Below, one piece after another: positions 1 to 48,294 of a DNA stretch of 48,294 bases; within the stretch, counting starts at the first letter, position 1; each line of letters opens with the position of its first letter. Under the pieces are notes generated by a model, which was given only the letters and a program-made list of their open reading frames with translations, was not told the origin of the DNA and searched no databases. Made by a program: the position numbers and the translations under genes. This DNA is from Candidatus Nanopelagicales bacterium (lineage in GTDB: Bacteria; Actinomycetota; Actinomycetes; S36-B12; GCA-2699445), in contig JAUYJT010000014.1 of NCBI GenBank assembly GCA_030700225.1, positions 1-48,294 on the forward strand, written 5' to 3'.

Positions 1-43
1 GCGTACCGGGCGGCACATCCGTAAGCGGAGCCGCGTGGACGCC

Positions 44-83
44 GAAAGGCCCCTGACACCCGTTTCCGCGAGTCAGAGGCCTC
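44..83 (-). terminator. Probable terminator after the tRNA genes
   Basis: Read on the minus strand, GGCCTCTGAC pairs with GTCAGGGGCC (one wobble pair) and is followed by TTTC. It lies just downstream of tRNA-Glu and would end the gltX-tRNA-Gln-tRNA-Glu transcript. The T-run is short, as is common for GC-rich actinobacterial terminators. Confidence 0.6.
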
Positions 84-88
84 CGCCG

Positions 89-161
89 TAGCCCCGACGG
101 GATTCGAACCCGCGCTACCGCCTTGAGAGGGCGGCGTGCTAGGCCACTACACAACGGGGCC
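89..161 (-). tRNA. tRNA-Glu (anticodon CTC)
   Basis: The minus strand folds as a cloverleaf: acceptor GGCCCCG/CGGGGCT with a G1-U72 wobble, anticodon stem CCGCC/GGCGG, seven-base loop CTCTCAA giving anticodon CTC, and the TTCGAAT T-loop. The 3' CCA is not encoded. It reads GAG codons. It is the last gene of a gltX, tRNA-Gln, tRNA-Glu series on the same strand. In organisms with a non-discriminating GluRS, both tRNAs are substrates of the enzyme encoded just upstream. Confidence 0.95.
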
Positions 162-221
162 GTGGCCGCGCGATGACGGCCGTCGAGCCGACACAACGCG
201 AGGATCGCACTCGCGATCCAG

Positions 222-293
222 CTGGGGTACCAGGACTCGAACCTAGACTAACGGAGCCAGAATCCGTCGGGCTGCCAATTACCCCATACCCCA
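222..293 (-). tRNA. tRNA-Gln (anticodon CTG)
   Basis: The minus strand gives acceptor TGGGGTA/TACCCCA, anticodon stem ACGGA/TCCGT, loop TTCTGGC with anticodon CTG, T-loop TTCGAGT and discriminator G. The weak first acceptor pair (U1-A72) is typical of tRNA-Gln. No CCA is encoded. The 5' end is only 20 bases after the gltX stop codon, so it is probably cut from a gltX read-through transcript. No glutaminyl-tRNA synthetase is seen here, but gatCAB is present at 37-41 kb. Confidence 0.95.
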
Positions 294-313
294 TCGGGTG
301 CTTCGCCCGGCGA

Positions 314-1849
314 TTATAGCCCAGTCTGAGTCACAGCCGCGATCGCCAGATCGAGGCGGCGGATGGCGGACTCGCGTCCCAGAATCTCCAAGGACTCGAA
401 CAGCGGCGGCGAGATCCTGCGACCAGTGACCGCGACCCGGACCGGCCCGAACGCCAACTTGGGTTTCAACCCCAACCCGTCCACTAACCGATCACGAAGC
501 ACCCGCTCGATCGAATCGTGCGACCATTCCGGCAGCTCGGCCAGAGCGGAGCGCGAGGCCTCAAGGACCGGACCTGCCGCCTCGCCCAACACCTTCGTCG
601 CGTCGTCTGGATCGACGCGGAACTGATCCTCGTCCACGAACAGGAACTCCAGCATCGGTGCGGCCTGTCCGAGTGTGTCCAGGCGCTCGGCGATCAACGG
701 CACCGATTGCTCCAAGGTGTCGCGCTGATCGCTCGTCAGCTGCTCGCCGACAAGGCCCCCCTGCCTCAGATACGGGACCAATCGCGCCTGGAGTTCCGCG
801 GCCGGCAACGCTCTGATCCACTCGGCGTTGATGGCAGTGCACTTCTTCAGGTCGAATCTGGCTGGATTGGGGTTCACGCGAGTGATGTCGAAGTGCTGCG
901 CCATCTCGCTCATCGAGAACAGTTCCGGATTGTGGCCGATGGTTGACTGATGGTCATCGCCCATCGACCACCCCAGCAGCGCGAGGTAGTTCAGCAGGCC
1001 CTCCGGCATGAATCCAGCGTCGCGGTACATCCGCAGGGACGATTCAGGGTCGCGTTTCGCGAGCTTGCGGTTCCCCTCGCCCATCACATAGGGCAAGTGG
1101 CCGAAGGCGGGCGTGGAGCCCTCGACGGCGCCACACTCGAGCATCGCGTCATACAGCGCGATCTGGCGCGGCGTCGAAGAAAGCAGATCCTCGCCTCGCA
1201 GAACATGCGTGATCCGCATCAGAGCGTCGTCGACCGGGTTCACCAGCGTGTAGAGAGGCTCCCCGTTCGCACGCACGAGCACGTAGTCACGAACCTGCCC
1301 GGCTGCGACCCGCACATCTCCGCGGACCAGGTCATGCCAAACGAAATCCCGGTCGGGCATCCGGAAACGAAGAGCGGGCTTGAGTCCCTCATCCGCCAAG
1401 CGCCCGCGATCCGTTGGAGTCAAGTCCCGGCAGTGCCCGTCGTAGCCGGGGGTAGTGTGCGCCTGTCGCGCCGCGACGCGGCGGACCTCAAGCTCCCCCG
1501 TAGTGCAGAAGCACGGGTAGGCATATCCGGCCTCCTGGAGCCTCCGCGCCACATCGCGGTAAGTGTCGAGCCTCTCAGACTGCCGGTAGGGACCGTACGG
1601 ACCGCCGACCTCGGGCCCCTCGTCCCAGTCCAGACCCAGCCACCGCATGGATTCAAGCAACGCCAGATACGACTCCTCAGTGTCTCGTGAGGAGTCCGTG
1701 TCCTCGATCCGAAACACGAAAGTGCCGCCGTGATGCCGCGCGAACGCCCAGTTGAACAGGGCCGTGCGGATCATCCCGACGTGCGGGTTTCCGGTCGGTG
1801 ACGGGCAGAACCGCACCCTGGTATCCGCGCCCAAATCCGTAACACCCAT
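314..1849 (-). CDS. gltX: Glutamyl-tRNA synthetase
   Basis: Class I aminoacyl-tRNA synthetase that attaches glutamate to tRNA-Glu and, in bacteria lacking GlnRS, also to tRNA-Gln. The HIGH-type signature [10 protein letters not shown] lies at residues 16-25 and the KMSKS-type loop KLAKR near residue 265. The FRIEDTD glutamate-binding segment and the C-terminal anticodon-binding helical region are present. At 511 residues it has the expected bacterial length. I chose ATG at 1849 because GGTGAG lies seven bases upstream; in-frame GTG and TTG codons further upstream would overlap the preceding stop. It starts four bases after the FAH-family gene, so the two are translationally close. tRNA-Gln begins 20 bases after the stop. 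Confidence 0.96.
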
Positions 1850-1853
1850 GGAT

Positions 1854-2645
1854 TCACTCACCAGCAATCACATCGTTGGTCAAAGTCCCCAGTCCGGCGA
1901 TCGAAACGCTGACGCGATCCCCCTCGACCAGCGGACCCACACCGGCAGGGGTCCCGGTGAGTATGACGTCTCCGGGCAGCAAGGTCATGATCGAACTCAC
2001 CCACGAGACCAGCTCCCGGACGCCGAACAACATCTGCCTAGTCGAGCCCCGCTGCCGCCGTTCATCGTTCACGAGAACTTCCACATCCGCGTCAGCCGGA
2101 TCGAAATCGGTTTCGATCCACGGACCCAGCGGGCAGAACGTGTCGAAGCCCTTGGCCCGGGTCCACTGCCAGTCGGTCGCCTGAAGATCGCGGGCAGTGA
2201 CGTCGTTCCCGCACGTGTAGCCGAGGATGACCCGGTCAGCGTCCACAGCAGCTACGTGACGGCACATCCGCCCGATGACGACAGCCAGCTCGCCCTCGTG
2301 CTCCACCCGCGAAGACTGCTCCGGCAGCTTGATCCGCGCACCGGGACCAATCACAGCGGTGTTCGGCTTCAGGAAGATCAGAGGATCCGCGGGGGGCTGC
2401 GAACCCATCTCGGCCGCGTGATCGGCGTAGTTCTGCCCTATCCCAATGATCTTGGACGGCAGCACGGGCGCCAACAGCTTCACAGATTCGATGGGAATCG
2501 CGGTGTCCACGAGGTCCAGCTCCGCGTAGGGATGCCCGCGAACCGGGCGCACGCTGGCGCCTGACATGCCGCCGGGCCCCGGTCCGGCCGCCTCCAAGAC
2601 TCCGAAGGCAACTGTCCCTGGCAGCGAGAAACGAACGATACGCAC
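1854..2645 (-). CDS. Fumarylacetoacetate hydrolase (FAH) family protein
   Basis: Metal-dependent FAH superfamily enzyme (263 residues), a fold that covers acylpyruvases, hydratases and isomerases acting on 2-keto-acid-type substrates. Visible signatures are [12 protein letters not shown], the metal-ligand stretch [10 protein letters not shown], the second ligand region [10 protein letters not shown] and the C-terminal [16 protein letters not shown] at 2645 is the likely start because it begins with the usual RIVRF segment and avoids overlap with cimA; a longer reading frame runs to 2735 without family-like sequence. Placement directly before gltX is a common actinobacterial arrangement, but the physiological substrate cannot be read from sequence. 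Confidence 0.88.
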
Positions 2646-2691
2646 AGCAGCACAGCCTACGGCGGCGGCGCGGCTGCCCTCCCCCTCGCGG

Positions 2692-4302
2692 TCAGTCGTC
2701 GCGCTCCGCGAGGAGTAGCCCGTAAGTGATCGCATCCTCCAGCGCGAGCCAGGAGGCTTCTATTACGTTCTCGTGCACGCCGACGGTTTGCCATTCGCAG
2801 CTGCCGTTGGACGTGCTGACCAGTACTCGGGTGACGGCATCGGTGCCCTTGACGCCTTCGAGTATCCGAACCTTGTAGTCCACCAGCGAGACGTCCTTGA
2901 GGGCTGGATGGGCGCGCACTAGAGCCTTGCGCAACGCGTTGTCCAGCGCGTTGACTGGGCCGTTGCCCTCCGCGGTCGAGATCACACGTCCGCCGTTGGT
3001 CTCGATCTTGACGGTGGCTTCGCTGACGACTGCCCCATCATCGCGGTGCTCAACGATCGTCCGCCACGACTCCAACCGGAACGTCTGGGGTCGTGTCCCA
3101 ACCTCCGCGAGCAGCATCAACTCGAACGACGCGTCGGCGGCTTCGAACGTCCAGCCCTGCGACTCCAACCCCTTGACGCGTTCTACGAGGCGCTCGACCG
3201 CGGCTGGGTTGGCCGACAAGTCGTAGCCCAGCTCCTTGCTCTTCATCTCGACAGAGGCACGCCCAGCCATCTCGGTGACCAGGACGCGCATGTCGTTGCC
3301 GACCAAGTCCGGGTCGGTGTGGTTGTAGAGCTCGACGGCGACCTTCAGCGCGCTGGCATGGAGACCGGCCTTGTGGGCGAAGGAGGACACTCCCGCGTAC
3401 GGCTGATGCGTGTCCGGAGTCAGATTGGCGATGTCGGCGATGGCGTGTGCGACCCGAACCGTCTCCCGGAGACATCCTTCGGGCAGTACCCTCATGCCCA
3501 ACTTGAGCTCAAGGTTCGCCACAACAGCGAATATGTCGGCGTTTCCCGTGCGTTCACCGTAGCCATTCGCAGTGCCCTGGACATGCGTAGCTCCGGCCTC
3601 GACCGCGGCGATCGTGTTGGCGATCGCGCAACCTGTGTCGTCCTGGCAATGGATGCCGATCCGCGTGCCCGACCGGCGAACCACGTCAGCCACGATCGAG
3701 CTGATACCGCTGGGTAGCATGCCCCCGTTCGTGTCACAAAGGACCCCGACTGAACCTCCAGCGGCGGCCACGGCGTCAAGCAAGCGGATTCCGTAGTCCC
3801 GGTCGCGGGAGTAGCCGTCGAAGAAATGCTCAGCGTCCACGAATACCCTGCGGCCTTCCCCGACCAAGAACGCGACAGTGTCCGAGACCATCGCCAGGTT
3901 CTCCTCCAGGGTTGTACGCAAGGCCTCACTCACGTGGCGCACGTCCGACTTGGCCACGAGAGTCACCACCGGGGCGCCCGAATCGAGCAGAGCCTTCACC
4001 TGCGGATCGTCCTGGACATTGACGCCCGCCCTGCGAGTGGCGCCGAAGGCCACGAGCTGAGCGTTCTGGAGCCGCAGCTCCGACACCGCCCGGCTGAAGA
4101 ACTCGGTGTCCTTGGGCATCGCGCCCGGCCACCCGCCTTCGATGAACCCGACTCCGTATTCGTCCAGCAGCCGGGCGACGGCTAGCTTGTCGCTGACGGA
4201 GTACGAGATTCCCTCCCGCTGGGCGCCGTCGCGCAGAGTCGTGTCGAACACATGGAATGAGTCGTCGGGCCGGAAGTCCGTCCCTGTTTCCGCGGCAGTC
4301 AT
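2692..4302 (-). CDS. cimA: (R)-citramalate synthase
   Basis: Condenses pyruvate with acetyl-CoA to citramalate, the entry of the threonine-independent route to 2-oxobutyrate and isoleucine. The N-terminal TIM barrel begins with DTTLRDGAQREG (catalytic Arg and Asp). HCQDDTGCAIANT provides the metal-binding His, and GYGERTGNAD follows. The C-terminal part (about 390-536) is a LeuA-type dimerisation/regulatory domain with TNGGRVISTAEGNGPVNAL. At 536 residues it fits the CimA branch rather than the longer actinobacterial LeuA, and a separate true leuA is present at 6961. AAAGGA precedes the ATG. It lies between ilvE and the FAH gene with gaps of about 45 bases. Confidence 0.92.
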   Translation of the reverse strand: MTAAETGTDFRPDDSFHVFDTTLRDGAQREGISYSVSDKLAVARLLDEYGVGFIEGGWPGAMPKDTEFFSRAVSELRLQNAQLVAFGATRRAGVNVQDDPQVKALLDSGAPVVTLVAKSDVRHVSEALRTTLEENLAMVSDTVAFLVGEGRRVFVDAEHFFDGYSRDRDYGIRLLDAVAAAGGSVGVLCDTNGGMLPSGISSIVADVVRRSGTRIGIHCQDDTGCAIANTIAAVEAGATHVQGTANGYGERTGNADIFAVVANLELKLGMRVLPEGCLRETVRVAHAIADIANLTPDTHQPYAGVSSFAHKAGLHASALKVAVELYNHTDPDLVGNDMRVLVTEMAGRASVEMKSKELGYDLSANPAAVERLVERVKGLESQGWTFEAADASFELMLLAEVGTRPQTFRLESWRTIVEHRDDGAVVSEATVKIETNGGRVISTAEGNGPVNALDNALRKALVRAHPALKDVSLVDYKVRILEGVKGTDAVTRVLVSTSNGSCEWQTVGVHENVIEASWLALEDAITYGLLLAERDD

Positions 4303-4346
4303 CTCCGTCGTCCTTTCGCGTGCTGTTGGTCAGTGATCGCGGGAGG

Positions 4347-5450
4347 TCAGGCGATTCGCCTCAACCATCCGTGGTGATCGGGCGCCGCACCAGTCTGAAT
4401 GTCGAGCAAAGCGTGGCGAAGCTGGCTAGTGACAGGACCAGCCTCGGCGCCACCGACGTTCCACTCGGCCGTCCGGCCGCACACGCGGTCCACTGGCGTG
4501 ATCACCGCGGCGGTGCCGCAAGCGAATACCTCAGTGATCTCGCCGGACATCGACCCCTCGCGCCATTCGTCGACACTGATTCGGCCCTCCTCCACGTCAT
4601 AACCCAAGTCGCGTGCCAACGTCAGCAGCGAAGCCCGCGTGATCCCTGGGAGCAGGCTCCCAGTTAGTTTCGGGGTCATCAAACGCGCGCCGGTTCCGGT
4701 GCCGTAGACGAAGAACAGGTTCATCCCGCCCATTTCCTCAACCCAGCGGCGCTCGACCGCGTCCAGCCAGACGACCTGATCACACCCGTTTTCCATGGCC
4801 TCGACTTGGGCGATGAGAGAAGCCGCGTAGTTCCCCGCGCACTTGGCTTCGCCGGTACCTCCCGGCGCGGCCCGCACGTAGTCCTCGGTGAGCCAGACAG
4901 CCACCGGCTGGACCCCATCCCGGAAGTAGGCGCCGGCCGGAGACGCGATCAGCAGGTACAGATACTCGTCCGCTGGCCGCACTCCGAGCCCGACCTCGGT
5001 GGAGAACATGAACGGACGCATATACAGCGACTTCTCCCTGTGGTGAGGAACCCAGTCCGCGTCCAGGGATAGCAGGGCCTCCAACGACCCAATGAACAGA
5101 TCCTCAGGCAGTTCGGGCATGGCCAGTCTGCGGGCCGATGCGCGAAACCGTCGGGCGTTCTCCTCAGGCCGGAAGACGTACACACGATCGTCGGCGTGGC
5201 GGTAAGCCTTTAGCCCCTCGAAGACGCTCTGCCCGTAGTGCAACGAGTTAGTTCCTGGGTCCAGCTGCAGCGGACTGTAGGCGTCAACGGCCGCGTCATG
5301 CCATCCGCGACCCGCGAGCCAACGGATCTGCACCATGTGGTCGGTGAACACGTTGCCGAATCCAGGGTCGTCCAGAATCGCCCAGCGCTCATTCACCGGA
5401 AGCGGTGACGCATTCTGGCGGATCACGAAACTCTGAGTGACTTCTTCCAC
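4347..5450 (-). CDS. ilvE: Branched-chain amino-acid aminotransferase
   Basis: PLP-dependent fold-type IV transaminase that makes Leu, Ile and Val from their 2-oxoacids with glutamate. The protein is 367 residues, as expected. The start region has [10 protein letters not shown] and the substrate strand [12 protein letters not shown]. The Schiff-base lysine is in [25 protein letters not shown] and the late [19 protein letters not shown] phosphate-site region follow. GTG at 5450 has GAGGGA upstream and gives the expected length; the same frame stays open upstream into leuB but shows no family-like sequence there. It sits 55 bases after leuB and 44 before cimA, consistent with one transcription unit. 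Confidence 0.94.
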
Positions 5451-5505
5451 GGTTCCCTCACGATCAGGCGTCAGGTTCAGTTTCCTCCATCTCGCCGCGG
5501 CAGCG

Positions 5506-6561
5506 TCAGCGGGAGGCGGAAATGATCGAGTCCGCCAGTGCGTCGCCGATCTGTGAAGTCGTCCTGACTCCGCTCCGACTGGCGAGATCCTGTGCCACCG
5601 CCTGCTCAACAGCGGCGGCGGCGTCTGGGCGTCCCAGATGATCCAGGAGCAGCGCCACGCTGAGCACGGTCGCCGTTGGGTCAGCCTCGCCCCGACCGGC
5701 GATGTCGGGGGCTGAGCCATGTACCGGCTCGAACATGCTCGGATTGGCGTGGCTGGGGTCCAGGTTGCCGCTTGCGGCCAGGCCGATGCCGCCGCAGATC
5801 GCCGCGCCGATGTCGGTGAGGATGTCGCCGAACAGGTTGTCGGTCACGACGACGTCGAATCGCTCGGGATTGGTCAGGAAGAACATCGCAGCCGCGTCTA
5901 CGTGCAGGTACTCGGTCTCGATCTCCGGATGCCTGGCCGCCTCGTCGTCAAAGACGCGGCGCCATAACCCTCCGGCGTAGACCAAGACGTTGGCCTTGTG
6001 GACGAGCGTTACCTTGCCTCGCGGTCGACGTTCGGCGCGAGCGAAGGCGTCGGCCACGATCCGGGACACGCCGTAAGCCGTGTTGACGCTCTCCTCGGTT
6101 GCGACCTCGTGCTCGGTGCCACTCCGGAGCACTCCTCCAGCCCCCGCGTACGGGCCCTCGGTGCCTTCCCTGCACACGACGAAGTCGATGTCGGCCGGTG
6201 CCTTGCCCGCCAACGGAGTCTCGACTCCCGGATACAGCTTCACCGGACGCAGGTTCACGTGATGATCCAGCTCGAAGCGCAGGCGAAGGAGCAGGCCACG
6301 CTCGAGTACACCTGGGGGAACCATCGGGTCACCGACAGCCCCGAGCAGGATGGCGTCCTGCTCACGAAGCTCCTCAAGAACCGAATCCGGCAGGAGCTCT
6401 CCGGTGGCAAGGTATCTCTTGGCGCCCAGGTCGTATTCGGTGTAGTCGCAGTCGAACTCGAACCTGTCCGCCGCCGCGTCCAACGACTTGCGGGCTTCGG
6501 CGACGACCTCGGTGCCGATACCGTCCCCGGGAATGACGGCCAACCGGAATGTTTCGGACAT
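5506..6561 (-). CDS. leuB: 3-isopropylmalate dehydrogenase
   Basis: NAD-dependent oxidative decarboxylation of 3-isopropylmalate, the third step of leucine synthesis. It begins [19 protein letters not shown]. It carries [38 protein letters not shown], the metal-binding [21 protein letters not shown] and the nucleotide-binding [12 protein letters not shown]. The length is 351 residues. ATG at 6561 begins the conserved N-terminus; the open frame upstream runs through repeat sequence and is not coding. It is divergent from leuA and appears to be the first gene of the leuB-ilvE-cimA-FAH-gltX series. leuC and leuD are not in the window. Confidence 0.95.
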
Positions 6562-6642
6562 GATCCAAGGGTAGGGTCCACGCTGAGTCCGCGTCGCTTG
6601 CCCCGTGCCGGTCCCGTGTCCCCGGGGTTTCGCCCCCCCCGC

Positions 6643-6752
6643 CGCCGAAACGCCCGTTCCGCACAGAAGCGCCCTTTTGGGGACAGACGCGCCCGTTGCA
6701 ACGGTCGCGTCCTTGCGCAACGGTCGCGTCTGTCGGGAACGGCCGTTTCCGC
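6643..6752. repeat. Dispersed ~110-bp palindromic element, copy A
   Basis: The ends form imperfect inverted repeats of about 28 bases (CCGAAACGCCCGTTCC at the left; the complement of the right end reads GGAAACGGCCGTTCCCG). An inner dyad at 6687-6710 reads ACGCG-C-CCGTTGCAACGG-T-CGCGT. The same layout recurs at 24968-25066 and 37239-37347. This copy lies between the divergent leuB and leuA transcription units, just upstream of the leuA promoter. No protein is encoded. Confidence 0.8.
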
Positions 6753-6770
6753 GCCCCGGGGCGGCGGGCT

Positions 6771-6798
6771 TTGGCGACCACGCGTCGCGGCTGATACT
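6771..6798 (+). promoter_or_regulatory. Probable leuA leader promoter
   Basis: A TTGGCG -35-like hexamer (6771-6776) is separated by 16 bases from a GATACT -10-like hexamer (6793-6798). Transcription would start about 6805-6808, exactly at the GTG/ATG of the leader peptide, which has no Shine-Dalgarno sequence. This implies a leaderless leader mRNA. The assignment rests on motif and context only. Confidence 0.5.
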
Positions 6799-6807
6799 GT
6801 TTCCGTG

Positions 6808-6836
6808 ATGTTGTTCGCGGCACTGCTTCTTCGTAG

Positions 6837-6852
<16 letters not shown>
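6808..6852 (+). CDS. Leucine leader peptide upstream of leuA
   Basis: A 14-codon frame encodes [14 protein letters not shown]. Four of the 14 residues are leucine, using TTG, CTG, CTT and CTT; CTT and TTG are uncommon in this GC-rich genome. A GTG directly precedes the ATG and could be the actual start (6805). The last codons form the left arm of a perfect 12-bp hairpin. A ribosome stalled at the Leu codons would leave the hairpin intact, and one that finishes translation would melt it. Leader-peptide attenuation of leuA is known in actinobacteria; the leucine response here is inferred. Confidence 0.8.
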
Positions 6853-8784
<1,932 letters not shown>

Positions 8785-8838
8785 GGTTGGGCCTACGGTT
8801 CGTCGGCGGCGGCGAACGTGTGAGAGAGGAGCCCAGCT

Positions 8839-9078
8839 GTGGCGGAGCATCTGCGCTTGACTTTCCCGGAGAATCAGGTCACGGAACCGGTCATCTACCA
8901 CTTGGTGAAGGACTATCACGTGGTCCCGAACATCCGGCGCGCTGCGATCGAGAGCCACTTCGGCTGGATGGTCGTCGAACTCGCTGGAGATCTCGACTCG
9001 ATCGCCGCGGCCAAGAAGTACCTTGAGTCGCACGGGATCAGAATCGACAGCGCCGAAGGCGACATCGTCGAGGGCTAA
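8839..9078 (+). CDS. NIL-domain protein
   Basis: A 79-residue protein made almost entirely of a NIL domain, the small ferredoxin-like (beta-alpha) fold found at the C-terminus of methionine ABC-transporter ATPases and in some free-standing or ferredoxin-linked proteins. The recognisable pattern is LRLTFPENQVTEPVIYHL, then the N-I-[R/L] turn PNIRRAAIE, then GWMVVELAGD and a helix ending AAKKYLESHGI. GTG at 8839 has AGAGGAG upstream. It is cytosolic and has no ATPase partner here, so a role as a small-molecule sensor or ferredoxin-associated module is only a guess. Its stop overlaps the stop of the convergent gene by three bases. Confidence 0.8.
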   Translation: MAEHLRLTFPENQVTEPVIYHLVKDYHVVPNIRRAAIESHFGWMVVELAGDLDSIAAAKKYLESHGIRIDSAEGDIVEG

Positions 9079-10715
9079 CTCCGGACGGCGATCTCCCCGT
9101 CGGCCCGCTCCTTGGTGAAGTACTCGTCGTAACGTCGTTGCGCGTCATCGCCGAACAGCAGCTCGCAGGCTTCCTGTATCCCGTCGGCATCCCTGATCGC
9201 GTCGTGGTCGATCACCAGCGCGATCTTCGACCGACGCCTCATGAAGTCCTCGAGCTTGGTGATCATCTCAGTCTTGGCCGCGTAGAACAGCTCGACTCGC
9301 ACGTACTCGGCACCCTCGATGACGTCATCGGCCATGCTCGGGTCATCGCGGATCGCTTCGAGCATCGCGAAGGAGCGCAGCCCATACCGCCTCCACAACC
9401 GCGTCGACAAGGTCTCGAAGCTCGCTCGCCTGCGCAGCTTGTCCAGCCCCATCAGCCGCGCCTGGCGCTCGAACTCGTTCCTGGTCGCCTTCTTCGGCTC
9501 CCCGTACCAGGACTTCTTGTCCTTCTCCAGGCTGACTCCCAGGGACTTCACAAGAGCACAGACTTCGTTGCCGATGTTCACGCAGTCGGTCAGCTTCCCG
9601 CCGAAGACCGTGATCCATGACCGCGCGGAATCGGTCTCCATCGCGTGCTTGCGCGACAACGAGGTCCAGTCCGTCTTCTCGCTATCCATGACGGTGGCTT
9701 CGACGACCAATGGCCGCACTCCGCAGCGGGTCGCGATTATGTCAGCGGGCGTCAACGGCTTGTCCAGACTTAGCCGTGCGTTGATCTGGTCCAGCAAGTA
9801 GTCGCGATCATCCGTAGTGACTTGCGTGACCGGATCGCCAACACGGTCATCGGTCGTTCCGATCATGGATCTGGGGCCCATAGGAATCACGTAGAACAGA
9901 CGCCCGGTGTCGTCGAAGAAGGCCAGAACGCGCTCACTGTCGCCGATTCTGGGCACTATCAGGTGGATCCCCTTCGAGAAGACGATCTTGTGCTTCGTGG
10001 CTATGTCCTGCTGACGGTTCAGTTCGTCGACGAAAGGCCCGGTGGCGTTGATGATCACTCTTGCGCTGGCCCGGTAGGTCGCGCCAGTGTCGGTGTCCCT
10101 CAGCTCAGCCTGCCATTTGTCCTGCTCTCGCGCGGCCGAGACCAGCTCCACGTAGTTGGCGCACACGGCACCGACGTTGAGCGCGGACCTAATGAAGCTG
10201 AACACGAACCGGGAGTCATTGTCGACTAGGTAGGCGTCCGAGTACTCGATACCCCCGGCAACGTTGGCCGTGTTGATAACGGGCTCGATCTGGGCGATCT
10301 TGTCCGTGCTGTGCATTCGGGGCGACTTGGTGAAGCAGCTGCCAATGAACCAGTACGCCGAAGCGCCCATAATCGCGAGCCACCTGTTGTACGGCGAATG
10401 CTCGCCCAACGCGGCTAGGAAGCGGATCTCCTTCAGGTTCGCGGGGTAGAACCGGATCAGGTGATTGCGCGAAACGCACAGCTTCCTGACCAGTCCGATC
10501 TCGTAGTTCTCCAGGTACTTGAAACCGCCCCACACTAGGTTCGACGACTCCATGGAAGTGAAGCCGGCGAAGTCTCCACGGTCGATGACGGCGACAGACG
10601 CACCCCTCGATGCCAGGGCGGCAGCGCTCACAGCGCCGTTGATACCCCCACCGACGATCAGGACGTCGAATTCCCCGCCGTCAAGCTTGGCGATGTTGCT
10701 GTCTCTTAGTCCCAT
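9075..10715 (-). CDS. FAD-dependent oxidoreductase, glycerol-3-phosphate dehydrogenase-like
   Basis: A 546-residue flavoprotein of the GlpD/DAO family. The Rossmann FAD motif is IVGGGINGAVSAAALASRG at about 18-36, followed by SMESSNLVWGGFKYLEN, the counterpart of the GlpD flavin/substrate loop. FYVIPMGPRSMIGTTDD, GVRPLV and FGGKLTDCVNIG are further GlpD-type segments. A helical C-terminal domain is present. ATG at 10715 has AGAGGCG upstream and begins 13 bases after the gene before it. It is the last gene of the ferredoxin-oxidoreductase operon, an unusual place for glpD; no glycerol kinase or facilitator is nearby. It may oxidise glycerol-3-phosphate or a different hydroxy acid. Confidence 0.82.
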   Translation of the reverse strand: MGLRDSNIAKLDGGEFDVLIVGGGINGAVSAAALASRGASVAVIDRGDFAGFTSMESSNLVWGGFKYLENYEIGLVRKLCVSRNHLIRFYPANLKEIRFLAALGEHSPYNRWLAIMGASAYWFIGSCFTKSPRMHSTDKIAQIEPVINTANVAGGIEYSDAYLVDNDSRFVFSFIRSALNVGAVCANYVELVSAAREQDKWQAELRDTDTGATYRASARVIINATGPFVDELNRQQDIATKHKIVFSKGIHLIVPRIGDSERVLAFFDDTGRLFYVIPMGPRSMIGTTDDRVGDPVTQVTTDDRDYLLDQINARLSLDKPLTPADIIATRCGVRPLVVEATVMDSEKTDWTSLSRKHAMETDSARSWITVFGGKLTDCVNIGNEVCALVKSLGVSLEKDKKSWYGEPKKATRNEFERQARLMGLDKLRRRASFETLSTRLWRRYGLRSFAMLEAIRDDPSMADDVIEGAEYVRVELFYAAKTEMITKLEDFMRRRSKIALVIDHDAIRDADGIQEACELLFGDDAQRRYDEYFTKERADGEIAVRS

Positions 10716-10728
10716 GGTCGCCTCTTGT

Positions 10729-12375
10729 CTAGATCTCCTCGGGCACGAGCACGATCGCACCGGACGGGCATTCGTTCACGCAGATCCCGCAGCCCTTGCA
10801 GTAGTCCAGCTTGAACGCGTAGTCGCGGCCGTTGTCGCCTTCGGCGCTGCCGACCTCGAACTTCGAGACCGAGTTGTCCGGGCAAACCCCGAAGCAGTTG
10901 TCACAGTTGAAGCAGTTGCCGCACGACAGGCAACGCCGCGCCTCGAACACCGCATTCGACTCGTCGAGCCCGATCTTCACCTCGTCGAACGAGTTCATCC
11001 TGCGCGCTAGGTCCAAGCTCTCGCGAACCGTGCGAGGGGCGTCGGCGTAGTACCAGGTGTTGAGGCGGTCGAATGACGCGACCTCGGGACGGTCCGGATG
11101 GACGTATGGCTGCCCGCGCAGCCAACCGTCAATGTTGCGCGCGGCGAGCTTCCCATGGCCGATGGCCACCGTGACTGTTCGTTCACTGGGAACCATGTCG
11201 CCGCCCGCGAAGATGCCAGGCGACCCGGTCATCATGCGCGAGTCGACGTCAACTACACCGTCTTCGATCGTCAAGCCGGGGACTCCGTCAAGCAAAGACA
11301 GGTCGACTTCCTGCCCGAGCGCCAGAACGAGCGAATCAGCTTCGAGCTCCTCTATCTCCCCGGTCGGCTGCGGGAAACCTTTGTCGTCAAGTTCCATGCG
11401 TTCTACGGTCATGTGGCCGGCGTCCATGTGCTTGATCGTCGACAGCCACTTCATCAGGACGCCTTCCTCAAGCGCGCCCTCCACCTCGTCATCGTGCGCT
11501 GGCATGCGGTCCCGCGTCCGCCGGTAGACCACGACCGACTCTTCAGCGCCCAGCCGCTTGGCGGTACGCGCGGCATCCATGGCTGTGTTGCCGCCGCCGT
11601 ACACGACGACGTGGCGCCCGAGCAGAGGCTTGTCCTGGCCTTCCATGCTCCGCAGGAGGCTGACCGCGTCCAGGACCTTGGCTGAGCTGCCCGCCGGGAT
11701 GTAGGCGCGCTTGCCTATGTGCGCCCCTACCGCCAGGAACACGGCGTCGAACCCGCCACCCTTCTTCGCCTCCAGCACGTGGTCAACGCGGGTGTCAAGC
11801 TCCAGAGTCACGCCCATGTCGAGGATCCGCGCCACTTCCGCGTCGAGTACATCCCGCGGCAACCGATATGTGGGGATACCGAAGCGCAGCATCCCGCCCG
11901 CCTTCGGGCCGGCGTCCTTGATGACGACCTCATGACCTAGCAGCCTCAGGTGGTATGCGGCCGAAAGCCCGGACGGACCCGCGCCGATGACCAGTACGCG
12001 CTTGCCCGAATCCTGGGCCGCGACGGGGACGCGCCACCCCTCCCGGAGAGCCATGTCCCCGAGGAACTGCTCCACGGAGTTGATCCCAACCGGCTTGTCG
12101 AGTTGGCCACGATTGCACGCCTTCTGGCAAGGGTGATAGCAGACCCGTCCCATCACCGCGGGCATGGGGTTGTCCCGCGTCAAGATCCGCCAGGCGGCTT
12201 CGTAGTCACCACTCTCGGCCTCGAAGAGCCAGCCCTGGATGTTCTCCCCCGCAGGGCACGCGTCGTTGCAAGGGGGCAACGAATTTCGGTAGACGGGCCG
12301 TTTCGTCCGCCACGATCCAGTCTTGTTCGCCAGGCTGGATCCGACATCGAGCGTGATCGCGAACGGCTTGTCCAT
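10729..12375 (-). CDS. GltD-like NAD(P)H oxidoreductase fused to a two-cluster ferredoxin domain
   Basis: A 548-residue iron-sulfur flavoprotein. The N-terminal Fer4_20 region has CNDACPAG and CYHPCQKACNRG. The FAD motif is VIGAGPSGLSAAYHL (about 127-141). The NAD(P)H motif is VVYGGGNTAMDAAR, and a second FAD contact is IFAGGDM. The C-terminal 90 residues carry CLSCGNCFNCDNCFGVCP and CKGCGICVNECP, cysteines for two [4Fe-4S] clusters. The layout resembles the glutamate synthase small subunit joined to the delta (ferredoxin) subunit of 2-oxoacid oxidoreductases. Its position after alpha and beta suggests it links NAD(P)H with the oxidoreductase. Start: ATG 12375 overlapping the beta stop (TGATG), with GGAG upstream; GTG 12378 is possible. 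Confidence 0.85.
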   Translation of the reverse strand: MDKPFAITLDVGSSLANKTGSWRTKRPVYRNSLPPCNDACPAGENIQGWLFEAESGDYEAAWRILTRDNPMPAVMGRVCYHPCQKACNRGQLDKPVGINSVEQFLGDMALREGWRVPVAAQDSGKRVLVIGAGPSGLSAAYHLRLLGHEVVIKDAGPKAGGMLRFGIPTYRLPRDVLDAEVARILDMGVTLELDTRVDHVLEAKKGGGFDAVFLAVGAHIGKRAYIPAGSSAKVLDAVSLLRSMEGQDKPLLGRHVVVYGGGNTAMDAARTAKRLGAEESVVVYRRTRDRMPAHDDEVEGALEEGVLMKWLSTIKHMDAGHMTVERMELDDKGFPQPTGEIEELEADSLVLALGQEVDLSLLDGVPGLTIEDGVVDVDSRMMTGSPGIFAGGDMVPSERTVTVAIGHGKLAARNIDGWLRGQPYVHPDRPEVASFDRLNTWYYADAPRTVRESLDLARRMNSFDEVKIGLDESNAVFEARRCLSCGNCFNCDNCFGVCPDNSVSKFEVGSAEGDNGRDYAFKLDYCKGCGICVNECPSGAIVLVPEEI

Positions 12376-13376
12376 CACGACTCCTCCTCATCCGGCAGGA
12401 GCCCGTAGCGCTCGATGTTGCGATCGGCCGCCGCCTGAATCTTGGCGATGACCTCGGTGGCCGGCTCATCACCGAACAGATGGGAGTATCGCTTCTGCCT
12501 GCGCAAGTACTCGTCCACCGGGACGCGCCGCCTGATCTTCGAAACGCTAACCACTTCCCCATTTCTGGCTTCGAACACGGGGAAGACCCCAGATTCCTTG
12601 GCCAGCCTGGACAACAGGATCGTCTCCCGGGACTCCGATCCCCAGCCCAGAGGGCAGGGCACGAGGACATGCAGGTAGCGGGCGCCACGAATCGACATCG
12701 CTGTCGCGACCTTGTCCTCCAGATCGCGCAGGTCGGCCACAGTCGCGGTGGCGACGTAGGGGATTTCGTGAGCCATGGCGATTCTGGGCATGTCCTTGCC
12801 CTGTCCGAACTCATTCCCCGGATGCGGCCCGACGGCCTGTGTGGTCATGGTCTTCGCGGCCGGCGGCGTCGCACCGGATCGTTGAATACCGGTGTTCATG
12901 TAGGCGCCGTTGTCGTAGCAGATGAACAACACGTCATCGTTGCGGTCGAACATCCCCGACAGCGGTCCGAAACCGATGTCCACGGTGCCACCGTCGCCGG
13001 CCTGACCGACGACGCGGATGTCTTCTCGGCCCTTCGCCTTGAGAGCGGCCGCGACACCCGCCGCGACGGCCGCAGCGTTTCCGAATACCGAATGCAGCCA
13101 GGGGATCTGCCAGCTCGTCTCCGGGTACGGCGTGGTGAACACCTCCAGGCAGCCTGTCGCATTCACCGCGATGAGCTTGCCGTTGGTCGCGCGAACCGCC
13201 GCGTCGATCGCATAACGCGCGCCGAGCGCCTCACCGCACCCCTGGCACGCGCGGTGACCACTGGTGATCGCGTTGCTCCGGTCCGCGTCGGATTGAACGC
13301 TGCGTGCCGATTCGTCGACGAGCCGGTTCCCGACCGCGAATGATCCGACTTGGTAGAACTTGATTGGCGTATTCAT
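12375..13376 (-). CDS. porB: 2-oxoacid (pyruvate-type):ferredoxin oxidoreductase, beta subunit
   Basis: Thiamine-diphosphate-binding subunit (333 residues). CQGCGEALGARY near residue 45 and the later GCLEVFTTPYPETSW carry the cysteines expected for the catalytic-core [4Fe-4S] cluster. The TPP/Mg motif runs GDGGTVDIGFGPLSGM to YDNGAYMNTGIQRS, the version typical of pyruvate synthase beta chains. The substrate could still be another 2-oxoacid. It overlaps the alpha stop by four bases (ATGA), indicating translational coupling. The reaction is 2-oxoacid + CoA to acyl-CoA + CO2 with reduction of ferredoxin; in reverse it fixes CO2. Confidence 0.92.
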   Translation of the reverse strand: MNTPIKFYQVGSFAVGNRLVDESARSVQSDADRSNAITSGHRACQGCGEALGARYAIDAAVRATNGKLIAVNATGCLEVFTTPYPETSWQIPWLHSVFGNAAAVAAGVAAALKAKGREDIRVVGQAGDGGTVDIGFGPLSGMFDRNDDVLFICYDNGAYMNTGIQRSGATPPAAKTMTTQAVGPHPGNEFGQGKDMPRIAMAHEIPYVATATVADLRDLEDKVATAMSIRGARYLHVLVPCPLGWGSESRETILLSRLAKESGVFPVFEARNGEVVSVSKIRRRVPVDEYLRRQKRYSHLFGDEPATEVIAKIQAAADRNIERYGLLPDEEES

Positions 13377-14632
13377 CCGGTCCCCCCGGCGCCACCCGCA
13401 GGACCAAGGTCCCGCAGGATGTTCTCAGCCGCCGGGCCGGACCTGCGTTTCCCTCGTACTCGTTCAAGCTCTCGGTCCACCAGATCGTGACGCAGATTCA
13501 GGAAGGTTAGATCAGCCAGCCGACCAGCCTCAGCGTCGTTGATCATCCCGGACAGGGCACTCTTCAGGATCGGCCGCCCGCCCAGCCCGGCGATGACCGT
13601 GTACGTCTGGATCGGCAACCCCGCGAGCGCCGTTCGGACGTCGGCCGAGACGATCCCGCCGATCCCGACAGCGAATGCGCGCTCCAGGACCACGACCGTC
13701 TTGGCGCCAATCAGCGCATCGTGCACGGCGGCGACGGGGAAGGGCCGGAATGACTTCAGCCCAAGAACACCGATCTTGCGTCCATCGTCACGGAGTTCGT
13801 CTACGGCATCCTTGAGCGTGCCGAGCACCGAGCCGAGGGCGACAACGACGGTCTCCGCGTCCTCCAGCCGGTACGGCCCAACCAGTCCCCCGCTCGCGCG
13901 CCCCGTCACTTCCTCGAACTCCGCGGCTATCTGAGGGATCTCCTCCAGAGCCTGCATCTGCCGCACATGTGCCAGAAACCGGACTTCGGTGAAAGCCTCC
14001 GGACCGACCATCGCGCCGATTGACACAGGGTCGTCCGGATCGAGCACTTCCTGGGGCTCGAACGGTGGCAGGAACTGGTCGACCATCTCGGCTGTGGGGA
14101 TGTCTACGTCCTCGAACGCGTGCGTCAGGATGAACCCGTCCATGCACACCATGACCGGCAGCGAGACCGACTCGGCCAGGCGGAATGCCTGGATGTGCAG
14201 ATCGGCAGCCTCCTGGTTGTCTTCCGCGAAGAGCTGGATCCAGCCGCAATCGCGCTGGCTCATGCTGTCGGTCTGATCGTTCCAGATGTTGATCGGGGCG
14301 CCGATCGCCCTGTTGGCCACTGTCATGACGATAGGCAGCCCTAGGCCTGATGCGTTGTACACGGCCTCCGCCATGAACAACAGACCCTGACTGGCCGTGG
14401 CTGTGTAGGTACGCGCCCCCCCTGCGGACGATCCGATCGCGACGCTCATGGCGGAGAACTCACTGTCGACGTTGACGAACTCGCAGGGCGATAGCTCACC
14501 GGACTTCACCAGCTTGCTGAGTGCTTCGACGATGTGGGTTTGAGGGGAGATGGGGTACGCGCAGATCACTTCCGGGTGGCACAGGCGCACCGCTTGGGCA
14601 ACTGCCTGTGAGCCTTCAATCTGTCGACGCAT
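13373..14632 (-). CDS. porA: 2-oxoacid (pyruvate-type):ferredoxin oxidoreductase, alpha subunit
   Basis: The 419-residue alpha subunit carries the pyrimidine-binding half of the TPP site. Signatures are the N-terminal EGSQAVAQAVRLCHPEVICAYPISPQTH, then FVNVDSEFSAMSVAIGSSAGGARTYTATASQGLLFM and PINIWNDQTDSMSQRDCGWIQLFAEDNQE. The C-terminal transketolase-like domain has VVVALGSVLGTLKDAVDE. ATG at 14632 is preferred because family similarity begins there; it overlaps the end of the gamma gene by 17 bases and has AAAGGA upstream. The arrangement gamma-alpha-beta with separate subunits is the archaeal/anaerobe type, not the fused one-chain form. Confidence 0.92.
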   Translation of the reverse strand: MRRQIEGSQAVAQAVRLCHPEVICAYPISPQTHIVEALSKLVKSGELSPCEFVNVDSEFSAMSVAIGSSAGGARTYTATASQGLLFMAEAVYNASGLGLPIVMTVANRAIGAPINIWNDQTDSMSQRDCGWIQLFAEDNQEAADLHIQAFRLAESVSLPVMVCMDGFILTHAFEDVDIPTAEMVDQFLPPFEPQEVLDPDDPVSIGAMVGPEAFTEVRFLAHVRQMQALEEIPQIAAEFEEVTGRASGGLVGPYRLEDAETVVVALGSVLGTLKDAVDELRDDGRKIGVLGLKSFRPFPVAAVHDALIGAKTVVVLERAFAVGIGGIVSADVRTALAGLPIQTYTVIAGLGGRPILKSALSGMINDAEAGRLADLTFLNLRHDLVDRELERVRGKRRSGPAAENILRDLGPAGGAGGTG

Positions 14633-15206
14633 GCGCCCGGTCCTTTCGCTTCGAGCTGACATGGTCATAGGCCTCGCGAGCTCCGGCCTCATTCGCCCTG
14701 GCGACATCCTCCCGGAATCGCTCGCTGATCGCCTCGACTACATCCTCCAGCGAGACTTCCCGAATCATGGCGGCCAACCCGCCGAGGAGAACCGCGTTCG
14801 GCAGGGGCCTGCCTACGTGCCTCATGGCGATCTCCGTCGCCGACACGGTGACCAGCCGCTCGGGATCATGAGCGGCCGCGAACTCCCCAAGACCCAGGTC
14901 TTCGAACGACTTGTTCGTGTTGACGATCACGTAGCCCTCCTGGGGAAAGCCCGACAGAAGGTCCACCGAATGCAGCAGTGTGACGTCTTGGATCACCAGG
15001 GCGTCAGGCACAATAATCGGCTCCCGGATCCTGATGGGCTTGTCGCTGATCCTGCAGTACGACACCACTGGCGCCCCCGTGCGCTCCGAACCGAAGTTCG
15101 GGAACGCCTGGGCGAACCGCCCGCCCTTGAACGCGGCAACCGATAGCAGCTCCGCGGCGGTCACTACACCCTGACCACCTCGACCGTGGACCCTGACCTG
15201 GAACAC
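14616..15206 (-). CDS. porC: 2-oxoacid:ferredoxin oxidoreductase, gamma subunit
   Basis: The 196-residue gamma subunit opens with VRVHGRGGQGVVTAAELL, the glycine-rich family signature, followed by FAQAFPNFGSERTGAPVVSYCRI. It ends in a charged tail not found in most relatives (VSSKRKDRAHASTD), which is the part that overlaps the alpha start. It begins with GTG and a strong GAGGAG sequence. It is the first gene of a five-gene unit (gamma, alpha, beta, GltD-like, GlpD-like). The 92 bases between it and the serA stop leave room for its own promoter, but I see no convincing boxes. Confidence 0.92.
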   Translation of the reverse strand: MFQVRVHGRGGQGVVTAAELLSVAAFKGGRFAQAFPNFGSERTGAPVVSYCRISDKPIRIREPIIVPDALVIQDVTLLHSVDLLSGFPQEGYVIVNTNKSFEDLGLGEFAAAHDPERLVTVSATEIAMRHVGRPLPNAVLLGGLAAMIREVSLEDVVEAISERFREDVARANEAGAREAYDHVSSKRKDRAHASTD

Positions 15207-15298
15207 GGCGCCTCCTCATCAAACGCCGCCGAGCTGGTCACCCGGTTGCGCATTTCACCCTAGTCAGTCAAGGGGTGGGAAGCATGCCGTTGAAGCGG

Positions 15299-16885
15299 TC
15301 AGTCCAGATCTACCGCCCGTCCGAAGTCGGCACCGATCTCGCGAGTGATCTCGTCGGCAATTCCCGACGGTATAGCCGAATCAACGGTCAGAACGGTCAA
15401 GGCCTGCCCACCGGCGCCTGTTCTGCCGACCTGCATCCCAGCGATGTTGATGGCCTCGTCGCCGAGAATGTGGCCCAACTGCCCGACGACACCGGGCCGG
15501 TCTTCGTGCCCGAGAAAGAACATGTGCTCGCTGATAGCTACGTCCAGGTCGACTCCGTCAACTTCAACGAGTTTCAGCTCGTTGTGGGGTCCGACGACTG
15601 TGCCACCAACCAGCGACGAATTCCCGTCGGCCAGTGTGGTCCTGACGCGGACCTCCAAGCGATGGTCGGGGCTCTCAGCGTCAGTGATCAGGCAGACGTG
15701 GATGCCACGTTCCTTCGCCATCACCGGGGCGTTGACGTATGAAACCGGATCGTCAACCAGTTGTCCCAGAATCCCCTTCAGAGCCGCCAGCTCAAGGACG
15801 CGCACGTCCTCAGTGGCAACTTCACCCAAGACTTCTACGTCCACCCGCTCGATCGCCCCGGCGGACAGCGCGCATGCGATGGACCCGAGTTGCTCGGCCA
15901 AGGGAAGCAGCGGCTTGACACATTCCGCCAGGACTCCGCCCTGGACGTTCACGGCGTCGGGGACGAGCTCTCCCTCCAGCGCTAGCCGTACCGATCTGGC
16001 TACCGACAGACCAGCCTTCTCCTGGGCCTCATCCGTGCTAGCTCCCAAGTGGGGAGTGGCCACGACGTTCTCCAGAGCGAACAACGGCGAGTCCGTGCAG
16101 GGCTCTTTGGAGTAAACGTCAACGCCAGCGCCAGCCACACGTCCTTCAACGATCGCCTCGTAAAGTGCCGCCTCATCCACGATGCCGCCCCGCGCGGCGT
16201 TGATGATGCGGACGGTGGGCTTCACCTTGCGCAACGCGTCATCGCCGATGAGTCCGAGCGTCTCGGAGGTCTTTGGCAGATGGACGGTGATGAAGTCCGA
16301 CTCGGCCAGCAGCTCATCCAGTTCGACGATCTTCACGCCGAGCTGGGCGGCGCGAGCTGGCTGCACGAACGGGTCATAGGCGATGATCCGCACTCCGAAC
16401 GAACTGATCCGCTGAGCGACCAGAGTCCCGATCCGTCCGAACCCGACTATCCCTACGACCTTGTCCGCCATTTCCACGCCGCTGAACTTCGACCGTTTCC
16501 ACTCGCCTCGGGCGAGCGCCTCGTTGGCGGGAACGATGTTGCGGGCGCAGGCCAGAATCAGTGCTACTGCAAGTTCAGCCGCGCTCACGACGTTGGACGT
16601 GGGCGCGTTGACAACCATGACACCGGCCTGTGTGGCTGCCTTGACGTCGACGTTGTCCAGACCGACACCGGCACGGGCGATCACCTTCAAGTTGCGGGCG
16701 GCCGCTAGGGCTTCGGCATCGACCTTCGTGGCGGACCGGACGAGGATGGCGTCAACGTCAGCGATCGCCGGCAGCAACTGCCCCCGGTCAGACCCGTCGC
16801 AGTACCTCACTTCGAACTCGGGGCCCAAGGCCTCGACCGTCGCGGGCGATAGTTCTTCCGCGATCAACACGATCGGTTTCGTCAC
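15299..16885 (-). CDS. serA: D-3-phosphoglycerate dehydrogenase
   Basis: First enzyme of serine synthesis: NAD-dependent oxidation of 3-phosphoglycerate. It is the 528-residue long form typical of actinobacteria. Visible parts are ARAGVGLDNVDV, the NAD motif VGIVGFGRIGTLVAQR (about 145-160), the catalytic Arg in NAARGGIVDEAAL, an active-site Glu in the AGAGVDVYSKEP region, and catalytic His in TPHLGASTDEAQ. These are followed by the intervening domain and a C-terminal ACT domain (FLGHEDRPGVVGQLGHILGD). GTG at 16885 has GGGAG five bases upstream and yields the expected N-terminus. It is divergent from the GH13 gene. Confidence 0.95.
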   Translation of the reverse strand: MTKPIVLIAEELSPATVEALGPEFEVRYCDGSDRGQLLPAIADVDAILVRSATKVDAEALAAARNLKVIARAGVGLDNVDVKAATQAGVMVVNAPTSNVVSAAELAVALILACARNIVPANEALARGEWKRSKFSGVEMADKVVGIVGFGRIGTLVAQRISSFGVRIIAYDPFVQPARAAQLGVKIVELDELLAESDFITVHLPKTSETLGLIGDDALRKVKPTVRIINAARGGIVDEAALYEAIVEGRVAGAGVDVYSKEPCTDSPLFALENVVATPHLGASTDEAQEKAGLSVARSVRLALEGELVPDAVNVQGGVLAECVKPLLPLAEQLGSIACALSAGAIERVDVEVLGEVATEDVRVLELAALKGILGQLVDDPVSYVNAPVMAKERGIHVCLITDAESPDHRLEVRVRTTLADGNSSLVGGTVVGPHNELKLVEVDGVDLDVAISEHMFFLGHEDRPGVVGQLGHILGDEAINIAGMQVGRTGAGGQALTVLTVDSAIPSGIADEITREIGADFGRAVDLD

Positions 16886-17000
16886 GGCGGCTCCCAGCGT
16901 GCGGTTGTGGCGAGTCGCGACGCCCATTCCGGCGGCGCGAACCCCGGACGCTTGGGATTCTACCCACCGGCCTGATAGCGACTGCTGCTACGTTCCGATC

Positions 17001-18296
17001 GTGGCCTGGGCAGACGACGTGATCTGGTGGCAGGTGTACCCGCTCGGCTTCACGGGCGCCCATCCTGGCGGGGCCATCGGCCGGACTCTGCGCTATCTGG
17101 AGCCGTGGTTGGACTACGCCATCGAACTGGGCTGCTCCGGTCTGGCGCTGGGCCCAGTGTTCGAATCTGAGTCGCACGGGTACGACACGATCGACCATTT
17201 CCGAATCGATCCGAGGTTAGGCGCACAGGAGGACTTCGACAGCCTCGTCACCGCTGCTCACGACCGGGGGATGCGTGTCCTGCTCGACGGCGTGTTCAAC
17301 CACGTCGGTCGTGGACATGCCCAATTCCAGGCGGCCCTCGAAGCCGGTCCCGAGTCGGAGGCGGCCCGCTGGTTCCGCCTCCAGCGAAGGGAACCCGAAC
17401 CGGTGTACGAGGCGTTCGAGGGCCATGAGGACCTGATCAACCTGAACCACTCCGAGCCATCAGTCGCCGACTACGTCTCGCGCGTCATGGAGTACTGGCT
17501 CGACCGCGGAGCCGATGGCTGGCGACTCGATGCCGCCTACGCGGTCCCTGTCCAGTTCTGGCAGACCGTGACCGGCCGGGTCCGGGACAGGCGACCTGAG
17601 GCGTGGTTCTTGGCTGAAGTCCTTCACGGCGACTACGCGGAATTCGCTGCCGAGTCCGGCGTGGATTCGGTGACGCAATACGAGTTGTGGAAGGCGACGT
17701 GGAGCAGCCTCAACGACGTCAACTTCTTCGAGCTCGCCTGGGCGATTGAGCGCCACGACGGTTTCGCCGAGCAATTCCTGCCGCTCACGTTCGTCGGCAA
17801 CCACGACGTCACCCGCCTGGCCAGCGTGCTGAACGATCCCCGGCACATAGGCCACGCCCTGGCGATACTGTTCACAATCGCCGGCATCCCATCGGTCTAC
17901 TACGGCGACGAGCAGGCCTTCCAGGGCGTGAAGGAGGAGCGGTTCGGCGGCGACGATGCCGTCCGGCCCGAGTTCCCCGCCTCCGCGGAGGATCTCGCAC
18001 CATTTGGCTGGCCGACCTACCGGCTGCACCAGGAACTGATCGCCCTAAGGCGGCGGCACCGCTGGCTGACCTGTTGCTCCACGACGCAGCTCCACCTGAC
18101 GAACGCGGCCTTCGCCTACCGGTCCACCGCGCGCGACGGCGACGGCTCGTTGACTGTCCTGCTGAATCTGTCAGACGATCCCGTGCGCTTCCCGGTTGAC
18201 CTGGGTGGCACCCGCACCGAGGCCGAGTCCGGTCGGGCGGACGACCCCGCACTCGTCGACGGGCACGGCTGGCGGATCCTGGTCGAGGCTCCGTGA
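17001..18296 (+). CDS. GH13 alpha-amylase family glycoside hydrolase
   Basis: A cytosolic 431-residue (beta/alpha)8 enzyme acting on alpha-glucans or alpha-glucosides. Conserved regions are visible: VLLDGVFNHVG (region I), DGWRLDAAYAVP (nucleophile Asp), WFLAEVLHGDY (acid/base Glu) and FVGNHDVTRL (third carboxylate Asp). The C-terminal beta domain is short. It starts DVIWWQVYPLGFTG, without a signal peptide. GTG at 17001 begins the conserved N-terminus; no good Shine-Dalgarno is visible. The exact specificity (alpha-glucosidase, trehalose-related or maltodextrin-active) cannot be settled from these motifs. Confidence 0.88.
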   Translation: MAWADDVIWWQVYPLGFTGAHPGGAIGRTLRYLEPWLDYAIELGCSGLALGPVFESESHGYDTIDHFRIDPRLGAQEDFDSLVTAAHDRGMRVLLDGVFNHVGRGHAQFQAALEAGPESEAARWFRLQRREPEPVYEAFEGHEDLINLNHSEPSVADYVSRVMEYWLDRGADGWRLDAAYAVPVQFWQTVTGRVRDRRPEAWFLAEVLHGDYAEFAAESGVDSVTQYELWKATWSSLNDVNFFELAWAIERHDGFAEQFLPLTFVGNHDVTRLASVLNDPRHIGHALAILFTIAGIPSVYYGDEQAFQGVKEERFGGDDAVRPEFPASAEDLAPFGWPTYRLHQELIALRRRHRWLTCCSTTQLHLTNAAFAYRSTARDGDGSLTVLLNLSDDPVRFPVDLGGTRTEAESGRADDPALVDGHGWRILVEAP

Positions 18297-18354
18297 CCCG
18301 ATGCCCCCTCATCCGCAGGTTCAGTCGAGCCGCTCACGATCCGACAATGGTGTT

Positions 18355-19404
18355 GTGGGTTCGCTGAGTACTGTGCGACGCCGTCGAATGAGTGCCGCCG
18401 CGGGAGCCGCGATCGTCGCTGCCGCCTTGGGCGCGAGCATCGTCACCGCACCCGTAGGTGCAGCGCCTGTGGCGGCGAACGCCAATCCGGCTCGCCAAGC
18501 GTCGGGCACGTCGGTTTCCGGTACAGTGCCGGGCACGAACTGCCCACTGTTCCCCGCCAACAACTACTGGCGGACGCCGATCAGGGACGCCAAGGTCCAC
18601 CGCCGCTCGAAGCGGTGGGTGCGCGCGATCGGCGGCGGGAAGCTGCACCCTGACTTTGGTCCATCGTTCGGAGAACAAGCCATCCCATACGGGATTCCGT
18701 TCAACGTCGTGCGGAACGCCCACGTCACCGCGCGAGTGACCTTCGACTACGACGACGAGAGCGATCACGTCCGTTACCCTCTCGGGTCTGACATCGTCCT
18801 CGAAGGTGGACCCGGCGCCGACGGCGATCGTCACGCGATCATCGTCAACGCGGACACTTGCACCCTCTACGAGACCTGGGCCACCGAGCGCCGCGGCTCA
18901 CGCTGGCACGCCGGATCGGGGGCAGTGTGGGATCTGCGCTCCAACGCACTGCGGCCAAGGGAGTGGACGTCGGCCGATGCGGCGGGCCTGCCGATCCTGC
19001 CGGGGCTGCTGCGATACGACGAAGTGCGCGCGGGCAAGGTCAAGCACGCGATTCGCTTCACCGCGCCCGTGACCCGCGACCGGTTCATCTGGCCCGCCCG
19101 TCATCGGGCCGGGGCGACCGACAGCGCGGGCTACCCGCCGATGGGCGCCCGGTTCAGGCTGAAGAAGTCCTTCTCTCTGGTCGGCTGGTCCCGGGACGCC
19201 CGGGTCGTACTGAAGGCGATGAAGAGGTTCGGGCTGGTTCTAGCGGATAACGGCGCCGCCTGGTACTTCCAAGGAACGTCCGACGAGCGTTGGCCTGTGG
19301 CCTTGGTCAGCGAACTCAAGCAGATCCCGGCGCGTTCGTTCGTGGCTGTCGCGACCGCCGGGATGAAGATCCGTCCCTGGTCAGGCCGCGCTCGTCGGCC
19401 GTAG
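18355..19404 (+). CDS. Secreted protein of unknown function, paralogue 1
   Basis: About 349 residues with an N-terminal signal peptide: an Arg-rich start (VRRRR), an Ala/Val hydrophobic core and an AQA-like cleavage region after GAAPVAA. The mature part starts with FPANNYWRTPI and has GSDIVLEGGPGADGDRHAIIV, LYETWATERRGSRW, AVWDLRSN, TSADAAGLPILPGLLRYDEV and HAIRFTAP. The next gene has the same blocks, so the two are tandem paralogues. Catalytic residues are not recognised; the mixed beta-rich pattern would suit a carbohydrate-surface protein. GTG 18355 is a provisional start; ATG 18301, GTG 18373 and ATG 18388 are in frame. Confidence 0.7.
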   Translation: MGSLSTVRRRRMSAAAGAAIVAAALGASIVTAPVGAAPVAANANPARQASGTSVSGTVPGTNCPLFPANNYWRTPIRDAKVHRRSKRWVRAIGGGKLHPDFGPSFGEQAIPYGIPFNVVRNAHVTARVTFDYDDESDHVRYPLGSDIVLEGGPGADGDRHAIIVNADTCTLYETWATERRGSRWHAGSGAVWDLRSNALRPREWTSADAAGLPILPGLLRYDEVRAGKVKHAIRFTAPVTRDRFIWPARHRAGATDSAGYPPMGARFRLKKSFSLVGWSRDARVVLKAMKRFGLVLADNGAAWYFQGTSDERWPVALVSELKQIPARSFVAVATAGMKIRPWSGRARRP

Positions 19405-19471
19405 CCCGGCCCCAGCCGATTCGGCCGACTTGACCCGGGGTCGATCGCAACCGCCGAAGTAGGATTGGTGA

Positions 19472-20572
19472 ATGGACTGGTGGAGGCATCCCAGCGCACG
19501 CCTGGTCGCCGGGTGTGTCGCTGCGGCCCTGAGTCTCGCTTTGGCCGCCGCCGCGACCGCGCCCGTGGTCACTGCGGCACCGGAGCAGACGGCGCCCCCA
19601 GCCCGGGAAACCGGGCGAGCGGCCCCCGGGAAACTCGCATCCGGACTGCCTCCTGTGCCGGGACGTCGCATGTTCGCGGCGAGCAGTCCGTTCAACCAGC
19701 TGATTCCCAGATCCGCGCCCGTACATCCAAGCTCCGCTGAACTCGTCGCACGGCTGTTCCGTCGCGCGCGCTCCAGCCCTCCGGTCGTGGCCGTGTCCCA
19801 GTGGTCCGTTCCAGTCCTCCGCGCCCGGAAGGGCACGAAACGCCAGTCCGTGACACTGACCGCGAACTGGTCACCGTACGCGCGCATGGTTGGCGTTCCC
19901 ATCCCACGGGGCGCCAGACCCGACCCGCAGGGGGACGGCCACCTGGCCATAATCGCTCCCGGCAAGAAGTGGCTCTGGGAACTGTGGCAGGCCCGACGCA
20001 AGGGTGGCCGCTGGCTGGCGTCCTGGGGAACCCGTATCCGGTTGGCATCCTCCGGGGTCCATCGTCGGGGGCTCTCGGCCCGTGGGTCGGGCTTCGCCTT
20101 GACCGCCGGACTCATCTGGCCCCGTGAACTTCGGCGAGGTCGCATCGCCCACGCTCTACTGTTTTCGGCCCATCCAACCAGGCGGACCACGTTCGTGGCC
20201 CCGGCGACGGAATCTGACGGCACAAGTCGCTCGGCCCTGGCTCTCCCAGAAGGTGCACGACTGCGCTTGGATCCGGCGGTCGACCTGAGCGCGTTCGCCA
20301 TGACCCGTAAGGAACGAGTCATCGCCGTCGCCCTTCAGCGCTACGGAATGTTCCTCGGGGACGATGGCGGCAGCGTCGTCAGCCTCTACCAAGTCAATCC
20401 TTCGTCGTTCCGGAAGGCAGTTGTCGGAAGACAACCCTGGCGGCTGTACGACGGCGTGGCGGAGTTGCCTGGGATCCCGTGGGACAGGCTCCAAGTCCTC
20501 GACTACCAAGGCTCGGAAAGGCGTGTGGACACCGACCGCCTTCGCGTCACCGACCCCAGGATCTACCGATAG
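19472..20572 (+). CDS. Secreted protein of unknown function, paralogue 2
   Basis: A 366-residue protein with a signal peptide (about 1-36: WWRHPSARLV, a long Ala/Leu core, VTAAPEQ). It aligns in order with the gene before it: FAASSPFNQLIP matches FPANNYWRTPI, DGHLAIIAPGKKWLWELWQA matches DRHAIIVNADTCTLYETWA, GLIWPRELRRGRIAHALLFSA matches GLLRYDEVRAGKVKHAIRFTA, and RYGMFLGDDGG matches RFGLVLADNGA. Divergence is strong, so the duplication is old. AGGA precedes the ATG. It lies 67 bases after the first copy and is probably in the same transcript. The function is unknown. Confidence 0.75.
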   Translation: MDWWRHPSARLVAGCVAAALSLALAAAATAPVVTAAPEQTAPPARETGRAAPGKLASGLPPVPGRRMFAASSPFNQLIPRSAPVHPSSAELVARLFRRARSSPPVVAVSQWSVPVLRARKGTKRQSVTLTANWSPYARMVGVPIPRGARPDPQGDGHLAIIAPGKKWLWELWQARRKGGRWLASWGTRIRLASSGVHRRGLSARGSGFALTAGLIWPRELRRGRIAHALLFSAHPTRRTTFVAPATESDGTSRSALALPEGARLRLDPAVDLSAFAMTRKERVIAVALQRYGMFLGDDGGSVVSLYQVNPSSFRKAVVGRQPWRLYDGVAELPGIPWDRLQVLDYQGSERRVDTDRLRVTDPRIYR

Positions 20573-20603
20573 GCGCCGCGCGACGTGCGAACTGCCTCTT
20601 GAT

Positions 20604-20673
20604 GATCTTGTTGCGCTTTCGGCCACTTCAGATACGCCAAGCGGCCACATTTGGCCGTTTTCGCTACAAGATC
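20604..20673. repeat. Long imperfect inverted repeat
   Basis: GATCTTGTTGCGCTTTCGGCCA (20604-20625) is complementary to 20652-20673 with about five mismatches of 22. The spacer is 26 bases, so a transcript would fold into one long hairpin. It lies 31 bases after the second secreted-protein gene and has no T-run, so it is at best an atypical terminator. Confidence 0.65.
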
Positions 20674-20778
20674 ACTTGGGGGCTGGATTCGGTCCGGAAA
20701 CGGCGTGCACCCCGGCCTGGCGACAGACACGTTTGATGGCACGAAGCCACCCGCTTCCTTGGGCCAGCCAGACCCGGG

Positions 20779-20839
20779 CTAACCCAATCCTGAACTCCAC
20801 GCAGCAGAGCCGCAAACCGGGCTACCTAGATACTCACTG
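20779..20839. repeat. 61-bp repeat, left copy (inverted relative to 25065-25125)
   Basis: The reverse complement matches 25065-25125 at 58 of 61 positions. The match stops sharply at the CTAACCC end (20779). Beyond 20839 the sequence continues into a piece resembling the arm of the 110-bp element (GCGGCCGTTCC on the minus strand), which in the other copy lies about 90 bases further out. Confidence 0.85.
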
Positions 20840-20989
20840 TCGCTTGTGTCGGAACGGCCGCAAACACACGGCGTCGTACGAGCGGCGATCAATGCGGGAG
20901 CTTCTGGAGGAACGAGGCTAGCCAAGGAACCTGTGCCTCAGGTTCTATAGACAGGTGGAACGGGCCAAGAACTAGGCGGGAGACAACGC

Positions 20990-21331
20990 ATGCACTGGAA
21001 CAAGGGCCTAGTGGCCGCGTGGGTGGCCCTGTTGTGGAGCTGGATCCTGGGCGGATGGTGGATGGTGGACGCCGCGCTCCCCTCCTCGGGGATCAGAGAC
21101 CCAAACTACTTCTGGGTGATGCTCGCGGGAGTCACGCCCCCGCTCGCACTCACCGCCATCTGCGTGGTCATCCAGTCGTCCCCAAGCGCTCGCTTCAAGG
21201 TCCGCCTGGTCTGCACGCTGCTGTTCGCCGTCTACGCGTTCGGCCTGTTCATCCTCGGGTTGTACTTCATGCCTGCACTGGCAGCGTCTGTGATCTCGAC
21301 CATCCAAAGCAGGGTGCCGCGCGAGCAGTAG
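20990..21331 (+). CDS. Small membrane protein, unknown
   Basis: A 113-residue protein with three predicted membrane spans: about 8-30 (VAAWVALLWSWILGGWWMV), 42-63 (VMLAGVTPPLALTAICVVI) and 73-100 (LVCTLLFAVYAFGLFILGLYF). The tail is short and polar. GGGAG lies eight bases before the ATG, supporting translation. It is convergent with ilvC, whose stop is eight bases away. I recognise no family. Confidence 0.6.
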   Translation: MHWNKGLVAAWVALLWSWILGGWWMVDAALPSSGIRDPNYFWVMLAGVTPPLALTAICVVIQSSPSARFKVRLVCTLLFAVYAFGLFILGLYFMPALAASVISTIQSRVPREQ

Positions 21332-21338
21332 GCGGGAC

Positions 21339-22955
<1,617 letters not shown>

Positions 22956-22956
<1 letters not shown>

Positions 22957-24698
22957 TAGTCCTCCCGCTCCCACTTGGGCGCCAAATGCCGCGCCACCTT
23001 GATGTCGTCGTTACTCGTGCCGGCCGCGACCATAGGCCAGACCATCGCGTCCTTGTGGACCTTGAAGTCGACAACCACTGGCTTGTCGTTGATCGCCATC
23101 GCCTGCTCGATCGTCGAGTCGACGTCGGCCTCAGCCGAGCACCGAAGTCCGGCAGCACCGTACGCCTCGGCGAGCTTGACGAAGTCCGGAAACTCGTGGG
23201 ATCTCAAGTCGGTACTGGAGTAGCGCTGGTTGTAGAACAGCGTCTGCCACTGCCGCACCATCCCGAGACTGGAGTTGTTGATCAGCGCGACCTTGATGGG
23301 GATCTCGTTGATCGTGCACGTGGCCAGCTCCTGATTGGTCATCTGGAAGCACCCGTCACCGTCGACGACCCAGACCGTCGTGTCCGGACACCCAACCTTC
23401 GCGCCCATGGCCGCCGGGATCCCGTACCCCATGGTGCCCAATCCGCCCGACGTGAGCCATCGGCGCGGTTGCTGGAAGTTCAGGAACTGGCTGGCCCACA
23501 TTTGGTGCTGCCCGACGCCGGAGGCGTAGATGGCTTCTGGTCCAACCAGGGCGGCGAGCCTCTGGATCACGTATTGGGGCGACAGCGTGCCGTCGTGCGG
23601 ATCCTCGTAGCCCATGGGGTAGGTCTCGCGCCAGTGATCGACGGTGGACAGCCAATCGGTGTAGTCCCCGGCCTGGTTGGCGCCGGTCTCGGCCCGCAGC
23701 GCGATCAACAGCTCGGACAGAATCTCCCGGGCGTCCCCGACAATGGGCAGGTCGACCGCCACGCTCTTACCGATCTCCGCGGGATCTATGTCAGCGTGGA
23801 TCACCTTGGCCCTGGGCGCGAACGAACTCAGCTGACCGGTGACCCGGTCGTCGAACCTGGTACCGATCGCGAAGATCAGGTCCGCGCGCTGCAGCGCCCC
23901 GACAGCAGCCACCGTGCCGTGCATCCCCGGCATGCCGTAGTTCAGGCGGTGACCGTCGGGAAACGCCCCGATCCCCATCATCGTCGTGACGACGGGAATG
24001 CCCGCGAACTCAGCCACGTGCATCAGTTCCGTCGCCGCGTCCGCCAGCACGACTCCCCCACCGGCGAGTAGGACTGGCCGACGGGCCTTGACGATCATCC
24101 GGGCGGCGTCGCGAATCTGCTTGGAGTTGGGGTGAATCTTCGGGCGGTATCCAGGCAGATCCAGTTGCTCCGGCCACGCGAACGTCGTAGGTGCCTGCAG
24201 CGCGTCCTTGGCGATGTCCACTAGGACCGGCCCAGGGCGCCCCGTTCCCGCGATGTGGAAAGCCTCGGCGATCGCTCGCGGAATGTCGTCTGGGTTCGTG
24301 ATCAGGTAGTTGTGCTTGGTGATCGGGAACGTGATGCCGCGGATGTCTGCCTCTTGGAAGGCGTCTGTCCCGATCGCCGGACTTGCCACCTGGCCCGTGA
24401 TCGCCACCATGGGAACTGAGTCCATGTGCGCGTCCGCGAGCGCGGTAACAAGGTTGGTTGCCCCAGGCCCCGACGTCGCCATGCACACTCCAACGCGGCC
24501 GGTCGCTATCGCGTACCCCTCAGCCGCGTGCCCGGCCCCCTGCTCATGGCGCACGAGGATGTGACGGATCTGCGCCGAGTCCATCAACGGGTCGTAGGCG
24601 GGCAGGATCGCTCCTCCGGGAATGCCGAAGACGACCTCGACCCCGGCGTGCTCCAAGGACGCCACCAGACTCTGCGACCCCGTCATGTGCTGCACCAT
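22956..24698 (-). CDS. ilvB: Acetolactate synthase large (catalytic) subunit
   Basis: TPP-, FAD- and Mg-dependent catalytic subunit, about 580 residues. [14 protein letters not shown] is followed by the catalytic Glu in [13 protein letters not shown]. Next are [32 protein letters not shown], the FAD region [10 protein letters not shown], and the TPP motif [15 protein letters not shown] with the metal ligand [15 protein letters not shown] at 24698 has a strong GGAAGGAGGG before it; ATG 24686 is also possible. It is first of ilvB-ilvN-ilvC. Upstream is a leader peptide with a terminator-attenuator. Confidence 0.97.
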
Positions 24699-24809
24699 TC
24701 GGGACCCTCCTTCCTGCATACCGCCGCTCCTGCGGCGACGTCGTCGCGAACTGTACGCCGCCGCCTCGTCCGTTGCCCTCGCCCGCCAAACGAATGGGGA
24801 CCCAGCAAC

Positions 24810-24846
24810 GAAAAACCCCCCGGCCCTATTGGGGCACCGAGGGGTC
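24810..24846 (-). terminator. Intrinsic terminator-attenuator of ilvBNC
   Basis: On the minus strand CCCC-T-CGG-TG-CCC folds on GGG-CCG-GGGG with an AATA-containing loop and is followed by five T residues. It lies between the leader peptide and ilvB, about 110 bases before the ilvB start. A true T-run is rare in this window and marks it as a genuine Rho-independent terminator. Confidence 0.8.
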
Positions 24847-24871
24847 GCGCGTCAGCGGGTGGCCGACGCGC
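24847..24871 (-). promoter_or_regulatory. Pause/antiterminator hairpin in the ilvB leader
   Basis: GCGCGTC and GACGCGC form a perfect 7-bp stem immediately after the leader-peptide stop codon. It is the expected position of the 1:2 (pause) hairpin of an amino-acid attenuator. Confidence 0.5.
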
Positions 24872-24900
24872 TACGTAACTACGAGGCGATGTGATCGCAC
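24871..24900 (-). CDS. Branched-chain leader peptide upstream of ilvB
   Basis: A nine-codon frame starting GTG encodes VRSHRLVVT. Three of the nine residues are consecutive branched-chain amino acids, Leu-Val-Val (CTC GTA GTT). The stop codon abuts the pause hairpin, and a T-run terminator follows. This is the layout of the ilvB attenuators known in corynebacteria and other actinobacteria. The predicted -10 box puts the transcript start at or very near the GTG. Regulation by branched-chain aminoacyl-tRNA is inferred. Confidence 0.7.
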   Translation of the reverse strand: MRSHRLVVT

Positions 24901-24906
24901 GGGGCA

Positions 24907-24936
24907 ATCCTCGGCCTGGCGGGGGCATCGTGTCAA
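24907..24936 (-). promoter_or_regulatory. Probable ilvB promoter
   Basis: A perfect TTGACA -35 (24936-24931) is followed after 18 bases by GAGGAT (24912-24907), a weak -10. The predicted start is about 24900, at the first base of the leader peptide. Confidence 0.6.
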
Positions 24937-24967
24937 ATCAGGGGGTCGGCGGTCCAGCCAGCCCTGA

Positions 24968-25066
24968 CTTTGCGGCCGTTCCCGACAAACGCGCCCTTTG
25001 GGGTACAGGCGCGCCCGTTGCAACGGTCGCGTCCTTCAGTAACGGGTGTTTCTTCCGGGAACGGCA
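24968..25066. repeat. Dispersed ~110-bp palindromic element, copy B
   Basis: The left arm TGCGGCCGTTCCCGACAAAC matches the arm of copy C almost exactly. The inner dyad GCGCCCGTTGCAACGGTCGCG is identical to copy A. The right arm has decayed to CCGGGAACGGC and runs directly into the 61-bp repeat. Confidence 0.8.
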
Positions 25067-25125
25067 GTGAGTATCTAGGTAGCTCGGTTTGTGGCTCTGA
25101 TGCGTGGAGTTCAGGATTGGGTTAG
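25065..25125. repeat. 61-bp repeat, right copy
   Basis: Inverted copy of 20779-20839 with three mismatches. It ends exactly one base before the ATG-like codon that opens the antiporter fragment. The two copies bracket the ilvBNC operon and the small membrane-protein gene. Confidence 0.85.
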
Positions 25126-25251
25126 ATGATCCACGCCGAGCACCGGAAGCTGCTGCGCCTGCGTGACGACGAGGGTCTACCCGACGAGTTGATGTGCACC
25201 ATCCAGCGTGAACTGGATGTGCGACTCAAGGCCAACGAGCTGCCGCGTTGA
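25126..25251 (+). pseudogene. C-terminal remnant of a Na+/H+ antiporter-like protein
   Basis: A 41-codon frame (HAEHRKLLRLRDDEGLPDEL, then IQRELDVRLKAN) matches the cytoplasmic tail pattern of bacterial CPA1 Na+/H+ antiporters, where LLRLRD, D-E and RELD are usual. All membrane segments are missing, and the in-frame codon before it is a stop (TAG) belonging to the 61-bp repeat. It is therefore a 5'-deleted fragment, not a gene. The identification is from the tail motif only. Confidence 0.55.
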
Positions 25252-25316
25252 TCGTCCGAGAACTTCTGGGTAACCGCAAGCCTCCCCACCGTGGCGTCCG
25301 GCCCCCACCAAAGGAA

Positions 25317-26084
25317 CTACAACTGCCGGGCTTTCGCGGTCAGGAAACCGCGAATGATCCCCAGGCTGTACGGATCGGCGATGTGGGTAAGAAACGATTG
25401 GAAATCGACCGCCGCGTGCGAATCTGCCGTGTCGGAGATGATGCGGGCGATGCCGAAACGTGCGCCGTGTTCGTAGGCCACCTGCGCCACGGCCGCTCCC
25501 TCCATCTCCACACAGATGGCGTCGGGGAGCCGTCGGCGCAGATCCTCCCTGAGCTTTCCGTCGGCGACGAACTGGTCGCCGCTGAGCATGAGTCCCCGGG
25601 TGACCACCGGGTTGGCCACCCCGAGGCGGTGTCGGACTTCCTCGGGAAGTTCGGTCAATAGTTGGTGGCGCAGGTAATGTTCGGCGCTTCGTTGCAGCTC
25701 CTCCGTCAGCACAGGATCTGTTGGGATCCGGGTGACTCCCAGGAACGGAAGTTCATGGCGAGGGAATAGTGGTCGGGCATCCATGTCGTGTTGAACGAGT
25801 TCGTCGGCCACGATCACGTCGCCGATCCCACGGTCCGGGTCGACTGCACCGGCGAGTCCTATGAACACGAGCTCGGCGGGGTCGTAACGGGACAGCAACT
25901 GAGTGGCCGTAGTGGCTGAGGCGACCTTGCCCCATCGGGACCACACCGCTACCACCGGACTGCCCCACAACTCTCCCGCGTAGAACTGCCGCTCGCCGAT
26001 CCTCTCGGACCGCACGCCGGTCATCGAGCTGAGCAACGCGTCGATCTCTTCCTGCATGGCGGCCATCAGGGCGATTGGGCGCAT
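25317..26084 (-). CDS. mtnN: 5'-methylthioadenosine/S-adenosylhomocysteine nucleosidase
   Basis: A 255-residue enzyme that hydrolyses the glycosidic bond of methylthioadenosine and S-adenosylhomocysteine. It shows the family Glu near the start (MAAMQEEIDAL), GLAGAVDPDRGIGDVIVAD, the substrate Glu in VEMEGAAVAQVAY and the catalytic Asp in RIISDTAD. It is slightly longer than E. coli Pfs, with an extra segment around 105-145. It is divergent from the cupin gene over 131 bases. Related phosphorylases share the fold, but the MEGAA/SDTAD set favours this call. Confidence 0.88.
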   Translation of the reverse strand: MRPIALMAAMQEEIDALLSSMTGVRSERIGERQFYAGELWGSPVVAVWSRWGKVASATTATQLLSRYDPAELVFIGLAGAVDPDRGIGDVIVADELVQHDMDARPLFPRHELPFLGVTRIPTDPVLTEELQRSAEHYLRHQLLTELPEEVRHRLGVANPVVTRGLMLSGDQFVADGKLREDLRRRLPDAICVEMEGAAVAQVAYEHGARFGIARIISDTADSHAAVDFQSFLTHIADPYSLGIIRGFLTAKARQL

Positions 26085-26215
26085 GGCCCAAGTGTTCCAG
26101 AGTCCTGAGGAATAGACCCGGCAGTTACTCAGCGGTCGGTGCGCGAAGTGGTCGAAGATCAGCCGCAGCGCGGGATTCTCGACTGCGGCCTGTTTCCCGT
26201 CGATAGGCTGCGGCT

Positions 26216-26680
26216 GTGGCCGATGCAGAGAGCTTGATCAGAGATCTGGGCCTACAACAGCACCCCGAGGGTGGTTGGTTCGCAGAGATCCACCGTAGCC
26301 AACACCAGGTGACCCGCTCCGATGCTGCCGTGCGAGTAGCCGGAACGTTGATCTACTACCTGTTACGCGCTGGCGAACACAGCACCTGGCACCGGGTGGC
26401 GTCCGAGGAGATTTGGAACCACGTGGCGGGTGATCCCCTAAGCCTGTATACCCACCCCGGCGAACTCGTGGAGACCGTGCTGGGTACACCGCCGGATCTG
26501 CCAGCCGCCGGAGTCGTCGACGCGGGTGTCTGGCAGGCGGCCCGCAGCAGGGGGACCTTCACCCTCGTGACGTGCGCTGTGTGTCCCGGCTTCGACTTCG
26601 CGGACTTCGAATTGCTCTCCCCTGAATCGACCGACCGCGCGACATTGGCGCAACTGCCAGGCCTCGGCTTCCTCGCGTGA
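26216..26680 (+). CDS. Cupin family protein (DUF985/cupin_5)
   Basis: A 154-residue single-domain beta-barrel. The family hallmarks are LGLQQHPEGGWFAEIHRS near the N-terminus, LIYYLLRAGEHSTWHRVASEEIWNHVAGDPL in the middle and VTCAVCPGFDFADFELL at the end. Conserved His, Glu and Trp line the presumed ligand pocket. The function of this family is not established. GTG at 26216 gives the full N-terminal helix. Downstream is a structured region shared with the convergent doc gene. Confidence 0.85.
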   Translation: MADAESLIRDLGLQQHPEGGWFAEIHRSQHQVTRSDAAVRVAGTLIYYLLRAGEHSTWHRVASEEIWNHVAGDPLSLYTHPGELVETVLGTPPDLPAAGVVDAGVWQAARSRGTFTLVTCAVCPGFDFADFELLSPESTDRATLAQLPGLGFLA

Positions 26681-26708
26681 TGAGCAGACTTTCGGTGCCG
26701 GGAGGCCC

Positions 26709-26840
26709 CGGCCACACTTCGCGCTCACTTTGTGTGAGGCACCTCGCCGCGGTGGTCGCCCGGGGCCATAGCCAAAAGGACAGGAGTCCTCTGCCTGATC
26801 GAGGCAGGAAAGCGGGCGACCGAGACACTCAGTGTGGCCG
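26709..26840. other. Nested self-complementary region between convergent genes
   Basis: CGGCCACACT (26709-26718) pairs perfectly with AGTGTGGCCG (26831-26840). Inside it GGTCGCCCG (26754-26762) pairs with CGGGCGACC (26813-26821). Three hairpins lie within: CTCAC/GTGAG (26724-26738), AGGAC/GTCCT (26777-26790) and TGCCT/AGGCA (26792-26806). On the minus strand AGGAC-TCCT-GTCCT is followed by TTTT, a plausible terminator for doc. The outer arm overlaps the last codons of doc. It could be a bidirectional terminator or a structured RNA. Confidence 0.55.
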
Positions 26841-27218
26841 CCCATGGTCGCGCAGCCACGTCGCGATCTCAGCAACGGCAGCGTCGCCAGTGGCGGCCCT
26901 CACCGCGAAGTCGACGGCTCCAGCTTCGTCACCTTGAACGATTACGCCGTTGCATTCGCAGAAGAGTAACGCGGTAACGAATGCCGTGCGCTTGTTTCCG
27001 TCGATGAATGCGTGACCCCTAGCCAGAGCCACCAGGTACCTCGCGGCCAGCGCCGGAACGTCGTTGACACCTTCGTACATCCAAGCGTTGCGGGGTCGGA
27101 GTAGCGCGGATTCCAGCGCGCCCGCGTCGCGTACTCCAGGTGTCCCGCCATACCGGGCCAACTGGTCAGCGTGGATCGCGGTGACAACCGACGGGTGAAC
27201 CCACTCGGGTTCGCTCAC
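26829..27218 (-). CDS. doc: Death-on-curing (Doc/Fic-fold) toxin
   Basis: A 129-residue Fic-fold protein with the Doc motif HAFIDGNKRTA at about residues 73-83, which includes the catalytic His and phosphate-binding GNKR. It also has the family start WVHPSVVTAIHADQL and GVRDAGALESALLRP. Doc toxins phosphorylate EF-Tu and stop translation. The start GTG overlaps the stop of the antitoxin gene (GTGA), so translation is coupled. The motif is intact, so the toxin is likely active. Confidence 0.88.
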   Translation of the reverse strand: MSEPEWVHPSVVTAIHADQLARYGGTPGVRDAGALESALLRPRNAWMYEGVNDVPALAARYLVALARGHAFIDGNKRTAFVTALLFCECNGVIVQGDEAGAVDFAVRAATGDAAVAEIATWLRDHGRPH

Positions 27219-27445
27219 CGGTCCGCCAACGCTTTCAACGCATTCCTGTAGCGGGCGTTCACCTTCTCCATGGCCTGGATCTGCTTCTCGACCTCCGGGT
27301 CGAACACGGACAACGTGATCTCACCCGCAGCGGATTCCAGCAGTGTCAGATAGTCGCCCTCCCCCACGCCCACGGCCTCGATGACGCTCCTGGGAAGGAG
27401 CACTCCAAGCGACCCGCCGATCCGGCGCACCTTCAACTTCGCCAT
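27215..27445 (-). CDS. AbrB/MazE-type antitoxin of the Doc toxin
   Basis: A 76-residue protein. The N-terminal swapped-hairpin DNA-binding domain is AKLKVRRIGGSLGVLLPRSVIEAVGVGEGDYLTLL, typical of SpoVT-AbrB. The helical C-terminal tail VEKQIQAMEKVNARYRNALKAL probably wraps the toxin. Doc is classically paired with a Phd-fold antitoxin, so here the partner has been exchanged for an AbrB-fold one. A TATAAT box sits just before the start codon, and a TAAC-AAAG-GTTA inverted repeat next to it may be the autoregulatory operator. Confidence 0.85.
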   Translation of the reverse strand: MAKLKVRRIGGSLGVLLPRSVIEAVGVGEGDYLTLLESAAGEITLSVFDPEVEKQIQAMEKVNARYRNALKALADR

Positions 27446-27451
27446 ACGATG

Positions 27452-27467
27452 ATTATAACCTTTGTTA
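27452..27467 (-). promoter_or_regulatory. -10 box and candidate operator of the Doc/AbrB pair
   Basis: On the minus strand TATAAT (27457-27452) lies six bases before the antitoxin ATG, predicting a leaderless or nearly leaderless mRNA. Partly overlapping it is TAAC-AAAG-GTTA, a short perfect inverted repeat where the AbrB-fold protein could bind. Confidence 0.55.
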
Positions 27468-27581
27468 CACCTGATGCGCAGGGCCGCGGCCCGTGACTAG
27501 CACGCGATCCCGCGAGCCACGCCACGACGGCAATTCGACCGTTCCTTCTCGCAGGCACGAGCGAGGCGGCAGGATCGGGGG

Positions 27582-30425
27582 GTGACACGTCGGCTGTACT
27601 TCATAGGCCGCTGGAGCGCCCAGCACGCCAAACTCGTGCTGGCCATGTGGATCATCGCCCTCGTGGCCCTAAGCGGCGCGAACATGGCAGTCCCCCAGTC
27701 TGGTCGGCAGGAATTCTCCCTAGAGGGAACCGATAGCGCGACCGCGTTGACGCTGATGAGCAGGGCTTTCCCTGGAGTCGCCTCGGACGCCAGCCCAGTG
27801 GCGATCTCGGCGGATATGAGCCTGGCCAGCGGCGACGGCAAACAGATACTCGATAACGTGTCCAAGTCCGTCACGCGGATCCACGGCGTAGTCAGCGTGA
27901 CCGGACCAGCGGAACAACCGAGCCTTCTATCTGACGACAAGAAGACCGCGATACTCAACGTGACGGTCAATGATCGCTATATCGGCCAGCCGGACAAGGC
28001 CCGGGAGATTCTGGATACGGCGACCAAGGAAGCGCAGGCGATATCGCCGACAGCCAAAGTTGCCATGGGAGGAATTCTCGGCGAAGCGATCTCGAGCACC
28101 GACACCAAGAAGAGCGAGATACTGGGCCTCATCGCGGCTGTCATCGTCCTGTTAATAGCACTGAGACGCCCCGAGGCGGCGTTCATTCCCATCGTCAACG
28201 CGATCTTCGCCGTGGGGTGCGGACTGGCGATAGTGAGCCTTCTCGGCCGCATTGTCCTCATTCCCAACGTCGCGGCAACACTGGGAACGATGATCGGGCT
28301 CGGCGTTGGGATTGACTACGCGCTGTTCCTGGTGACCCGTCACAGGGTCATGTTGCTCAAGGGCTTCGAAGTGGCCGACTCAGCCGGTCGCACAGCGGGC
28401 ACGGCCGGGGCGGGCATGGTGTTCGCCGGCAGCACCCTGATCCTGGCGGTGTGCGGTCTGTCGCTGACAGGAATCTCATTCCTGGCCTGGCTCGGCTACT
28501 CGGCCGCGATCGTGGTTGCCGTGGCAGTCGCGGCGTCCCTCACCCTGGTCCCAGCCATCTTCGGGCTGCTTGGCAAGAGAGTCCTCCGCAAGAAGCAGAT
28601 TCACGCCATCCACGAGGGCGACACGCACTTGGACGAAGGATCCTGGGCTCGGATAGCGGACTCGGTGACGAGTCGGCCATGGCGCTACGCGGTGACCGCT
28701 ACTGTCGTCCTGCTCATCCTGGCCAGTCCGATGGCATCGATGTCGTTCGGTCAGGCTGATGACTCAGCCCTGCCTCCCGATACGACCGCCTATCAGGCCA
28801 ACCAGATGATGGTCGACGCGTTCGGCCCAGGTTCGGTTGGGCCACTGCTCGTAGTCGTGCAGATGAACCGAGCGGCTGAGCCGCCCAAGAACGCGAAGCT
28901 ATCGTCCGGCTCCGGGGATCCCCGGGCACAGGACCCCCGGCTGACCAGGCTGGCGGCCGACCTTGCCAAGACACCCGGCATCGAGAACGTCAGTCCGCCC
29001 TATGTCAGCCCAGACGGAGGAGTCGCGGGCATCAAGGTAACCCCAACTACAGGGCCAGCCGATCCCGCGACGCAAGCTCTAGTTGAAGCTCTGCGCGCGA
29101 AAGTCCTACCCCAGGATACGAAGGGGGAGGACATGAACGCGCACGTCGGCGGGCTCACGGCTCTGCAGATGGACTTGACCGGCCAGATCGGTGAACGACT
29201 GCCGTACTTCATCATCGGGGTGGCTACGCTCTCGGCCCTGCTGCTGATGGTCGCGTACCGCTCCTTGGTCATCCCCATCAAGGCTGCCGCGATGAACCTG
29301 ATCTCAATCTCCGCCGCATACGGCGTTGTCGTCGCGGTCTTCCAATGGGGCTGGGGCGCTCACTTGATAGGCATAGAAGAACTGGTTCCCATCGAATCGT
29401 ATGTACCGATGATGATGTTCGCCGTCCTCTTCGGCCTGTCCATGGACTACGAGGTGTTCCTGCTGACGTCGTTCCAGGAGCACTGGTCCCGCACCGGGAA
29501 CATGGTCGCCTCGGTGCGGCGCGGGCTGACCGACACCGGGCAAGTCGTGACGTCGGCGGCCTCCATCATGGTCGTGGTCTTCGCGTCGTTCATCCTCGTG
29601 CCAAACGCGATAGTGAAAATGTTCGGCATCGGGTTGAGCACGGCTGTTCTCGTCGACGCCACGATCGTGCGGTGCATCTTGGTCCCGGCTCTCATGGTGC
29701 TGGCAGCCAAGTGGACCTGGTGGCTCCCGAGGTGGCTGAACCGGATCGTTCCCGCCCTGCACGTCGAGGGTGACCCGTCTGAGCTTGAGTCGATCCACCG
29801 ACCCCATGACGAGCCGCCGCCGGAAACCACGGATGTCAAGGCGCGACCCTCGACGCCCCTTCTGCCAATCCTGATAGGCGTATTCGTCGCGTGGTTCGTC
29901 GGAAGCCGGATGAGGCAACCCGCCGACTCCGCGCCGTTCCAGGATGTCGCCATAGCGGTCGCGGCTCTCGGCGGAGGCCTCGCGGTCTGGCTGCCTCGCA
30001 GCCTCGCCGGGTCGGGGCGCCTGCCGGGCGTGAGGATACTGGTGATGCTTTGCGGGGCGGTCTGCGTCGGTATCGGCTACGGAATACTCGGCATCGTGAT
30101 CGCGCCTGTCGCCCAGGTCCCAGGACGTATGGCCGCTTGGGCGCTGCTTGGGACCGCCCTCCTTGCGACACTGCCCAAACTGCGGAGCTACGGCCTTCCC
30201 TTGATGGTCGGCGGCATCATCATGACTGTGACGTTCGCTTCGTCCGCGGCCGAGTCCTCGGGCAGCGCCGGAGATCTCGTGCTCAGCGCAATGGTCCCGG
30301 CGGCGCTGGCTGGCACCGTCGCGCTCCTGGTGCGCAGGATCATGGACTCGGCGAAGGATTCGCGTGACTATCCGGCCGAGCGCAAGTCCCGCCACCGCGA
30401 ACACCCGACGAGCGTCTCATCATGA
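27582..30425 (+). CDS. MMPL/RND family transporter
   Basis: A 947-residue membrane protein of the MMPL branch of RND exporters. There is an N-terminal span (LVLAMWIIALVALSGA), an extracytoplasmic domain, and spans at about 185-375 with the MMPL signature GVGIDYALFLVTRHR. A second extracytoplasmic domain (410-530) follows. The second span set contains VLFGLSMDYEVFLLTSFQEHW and a repeated GLTDTGQVVTSAASIMVVVF. It ends with four extra C-terminal spans (about 765-935) not present in typical MmpL proteins. In actinobacteria such proteins export lipids or other hydrophobic compounds. Its stop overlaps the next start (ATGA), implying a two-component system. Confidence 0.88.
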   Translation: MTRRLYFIGRWSAQHAKLVLAMWIIALVALSGANMAVPQSGRQEFSLEGTDSATALTLMSRAFPGVASDASPVAISADMSLASGDGKQILDNVSKSVTRIHGVVSVTGPAEQPSLLSDDKKTAILNVTVNDRYIGQPDKAREILDTATKEAQAISPTAKVAMGGILGEAISSTDTKKSEILGLIAAVIVLLIALRRPEAAFIPIVNAIFAVGCGLAIVSLLGRIVLIPNVAATLGTMIGLGVGIDYALFLVTRHRVMLLKGFEVADSAGRTAGTAGAGMVFAGSTLILAVCGLSLTGISFLAWLGYSAAIVVAVAVAASLTLVPAIFGLLGKRVLRKKQIHAIHEGDTHLDEGSWARIADSVTSRPWRYAVTATVVLLILASPMASMSFGQADDSALPPDTTAYQANQMMVDAFGPGSVGPLLVVVQMNRAAEPPKNAKLSSGSGDPRAQDPRLTRLAADLAKTPGIENVSPPYVSPDGGVAGIKVTPTTGPADPATQALVEALRAKVLPQDTKGEDMNAHVGGLTALQMDLTGQIGERLPYFIIGVATLSALLLMVAYRSLVIPIKAAAMNLISISAAYGVVVAVFQWGWGAHLIGIEELVPIESYVPMMMFAVLFGLSMDYEVFLLTSFQEHWSRTGNMVASVRRGLTDTGQVVTSAASIMVVVFASFILVPNAIVKMFGIGLSTAVLVDATIVRCILVPALMVLAAKWTWWLPRWLNRIVPALHVEGDPSELESIHRPHDEPPPETTDVKARPSTPLLPILIGVFVAWFVGSRMRQPADSAPFQDVAIAVAALGGGLAVWLPRSLAGSGRLPGVRILVMLCGAVCVGIGYGILGIVIAPVAQVPGRMAAWALLGTALLATLPKLRSYGLPLMVGGIIMTVTFASSAAESSGSAGDLVLSAMVPAALAGTVALLVRRIMDSAKDSRDYPAERKSRHREHPTSVSS

Positions 30426-32842
30426 AGCGCCTGCTCATCGCCGCGATTTCCTTATCCCTTGTGGGCATCGCGATCCTGGCTGGCCCTTCGGCCACGGGCC
30501 GACAGCCCCAAGCATCAGGTGACTCCGGAACTGGGTCCAGCCCGGCGGGCTCGGCGCCCTGGTCCGCGACCAACGCGCTGGCCGGAGACAGCAACACCCC
30601 GGCCGAGGGAACCCTGCGCAACGACGAGCTCGTGGTGGCGTCCCTAGATCCTTTGGGGCTGCCCGTAACGGCCAACCTGATCAGCCGGGTCAGCAGCTCC
30701 GGCGGCCCGCAGCGGACCATCGTCGATCCGACTTCCACGTCAAACATCGCCTACCTGAACAGGCGCGGACAGCCCACGGTCGTAGGCAAGGGCATCGAGG
30801 TCACCGTGGGCGGCCAGGAGCCTGTCGTCATCATCACGAAGGCCGAATTCGACCGGACACTCCCGGTGGCGCTGCACGCCGAGTACGTTCTGAACGGTCA
30901 GGTCGTTGACCCACAAGACGTCGTCGGAGCGTCCGGCGATGTGACCATCAGATTCACGGTCACAAACGTCGACGTCAAACAGCAGAAGCTGCGCTACACC
31001 GACTCTTCCGGGAAGAGCCACGAGAGCGAGGAGCCGATCTTCGCCCCGTTCGTAGGCACGCTCACCACGGTCCTGCCGGGCGAATACGACATCACATCGA
31101 GCAAGGACGCGGTCGCCTCCACCGACGGCAAGGGCAACACAGTCCTGACATGGAGCCTGCTGCTGTATCCGCCGCTTGGCGACTACAGGCAGGTCGTGAG
31201 CTTCGGCGCCACCACCGAATCCGCCGTCGTGCCCATGACCACGCTGGCGGCGGCCCCCGTGTCAACGAACCAGGACCCTGCTGTCGCCTTCAGCGCGGAC
31301 ATGTTCGGCAAGTCGCTGGATGGAAACAAAGAGCTGACCGACGCGGTGAGCAAACTCGACGACGGCACCCTGTCTCTGGCGGACGGAGCCGCGAAGCTGG
31401 CAGCCGGACTGTACGAACTCGACCAAGGCCTCGGCAAGGCCAGCGATGGTGTTTCCGATCAGCTCGTGCCTGGCACGATCCAGGTCGCAGTCGGCGCCAG
31501 CGCCATAGCCGTCGGCCAGGGCGAGCTTACGACCGCTGTCGGGACTGCCGCCGATGGCGCCGGGGAACTGTACTCGGGCGCGCAGGAGCTGGCCGTGGGG
31601 CTGGCGGCGCTCAGTGCTGGACTGGACATCCTGGCGAACACCGCGCTGCCCGAGATCAGGGATGGCGCGAAGAAGCTCAAGAGCGGTACCGTCGAGCTGT
31701 CCGAGGCTGTTGGCTCCCCCACGGATCCACCGATCCCGATCCCCACGACGACCCCGATCCCAACGCCAACCGCTTCGATCACGCTCGTGCAAGCGATACG
31801 GGGGGCCGTTCTCGCGGCACAAGTGCTCACGGTTCAAGCCGAGACTCTCGCCACGAACCTTGCCCCAATCTTCGCGACCATCGACACCAGCGCGATCACT
31901 TCCGGCACGGCCAGGGACCGCGCCGATGACGCGACTGACGCGCTGGACGCGCTCCTGGTGGAACTGTGCCCGACACCCCCGACGATCACTCCCCAGCAGT
32001 GCGCGGACATGGAGCAAGCCCGCGTCGATTCCAGCACTGCGGCCGCCGACGCCGGTACGGTCTCTGACGACCTGACCGACGCATCAGTCCTGGCCGACAC
32101 GGAGCTCCTCCGCGCCCAAGGGATTGCGGTGGCTCTGGACTACTTCGAACAGTTTCTTAAGGAGATAAGAGCGGGCATCCTCGAAGTCTCCGTGGCCCTG
32201 CGCTCCGGTTCCTACGTGCCAGGCGAGGAGGGCCTGGTAGAGGGACTGACGGAGCTAGTCGACGCCTTGAGGCTGACTGTGGCGGCTACGAAGATCCTTG
32301 ACAAGGGCGGTGACGCGGCTCTGGCCGGAGCCAAGGAACTGGCCGCTGGCAACCTGGCCCTGTCCAACGGTCTGGACGCGACGGACGCGGGCGCGCGCCA
32401 ACTCACGCGCGCGACGGACAAGCTGGCGGCCGGCGCCAGCGAGGTGGCGTTTGGGTCAGTCGAGGTTGCGGCAGCTCTCAAAGCACTGACCGAGGGAGCG
32501 GGCCAAGCCACCACCGGCGCGGGAGATCTGGCATCCGGAGCCGAGGAACTGCAGCAGCAGGGAACGCGCAAGATGCTGGAATCCGTCATCGAATCGTCGC
32601 AGCAGCCCGCGCTGGCGAACGCGTGGCTCGCAGCCGCCAGCGCCAGGGCACCGGAGGCACTCCCCTATGGACAACCGAAAGGTGCTGATGGCAGCGCTGC
32701 CTACGTGATGACGATGGACCCGGTGGGGCCATCTGACAGCTGGGCCTGGCAGATCGCCGCGATCCTGATCCTGGGCGTGTCCGCCGTGGCCGGGGCGGCC
32801 CTGAAGCAGAGCCTGGCCACGCGCCGCGAGGAACGGGGCTAG
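30422..32842 (+). CDS. Large membrane-anchored coiled-coil protein, YhgE/Pip-like partner of the MMPL transporter
   Basis: An 806-residue protein anchored at both ends: an N-terminal span (about 4-24) and a C-terminal span (about 776-798, WQIAAILILGVSAVAGAAL). Residues 60-280 are beta-rich. Residues about 300-440 and 620-720 contain repeats such as LADGAAKLAAGLYELDQGLG and GAKELAAGNLALSNGLDATD, the glycine-spaced helical repeat typical of YhgE/Pip-type surface proteins. A Pro/Thr linker follows at about 440 (PIPIPTTTPIPTPT). The overlap with the transporter gene suggests a periplasmic adaptor or cell-wall-spanning partner; this is inference. Confidence 0.7.
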   Translation: MKRLLIAAISLSLVGIAILAGPSATGRQPQASGDSGTGSSPAGSAPWSATNALAGDSNTPAEGTLRNDELVVASLDPLGLPVTANLISRVSSSGGPQRTIVDPTSTSNIAYLNRRGQPTVVGKGIEVTVGGQEPVVIITKAEFDRTLPVALHAEYVLNGQVVDPQDVVGASGDVTIRFTVTNVDVKQQKLRYTDSSGKSHESEEPIFAPFVGTLTTVLPGEYDITSSKDAVASTDGKGNTVLTWSLLLYPPLGDYRQVVSFGATTESAVVPMTTLAAAPVSTNQDPAVAFSADMFGKSLDGNKELTDAVSKLDDGTLSLADGAAKLAAGLYELDQGLGKASDGVSDQLVPGTIQVAVGASAIAVGQGELTTAVGTAADGAGELYSGAQELAVGLAALSAGLDILANTALPEIRDGAKKLKSGTVELSEAVGSPTDPPIPIPTTTPIPTPTASITLVQAIRGAVLAAQVLTVQAETLATNLAPIFATIDTSAITSGTARDRADDATDALDALLVELCPTPPTITPQQCADMEQARVDSSTAAADAGTVSDDLTDASVLADTELLRAQGIAVALDYFEQFLKEIRAGILEVSVALRSGSYVPGEEGLVEGLTELVDALRLTVAATKILDKGGDAALAGAKELAAGNLALSNGLDATDAGARQLTRATDKLAAGASEVAFGSVEVAAALKALTEGAGQATTGAGDLASGAEELQQQGTRKMLESVIESSQQPALANAWLAAASARAPEALPYGQPKGADGSAAYVMTMDPVGPSDSWAWQIAAILILGVSAVAGAALKQSLATRREERG

Positions 32843-32843
32843 C

Positions 32844-34526
32844 TCAGTCGCAGACGGCGCCCTTCGACGCCGAACCGACCAGTTGGGTGTACTTGTGCAA
32901 CACGCCGCGCGTGTACCTGGGCTCCGCGGGCTCCCAGTTCTCACGGCGCCGAGCCATTTCCTCCTCCTCGACCAGCAGATCGAGGCGGCGACTCGCGATG
33001 TCGACGCGGATCCTGTCTCCGTCAGCGACCAGAGCGATCGGCCCACCGTCGGCGGATTCGGGTGCCACGTGTCCGACGCATAGACCGGTCGTACCGCCTG
33101 AGAAGCGCCCGTCCGTCACCAGGAGGACGTCCTTACCCAATCCGGCGCCCTTGATGGCGCCTGTGATCATCAGCATCTCCCGCATACCGGGTCCGCTCTT
33201 GGGCCCCTCCTGGCGGATGACAACGACATCCCCCGCCTGGATCGTGCCGTCCTCCAGCGCAGCCATGGCGGACTGCTCTCGCTCGAAAACGCGGGCCACC
33301 CCTTCAAAGACATCAACTGGCACTCCCGCGTTCTTCACCACGGCCCCGTCCGGGCACAGCGAGCCAGACAGAATCGTGATGCCACCAGTGGGCATCAACG
33401 GCGCGCTAACCGGATGAAGGACCCAACCGTCAGGCTGGGGCACGTCCATGTCGGCCAGATTCTCGCCCATGGTCCTGCCCGTAACCGTCAGACAGTCGCC
33501 GTGCAGCATCCCAGCGTCCAGCAGAGCCCGCAAGACCACAGGAACGCCGCCCACCCTGTCCACATCACTCATTACGAACCGTCCGAACGGCTTCAGGTCG
33601 GCCAGCAGCGGCACCTCAGATCCGATCCGGTGGAAGTCCTCCATATCCAATGGCACATCGGCTTCGTGAGCCAGCGCCAGCAGATGAAGCACAGCGTTCG
33701 TGGAACCGCCCAGGGCCATGACGACCGTTATCGCGTTCTCGAACGCCTCCCGGGTCAGGATGTCCCGCGTCGTGATCCCGCTGCGCAGAAGTCCAACGAC
33801 AGCCTCACCCGAGTGCCGGGCTATCCCGTCCCTCCTACGGTCAACTGCGGGCGGAGCCGCAGATCCGGGCAGCGACATGCCGATCGCCTCGCCGACGCTG
33901 GCCATGGTGTTCGCGGTGTACATGCCCCCGCACGCGCCTTCGCCAGGGCAGATAGCCCGCTCGATGCGATCGACCTCATCGCGTGTAGTCAGGCCGCGCG
34001 CGCAGGCCCCGACTGCCTCGAACGCGTCGATGATCGTGACATCGCGGTCCCCGACCCTGCCGGGCAGGATCGATCCCGCGTAGACCAGGACGCTGGCGAC
34101 ATCCAGCCTCGCGGCGGCCATGAGCATCCCTGGTAGGGACTTGTCGCACCCGGCGAAGGTGACCATGGCGTCCAAACGCTCGGCCTGCATCACAGTCTCG
34201 ACCGAGTCGGCTATCACCTCTCGGCTGACGAGCGAGAAGTGCATGCCTTCGTGCCCCATCGAGATGCCGTCCGACACGGAGATTGTCGCGAACTCCAATG
34301 GGTACCCACCCGCTGCGTGGACACCTTCCTTGGCGGATTGCGCCAGTCTCTTCAATGACAAGTTGCACGGCGTGATCTCGTTCCAGGACGAGGCAACCCC
34401 GATCTGCGGCTTGGCGAAGTCCTCGTCCGCCATTCCAACGGCACGCAGCATCCCTCTGGCGGGAGCCCGCTCCATTCCGTCAGTCACCTCGCGGCTTCGC
34501 GGTTTCATATCAGGTATTGAAGGCAT
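32844..34526 (-). CDS. ilvD: Dihydroxy-acid dehydratase
   Basis: Iron-sulfur dehydratase (560 residues), the fourth common step of valine and isoleucine synthesis. It has [14 protein letters not shown] and [21 protein letters not shown] with the cluster Cys, [30 protein letters not shown] with another cluster Cys, and [13 protein letters not shown]-terminal segments are [19 protein letters not shown] and [17 protein letters not shown]. It stands alone, away from ilvBNC. Start ATG 34526 or ATG 34508 (MKPRSR); neither has a clear Shine-Dalgarno, and a TAGGCT box seven bases before 34526 would suit a leaderless transcript. Confidence 0.95.
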
Positions 34527-34588
34527 GCCCGCAAGCCTACTTCGACGGTTGCGACACGGTTGCCGCTCACCGCCCGGGCGCGCGCCGG

Positions 34589-35353
34589 ATGCGACACTGG
34601 GGCGTGCTGAAACTCCCGCTCACAGTCGTCGCCGCCGTCAGCGCCCTGATCCTCGCCGCGTGTGCGCCCGCTGGCTCTGCCCCCCAGAGCCCCACGGCGT
34701 CCGAGTCAACGAGCGCATCCGGAAGCGCATCCCCGTCTGAGGCCAGCCCGTCGCCTTCGCCCAGCGACAGCAGCAAGCCGTCGAAGGTTCTCTATCTGAC
34801 ATTCGACGATGGACCGTCTGTTCCGTTCACTCGACAGATCCTGGACATCTTCGAGGAGTACAACTCCAAGACGACTTTCTTCATCTATGGAGCCTTCGCC
34901 AGGGTCAACCCCGGCGTTGTCAAGGACATCGTTTCGCGAGGCCAGGCGATCGGGAATCACACGTACAACCACCCGAACCTCACGACGCTGTCCGACGACG
35001 CGGTACGCAAGGAACTGAGCAAGACCGCCGACGTGGTGGGTCCGGGGATGGGCCCGTGCATGCGACCTCCCTACCTGGCCACGAACGACCGCGTGCGCCG
35101 CATCAGCAAGCAAGAGGGATACAGCACCGTGTTGGGAGACCTCTCGGCCGCGGACTGGACCGTGCCGCCTGTCTCGACGCTGATGGCGTCTCTGCGCGCC
35201 GCGTCGAAGAACAAGGCGATAATCATCATTCACGACGGACCGCAACTGCGGCAGAACACAGTGGCGGCGGTTCGCCAGTTGATGCCATGGTGGATCAAGA
35301 AGGGCTTCAGCCTGGAGTCACTGCCGCAGTGCGTGAACCCAGTCCAGCCCTGA
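34589..35353 (+). CDS. Polysaccharide deacetylase (CE4) lipoprotein
   Basis: A 254-residue extracytoplasmic enzyme of carbohydrate esterase family 4. The N-terminus is a lipoprotein signal ([18 protein letters not shown]; lipobox LAAC near residue 23), followed by a Ser/Pro-rich linker. The NodB domain shows [10 protein letters not shown] (catalytic and metal Asp), GNHTYNHPN (metal His pair), CMRPPYL and the late IIIIHDG. It probably removes N-acetyl groups from peptidoglycan or another surface glycan. ATG 34589 gives a positively charged start, and GTG 34604 is an alternative. It is divergent from ilvD. Confidence 0.85.
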
Positions 35354-35414
35354 TCTGAGCAGGAAGCCATATGGGGGATTCCGCGATCGGGCGAGCGCGG
35401 CATAGAGTCTGCCC

Positions 35415-36374
35415 ATGCACGTAACGCCACGAAGAATCGGCAGCTGGGGGCTTGAAGTCGGCCGGATCGGGCTTGGCTGTATGTCCATGACCGGTGTCTA
35501 CGACGTGGATCAGCGACAGGACGAACGCTCCGAGCTGACGGTACGCAGGGCCATCGACCTTGGCGTGACCCTGATCGACACCGCGGACTCCTACGGTCCG
35601 TTCACAAATGAGCTGCTCGTCGGACGGGCCCTAGCGTCCCGCCGGGGAGCGGCGGTGCTGTCAACCAAAGTGGGTCTGGTTGGCCGATCGGACGGGGCTG
35701 TGCTGCGCAACGGCCGACCTGATCACATCGTGTCAGCGTGCGATGCTTCGCTGCGCCGCCTCCAAGCGGACCACATAGACCTGTACTCCTTGCACTCAAT
35801 CGACCCCGGGGTGCCGGTGGAGGACTCGTGGTCTGCCATGGCTGGCCTCGTCGCCGCCGGCAAAGTACGTGCGCTCGGCATCATGACTGATGACATCGCT
35901 GTCCTGGAGCTCGTTCAGGCGATATTCCCCGTCACAGCCGTGTTCGTCGAGTATTCGCTTTGGGCGCAGGGCAACGAGGCCGTAGTGCGCTGGTGCGGCG
36001 AACGCGGGATAGGGGTGCTCGCGACGAGTCCACTGGGTCGCGGGTACCTGACCGGGACGCTGGACCCTGCCCGAAGATTCGCTTGGACTGACTTGCGGTC
36101 GAAACTCGGCGACTTCAGCCCCGACGGCCTTCGCGAAAACCGCGTATGGATCGACCGGCTTCGGCGCGTCGCGAGGGACAAGCGAGCGACCTCGGCCCAA
36201 GTCGCTCTGGCTTGGGTCTCGCAGCAAGGCGAGCACATCGTCCCCTTGGCCGGAACCAAACGTCCCGACCACCTGGAAGAGAACGCCCGCGCGGCTGATC
36301 TGAAGCTGGACGACCTGGACCTGAGCCTGCTGCGGGGGGAAAATGAGGAGAGTGACCAGGGAAGCGATACCTAG
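35415..36374 (+). CDS. Aldo/keto reductase
   Basis: A cytosolic 319-residue NADPH-dependent (beta/alpha)8 oxidoreductase. The tetrad is visible: Asp and Tyr in LIDTADSYGP, Lys in VLSTKVGLV and His in IDLYSLHSIDP. The nucleotide end has SPLGRGYLTG and IVPLAGTKRPDHLEEN, the usual phosphate-binding region. The natural carbonyl substrate is not deducible. The 3' end overlaps the next gene by 32 bases in another frame, so the two are probably co-expressed. Confidence 0.9.
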   Translation: MHVTPRRIGSWGLEVGRIGLGCMSMTGVYDVDQRQDERSELTVRRAIDLGVTLIDTADSYGPFTNELLVGRALASRRGAAVLSTKVGLVGRSDGAVLRNGRPDHIVSACDASLRRLQADHIDLYSLHSIDPGVPVEDSWSAMAGLVAAGKVRALGIMTDDIAVLELVQAIFPVTAVFVEYSLWAQGNEAVVRWCGERGIGVLATSPLGRGYLTGTLDPARRFAWTDLRSKLGDFSPDGLRENRVWIDRLRRVARDKRATSAQVALAWVSQQGEHIVPLAGTKRPDHLEENARAADLKLDDLDLSLLRGENEESDQGSDT

Positions 36375-37200
36375 AGCGACGATCCGTTCGCTCTTGGGGG
36401 CGGTCCTGCTCGGGTTATCTGTAGTTGCTGGGACTCCGATCGCCAACGCCACGCACCCCGAGCCCGTGCTCGAGCCTGGGGGTACCCCCACCCGCCTCGA
36501 AGAGGCGGGAAGGGGGAGGGACACGTTCCACATCCAGTTCAGCGGCAAGCTGCGCGTGCCGACGGGGACAGACGTCGTCGAGATCGACGGGGAGGACACG
36601 CGAGCCCGACGAGTCACCAAACTGCACGCTCGCGGCATCGAGGTCGTCTGCTACGTCAGCGCGGGCACGTTCGAGAACTACCGTCGGGACGCGGCCAAGT
36701 TCCCGGCCCGCGTGATCGGCGAACAGCTTCCGGACTGGCCAGATGAGCGATGGCTGGACATCCGCAAGCGCGGGGTCCTGAGACCCATCATGACCCGGCG
36801 AGCCCGGGCCTGCGCGCGGAAGGGATTCGACGGCATCGAGTTCGACAATGTGGACGGATACGCCAACAACACCGGATTCCCGCTGCGCCGGGCAGACCAG
36901 ATCAAGTACGACAAGATGCTGGCGCGCATCGCCAGGAAGAACGCGCTGTCACCGGGCCTGAAGAACGCCGTGGGACTGGTGAAGGATCTCGAACCGGCAT
37001 TCGACTGGGCCCTCAACGAAGAGTGCGTCACCTACCGGGAATGCGGGCGCTACAGGCCGTTCGTTCGCAGCGGCAAGGCAGTGATCGTCATCGAGTACGG
37101 GGGGGTGAGCCAGAAGCGCCTCTGCCGCGTGACCGGTCGCCTTGGCTTGAGTGGGCAGATGAAGCGCCTCAGCCTGTCGGCCTGGTCACGGCCCTGCTGA
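36343..37200 (+). CDS. Secreted GH114-like (endo-alpha-1,4-polygalactosaminidase-related) protein
   Basis: A 285-residue secreted protein with signal peptide (about 1-37: RATIRSLLGAVLLGLSVVAGTPIANA). The TIM-barrel part has FHIQFSGKLRVP, VVEIDGEDT, VVCYVSAGTFENYR, RWLDIRK, KGFDGIEFDNVDGYANNTGFPL, NAVGLVKDLEPAFDWALNEEC and a final VIVIEYGG. This is the order seen in GH114 proteins, where the Asp in the EFDN region is a likely catalytic residue. Residues about 43-61 come from a palindromic repeat inserted between signal and domain. The start lies inside the aldo/keto reductase gene. Proteins of this type act on amino-sugar exopolysaccharides such as PEL, but specificity here is unproved. Confidence 0.8.
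   Translation: MRRVTREAIPRATIRSLLGAVLLGLSVVAGTPIANATHPEPVLEPGGTPTRLEEAGRGRDTFHIQFSGKLRVPTGTDVVEIDGEDTRARRVTKLHARGIEVVCYVSAGTFENYRRDAAKFPARVIGEQLPDWPDERWLDIRKRGVLRPIMTRRARACARKGFDGIEFDNVDGYANNTGFPLRRADQIKYDKMLARIARKNALSPGLKNAVGLVKDLEPAFDWALNEECVTYRECGRYRPFVRSGKAVIVIEYGGVSQKRLCRVTGRLGLSGQMKRLSLSAWSRPC
36470..36525. repeat. Palindromic repeat inserted in frame in the GH114-like gene
   Basis: It contains the palindrome GGGGGTACCCCC (36478-36489), the hairpin CCCGCCTC-GAA-GAGGCGGG (36491-36509) and a GGGGGAGGG tail. It shares GGTACCCCCACCC with 6895-6951. It is translated as EPGGTPTRLEEAGRGRDT without breaking the frame. Confidence 0.7.
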
Positions 37201-37238
37201 CTCTGGCGCGCTGTGGACCGAAGTTCAGCTATTCCGCT

Positions 37239-37347
37239 GCCGAAGCGGCCGTTCCCAACAAACGCGAATGTTTGGGTACAGACGCGCCCGTTGCAACACC
37301 CGTTTCTTGCTGTAACGGTCGCGTTTGTCAGGAACGGCCGCATCGGC
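37239..37347. repeat. Dispersed ~110-bp palindromic element, copy C
   Basis: This copy has the best-kept ends. GCCGAAGCGGCCGTTCC at the left matches the complement of the right end, GCCGATGCGGCCGTTCC, and the following CAACAAACGCG is nearly matched as well (25 of 28 overall). The central GCGCCCGTTGCAAC is shared with copies A and B. It lies between the convergent GH114-like and gatB genes, where it may also serve as a terminator-like structure. Confidence 0.85.
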
Positions 37348-37415
37348 GAGGGGCTGGGGGCGGAAGCGTTCCACCTCACGTGGCTTCGGGCCGGACAGGC
37401 CTACGCCGGTCCGCC

Positions 37416-38930
37416 TCAGCCGAGTCCCAGGCGCTCCATGAGCAACTGCCGAACGCGCGCGGCGTCGGCTTGCCCCCGCGTCGCCTTCATCACGGCGCCG
37501 ATGATCGCTCCAGCCGCCTGCGGCTTGCCGCCCTTGATCTTGTCCACCGCGTCGGAGTTCCCGGCGATCGCTTCATCCAGGATCACCGCCAACGCGGCAT
37601 CATCGGACACCAGCTCAAGACCGCGGTCGCGGATCACGGCGTCGGCATCCCCTTCCCCGGCCAGAATCCCCTCGAACACTTGACGGGCCAACTTGTCGTT
37701 CAGAGTCCCCGCCCGCACTAGGGCATCCACCCTGGCGACATCTCTCGGAGACGCCGGGATCTCGCTCAAGTCCACTGAACGTTCGTTCGCGACCCTGGCC
37801 AGTTCCCCCAGCCACCACTTGCGCGCCGCCGCGTGGCCCGTTCCCAAGTCCACCGTTGCCTCGACGAGATCCAGGGCTCCGGCGTTGATCACGGACTGCA
37901 TGTCGAAGTCGCTGATCTGCCACTGCTGCTGAAGTCGTTCACGGCGGACAGCGGGCATCTCCGGCAACCCCGCCTTCAAGTCGGCCACCCATGCCTCATC
38001 CGGCGCCATCGGCATCAGGTCAGGCTCTGGGAAGTACCTGTAGTCCTCCGCCTCTTCCTTAGATCGCCCCGGTGTTGTCGTCCCGGAGTCTTCGTGGAAG
38101 TGACGGGTTTCCTGATGGACTCTGCCGCCGGAGTCCAGCACAGCCGCCTGCCGACCGATCTCGAACCTCACCGCACGCTCGACAGAACGCAGGGAGTTGA
38201 CGTTCTTCGTCTCGCTGCGCGTCCCCCACGGCTGACCGGATGGCGCGATCGACACGTTCGCGTCGCACCGCAGCGATCCTTCTTCCATCCGCACGTCCGA
38301 TACCTCAAGCGCCCTGAGGATCTCGCGCAGCTCGGCGACATACGCCCGGGCAACCGCGGGCGCGAGTCCCCCGGTGCCGGGAACGGGCTTGGTCACTATC
38401 TCGATCAACGGCACGCCGGCCCGGTTGTAGTCGACCAGCGAGTAGTCCGCCCCGTGGATGCGACCCGTGGCTCCGCCCGCGTGACTGAGCTTGCCGGTGT
38501 CCTCTTCCATATGGACCCGTTCGATCCCCACGCGGACCGTCTGGGCACCGTCATCTGTCACAACCTTGACGTCCAGGTACCCGTCGACGCACAAGGGCTC
38601 GTCGTACTGGCTGATCTGGTAGTCCTTCGGCATGTCCGGATAGAAGTAGTTCTTCCGCGCGAACCGGCACCAAGTGGCGATCGAGCAGTTCAGGGCCAGC
38701 CCGATACGGATCGCTGACTCCACGGCCATCCGGTTCACCACTGGCAGGGACCCTGGCAGCCCCAGACAAACTGGGCAAGTGTGCGTGTTGGCGGGCGCTC
38801 CGAAGTCCGTGGGGCAACCGCAAAACATCTTGGACGCGGTCCCAAGTTCGACGTGGACTTCGAGTCCAATGACCGGGTCGAAGCGGGCGATCGCCTCGTC
38901 GAAATCGACAACGCAGGACTGAACGCTCAC
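37416..38930 (-). CDS. gatB: Aspartyl/glutamyl-tRNA amidotransferase subunit B
   Basis: The 504-residue tRNA-binding and kinase subunit of GatCAB, which converts Glu-tRNA-Gln to Gln-tRNA-Gln. It shows [20 protein letters not shown], the zinc cysteines CGC and [34 protein letters not shown], and RTGVP-type [13 protein letters not shown]. The C-terminal YqeY-like tail ends [20 protein letters not shown]. The start GTG overlaps the gatA stop (GTGA). It is the last gene of ligA-gatC-gatA-gatB. Confidence 0.96.
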
Positions 38931-40411
38931 AGGTCCACTTCCCCGATCACTGGCCCGCCCCTGCGGGCATCAAGGGCAGCCTCAAGCGCGGAGGCCACGT
39001 TGTAGAGGCGATCATCGAGCCGGTGGGGGGCGACGATCTGCAAGCCGACCGGCAAGCCAGCGTCAAGGCCGATCGGCATCGACAATGCCGCGTTGCCCGC
39101 CAGGTTCACCGGGATCGTGGCGATGTCGTTCAGGTACATCGACAAAGGATCTTCCACCTTCTCGCCGATACGGAACGCCGTCGTTGGACAGGTGGGCGAG
39201 ACCAGGACGTGACAGGTGTCGAAGGCAGCCGAGAAATCGCGCTGCACGAGCGTGCGAACCTTCTGGGCCTGCGCGTAGTACGCCTCGTAGTAGCCAGAGG
39301 ACAACGCGTAGGTGCCGAGCATGATGCGCCGCTTGACCTCCGGGCCGAATCCGGCCTCCCGGGTCGCGGCCATCACCTGCTCCGCGCTGGAATCTCCATC
39401 ATCGCCAACCCGCAGCCCGAACCTCATGGCGTCGAACTTGGCCAGGTTGCTCGAGGCTTCGCTGGGAAGGATCAAGTAGTAAGCGGCCAATGCGTAATCG
39501 AAGCTCGGGCATGAGACTTCGACGATGTCGGCCCCCAGTCCCGACAGGACATCCAGTGCCCGCATGAAGCTGGCCAGTACTCCCGGCTGGTATCCCTCGC
39601 CGCCAAGCTCAGCGATGACGCCAATCCGCAGACCCGAAACATCCCCCTCGCGCGCCGCCGCTACTACGTCCGGAGCTGGCTCGGGCAACGATGTGGAGTC
39701 CCTCGCATCATGACCCGCCATAACCTCATGCAGCAGCGCCGCGTCCATGACAGTACGGGCGCATGGCCCTGCCTGGTCAAGAGATGACGCCAGCGCCACC
39801 AGGCCGAAGCGCGAGACCGCTCCGTAGGTCGGCTTCACTCCTACAGTGCCCGTGACAGACGCCGGCTGCCTGATGGAACCGCCGGTGTCAGTGCCAACCG
39901 CCAGCGGCGCCTCGAACGCCGCGAGCGCGGCGGCTGAACCACCCCCGCTGCCTCCAGGTATGCGGTCGAGGTCCCAGGGGTTGCGGGTGGGGCCGAATCC
40001 TGAATGCTCGGTCGAGGATCCCATCGCGAACTCGTCCATGTTCGTCTTGCCCAGGATCGGCAGGCCCGCGCGCCTCAGCCTGGTGACGACGGTCGCGTCG
40101 TACGGCGGCCGCCAGCCGTCGAGGATCCGCGACCCGCAGGTCGTCGGAATTCCCCGGGTCGCCAGCACGTCCTTGACCGCCACTGGCACGCCAGCCAGAA
40201 CCGGCAAGTCATCACCGTCAGCCCTGCGCTGATCCACCTGACGGGCCGCGGACAAAGCGCCCTCGGCGTCTACGTGAAGGAACGCGTGGACCCTGTCATC
40301 GACGTCATTGATCCTGTCCAAGCAAGCGGCGACCGCCTCCGCCGATGAGGCGTTTCCAGCGGCTAGTTCCGCCGCCAGACCCGCCGCCGACAGCCGCGCC
40401 AGGTCCGTCAC
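38927..40411 (-). CDS. gatA: Aspartyl/glutamyl-tRNA amidotransferase subunit A
   Basis: The 494-residue amidase subunit that releases ammonia from glutamine. The catalytic triad of the amidase-signature family is visible: Lys in [11 protein letters not shown], the cis-Ser in [11 protein letters not shown], and the nucleophilic Ser in [33 protein letters not shown] is the glutamine-site segment. GTG start overlapping the gatC stop by four bases. Together with GluRS and tRNA-Gln at 0-2 kb it completes the indirect glutaminylation route. Confidence 0.97.
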
Positions 40412-40719
40412 GACGATTCCTCGTCCAGAATCCGGGGAACCCGGAATCTGCCGTCCTCAACCGCTGGCGCCCCCGCCAGAACGGTGTCACGGTCCAGACA
40501 CTGATGAACCTCGTCCTCGCGGAAGACATTGATCATCGGGACGGGGTGAGATGTGGCTGGCACGTCATCGGTAGCCACCTCGGAGACAGTGGCCACGGCC
40601 GCCAGGATCTGCCCTAGCTCGCCAGCGTAGCGGTCCAGTTCCGCATCACTCAGGGAAAGCCTGGCGAGTCGCCCCAAGTGGGCAACCTGCTCGCGGGTGA
40701 TCGAACTGTCGGGCACCAC
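40408..40719 (-). CDS. gatC: Aspartyl/glutamyl-tRNA amidotransferase subunit C
   Basis: A 103-residue small subunit that holds GatA and GatB together. It has the family start [33 protein letters not shown] and the end pattern [18 protein letters not shown]. It begins with GTG six bases after the ligA stop and overlaps gatA by four bases. Confidence 0.95.
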
Positions 40720-40725
40720 GCCATC

Positions 40726-42987
<2,262 letters not shown>

Positions 42988-43125
42988 TTACACAGACAAC
43001 TTGACAGTCATGATGAGGAATGCGTCGGAGACAGGGCTCGCGGGTCTGACCCGCCTTCCTGACTGGCTCAGTTAAGGCCTTTGGACTGATCGTCGGCATT
43101 TCGCGTTGCTCGTGATCAGAGGGCG

Positions 43126-43812
43126 TCACCAACGATGTTGCCAGCACTTCGTTCCCGGCCGGACCAGTCTGGAGCAGGGATTACCGGAACTAGTGGTGGC
43201 TCCACAACGGGACCATCTTCCCGCGGGTACTGCACGACTACCGAGGGCAACCACAGGTGGCTTCGTCTGGAGCGCGTGCCGGACCATTGCCTCGGCGTTG
43301 CGCCCCATCTCCCTCCCCAGATAGAGGTCTTCGAATACCTCCCGCGCCTGGTCCACCGACGTGAGCCCCATGGAGCGGACCAGGATGTTCACGTCATCCT
43401 GGTCCCTGATGTCCCTGGCGGCCAGTAGCTTCATGGCGAGCAGGTAGCGAGGGGACGCAATGAGAATCCGAAGGCCGCTGGAGGCGTCGGCGGGCTCCCG
43501 GAGCACGATCGCCTCCAGGTCCCCGCCCGGAACACCATCAGGGAGATAGTGCGACACAGCGACCTGGTTGTTCAACCAGCCCGGATCCAGTCGATGTCTC
43601 CTGGCAACCTCGTCCATCGCGTCGTAGATGGTCTCTTCAGGCCCGAATAGACCATCGACGTCATCGGTAGCCGAGCGATGGGCATACGTCAGCGTCATCG
43701 CAGCGCCACCGACGATGTACAGCTCCCCCAGGACATCCCGAGCGACCAACTCGTCGTTCAGCTCGTCCAGCAACGTCTCGATGGTGGCCGCGTCCAGCAG
43801 GTAGGAAGTCAT
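43126..43812 (-). CDS. Nucleotidyltransferase-fold protein with C-terminal zinc-binding tail (toxin candidate)
   Basis: A 228-residue protein. The nucleotidyltransferase-like pattern IVGGAAMTLTYAHRSATDDVD (about 33-53) supplies the GG and acidic D-x-D-type residues expected of AbiEii/MNT-like enzymes. ILIASPRYLLAMKLLAARDIRDQDDVNIL is the follow-on helix typical of this group. The last 30 residues carry CGATTSSGNPC and a later C-x2-H (KCWQH), a putative zinc-binding tail. Its start overlaps the stop of the HTH gene (ATGA), the usual antitoxin-toxin order. Such enzymes can inactivate tRNA or proteins; the target here is unknown. Confidence 0.72.
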   Translation of the reverse strand: MTSYLLDAATIETLLDELNDELVARDVLGELYIVGGAAMTLTYAHRSATDDVDGLFGPEETIYDAMDEVARRHRLDPGWLNNQVAVSHYLPDGVPGGDLEAIVLREPADASSGLRILIASPRYLLAMKLLAARDIRDQDDVNILVRSMGLTSVDQAREVFEDLYLGREMGRNAEAMVRHALQTKPPVVALGSRAVPAGRWSRCGATTSSGNPCSRLVRPGTKCWQHRW

Positions 43813-44354
43813 ACCGAGTCCAGGTTCCTACTGGAGAGGACGACCCGTCTTGCCTTGAACTCACCCGGAGTCTCGCGAAGGGCGACCGTTCGCAACTCCG
43901 GGGTGCAGATCCAGTGCCATCGGGCCAGGCGACTCCCAAGTCGCATGGCCCATGCGGGTGTTTCTAGACCGGCCTGCCGGGCTAGTCGTTCAGCCAGCGC
44001 GGAGATACAAGCGTCCCATAGCTCCGAGCGAGTAGTTCCCGGTTCCGCCAGGAAGAGATCTCGGTCCTCCGGGAGCTGGAGCCGGTGAAAGTGGGTGGTG
44101 GCCTGGGCCAGCAACCGGACCATCGCGGACTCAGATTCGTCCTCCCGGACCATCTTTCTGATCTGCGTCGCCAGAGCTGGCATCGTGAGATAGCGCCTGC
44201 TTCGGTACGAACTATCGCCCGGCAGCCTGGCTACCAGGCTGAGCCGGGAGCGGACTAGAGCTCCCTCCACCAATCTGCCAGATCGGTACGCCGAGACGTT
44301 GGACGGCGCCATGCCAGTGAGTTCCGCTACTCGTACCTGAGAAAGCACTTCCAT
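43809..44354 (-). CDS. HTH protein, probable antitoxin/repressor
   Basis: A 181-residue protein that begins with a helix-turn-helix, EVLSQVRVAELTGMAPSNVSAYRSGRL, an XRE/AlpA-like specificity helix that reads DNA. The rest is helical with no known motif (SAMVRLLAQATTHFHRLQLPEDRDLFL). Its ATG is directly preceded by an AT-rich inverted repeat containing the -10 box, an ideal autorepression site. Overlap with the nucleotidyltransferase gene supports a toxin-antitoxin pair. Confidence 0.7.
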   Translation of the reverse strand: MEVLSQVRVAELTGMAPSNVSAYRSGRLVEGALVRSRLSLVARLPGDSSYRSRRYLTMPALATQIRKMVREDESESAMVRLLAQATTHFHRLQLPEDRDLFLAEPGTTRSELWDACISALAERLARQAGLETPAWAMRLGSRLARWHWICTPELRTVALRETPGEFKARRVVLSSRNLDSV

Positions 44355-44382
44355 GTTATAAGTATACCGTGCTATCTATAAC
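44355..44382 (-). promoter_or_regulatory. Promoter/operator of the HTH-nucleotidyltransferase pair
   Basis: Inverted repeat GTTATAGATA...TATACTTATAAC on the minus strand, with GTTATA/TATAAC arms. It contains a TATACT -10 (44366-44361) placed seven bases before the ATG, so the mRNA is likely leaderless. The strongly AT-rich block stands out from its GC-rich surroundings. Binding of the HTH protein here is inferred. Confidence 0.6.
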
Positions 44383-44574
44383 TGTGGTGTCGGCAATGGA
44401 GAACTGGTTGTGTTGCGCAGCCAGGTTGATGACAGTGCAGCGGCCTGCTCGGTGGATGTCGCTGTCGTCGTGGAGGCCGACGGTGATCCTCGGTGGCGCG
44501 GGAGTCATCCAGGCGCCTTGGCCGTGGGTCTAGCCGACCTTCGCGGCATGGCCCTCTCCTCTGCGGTGACGCAA

Positions 44575-45141
44575 CTAGCCGGGGGCCGTTGGGGTTGCTC
44601 CCACCAGCGCAGCCGCGAACTCCTCAGCCTCCTGAAGGCTGTCAAACCCGTGCATTTCCAGCGCGCCACCGCTGACGGGCTCGCGGAATGGGAAGCTCGC
44701 CCTGACACGGCCGCTGGTCACAATGGATGCTTCGTTCTTCGGCGGCCGTAGATTCACCTGCCTGCGACTCGCTTCGCGCAAAGCGACTGCCCCCCGGCTA
44801 TCGAGACGAACCTCCACGACCGGTACCCCGTCCGCAGTAGTAGCTGCGGAAGCTGAGGCGACGTCAGCTTCCGTCACAAACGCGGGGCCCAGCCAAACCA
44901 CCACGCGCCCGCTCTCGTCGCATCCGGCGATTCGCCGATCCGGCGGCTGAGGTGTCAGGGTAACCACGCAGCCCAGTCGGGCTGCCTTTCTCAGGACCGG
45001 ACGAACCTGGAAGTCAGCCCGAGGCGCAGGAGGGCTCGGCTCCGGGACAGGAACCACCGAACATCCAGTGACGCCGCTCAACACGCCGACCACGCCTACT
45101 GCCACCGCATGTGTTCGTCGGCGCCCACCATGCCAACTCAT
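44575..45141 (-). CDS. Lipoprotein with a SecD P1-head-like domain
   Basis: A 188-residue secreted lipoprotein with signal AVAVGVVGVLSGVTGC (lipobox VTGC near residue 27) and a Pro-rich spacer. The domain reads FVTEADVASASAATTADGVPVVEVRLDSRGAVALREASRRQVN, then IVTSGRVRASFPFREPVSGGALEMHGFDSLQEAEEFAAAL. This matches the P1 head subdomain of the translocon protein SecD (the order V-A, G-P-x-V, LDSxGA, GxVxSxP, IxG, EA..LA). No SecD membrane spans are present, so it is a free-standing copy. ATG 45141 gives a proper signal peptide. The 220 bases between it and the HTH gene hold no gene I can support. Confidence 0.7.
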   Translation of the reverse strand: MSWHGGRRRTHAVAVGVVGVLSGVTGCSVVPVPEPSPPAPRADFQVRPVLRKAARLGCVVTLTPQPPDRRIAGCDESGRVVVWLGPAFVTEADVASASAATTADGVPVVEVRLDSRGAVALREASRRQVNLRPPKNEASIVTSGRVRASFPFREPVSGGALEMHGFDSLQEAEEFAAALVGATPTAPG

Positions 45142-45270
45142 CAACACCACCCATAGTGACGATTGCAGGACCGTTCATGGTACGCACAGCGCCTGCGATC
45201 AGGCCGGCACCAGGGCGTCCAGTGGCCCGATCTCCGCCTCGATCAGGCGGCGCCAAGGGCACCCAAACCC

Positions 45271-45801
45271 TCATCGCGCGGAGCCAACTTCGGCCCTGAG
45301 GCATCCCTCGTCCGGGTCCGGACGCGAGAGGGCCTTGGCGTCGATCCACGCGTACCCACGCCGTGTCGGTCCGTGAACGAACAGATGAGTCGTCAGCCCG
45401 GCGATGGTCTTCTCCAAACAGCGCGGCTCAGAGGACGCCGGATTCCATCCGCTCTTCTCCGCGTTCTCGGCCACCTGCCGCCTCAAGGACTCCCGGCTCC
45501 CCACGAAACGAAACACGACGTCCGGGTACACGTCAACGCAGAAGGAGAACATGCCAGCCGGGCCGCGTGCCTCCACCACGTCCGTGGCAGATCTGGGAAC
45601 CAGGCCCCTCAGGTCGGCCATCGAGGACTCCCAAGACTCGCCGGGCCAGCAGTCCTGGTCGTCCGAGACGAACGCAAAGCCAAGAGTGAACACCAAGTTC
45701 GCCATCCACACCGCGCCGACGGAGATGACAACGACTAGCACAGCCGTGACGACAGCCAACACGCTGCGAGGCAGCGATCTCCGCTCCCGGGGGGCTTTCA
45801 T
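45271..45801 (-). CDS. Single-span membrane protein, candidate immunity protein of the Rhs toxin
   Basis: A 176-residue protein with a basic N-terminus (KAPRERRSLPRS), one membrane span (about 14-42) and an extracytoplasmic C-terminal domain with four Cys (in QDCWPG, FSFCVDV, EPRCLEK and EGCLR) that could make two disulfides. No family is recognised. Its ATG overlaps the stop of the Rhs gene by four bases (ATGA), the standard position of the cognate immunity gene in polymorphic-toxin loci. The topology would suit neutralising a toxin on the outer face of the membrane. The immunity role is inferred from position only. Confidence 0.6.
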   Translation of the reverse strand: MKAPRERRSLPRSVLAVVTAVLVVVISVGAVWMANLVFTLGFAFVSDDQDCWPGESWESSMADLRGLVPRSATDVVEARGPAGMFSFCVDVYPDVVFRFVGSRESLRRQVAENAEKSGWNPASSEPRCLEKTIAGLTTHLFVHGPTRRGYAWIDAKALSRPDPDEGCLRAEVGSAR

Positions 45802-48294
45802 GTGTACCTCAGTGCGGGTGAGCAGCGGACAACCCGTCCCTTCTCCCCCCTGCTTCTACACCAGAACGACCTGATGGATTGGTCCCCATTCCAGGCCTGG
45901 TAGAACTCCTTTTGCGCAGCGTTGTACAGAATGTCCAACCACCATCGACCGATGCGGTCTGTCGCCTGGGCATTCTCATACTGGGTCCTCCGCACGAGAC
46001 GGTTGTTCCTCCTGTCCCTCCGCGAGTCACGCATCGCGGACTTGTTCCCCCGGTCCACCAGGCCCTCATGCGCGCCCGTGATTCGAGCTGTCCTCCATCG
46101 ACCGATCTGAGCCATCAGCATGAAGTTCCATATGAAGTGCCGACGCGCATTCTGAATGTTGCCGTCGCCCGGCTCTCTCTCTTCCAGGTAGTTCGTGATG
46201 TTCCTCGCGCTATTGCATTGCACGGCGCCTATCGACGCGCACGCGACAATCTCAAGCCACTCAGCCTGCCCGTCTAGGTCGTATTGATTGACCGGATCCA
46301 CAGGGTAGGTGTACGTGTTGGCGTTGCCGCCCCGGATGGGGTCTGTGGATAGGAATTGGCCGGTGTTGGGGTTGTACGGTCGGGCTCCCATTTGGATCAG
46401 TCCGGTGGCCTGGGAGGTGGGCCGCTGGTAGGCGCCGAGCCATCCGTAGCGGTCACCGCCGGACACATCGGTCGAAGCCGCACTGCCGGTGGGCTCGAGC
46501 GTGTTCGCTACGCCGCTGGTGCTGACGGTGTTGTTGATTGGGTGCCCGTAGGCGTCATACAGCTCCCAGGTGTCCAAGTCGAGGCCGTCTATCGTTCCGT
46601 CCCCCGCGCCGACCCTGGTACTGGTCTGATTGTCGGTCAGGGGCAGGGTGTTGGTGTTGTCGCCATGGGGACTCACCACGGGCACTACCCCGGTGGTGGT
46701 GGCGTCATCGCCGCTACCGGTTGTTGTCAGGATCGCCGCGACACCGCCGTCGATTCCGGGCAGCCACTGCGTCGTGGTCCCACCGGTGTCCGCGGCCCAC
46801 GTGGGCGAATCCGAGGCGTCGCCGTAATGCCTCGTGGTAACAGCGCTGTCGTTGGCCTTCCGTGCCTGAGCCAGGGCCTGTTTCGCTGTCTTGGCCTTGG
46901 CCTTGGTGACGGTGGTTTCGGTGGTCGTGTCCTGCCGGCCAATCGGATCCATACCGTATTGGCGCACCAGCCACGTGTCGGAGCCGGTGTCGAAACTGAT
47001 GCTGGACGCCACCGAATCATCCACGTAATACGTCTGGGTCACCGCGCCATCGTTCACCACTGGCGTCTCCACGCCCGGTAACGACGTCACCCTGCCCAGG
47101 GAGTCATAACCGTAAGTGAAAGCAGCGCTGCCGGTGACCTTGCCCGAACTGCTGGTCGTAGGTGTAGTCCCGGACACGATCTGCGCCATGGAGTTGAACA
47201 CCCGACTCGTGGTGTAAGTCTTGGCCGGTGTCGGGCAGTCCTTCACCGGATCAGCCTTCCAATCCACCCCTTTCGTGGTGCCCGTAGTCGTCGTGGGCCT
47301 GGTGGACTCAACCCCATACTCGAACTCCTCGGAAAGGCACGTGGATCCCAGCCACATCGACGCGCCCGTGAGGCGCCCCGCGTGGTCGTACTCGGCCACA
47401 GACCGCGAACCAGGCAAGTCACCATCGGCTTGTAGGGCACCGACCGTGGTGGTGTCCCGTACTCGGGCGCGGCCCAAACCATCGGTGGTTTGGGCGTAGC
47501 CGACGATCAAACCGTTCCCCGCCCCCAAAGACCGATCCCCAGAGGCGGCCGTTGTGTAGACAAGGGAGGACAGTGCCCCAGCGGCGTCGGTCTTGGCTGC
47601 GGACACCACACCGTTCAACTCGGTGACTGTGGGATCCTCGGCGGCGTCGTACGACACAGTGGAAGTGTCCGGCAAACCCGGGAGCTGATAGTCCGCGCCC
47701 GAAACCAGGCCCCTGTGGTCGGTGTCGGAGTTCCACGACCACTTCGTCGTAGTCAAACCATCCCCGGTGGTATCGGTGAACCCGCCAGCGTCATACGTCG
47801 TAGCCGAAGTGACCCCGCCCGCGTCGGTGTAAGACACCTCCCGGCCCCACGAGTCATAGCCGGTCGACACGCTCGCCGCCGGGTTACTCCCGGTCGCGGC
47901 GCTCGACGCGGAAACCGGCAAACCCGTGGCGGCGTCATAGCCGTAAGTGACCGCCGGAACCGCCTTGTCCGTCGATGTTCCACCGGTGACGGTGGTGCCG
48001 GTGGGTCTGCCCGCGTCGTCATAGGACACCGTCGTGGTGCGGGTGCCACCGTTGAACGTATCCACGGAAGCGGCTGGCTGGCCCAAAGTGTCATACGCCG
48101 AAACGGTGGTGATGTTCGACCCCGAACCCCCGCTGGGCGCGGCGGCCATCGCCGTGGAGCATTCCAAACCAGCCCACTCCGGATGCCCCACGCAGTCCCC
48201 GTTGGCGTTCGGGCCATAGAACGCCGAAACCGTGGTGCCGGCGTCGCCGCCGTCAGATCCGGGCTGGATCTCTTTGGTGGTGTTTCCGTAGGCG
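45798..48294 (-). CDS. Rhs-repeat polymorphic toxin (5' end beyond the window)
   Basis: At least 831 residues remain; the frame is open to the window edge, so the N-terminus and export signal are not seen. There are many YD/Rhs repeats, such as YDTLGQPAASVDTFNGG, YDDAGRPTGT, YGYDAATGLPVSAS and EYDHAGRLTGAS. The hallmark Rhs core end follows: MGARPYNPNTGQFLSTDPI, then YTYPVDPVNQYDLDGQ. After it comes a variable tip of about 155 residues with RRHFIWNFMLMAQIG, GAHEGL and DRRNNRLVRR, resembling DUF6973-type tips (conserved R-H-F, A-H-E and N-N). Rhs shells deliver C-terminal toxins against competitors. The tip activity is unknown. Confidence 0.85.
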   Translation of the reverse strand, partial: AYGNTTKEIQPGSDGGDAGTTVSAFYGPNANGDCVGHPEWAGLECSTAMAAAPSGGSGSNITTVSAYDTLGQPAASVDTFNGGTRTTTVSYDDAGRPTGTTVTGGTSTDKAVPAVTYGYDAATGLPVSASSAATGSNPAASVSTGYDSWGREVSYTDAGGVTSATTYDAGGFTDTTGDGLTTTKWSWNSDTDHRGLVSGADYQLPGLPDTSTVSYDAAEDPTVTELNGVVSAAKTDAAGALSSLVYTTAASGDRSLGAGNGLIVGYAQTTDGLGRARVRDTTTVGALQADGDLPGSRSVAEYDHAGRLTGASMWLGSTCLSEEFEYGVESTRPTTTTGTTKGVDWKADPVKDCPTPAKTYTTSRVFNSMAQIVSGTTPTTSSSGKVTGSAAFTYGYDSLGRVTSLPGVETPVVNDGAVTQTYYVDDSVASSISFDTGSDTWLVRQYGMDPIGRQDTTTETTVTKAKAKTAKQALAQARKANDSAVTTRHYGDASDSPTWAADTGGTTTQWLPGIDGGVAAILTTTGSGDDATTTGVVPVVSPHGDNTNTLPLTDNQTSTRVGAGDGTIDGLDLDTWELYDAYGHPINNTVSTSGVANTLEPTGSAASTDVSGGDRYGWLGAYQRPTSQATGLIQMGARPYNPNTGQFLSTDPIRGGNANTYTYPVDPVNQYDLDGQAEWLEIVACASIGAVQCNSARNITNYLEEREPGDGNIQNARRHFIWNFMLMAQIGRWRTARITGAHEGLVDRGNKSAMRDSRRDRRNNRLVRRTQYENAQATDRIGRWWLDILYNAAQKEFYQAWNGDQSIRSFWCRSRGEKGRVVRCSPALRYT

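What the first reader, a model, noticed from the sequence alone, without database searches (positions are those of the whole stretch)
44575..45141. Free-standing SecD P1-head domain as a lipoprotein beside a toxin locus
The domain found in the extracytoplasmic part of the SecDF translocon occurs here alone, lipid-anchored, 129 bases after the candidate immunity gene. It might assist export or folding of the large Rhs protein, act as a decoy for SecD, or be an unrelated cell-surface protein.
Basis: partly seen in the sequence, partly recalled or inferred. Interest (0 to 1): 0.5.

Follow-up and report, generated by a model that had tools for sequence, protein, structure and literature searches.

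The report
SecD-head lipoprotein beside Rhs toxin genes
A small predicted surface lipoprotein built from one domain of the protein-export motor SecD sits as an extra gene behind two toxin loci of an uncultivated actinobacterium; the domain is certain, and a role in toxin protection is possible but unproven.

Summary
Window 44575-45141 (-) encodes a 188-aa predicted lipoprotein whose mature domain is a SecDF P1 head: Pfam PF22599 E 3.9e-9; model matches SecDF at Z 15.1, rmsd 2.0 A over 118 residues. The rest of SecD is missing.

The genome holds one SecD and one more free-standing copy (92% identical), also behind an Rhs toxin tip and an immunity candidate. Between the two loci the Rhs core, a 37-base piece of the tip and the lipoprotein's mature domain are similar in DNA; dN/dS is about 0.25.

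The neighbouring tip is probably a Lipocone (Wnt-like) toxin. Listed immunity proteins of such toxins are all membrane or lipoproteins (PMC12419801), but each locus has a nearer immunity candidate.

Elsewhere the family looks toxin-free: 14 copies found in other genomes are not near Rhs cores; 20 other DUF6973 regions lack it.

Best reading: accessory or orphan immunity-type lipoprotein that recruited the P1-head fold (0.36), about level with a toxin-independent passenger (0.35). Export-helper has little support, SecD decoy none beyond the domain.

The parts
44575..45141 (-). Free-standing SecDF P1-head lipoprotein, 188 aa (signal peptide about 1-26, lipid-anchor Cys 27, linker to about 41, P1-head domain about 42-182)
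   Evidence: PF22599 E 3.9e-9; model matches SecDF Z 15.1, rmsd 2.0 A, 118 residues; lipobox read by eye
44575..45072 (-). DNA block 94.6% identical to the paralogue on contig C23 (L009 1566-2063): essentially the mature domain; signal peptide and both flanks gave no match
   Evidence: blastn; codon comparison; Fisher
45271..45801 (-). Nearest candidate immunity protein, 176 aa, one N-terminal hydrophobic segment, four Cys after it (by eye)
   Evidence: BLASTP to a 293-aa protein on C24 (7.8e-9) and to a 171-aa lipoprotein-like protein behind a DUF6973 Rhs toxin in genome G234 (6.6e-4); no Pfam family
45798..46274 (-). Rhs toxin tip: DUF6973 domain, probably of the Lipocone (Wnt/SAA-like) kind, with R-H, E, D, N residues shared by 19 aligned tips
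   Evidence: PF22322 3.8e-6, at its cut-off of 27 bits; alignment; profile to PDB 9uu0 1.1e-14 and Wnt-3a 0.0049; model Z 12.1 to 9uu0 and 7.7 to Wnt
46278..46680 (-). Rhs core segment shared at 90% DNA identity with contig C23 and 89% with C24 (there 46288-46680)
   Evidence: TIGR03696 2.6e-11
45798..48294 (-). C-terminal 831 aa of the Rhs protein; gene runs off the contig end
43126..44354 (-). Downstream HTH-like gene (43809-44354) and DUF6036-like nucleotidyltransferase gene (43126-43812); no counterpart next to the C23 copy; probably not part of the unit
   Evidence: PF19502 1.4e-4, below cut-off; no DNA similarity to C23 there

Best explanation
Shown: a gene with a lipoprotein-type signal peptide whose mature part is one actinobacterial SecD-type P1 head without the P1 base, membrane part or SecF, so it cannot be a proton-driven motor. 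Inferred: it is held by its lipid on the outer face of the cytoplasmic membrane and works as a passive binding module for an extracytoplasmic polypeptide. Inferred, less sure: it belongs functionally to the Rhs/Lipocone toxin islands, as an accessory or orphan immunity-type protein left from an earlier toxin tip, and intercepts Lipocone tips outside the membrane, much as BamE-like immunity proteins are thought to have emerged from an envelope-assembly factor (PMC12419801).
For: Domain and fold. Both free-standing copies in this genome are the third gene after an Rhs tip and an immunity candidate. Lipoprotein conserved while tip and immunity differ; pairwise dN/dS about 0.25, lower than expected if one copy drifted freely (inference). 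Both neighbouring tips are DUF6973, and no other of 166 genomes of the order exceeds that family's cut-off. The tips look Lipocone-like, and the immunity proteins listed for Lipocone toxins are all TM or lipoproteins (PMC12419801 section 30); at 8 of 19 other DUF6973 loci printed the next gene looks like one (by eye). In C23 the stretch just before the lipoprotein resembles the end of a DUF6973 tip (score 49, 2 of 400 shuffles as high for the gap itself; 57 and 0 of 400 with 35 more bases; 0 of 400 genomic pieces reach 49), as expected of a displaced toxin module; this test was devised after seeing the sequence.
Against: Both loci have a nearer candidate that resembles a published immunity type: the four-Cys 176-aa protein here, and a 106-aa protein with about four hydrophobic stretches (by eye) in C23. 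Immunity proteins usually change with their toxin; here the tips are 33% identical and the lipoproteins 92%. A third tip of this kind (C24) and the C72 Rhs end have no P1 head in the stretches searched. 0 of 20 other DUF6973 regions have one. Relatives elsewhere are not Rhs-linked. The gap before the window copy shows no toxin remnant (304 of 400 shuffles as high). The Lipocone assignment is itself probable, not proven (see membership test). Purifying selection does not say for what.
Confidence: 0.36

Rival explanations
1. Toxin-independent surface lipoprotein: a member of an actinobacterial free-standing P1-head family with its own (binding or sensing) function, carried as a passenger in the variable flank of Rhs loci and copied there along with the Rhs core.
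For: Family occurs elsewhere without Rhs: aldo/keto reductase - lipoprotein - dnaE in 5 genomes, zwf/patatin side in G006, SemiSWEET-like/DinB-like side in G020, behind an ECF-sigma-like gene as a TM-anchored form in G015 (functions read by eye); none of 14 near an Rhs core. Tree puts the window pair in a supported set of 12 free-standing rows, apart from SecD. The ligA flank in relatives G001 and G004 has neither Rhs nor P1 head, so the island is accessory.
Against: 2 of 2 free-standing copies in this genome are at Rhs loci; the copies look constrained; the dnaE-side copy is absent here, so the only copies kept are the toxin-linked ones.
Confidence: 0.35
2. Export or folding aid: the lipid-anchored P1 head holds the Rhs polypeptide as it leaves the Sec translocon, in cis with the Rhs gene and independent of the toxin tip.
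For: The SecD P1 head is reported to bind translocon-engaged substrate (PMC7793623, passages, citing Furukawa 2017, which was not held). A factor shared by different tips should stay constant while tips vary, as seen.
Against: No linkage to Rhs cores in the other genomes with both features: G014, G019, G020, G334. Two of four Rhs ends of this genome lack it in the stretches searched. Without base, TM part and proton path it cannot pull (established SecDF knowledge).
Confidence: 0.18
3. Decoy or regulator of the host SecD, for example blocking SecD of a competitor or of the cell.
For: Only the domain resemblance.
Against: It is predicted to be anchored in the producer; it is only about 36% identical to the cell's own SecD head; SecD heads sit on one side of a branch (91/92 support) with the free-standing ones outside, so the copies are not recent SecD fragments.
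Confidence: 0.02

Closest known systems
SecDF P1 head subdomain (Pfam PF22599; Thermus SecDF 3aqo, 5yhf)
   Same: Whole mature domain: profile above cut-off, fold Z 15.1 over 118 residues, plus the Cys-loop-Cys lead segment seen in actinobacterial SecD
   Different: No P1 base, no TM helices, no SecF partner; lipid anchor instead; the 'LDG' of SecD is T-S-G here
Free-standing P1-head lipoproteins of related actinobacteria (G014, G015, G017, G019, G020; the records matching G015 and G019 are labelled Candidatus Nanopelagicales)
   Same: Lipobox (start of G017 not settled), Pro/Thr/Ser-rich linker, Q-L-R-P-V start (Q-V-R-P-V here), two Cys, P1 head; 30-38% identity
   Different: Those lie between an aldo/keto reductase-like gene and dnaE (G020 also has a second copy elsewhere), not at Rhs toxins
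[quoted passage not shown] PMC12419801, section 30)
   Same: Membrane-anchored and extracytoplasmic; follows a (probably) Lipocone-tipped Rhs gene; fold shared with an envelope-biogenesis factor
   Different: P1 head is not among the folds named in that section; not the nearest gene; does not vary with the toxin; no neutralisation shown

Membership tests
SecDF P1-head domain (PF22599) | Profile score above the curated cut-off | tested here: met
   36.8 bits against 27
SecDF P1-head domain (PF22599) | P1-head fold | tested here: met
   Z 15.1, 2.0 A, 118 residues to 5yhf; best unrelated fold Z 3.0
SecD / SecDF translocation factor | P1 base, TM helices and partner SecF | tested here: not met
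   188 aa with signal peptide, linker and head only; full SecD/SecDF profiles match far below cut-off, e.g. 20.9 bits against 244.4
Bacterial lipoprotein | Signal peptide with lipobox ending in Cys | tested here: met
   ...LSGVTGC and ...VVVTGC in the two copies, read by eye; no predictor run
Bacterial lipoprotein | Lipidation and surface location | not testable with these tools
   Needs labelling or fractionation
Immunity protein of a Lipocone toxin | Membrane-anchored or lipoprotein, extracytoplasmic | tested here: met
   Predicted from sequence; rule from PMC12419801 section 30
Immunity protein of a Lipocone toxin | Gene directly after the toxin gene | tested here: not met
   Second gene after the tip in both loci; only a short, post hoc toxin-like remnant precedes it in C23
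Immunity protein of a Lipocone toxin | Varies together with its toxin | tested here: not met
   Tips 33% identical, lipoproteins 92%
Immunity protein of a Lipocone toxin | Neutralises or binds the toxin | not testable with these tools
   Needs experiment or a complex prediction
Lipocone superfamily, for the neighbouring Rhs tip | Sequence relation to known members (Wnt, SAA) | tested here: met
   Weakly: profile of 19 tips hits Wnt-3a at 0.0049 and SAA-3 at 0.023; its strong hit (1.1e-14) is 9uu0, a Bacteroides T6SS effector that no call shows to be classed as Lipocone
Lipocone superfamily, for the neighbouring Rhs tip | Helical Lipocone fold | tested here: inconclusive
   Z 12.1 to 9uu0 (3.8 A, 139), 7.7 to Wnt (4.5 A, 129), 5.5 to SAA (4.2 A, 94), unrelated rows from 4.5 down; the tool warns that Z under about 13 can be chance for helical models; Foldseek had nothing at E <= 0.001, best row 9uu0 at 0.23
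Lipocone superfamily, for the neighbouring Rhs tip | The family's active-site residues | not tested
   A, R, H, E, D, N are invariant in 19 of 19 aligned tips, but I did not match them to the positions given in the paper
Lipocone superfamily, for the neighbouring Rhs tip | Assignment to the Min-Wnt family within it | tested here: inconclusive
   Hits include both Wnt and SAA chains; the paper does not use the name DUF6973

The most novel reading that the evidence does not exclude
The SecD P1-head fold has been recruited as an extracytoplasmic, lipid-anchored immunity or guard protein of Rhs/Lipocone (Wnt-like) toxins, kept constant while toxin tips and nearest immunity genes are exchanged around it.
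Probability: 0.29. Interest if true: 0.62.

Novelty: new variant of a known kind. Interest (0 to 1): 0.4.

Why it matters
It shows that the substrate-binding head of the SecDF motor exists as a separate, predicted lipid-anchored protein with a lineage of its own in actinobacteria, in lipoprotein, TM-anchored and sigma-factor-side forms. That offers a simple system for asking what the head binds when it cannot pull. If the toxin link is functional, it would add a new fold to the membrane-side defences against Wnt-like Lipocone toxins.

Tried and rejected
Close relatives of the window protein in named genomes, plasmids, phages and IMG/VR contigs: none found by those searches. A phylum-wide search (396 genomes) with A1 at E <= 1e-28 found only this genome. 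PADLOC gave no hit for five window proteins and PHROGs none for the lipoprotein. No sigma-70-like promoter in 44300-46300. No toxin remnant in the gap before the window copy.

Idea 'free-standing heads mark polymorphic toxins': rejected as a rule. Idea 'recent fragment of SecD': rejected by the tree, which used 19 SecD heads of the many found; long branches (G006, G377, G240) make fine placement unsure. Idea 'P1 head accompanies DUF6973 only': weakened, since the C24 tip, which Pfam does not score, shares the motif but has no P1 head. No VIA-align row other than SecDF and the holo-translocon exceeded Z 3.0 for the P1-head model.

Literature: 'SecDF P1 head' 0 papers, 'DUF6973' 0 papers. Among the rows shown (12 of 169; 12 of 113; 4 of 4; 12 of 32; 8 of 15) I saw nothing on a free-standing P1-head lipoprotein (listings and abstract starts only). 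PMC12419801 main text has no 'SecD'; I saw its passages and section 30, not its source-data tables. That NCBI names such proteins 'SecDF P1 head subdomain-containing protein' is recalled, from no call. Orphan toxin/immunity modules behind Rhs genes are recalled from general knowledge.

Odds: after rechecking one search's warning on helical models I lowered the best explanation from 0.38 to 0.36 and the novel case from 0.30 to 0.29.

Full report
What is there. Window 44575-45141 (-) is a 188-aa ORF with a lipoprotein-type signal peptide, a Pro-rich linker and one domain. Residues 78-180 match Pfam SecDF_P1_head at 3.9e-9, above cut-off; the two significant PDB sequence hits are Thermus SecDF. 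With a 34-row alignment (A3) AlphaFold gave pLDDT 86.2, pTM 0.73. Foldseek and VIA-align place it on the SecDF P1 head: 5yhf Z 15.1, 2.0 A, 118 residues, 30% identity; the best unrelated fold has Z 3.0. The aligned range, 42-182, covers the mature domain including the two-Cys lead segment that actinobacterial SecD also has. Full SecD profiles score far below their cut-offs, so this is a P1 head, not a SecD.

Copies in the genome. The genome (2.6 Mb, 85 contigs; records matching two genomes of its order are labelled Candidatus Nanopelagicales) has three PF22599 genes: one SecD (open frame 577 aa) and two free-standing ones. The second, on C23, is 92% identical over residues 20-188 and also follows an Rhs core end, a toxin tip and a small putative membrane protein. 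DNA similarity between the loci is limited to the Rhs core (90%), 37 bases of the tip (84%) and 498 bases from about the lipobox to the stop codon of the lipoprotein (94.6%); signal peptide, immunity gene and outer flanks gave no match. Over the last 160 codons there are 14 synonymous and 10 non-synonymous differences, dS 0.116, dN 0.029, Fisher p 0.0013. Two further Rhs ends, C24 (whole 4.0-kb contig) and C72 (10 kb held), show no P1 head. C23 and C24 begin at the same base of the Rhs core, so the assembly does not tell which Rhs body carries which tip; the distal flanks differ, so I take them as separate loci.

The neighbouring toxin. The tips of C14 (the window) and C23 match DUF6973 (3.8e-6, at the cut-off of 27 bits, and 9.5e-7). 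In 166 genomes of the order only this genome exceeds the cut-off; in 394 of the class 18 do, this one included. Nineteen aligned tips, the C24 tip among them, share invariant A, R, H, E, D, N positions. A profile of them hits the Bacteroides T6SS effector structure 9uu0 at 1.1e-14 and, weakly, Wnt-3a (0.0049) and serum amyloid A-3 (0.023). The model (pLDDT 79) aligns to 9uu0 with Z 12.1, Wnt 7.7 and SAA 5.5, unrelated rows from 4.5 down; the tool warns that Z under about 13 can be chance for helical models, and Foldseek alone gave no hit at E <= 0.001. Wnt, SAA and several bacterial toxins belong to the published Lipocone superfamily (PMC12419801: passages, section 30 whole). I therefore call the tip probably Lipocone. 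[quoted passage not shown] The window's 176-aa protein has four Cys after its hydrophobic segment and is related to a C24 protein (7.8e-9) and to a lipoprotein-like protein behind a DUF6973 Rhs toxin in G234 (6.6e-4); my four-row alignment keeps only one Cys in an invariant column, so the match to that published type is a suggestion. The C23 neighbour (106 aa) has about four hydrophobic stretches by eye.

Relatives of the lipoprotein. Searching 166 genomes of the order and 394 of the class returned mostly SecD itself. I picked free-standing candidates by open-frame length and context: besides the two here, 14 genes in 11 genomes (G006, G014, G015 twice, G017, G019 twice, G020 twice, G223, G237, G240, G334, G377). 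This is a lower bound: both lists were cut, one search scored at most 8 candidates a genome, and second or further matches in genomes such as G076, G214, G261, G402 and G444 were not looked at. Five of the 14 lie between an aldo/keto reductase-like gene and dnaE (G014, G015, G017, G019, G020); G377's is near a dnaE-like gene too. Two are TM-anchored forms (G015, G019), one of them behind an ECF-sigma-like gene; G334's seems to include part of the P1 base (gene functions read by eye). One of the 14, G006's, does not reach Pfam's cut-off (15 bits). None is near an Rhs core: 5 of the 12 genomes searched have Rhs cores, and outside this genome these are on other contigs or, in G334, about 78 kb away; several candidates lie on contigs of 3.6-14 kb, which limits this, and other toxin kinds were judged by eye only. 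Conversely 20 regions round other DUF6973 matches (13.8-18 kb, 4.6-9 kb to each side; one match below cut-off) hold no P1 head at E <= 10, while 15 of 17 control regions were found, the two misses being C24 and C72; 10 of those 15 are rows of the model A1, the other five are not. In a tree of 34 heads the 19 SecD heads are one side of a branch (91/92), and the window pair falls in a supported set of 12 free-standing rows (97/91), TM-anchored ones included; the program warns that the join with G006 may be a long-branch effect. A phylum-wide profile search at E <= 1e-28 found only this genome.

How it may work. Without base, TM helices and SecF it cannot be a motor; the domain is reported to bind translocon-engaged substrate in SecD (PMC7793623, passages only). 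So a passive extracytoplasmic binding module is the likely mode (inference). Three roles fit: immunity-type guard, independent surface protein, export or folding aid. For the guard: position in two islands, constraint between the copies, Lipocone toxins needing extracytoplasmic protection, partners at other DUF6973 loci that often look like lipoproteins or membrane proteins (8 of 19 printed loci by eye: L135, L136, L137, L139, L140, L151 lipoprotein-type, with the starts of L136, L137 and L139 inferred from their likeness to L140; L143, L144 membrane-type; 11 gave no clear partner), and a toxin-like remnant just before the C23 copy (in one search the C23 gap in one frame scored z 6.7 against the C23 tip, two further of 18 comparisons had z about 2.4; control; post hoc, none in the window gap). 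Against it: a nearer immunity candidate in both loci, no co-variation with the toxin, and Rhs-free contexts elsewhere. I put the guard a hair ahead because both copies seem to be kept at their toxin loci, but it is about level with the passenger reading.

Island. Upstream of ligA in relatives G001 and G004 lie mnmA-type and other genes (by eye), and a profile scan of the stretches held from G001, G002, G004, G006 and G007 found no P1 head there; those of G002 and G007 are only 2.6 and 3.4 kb. So the window's Rhs-lipoprotein segment is accessory.

Verdict. A free-standing P1 head is a known kind of domain use; its place as a conserved third gene in Rhs toxin islands is a new variant, seen in one genome only.

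Noticed in passing
window 45798-46274 (-); L009 404-931; L055 350-874: The Rhs tips here are probably Lipocone (Wnt/SAA-like) toxin domains; the C24 tip shares the motif but is missed by Pfam's DUF6973.
   Followed up: yes
L009 2181-2208, L055 1414-1441, G000:C72:14420-14447, G000:C30:8838-8865: A 28-nt near-identical repeat 118 bases after the C23 lipoprotein, 12 bases after a C24 immunity candidate, about 2 kb beyond the C72 Rhs end, and once near an Abi-like gene (by eye); possibly a transposon end or small mobile element. Not found in the window.
   Followed up: partly
L055 905-2443: Two candidate immunity genes follow the C24 tip; the second is related to the window's 176-aa protein and looks like an orphan.
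   Followed up: partly
L052 8431-9629: An ECF-sigma-like gene is followed by a TM protein with an outer P1-head domain, an anti-sigma-like layout that suggests a sensor use of the domain.
   Followed up: no
window 43126-44354 (-): HTH-like gene plus a DUF6036-like nucleotidyltransferase gene, reminiscent of a toxin-antitoxin or abortive-infection pair; below Pfam cut-off and no PADLOC hit.
   Followed up: partly
G000 contigs C14 (window end), C23, C24: C23 and C24 start at the same Rhs-core base that corresponds to window 46680; the shared Rhs body is probably collapsed in the assembly.
   Followed up: no
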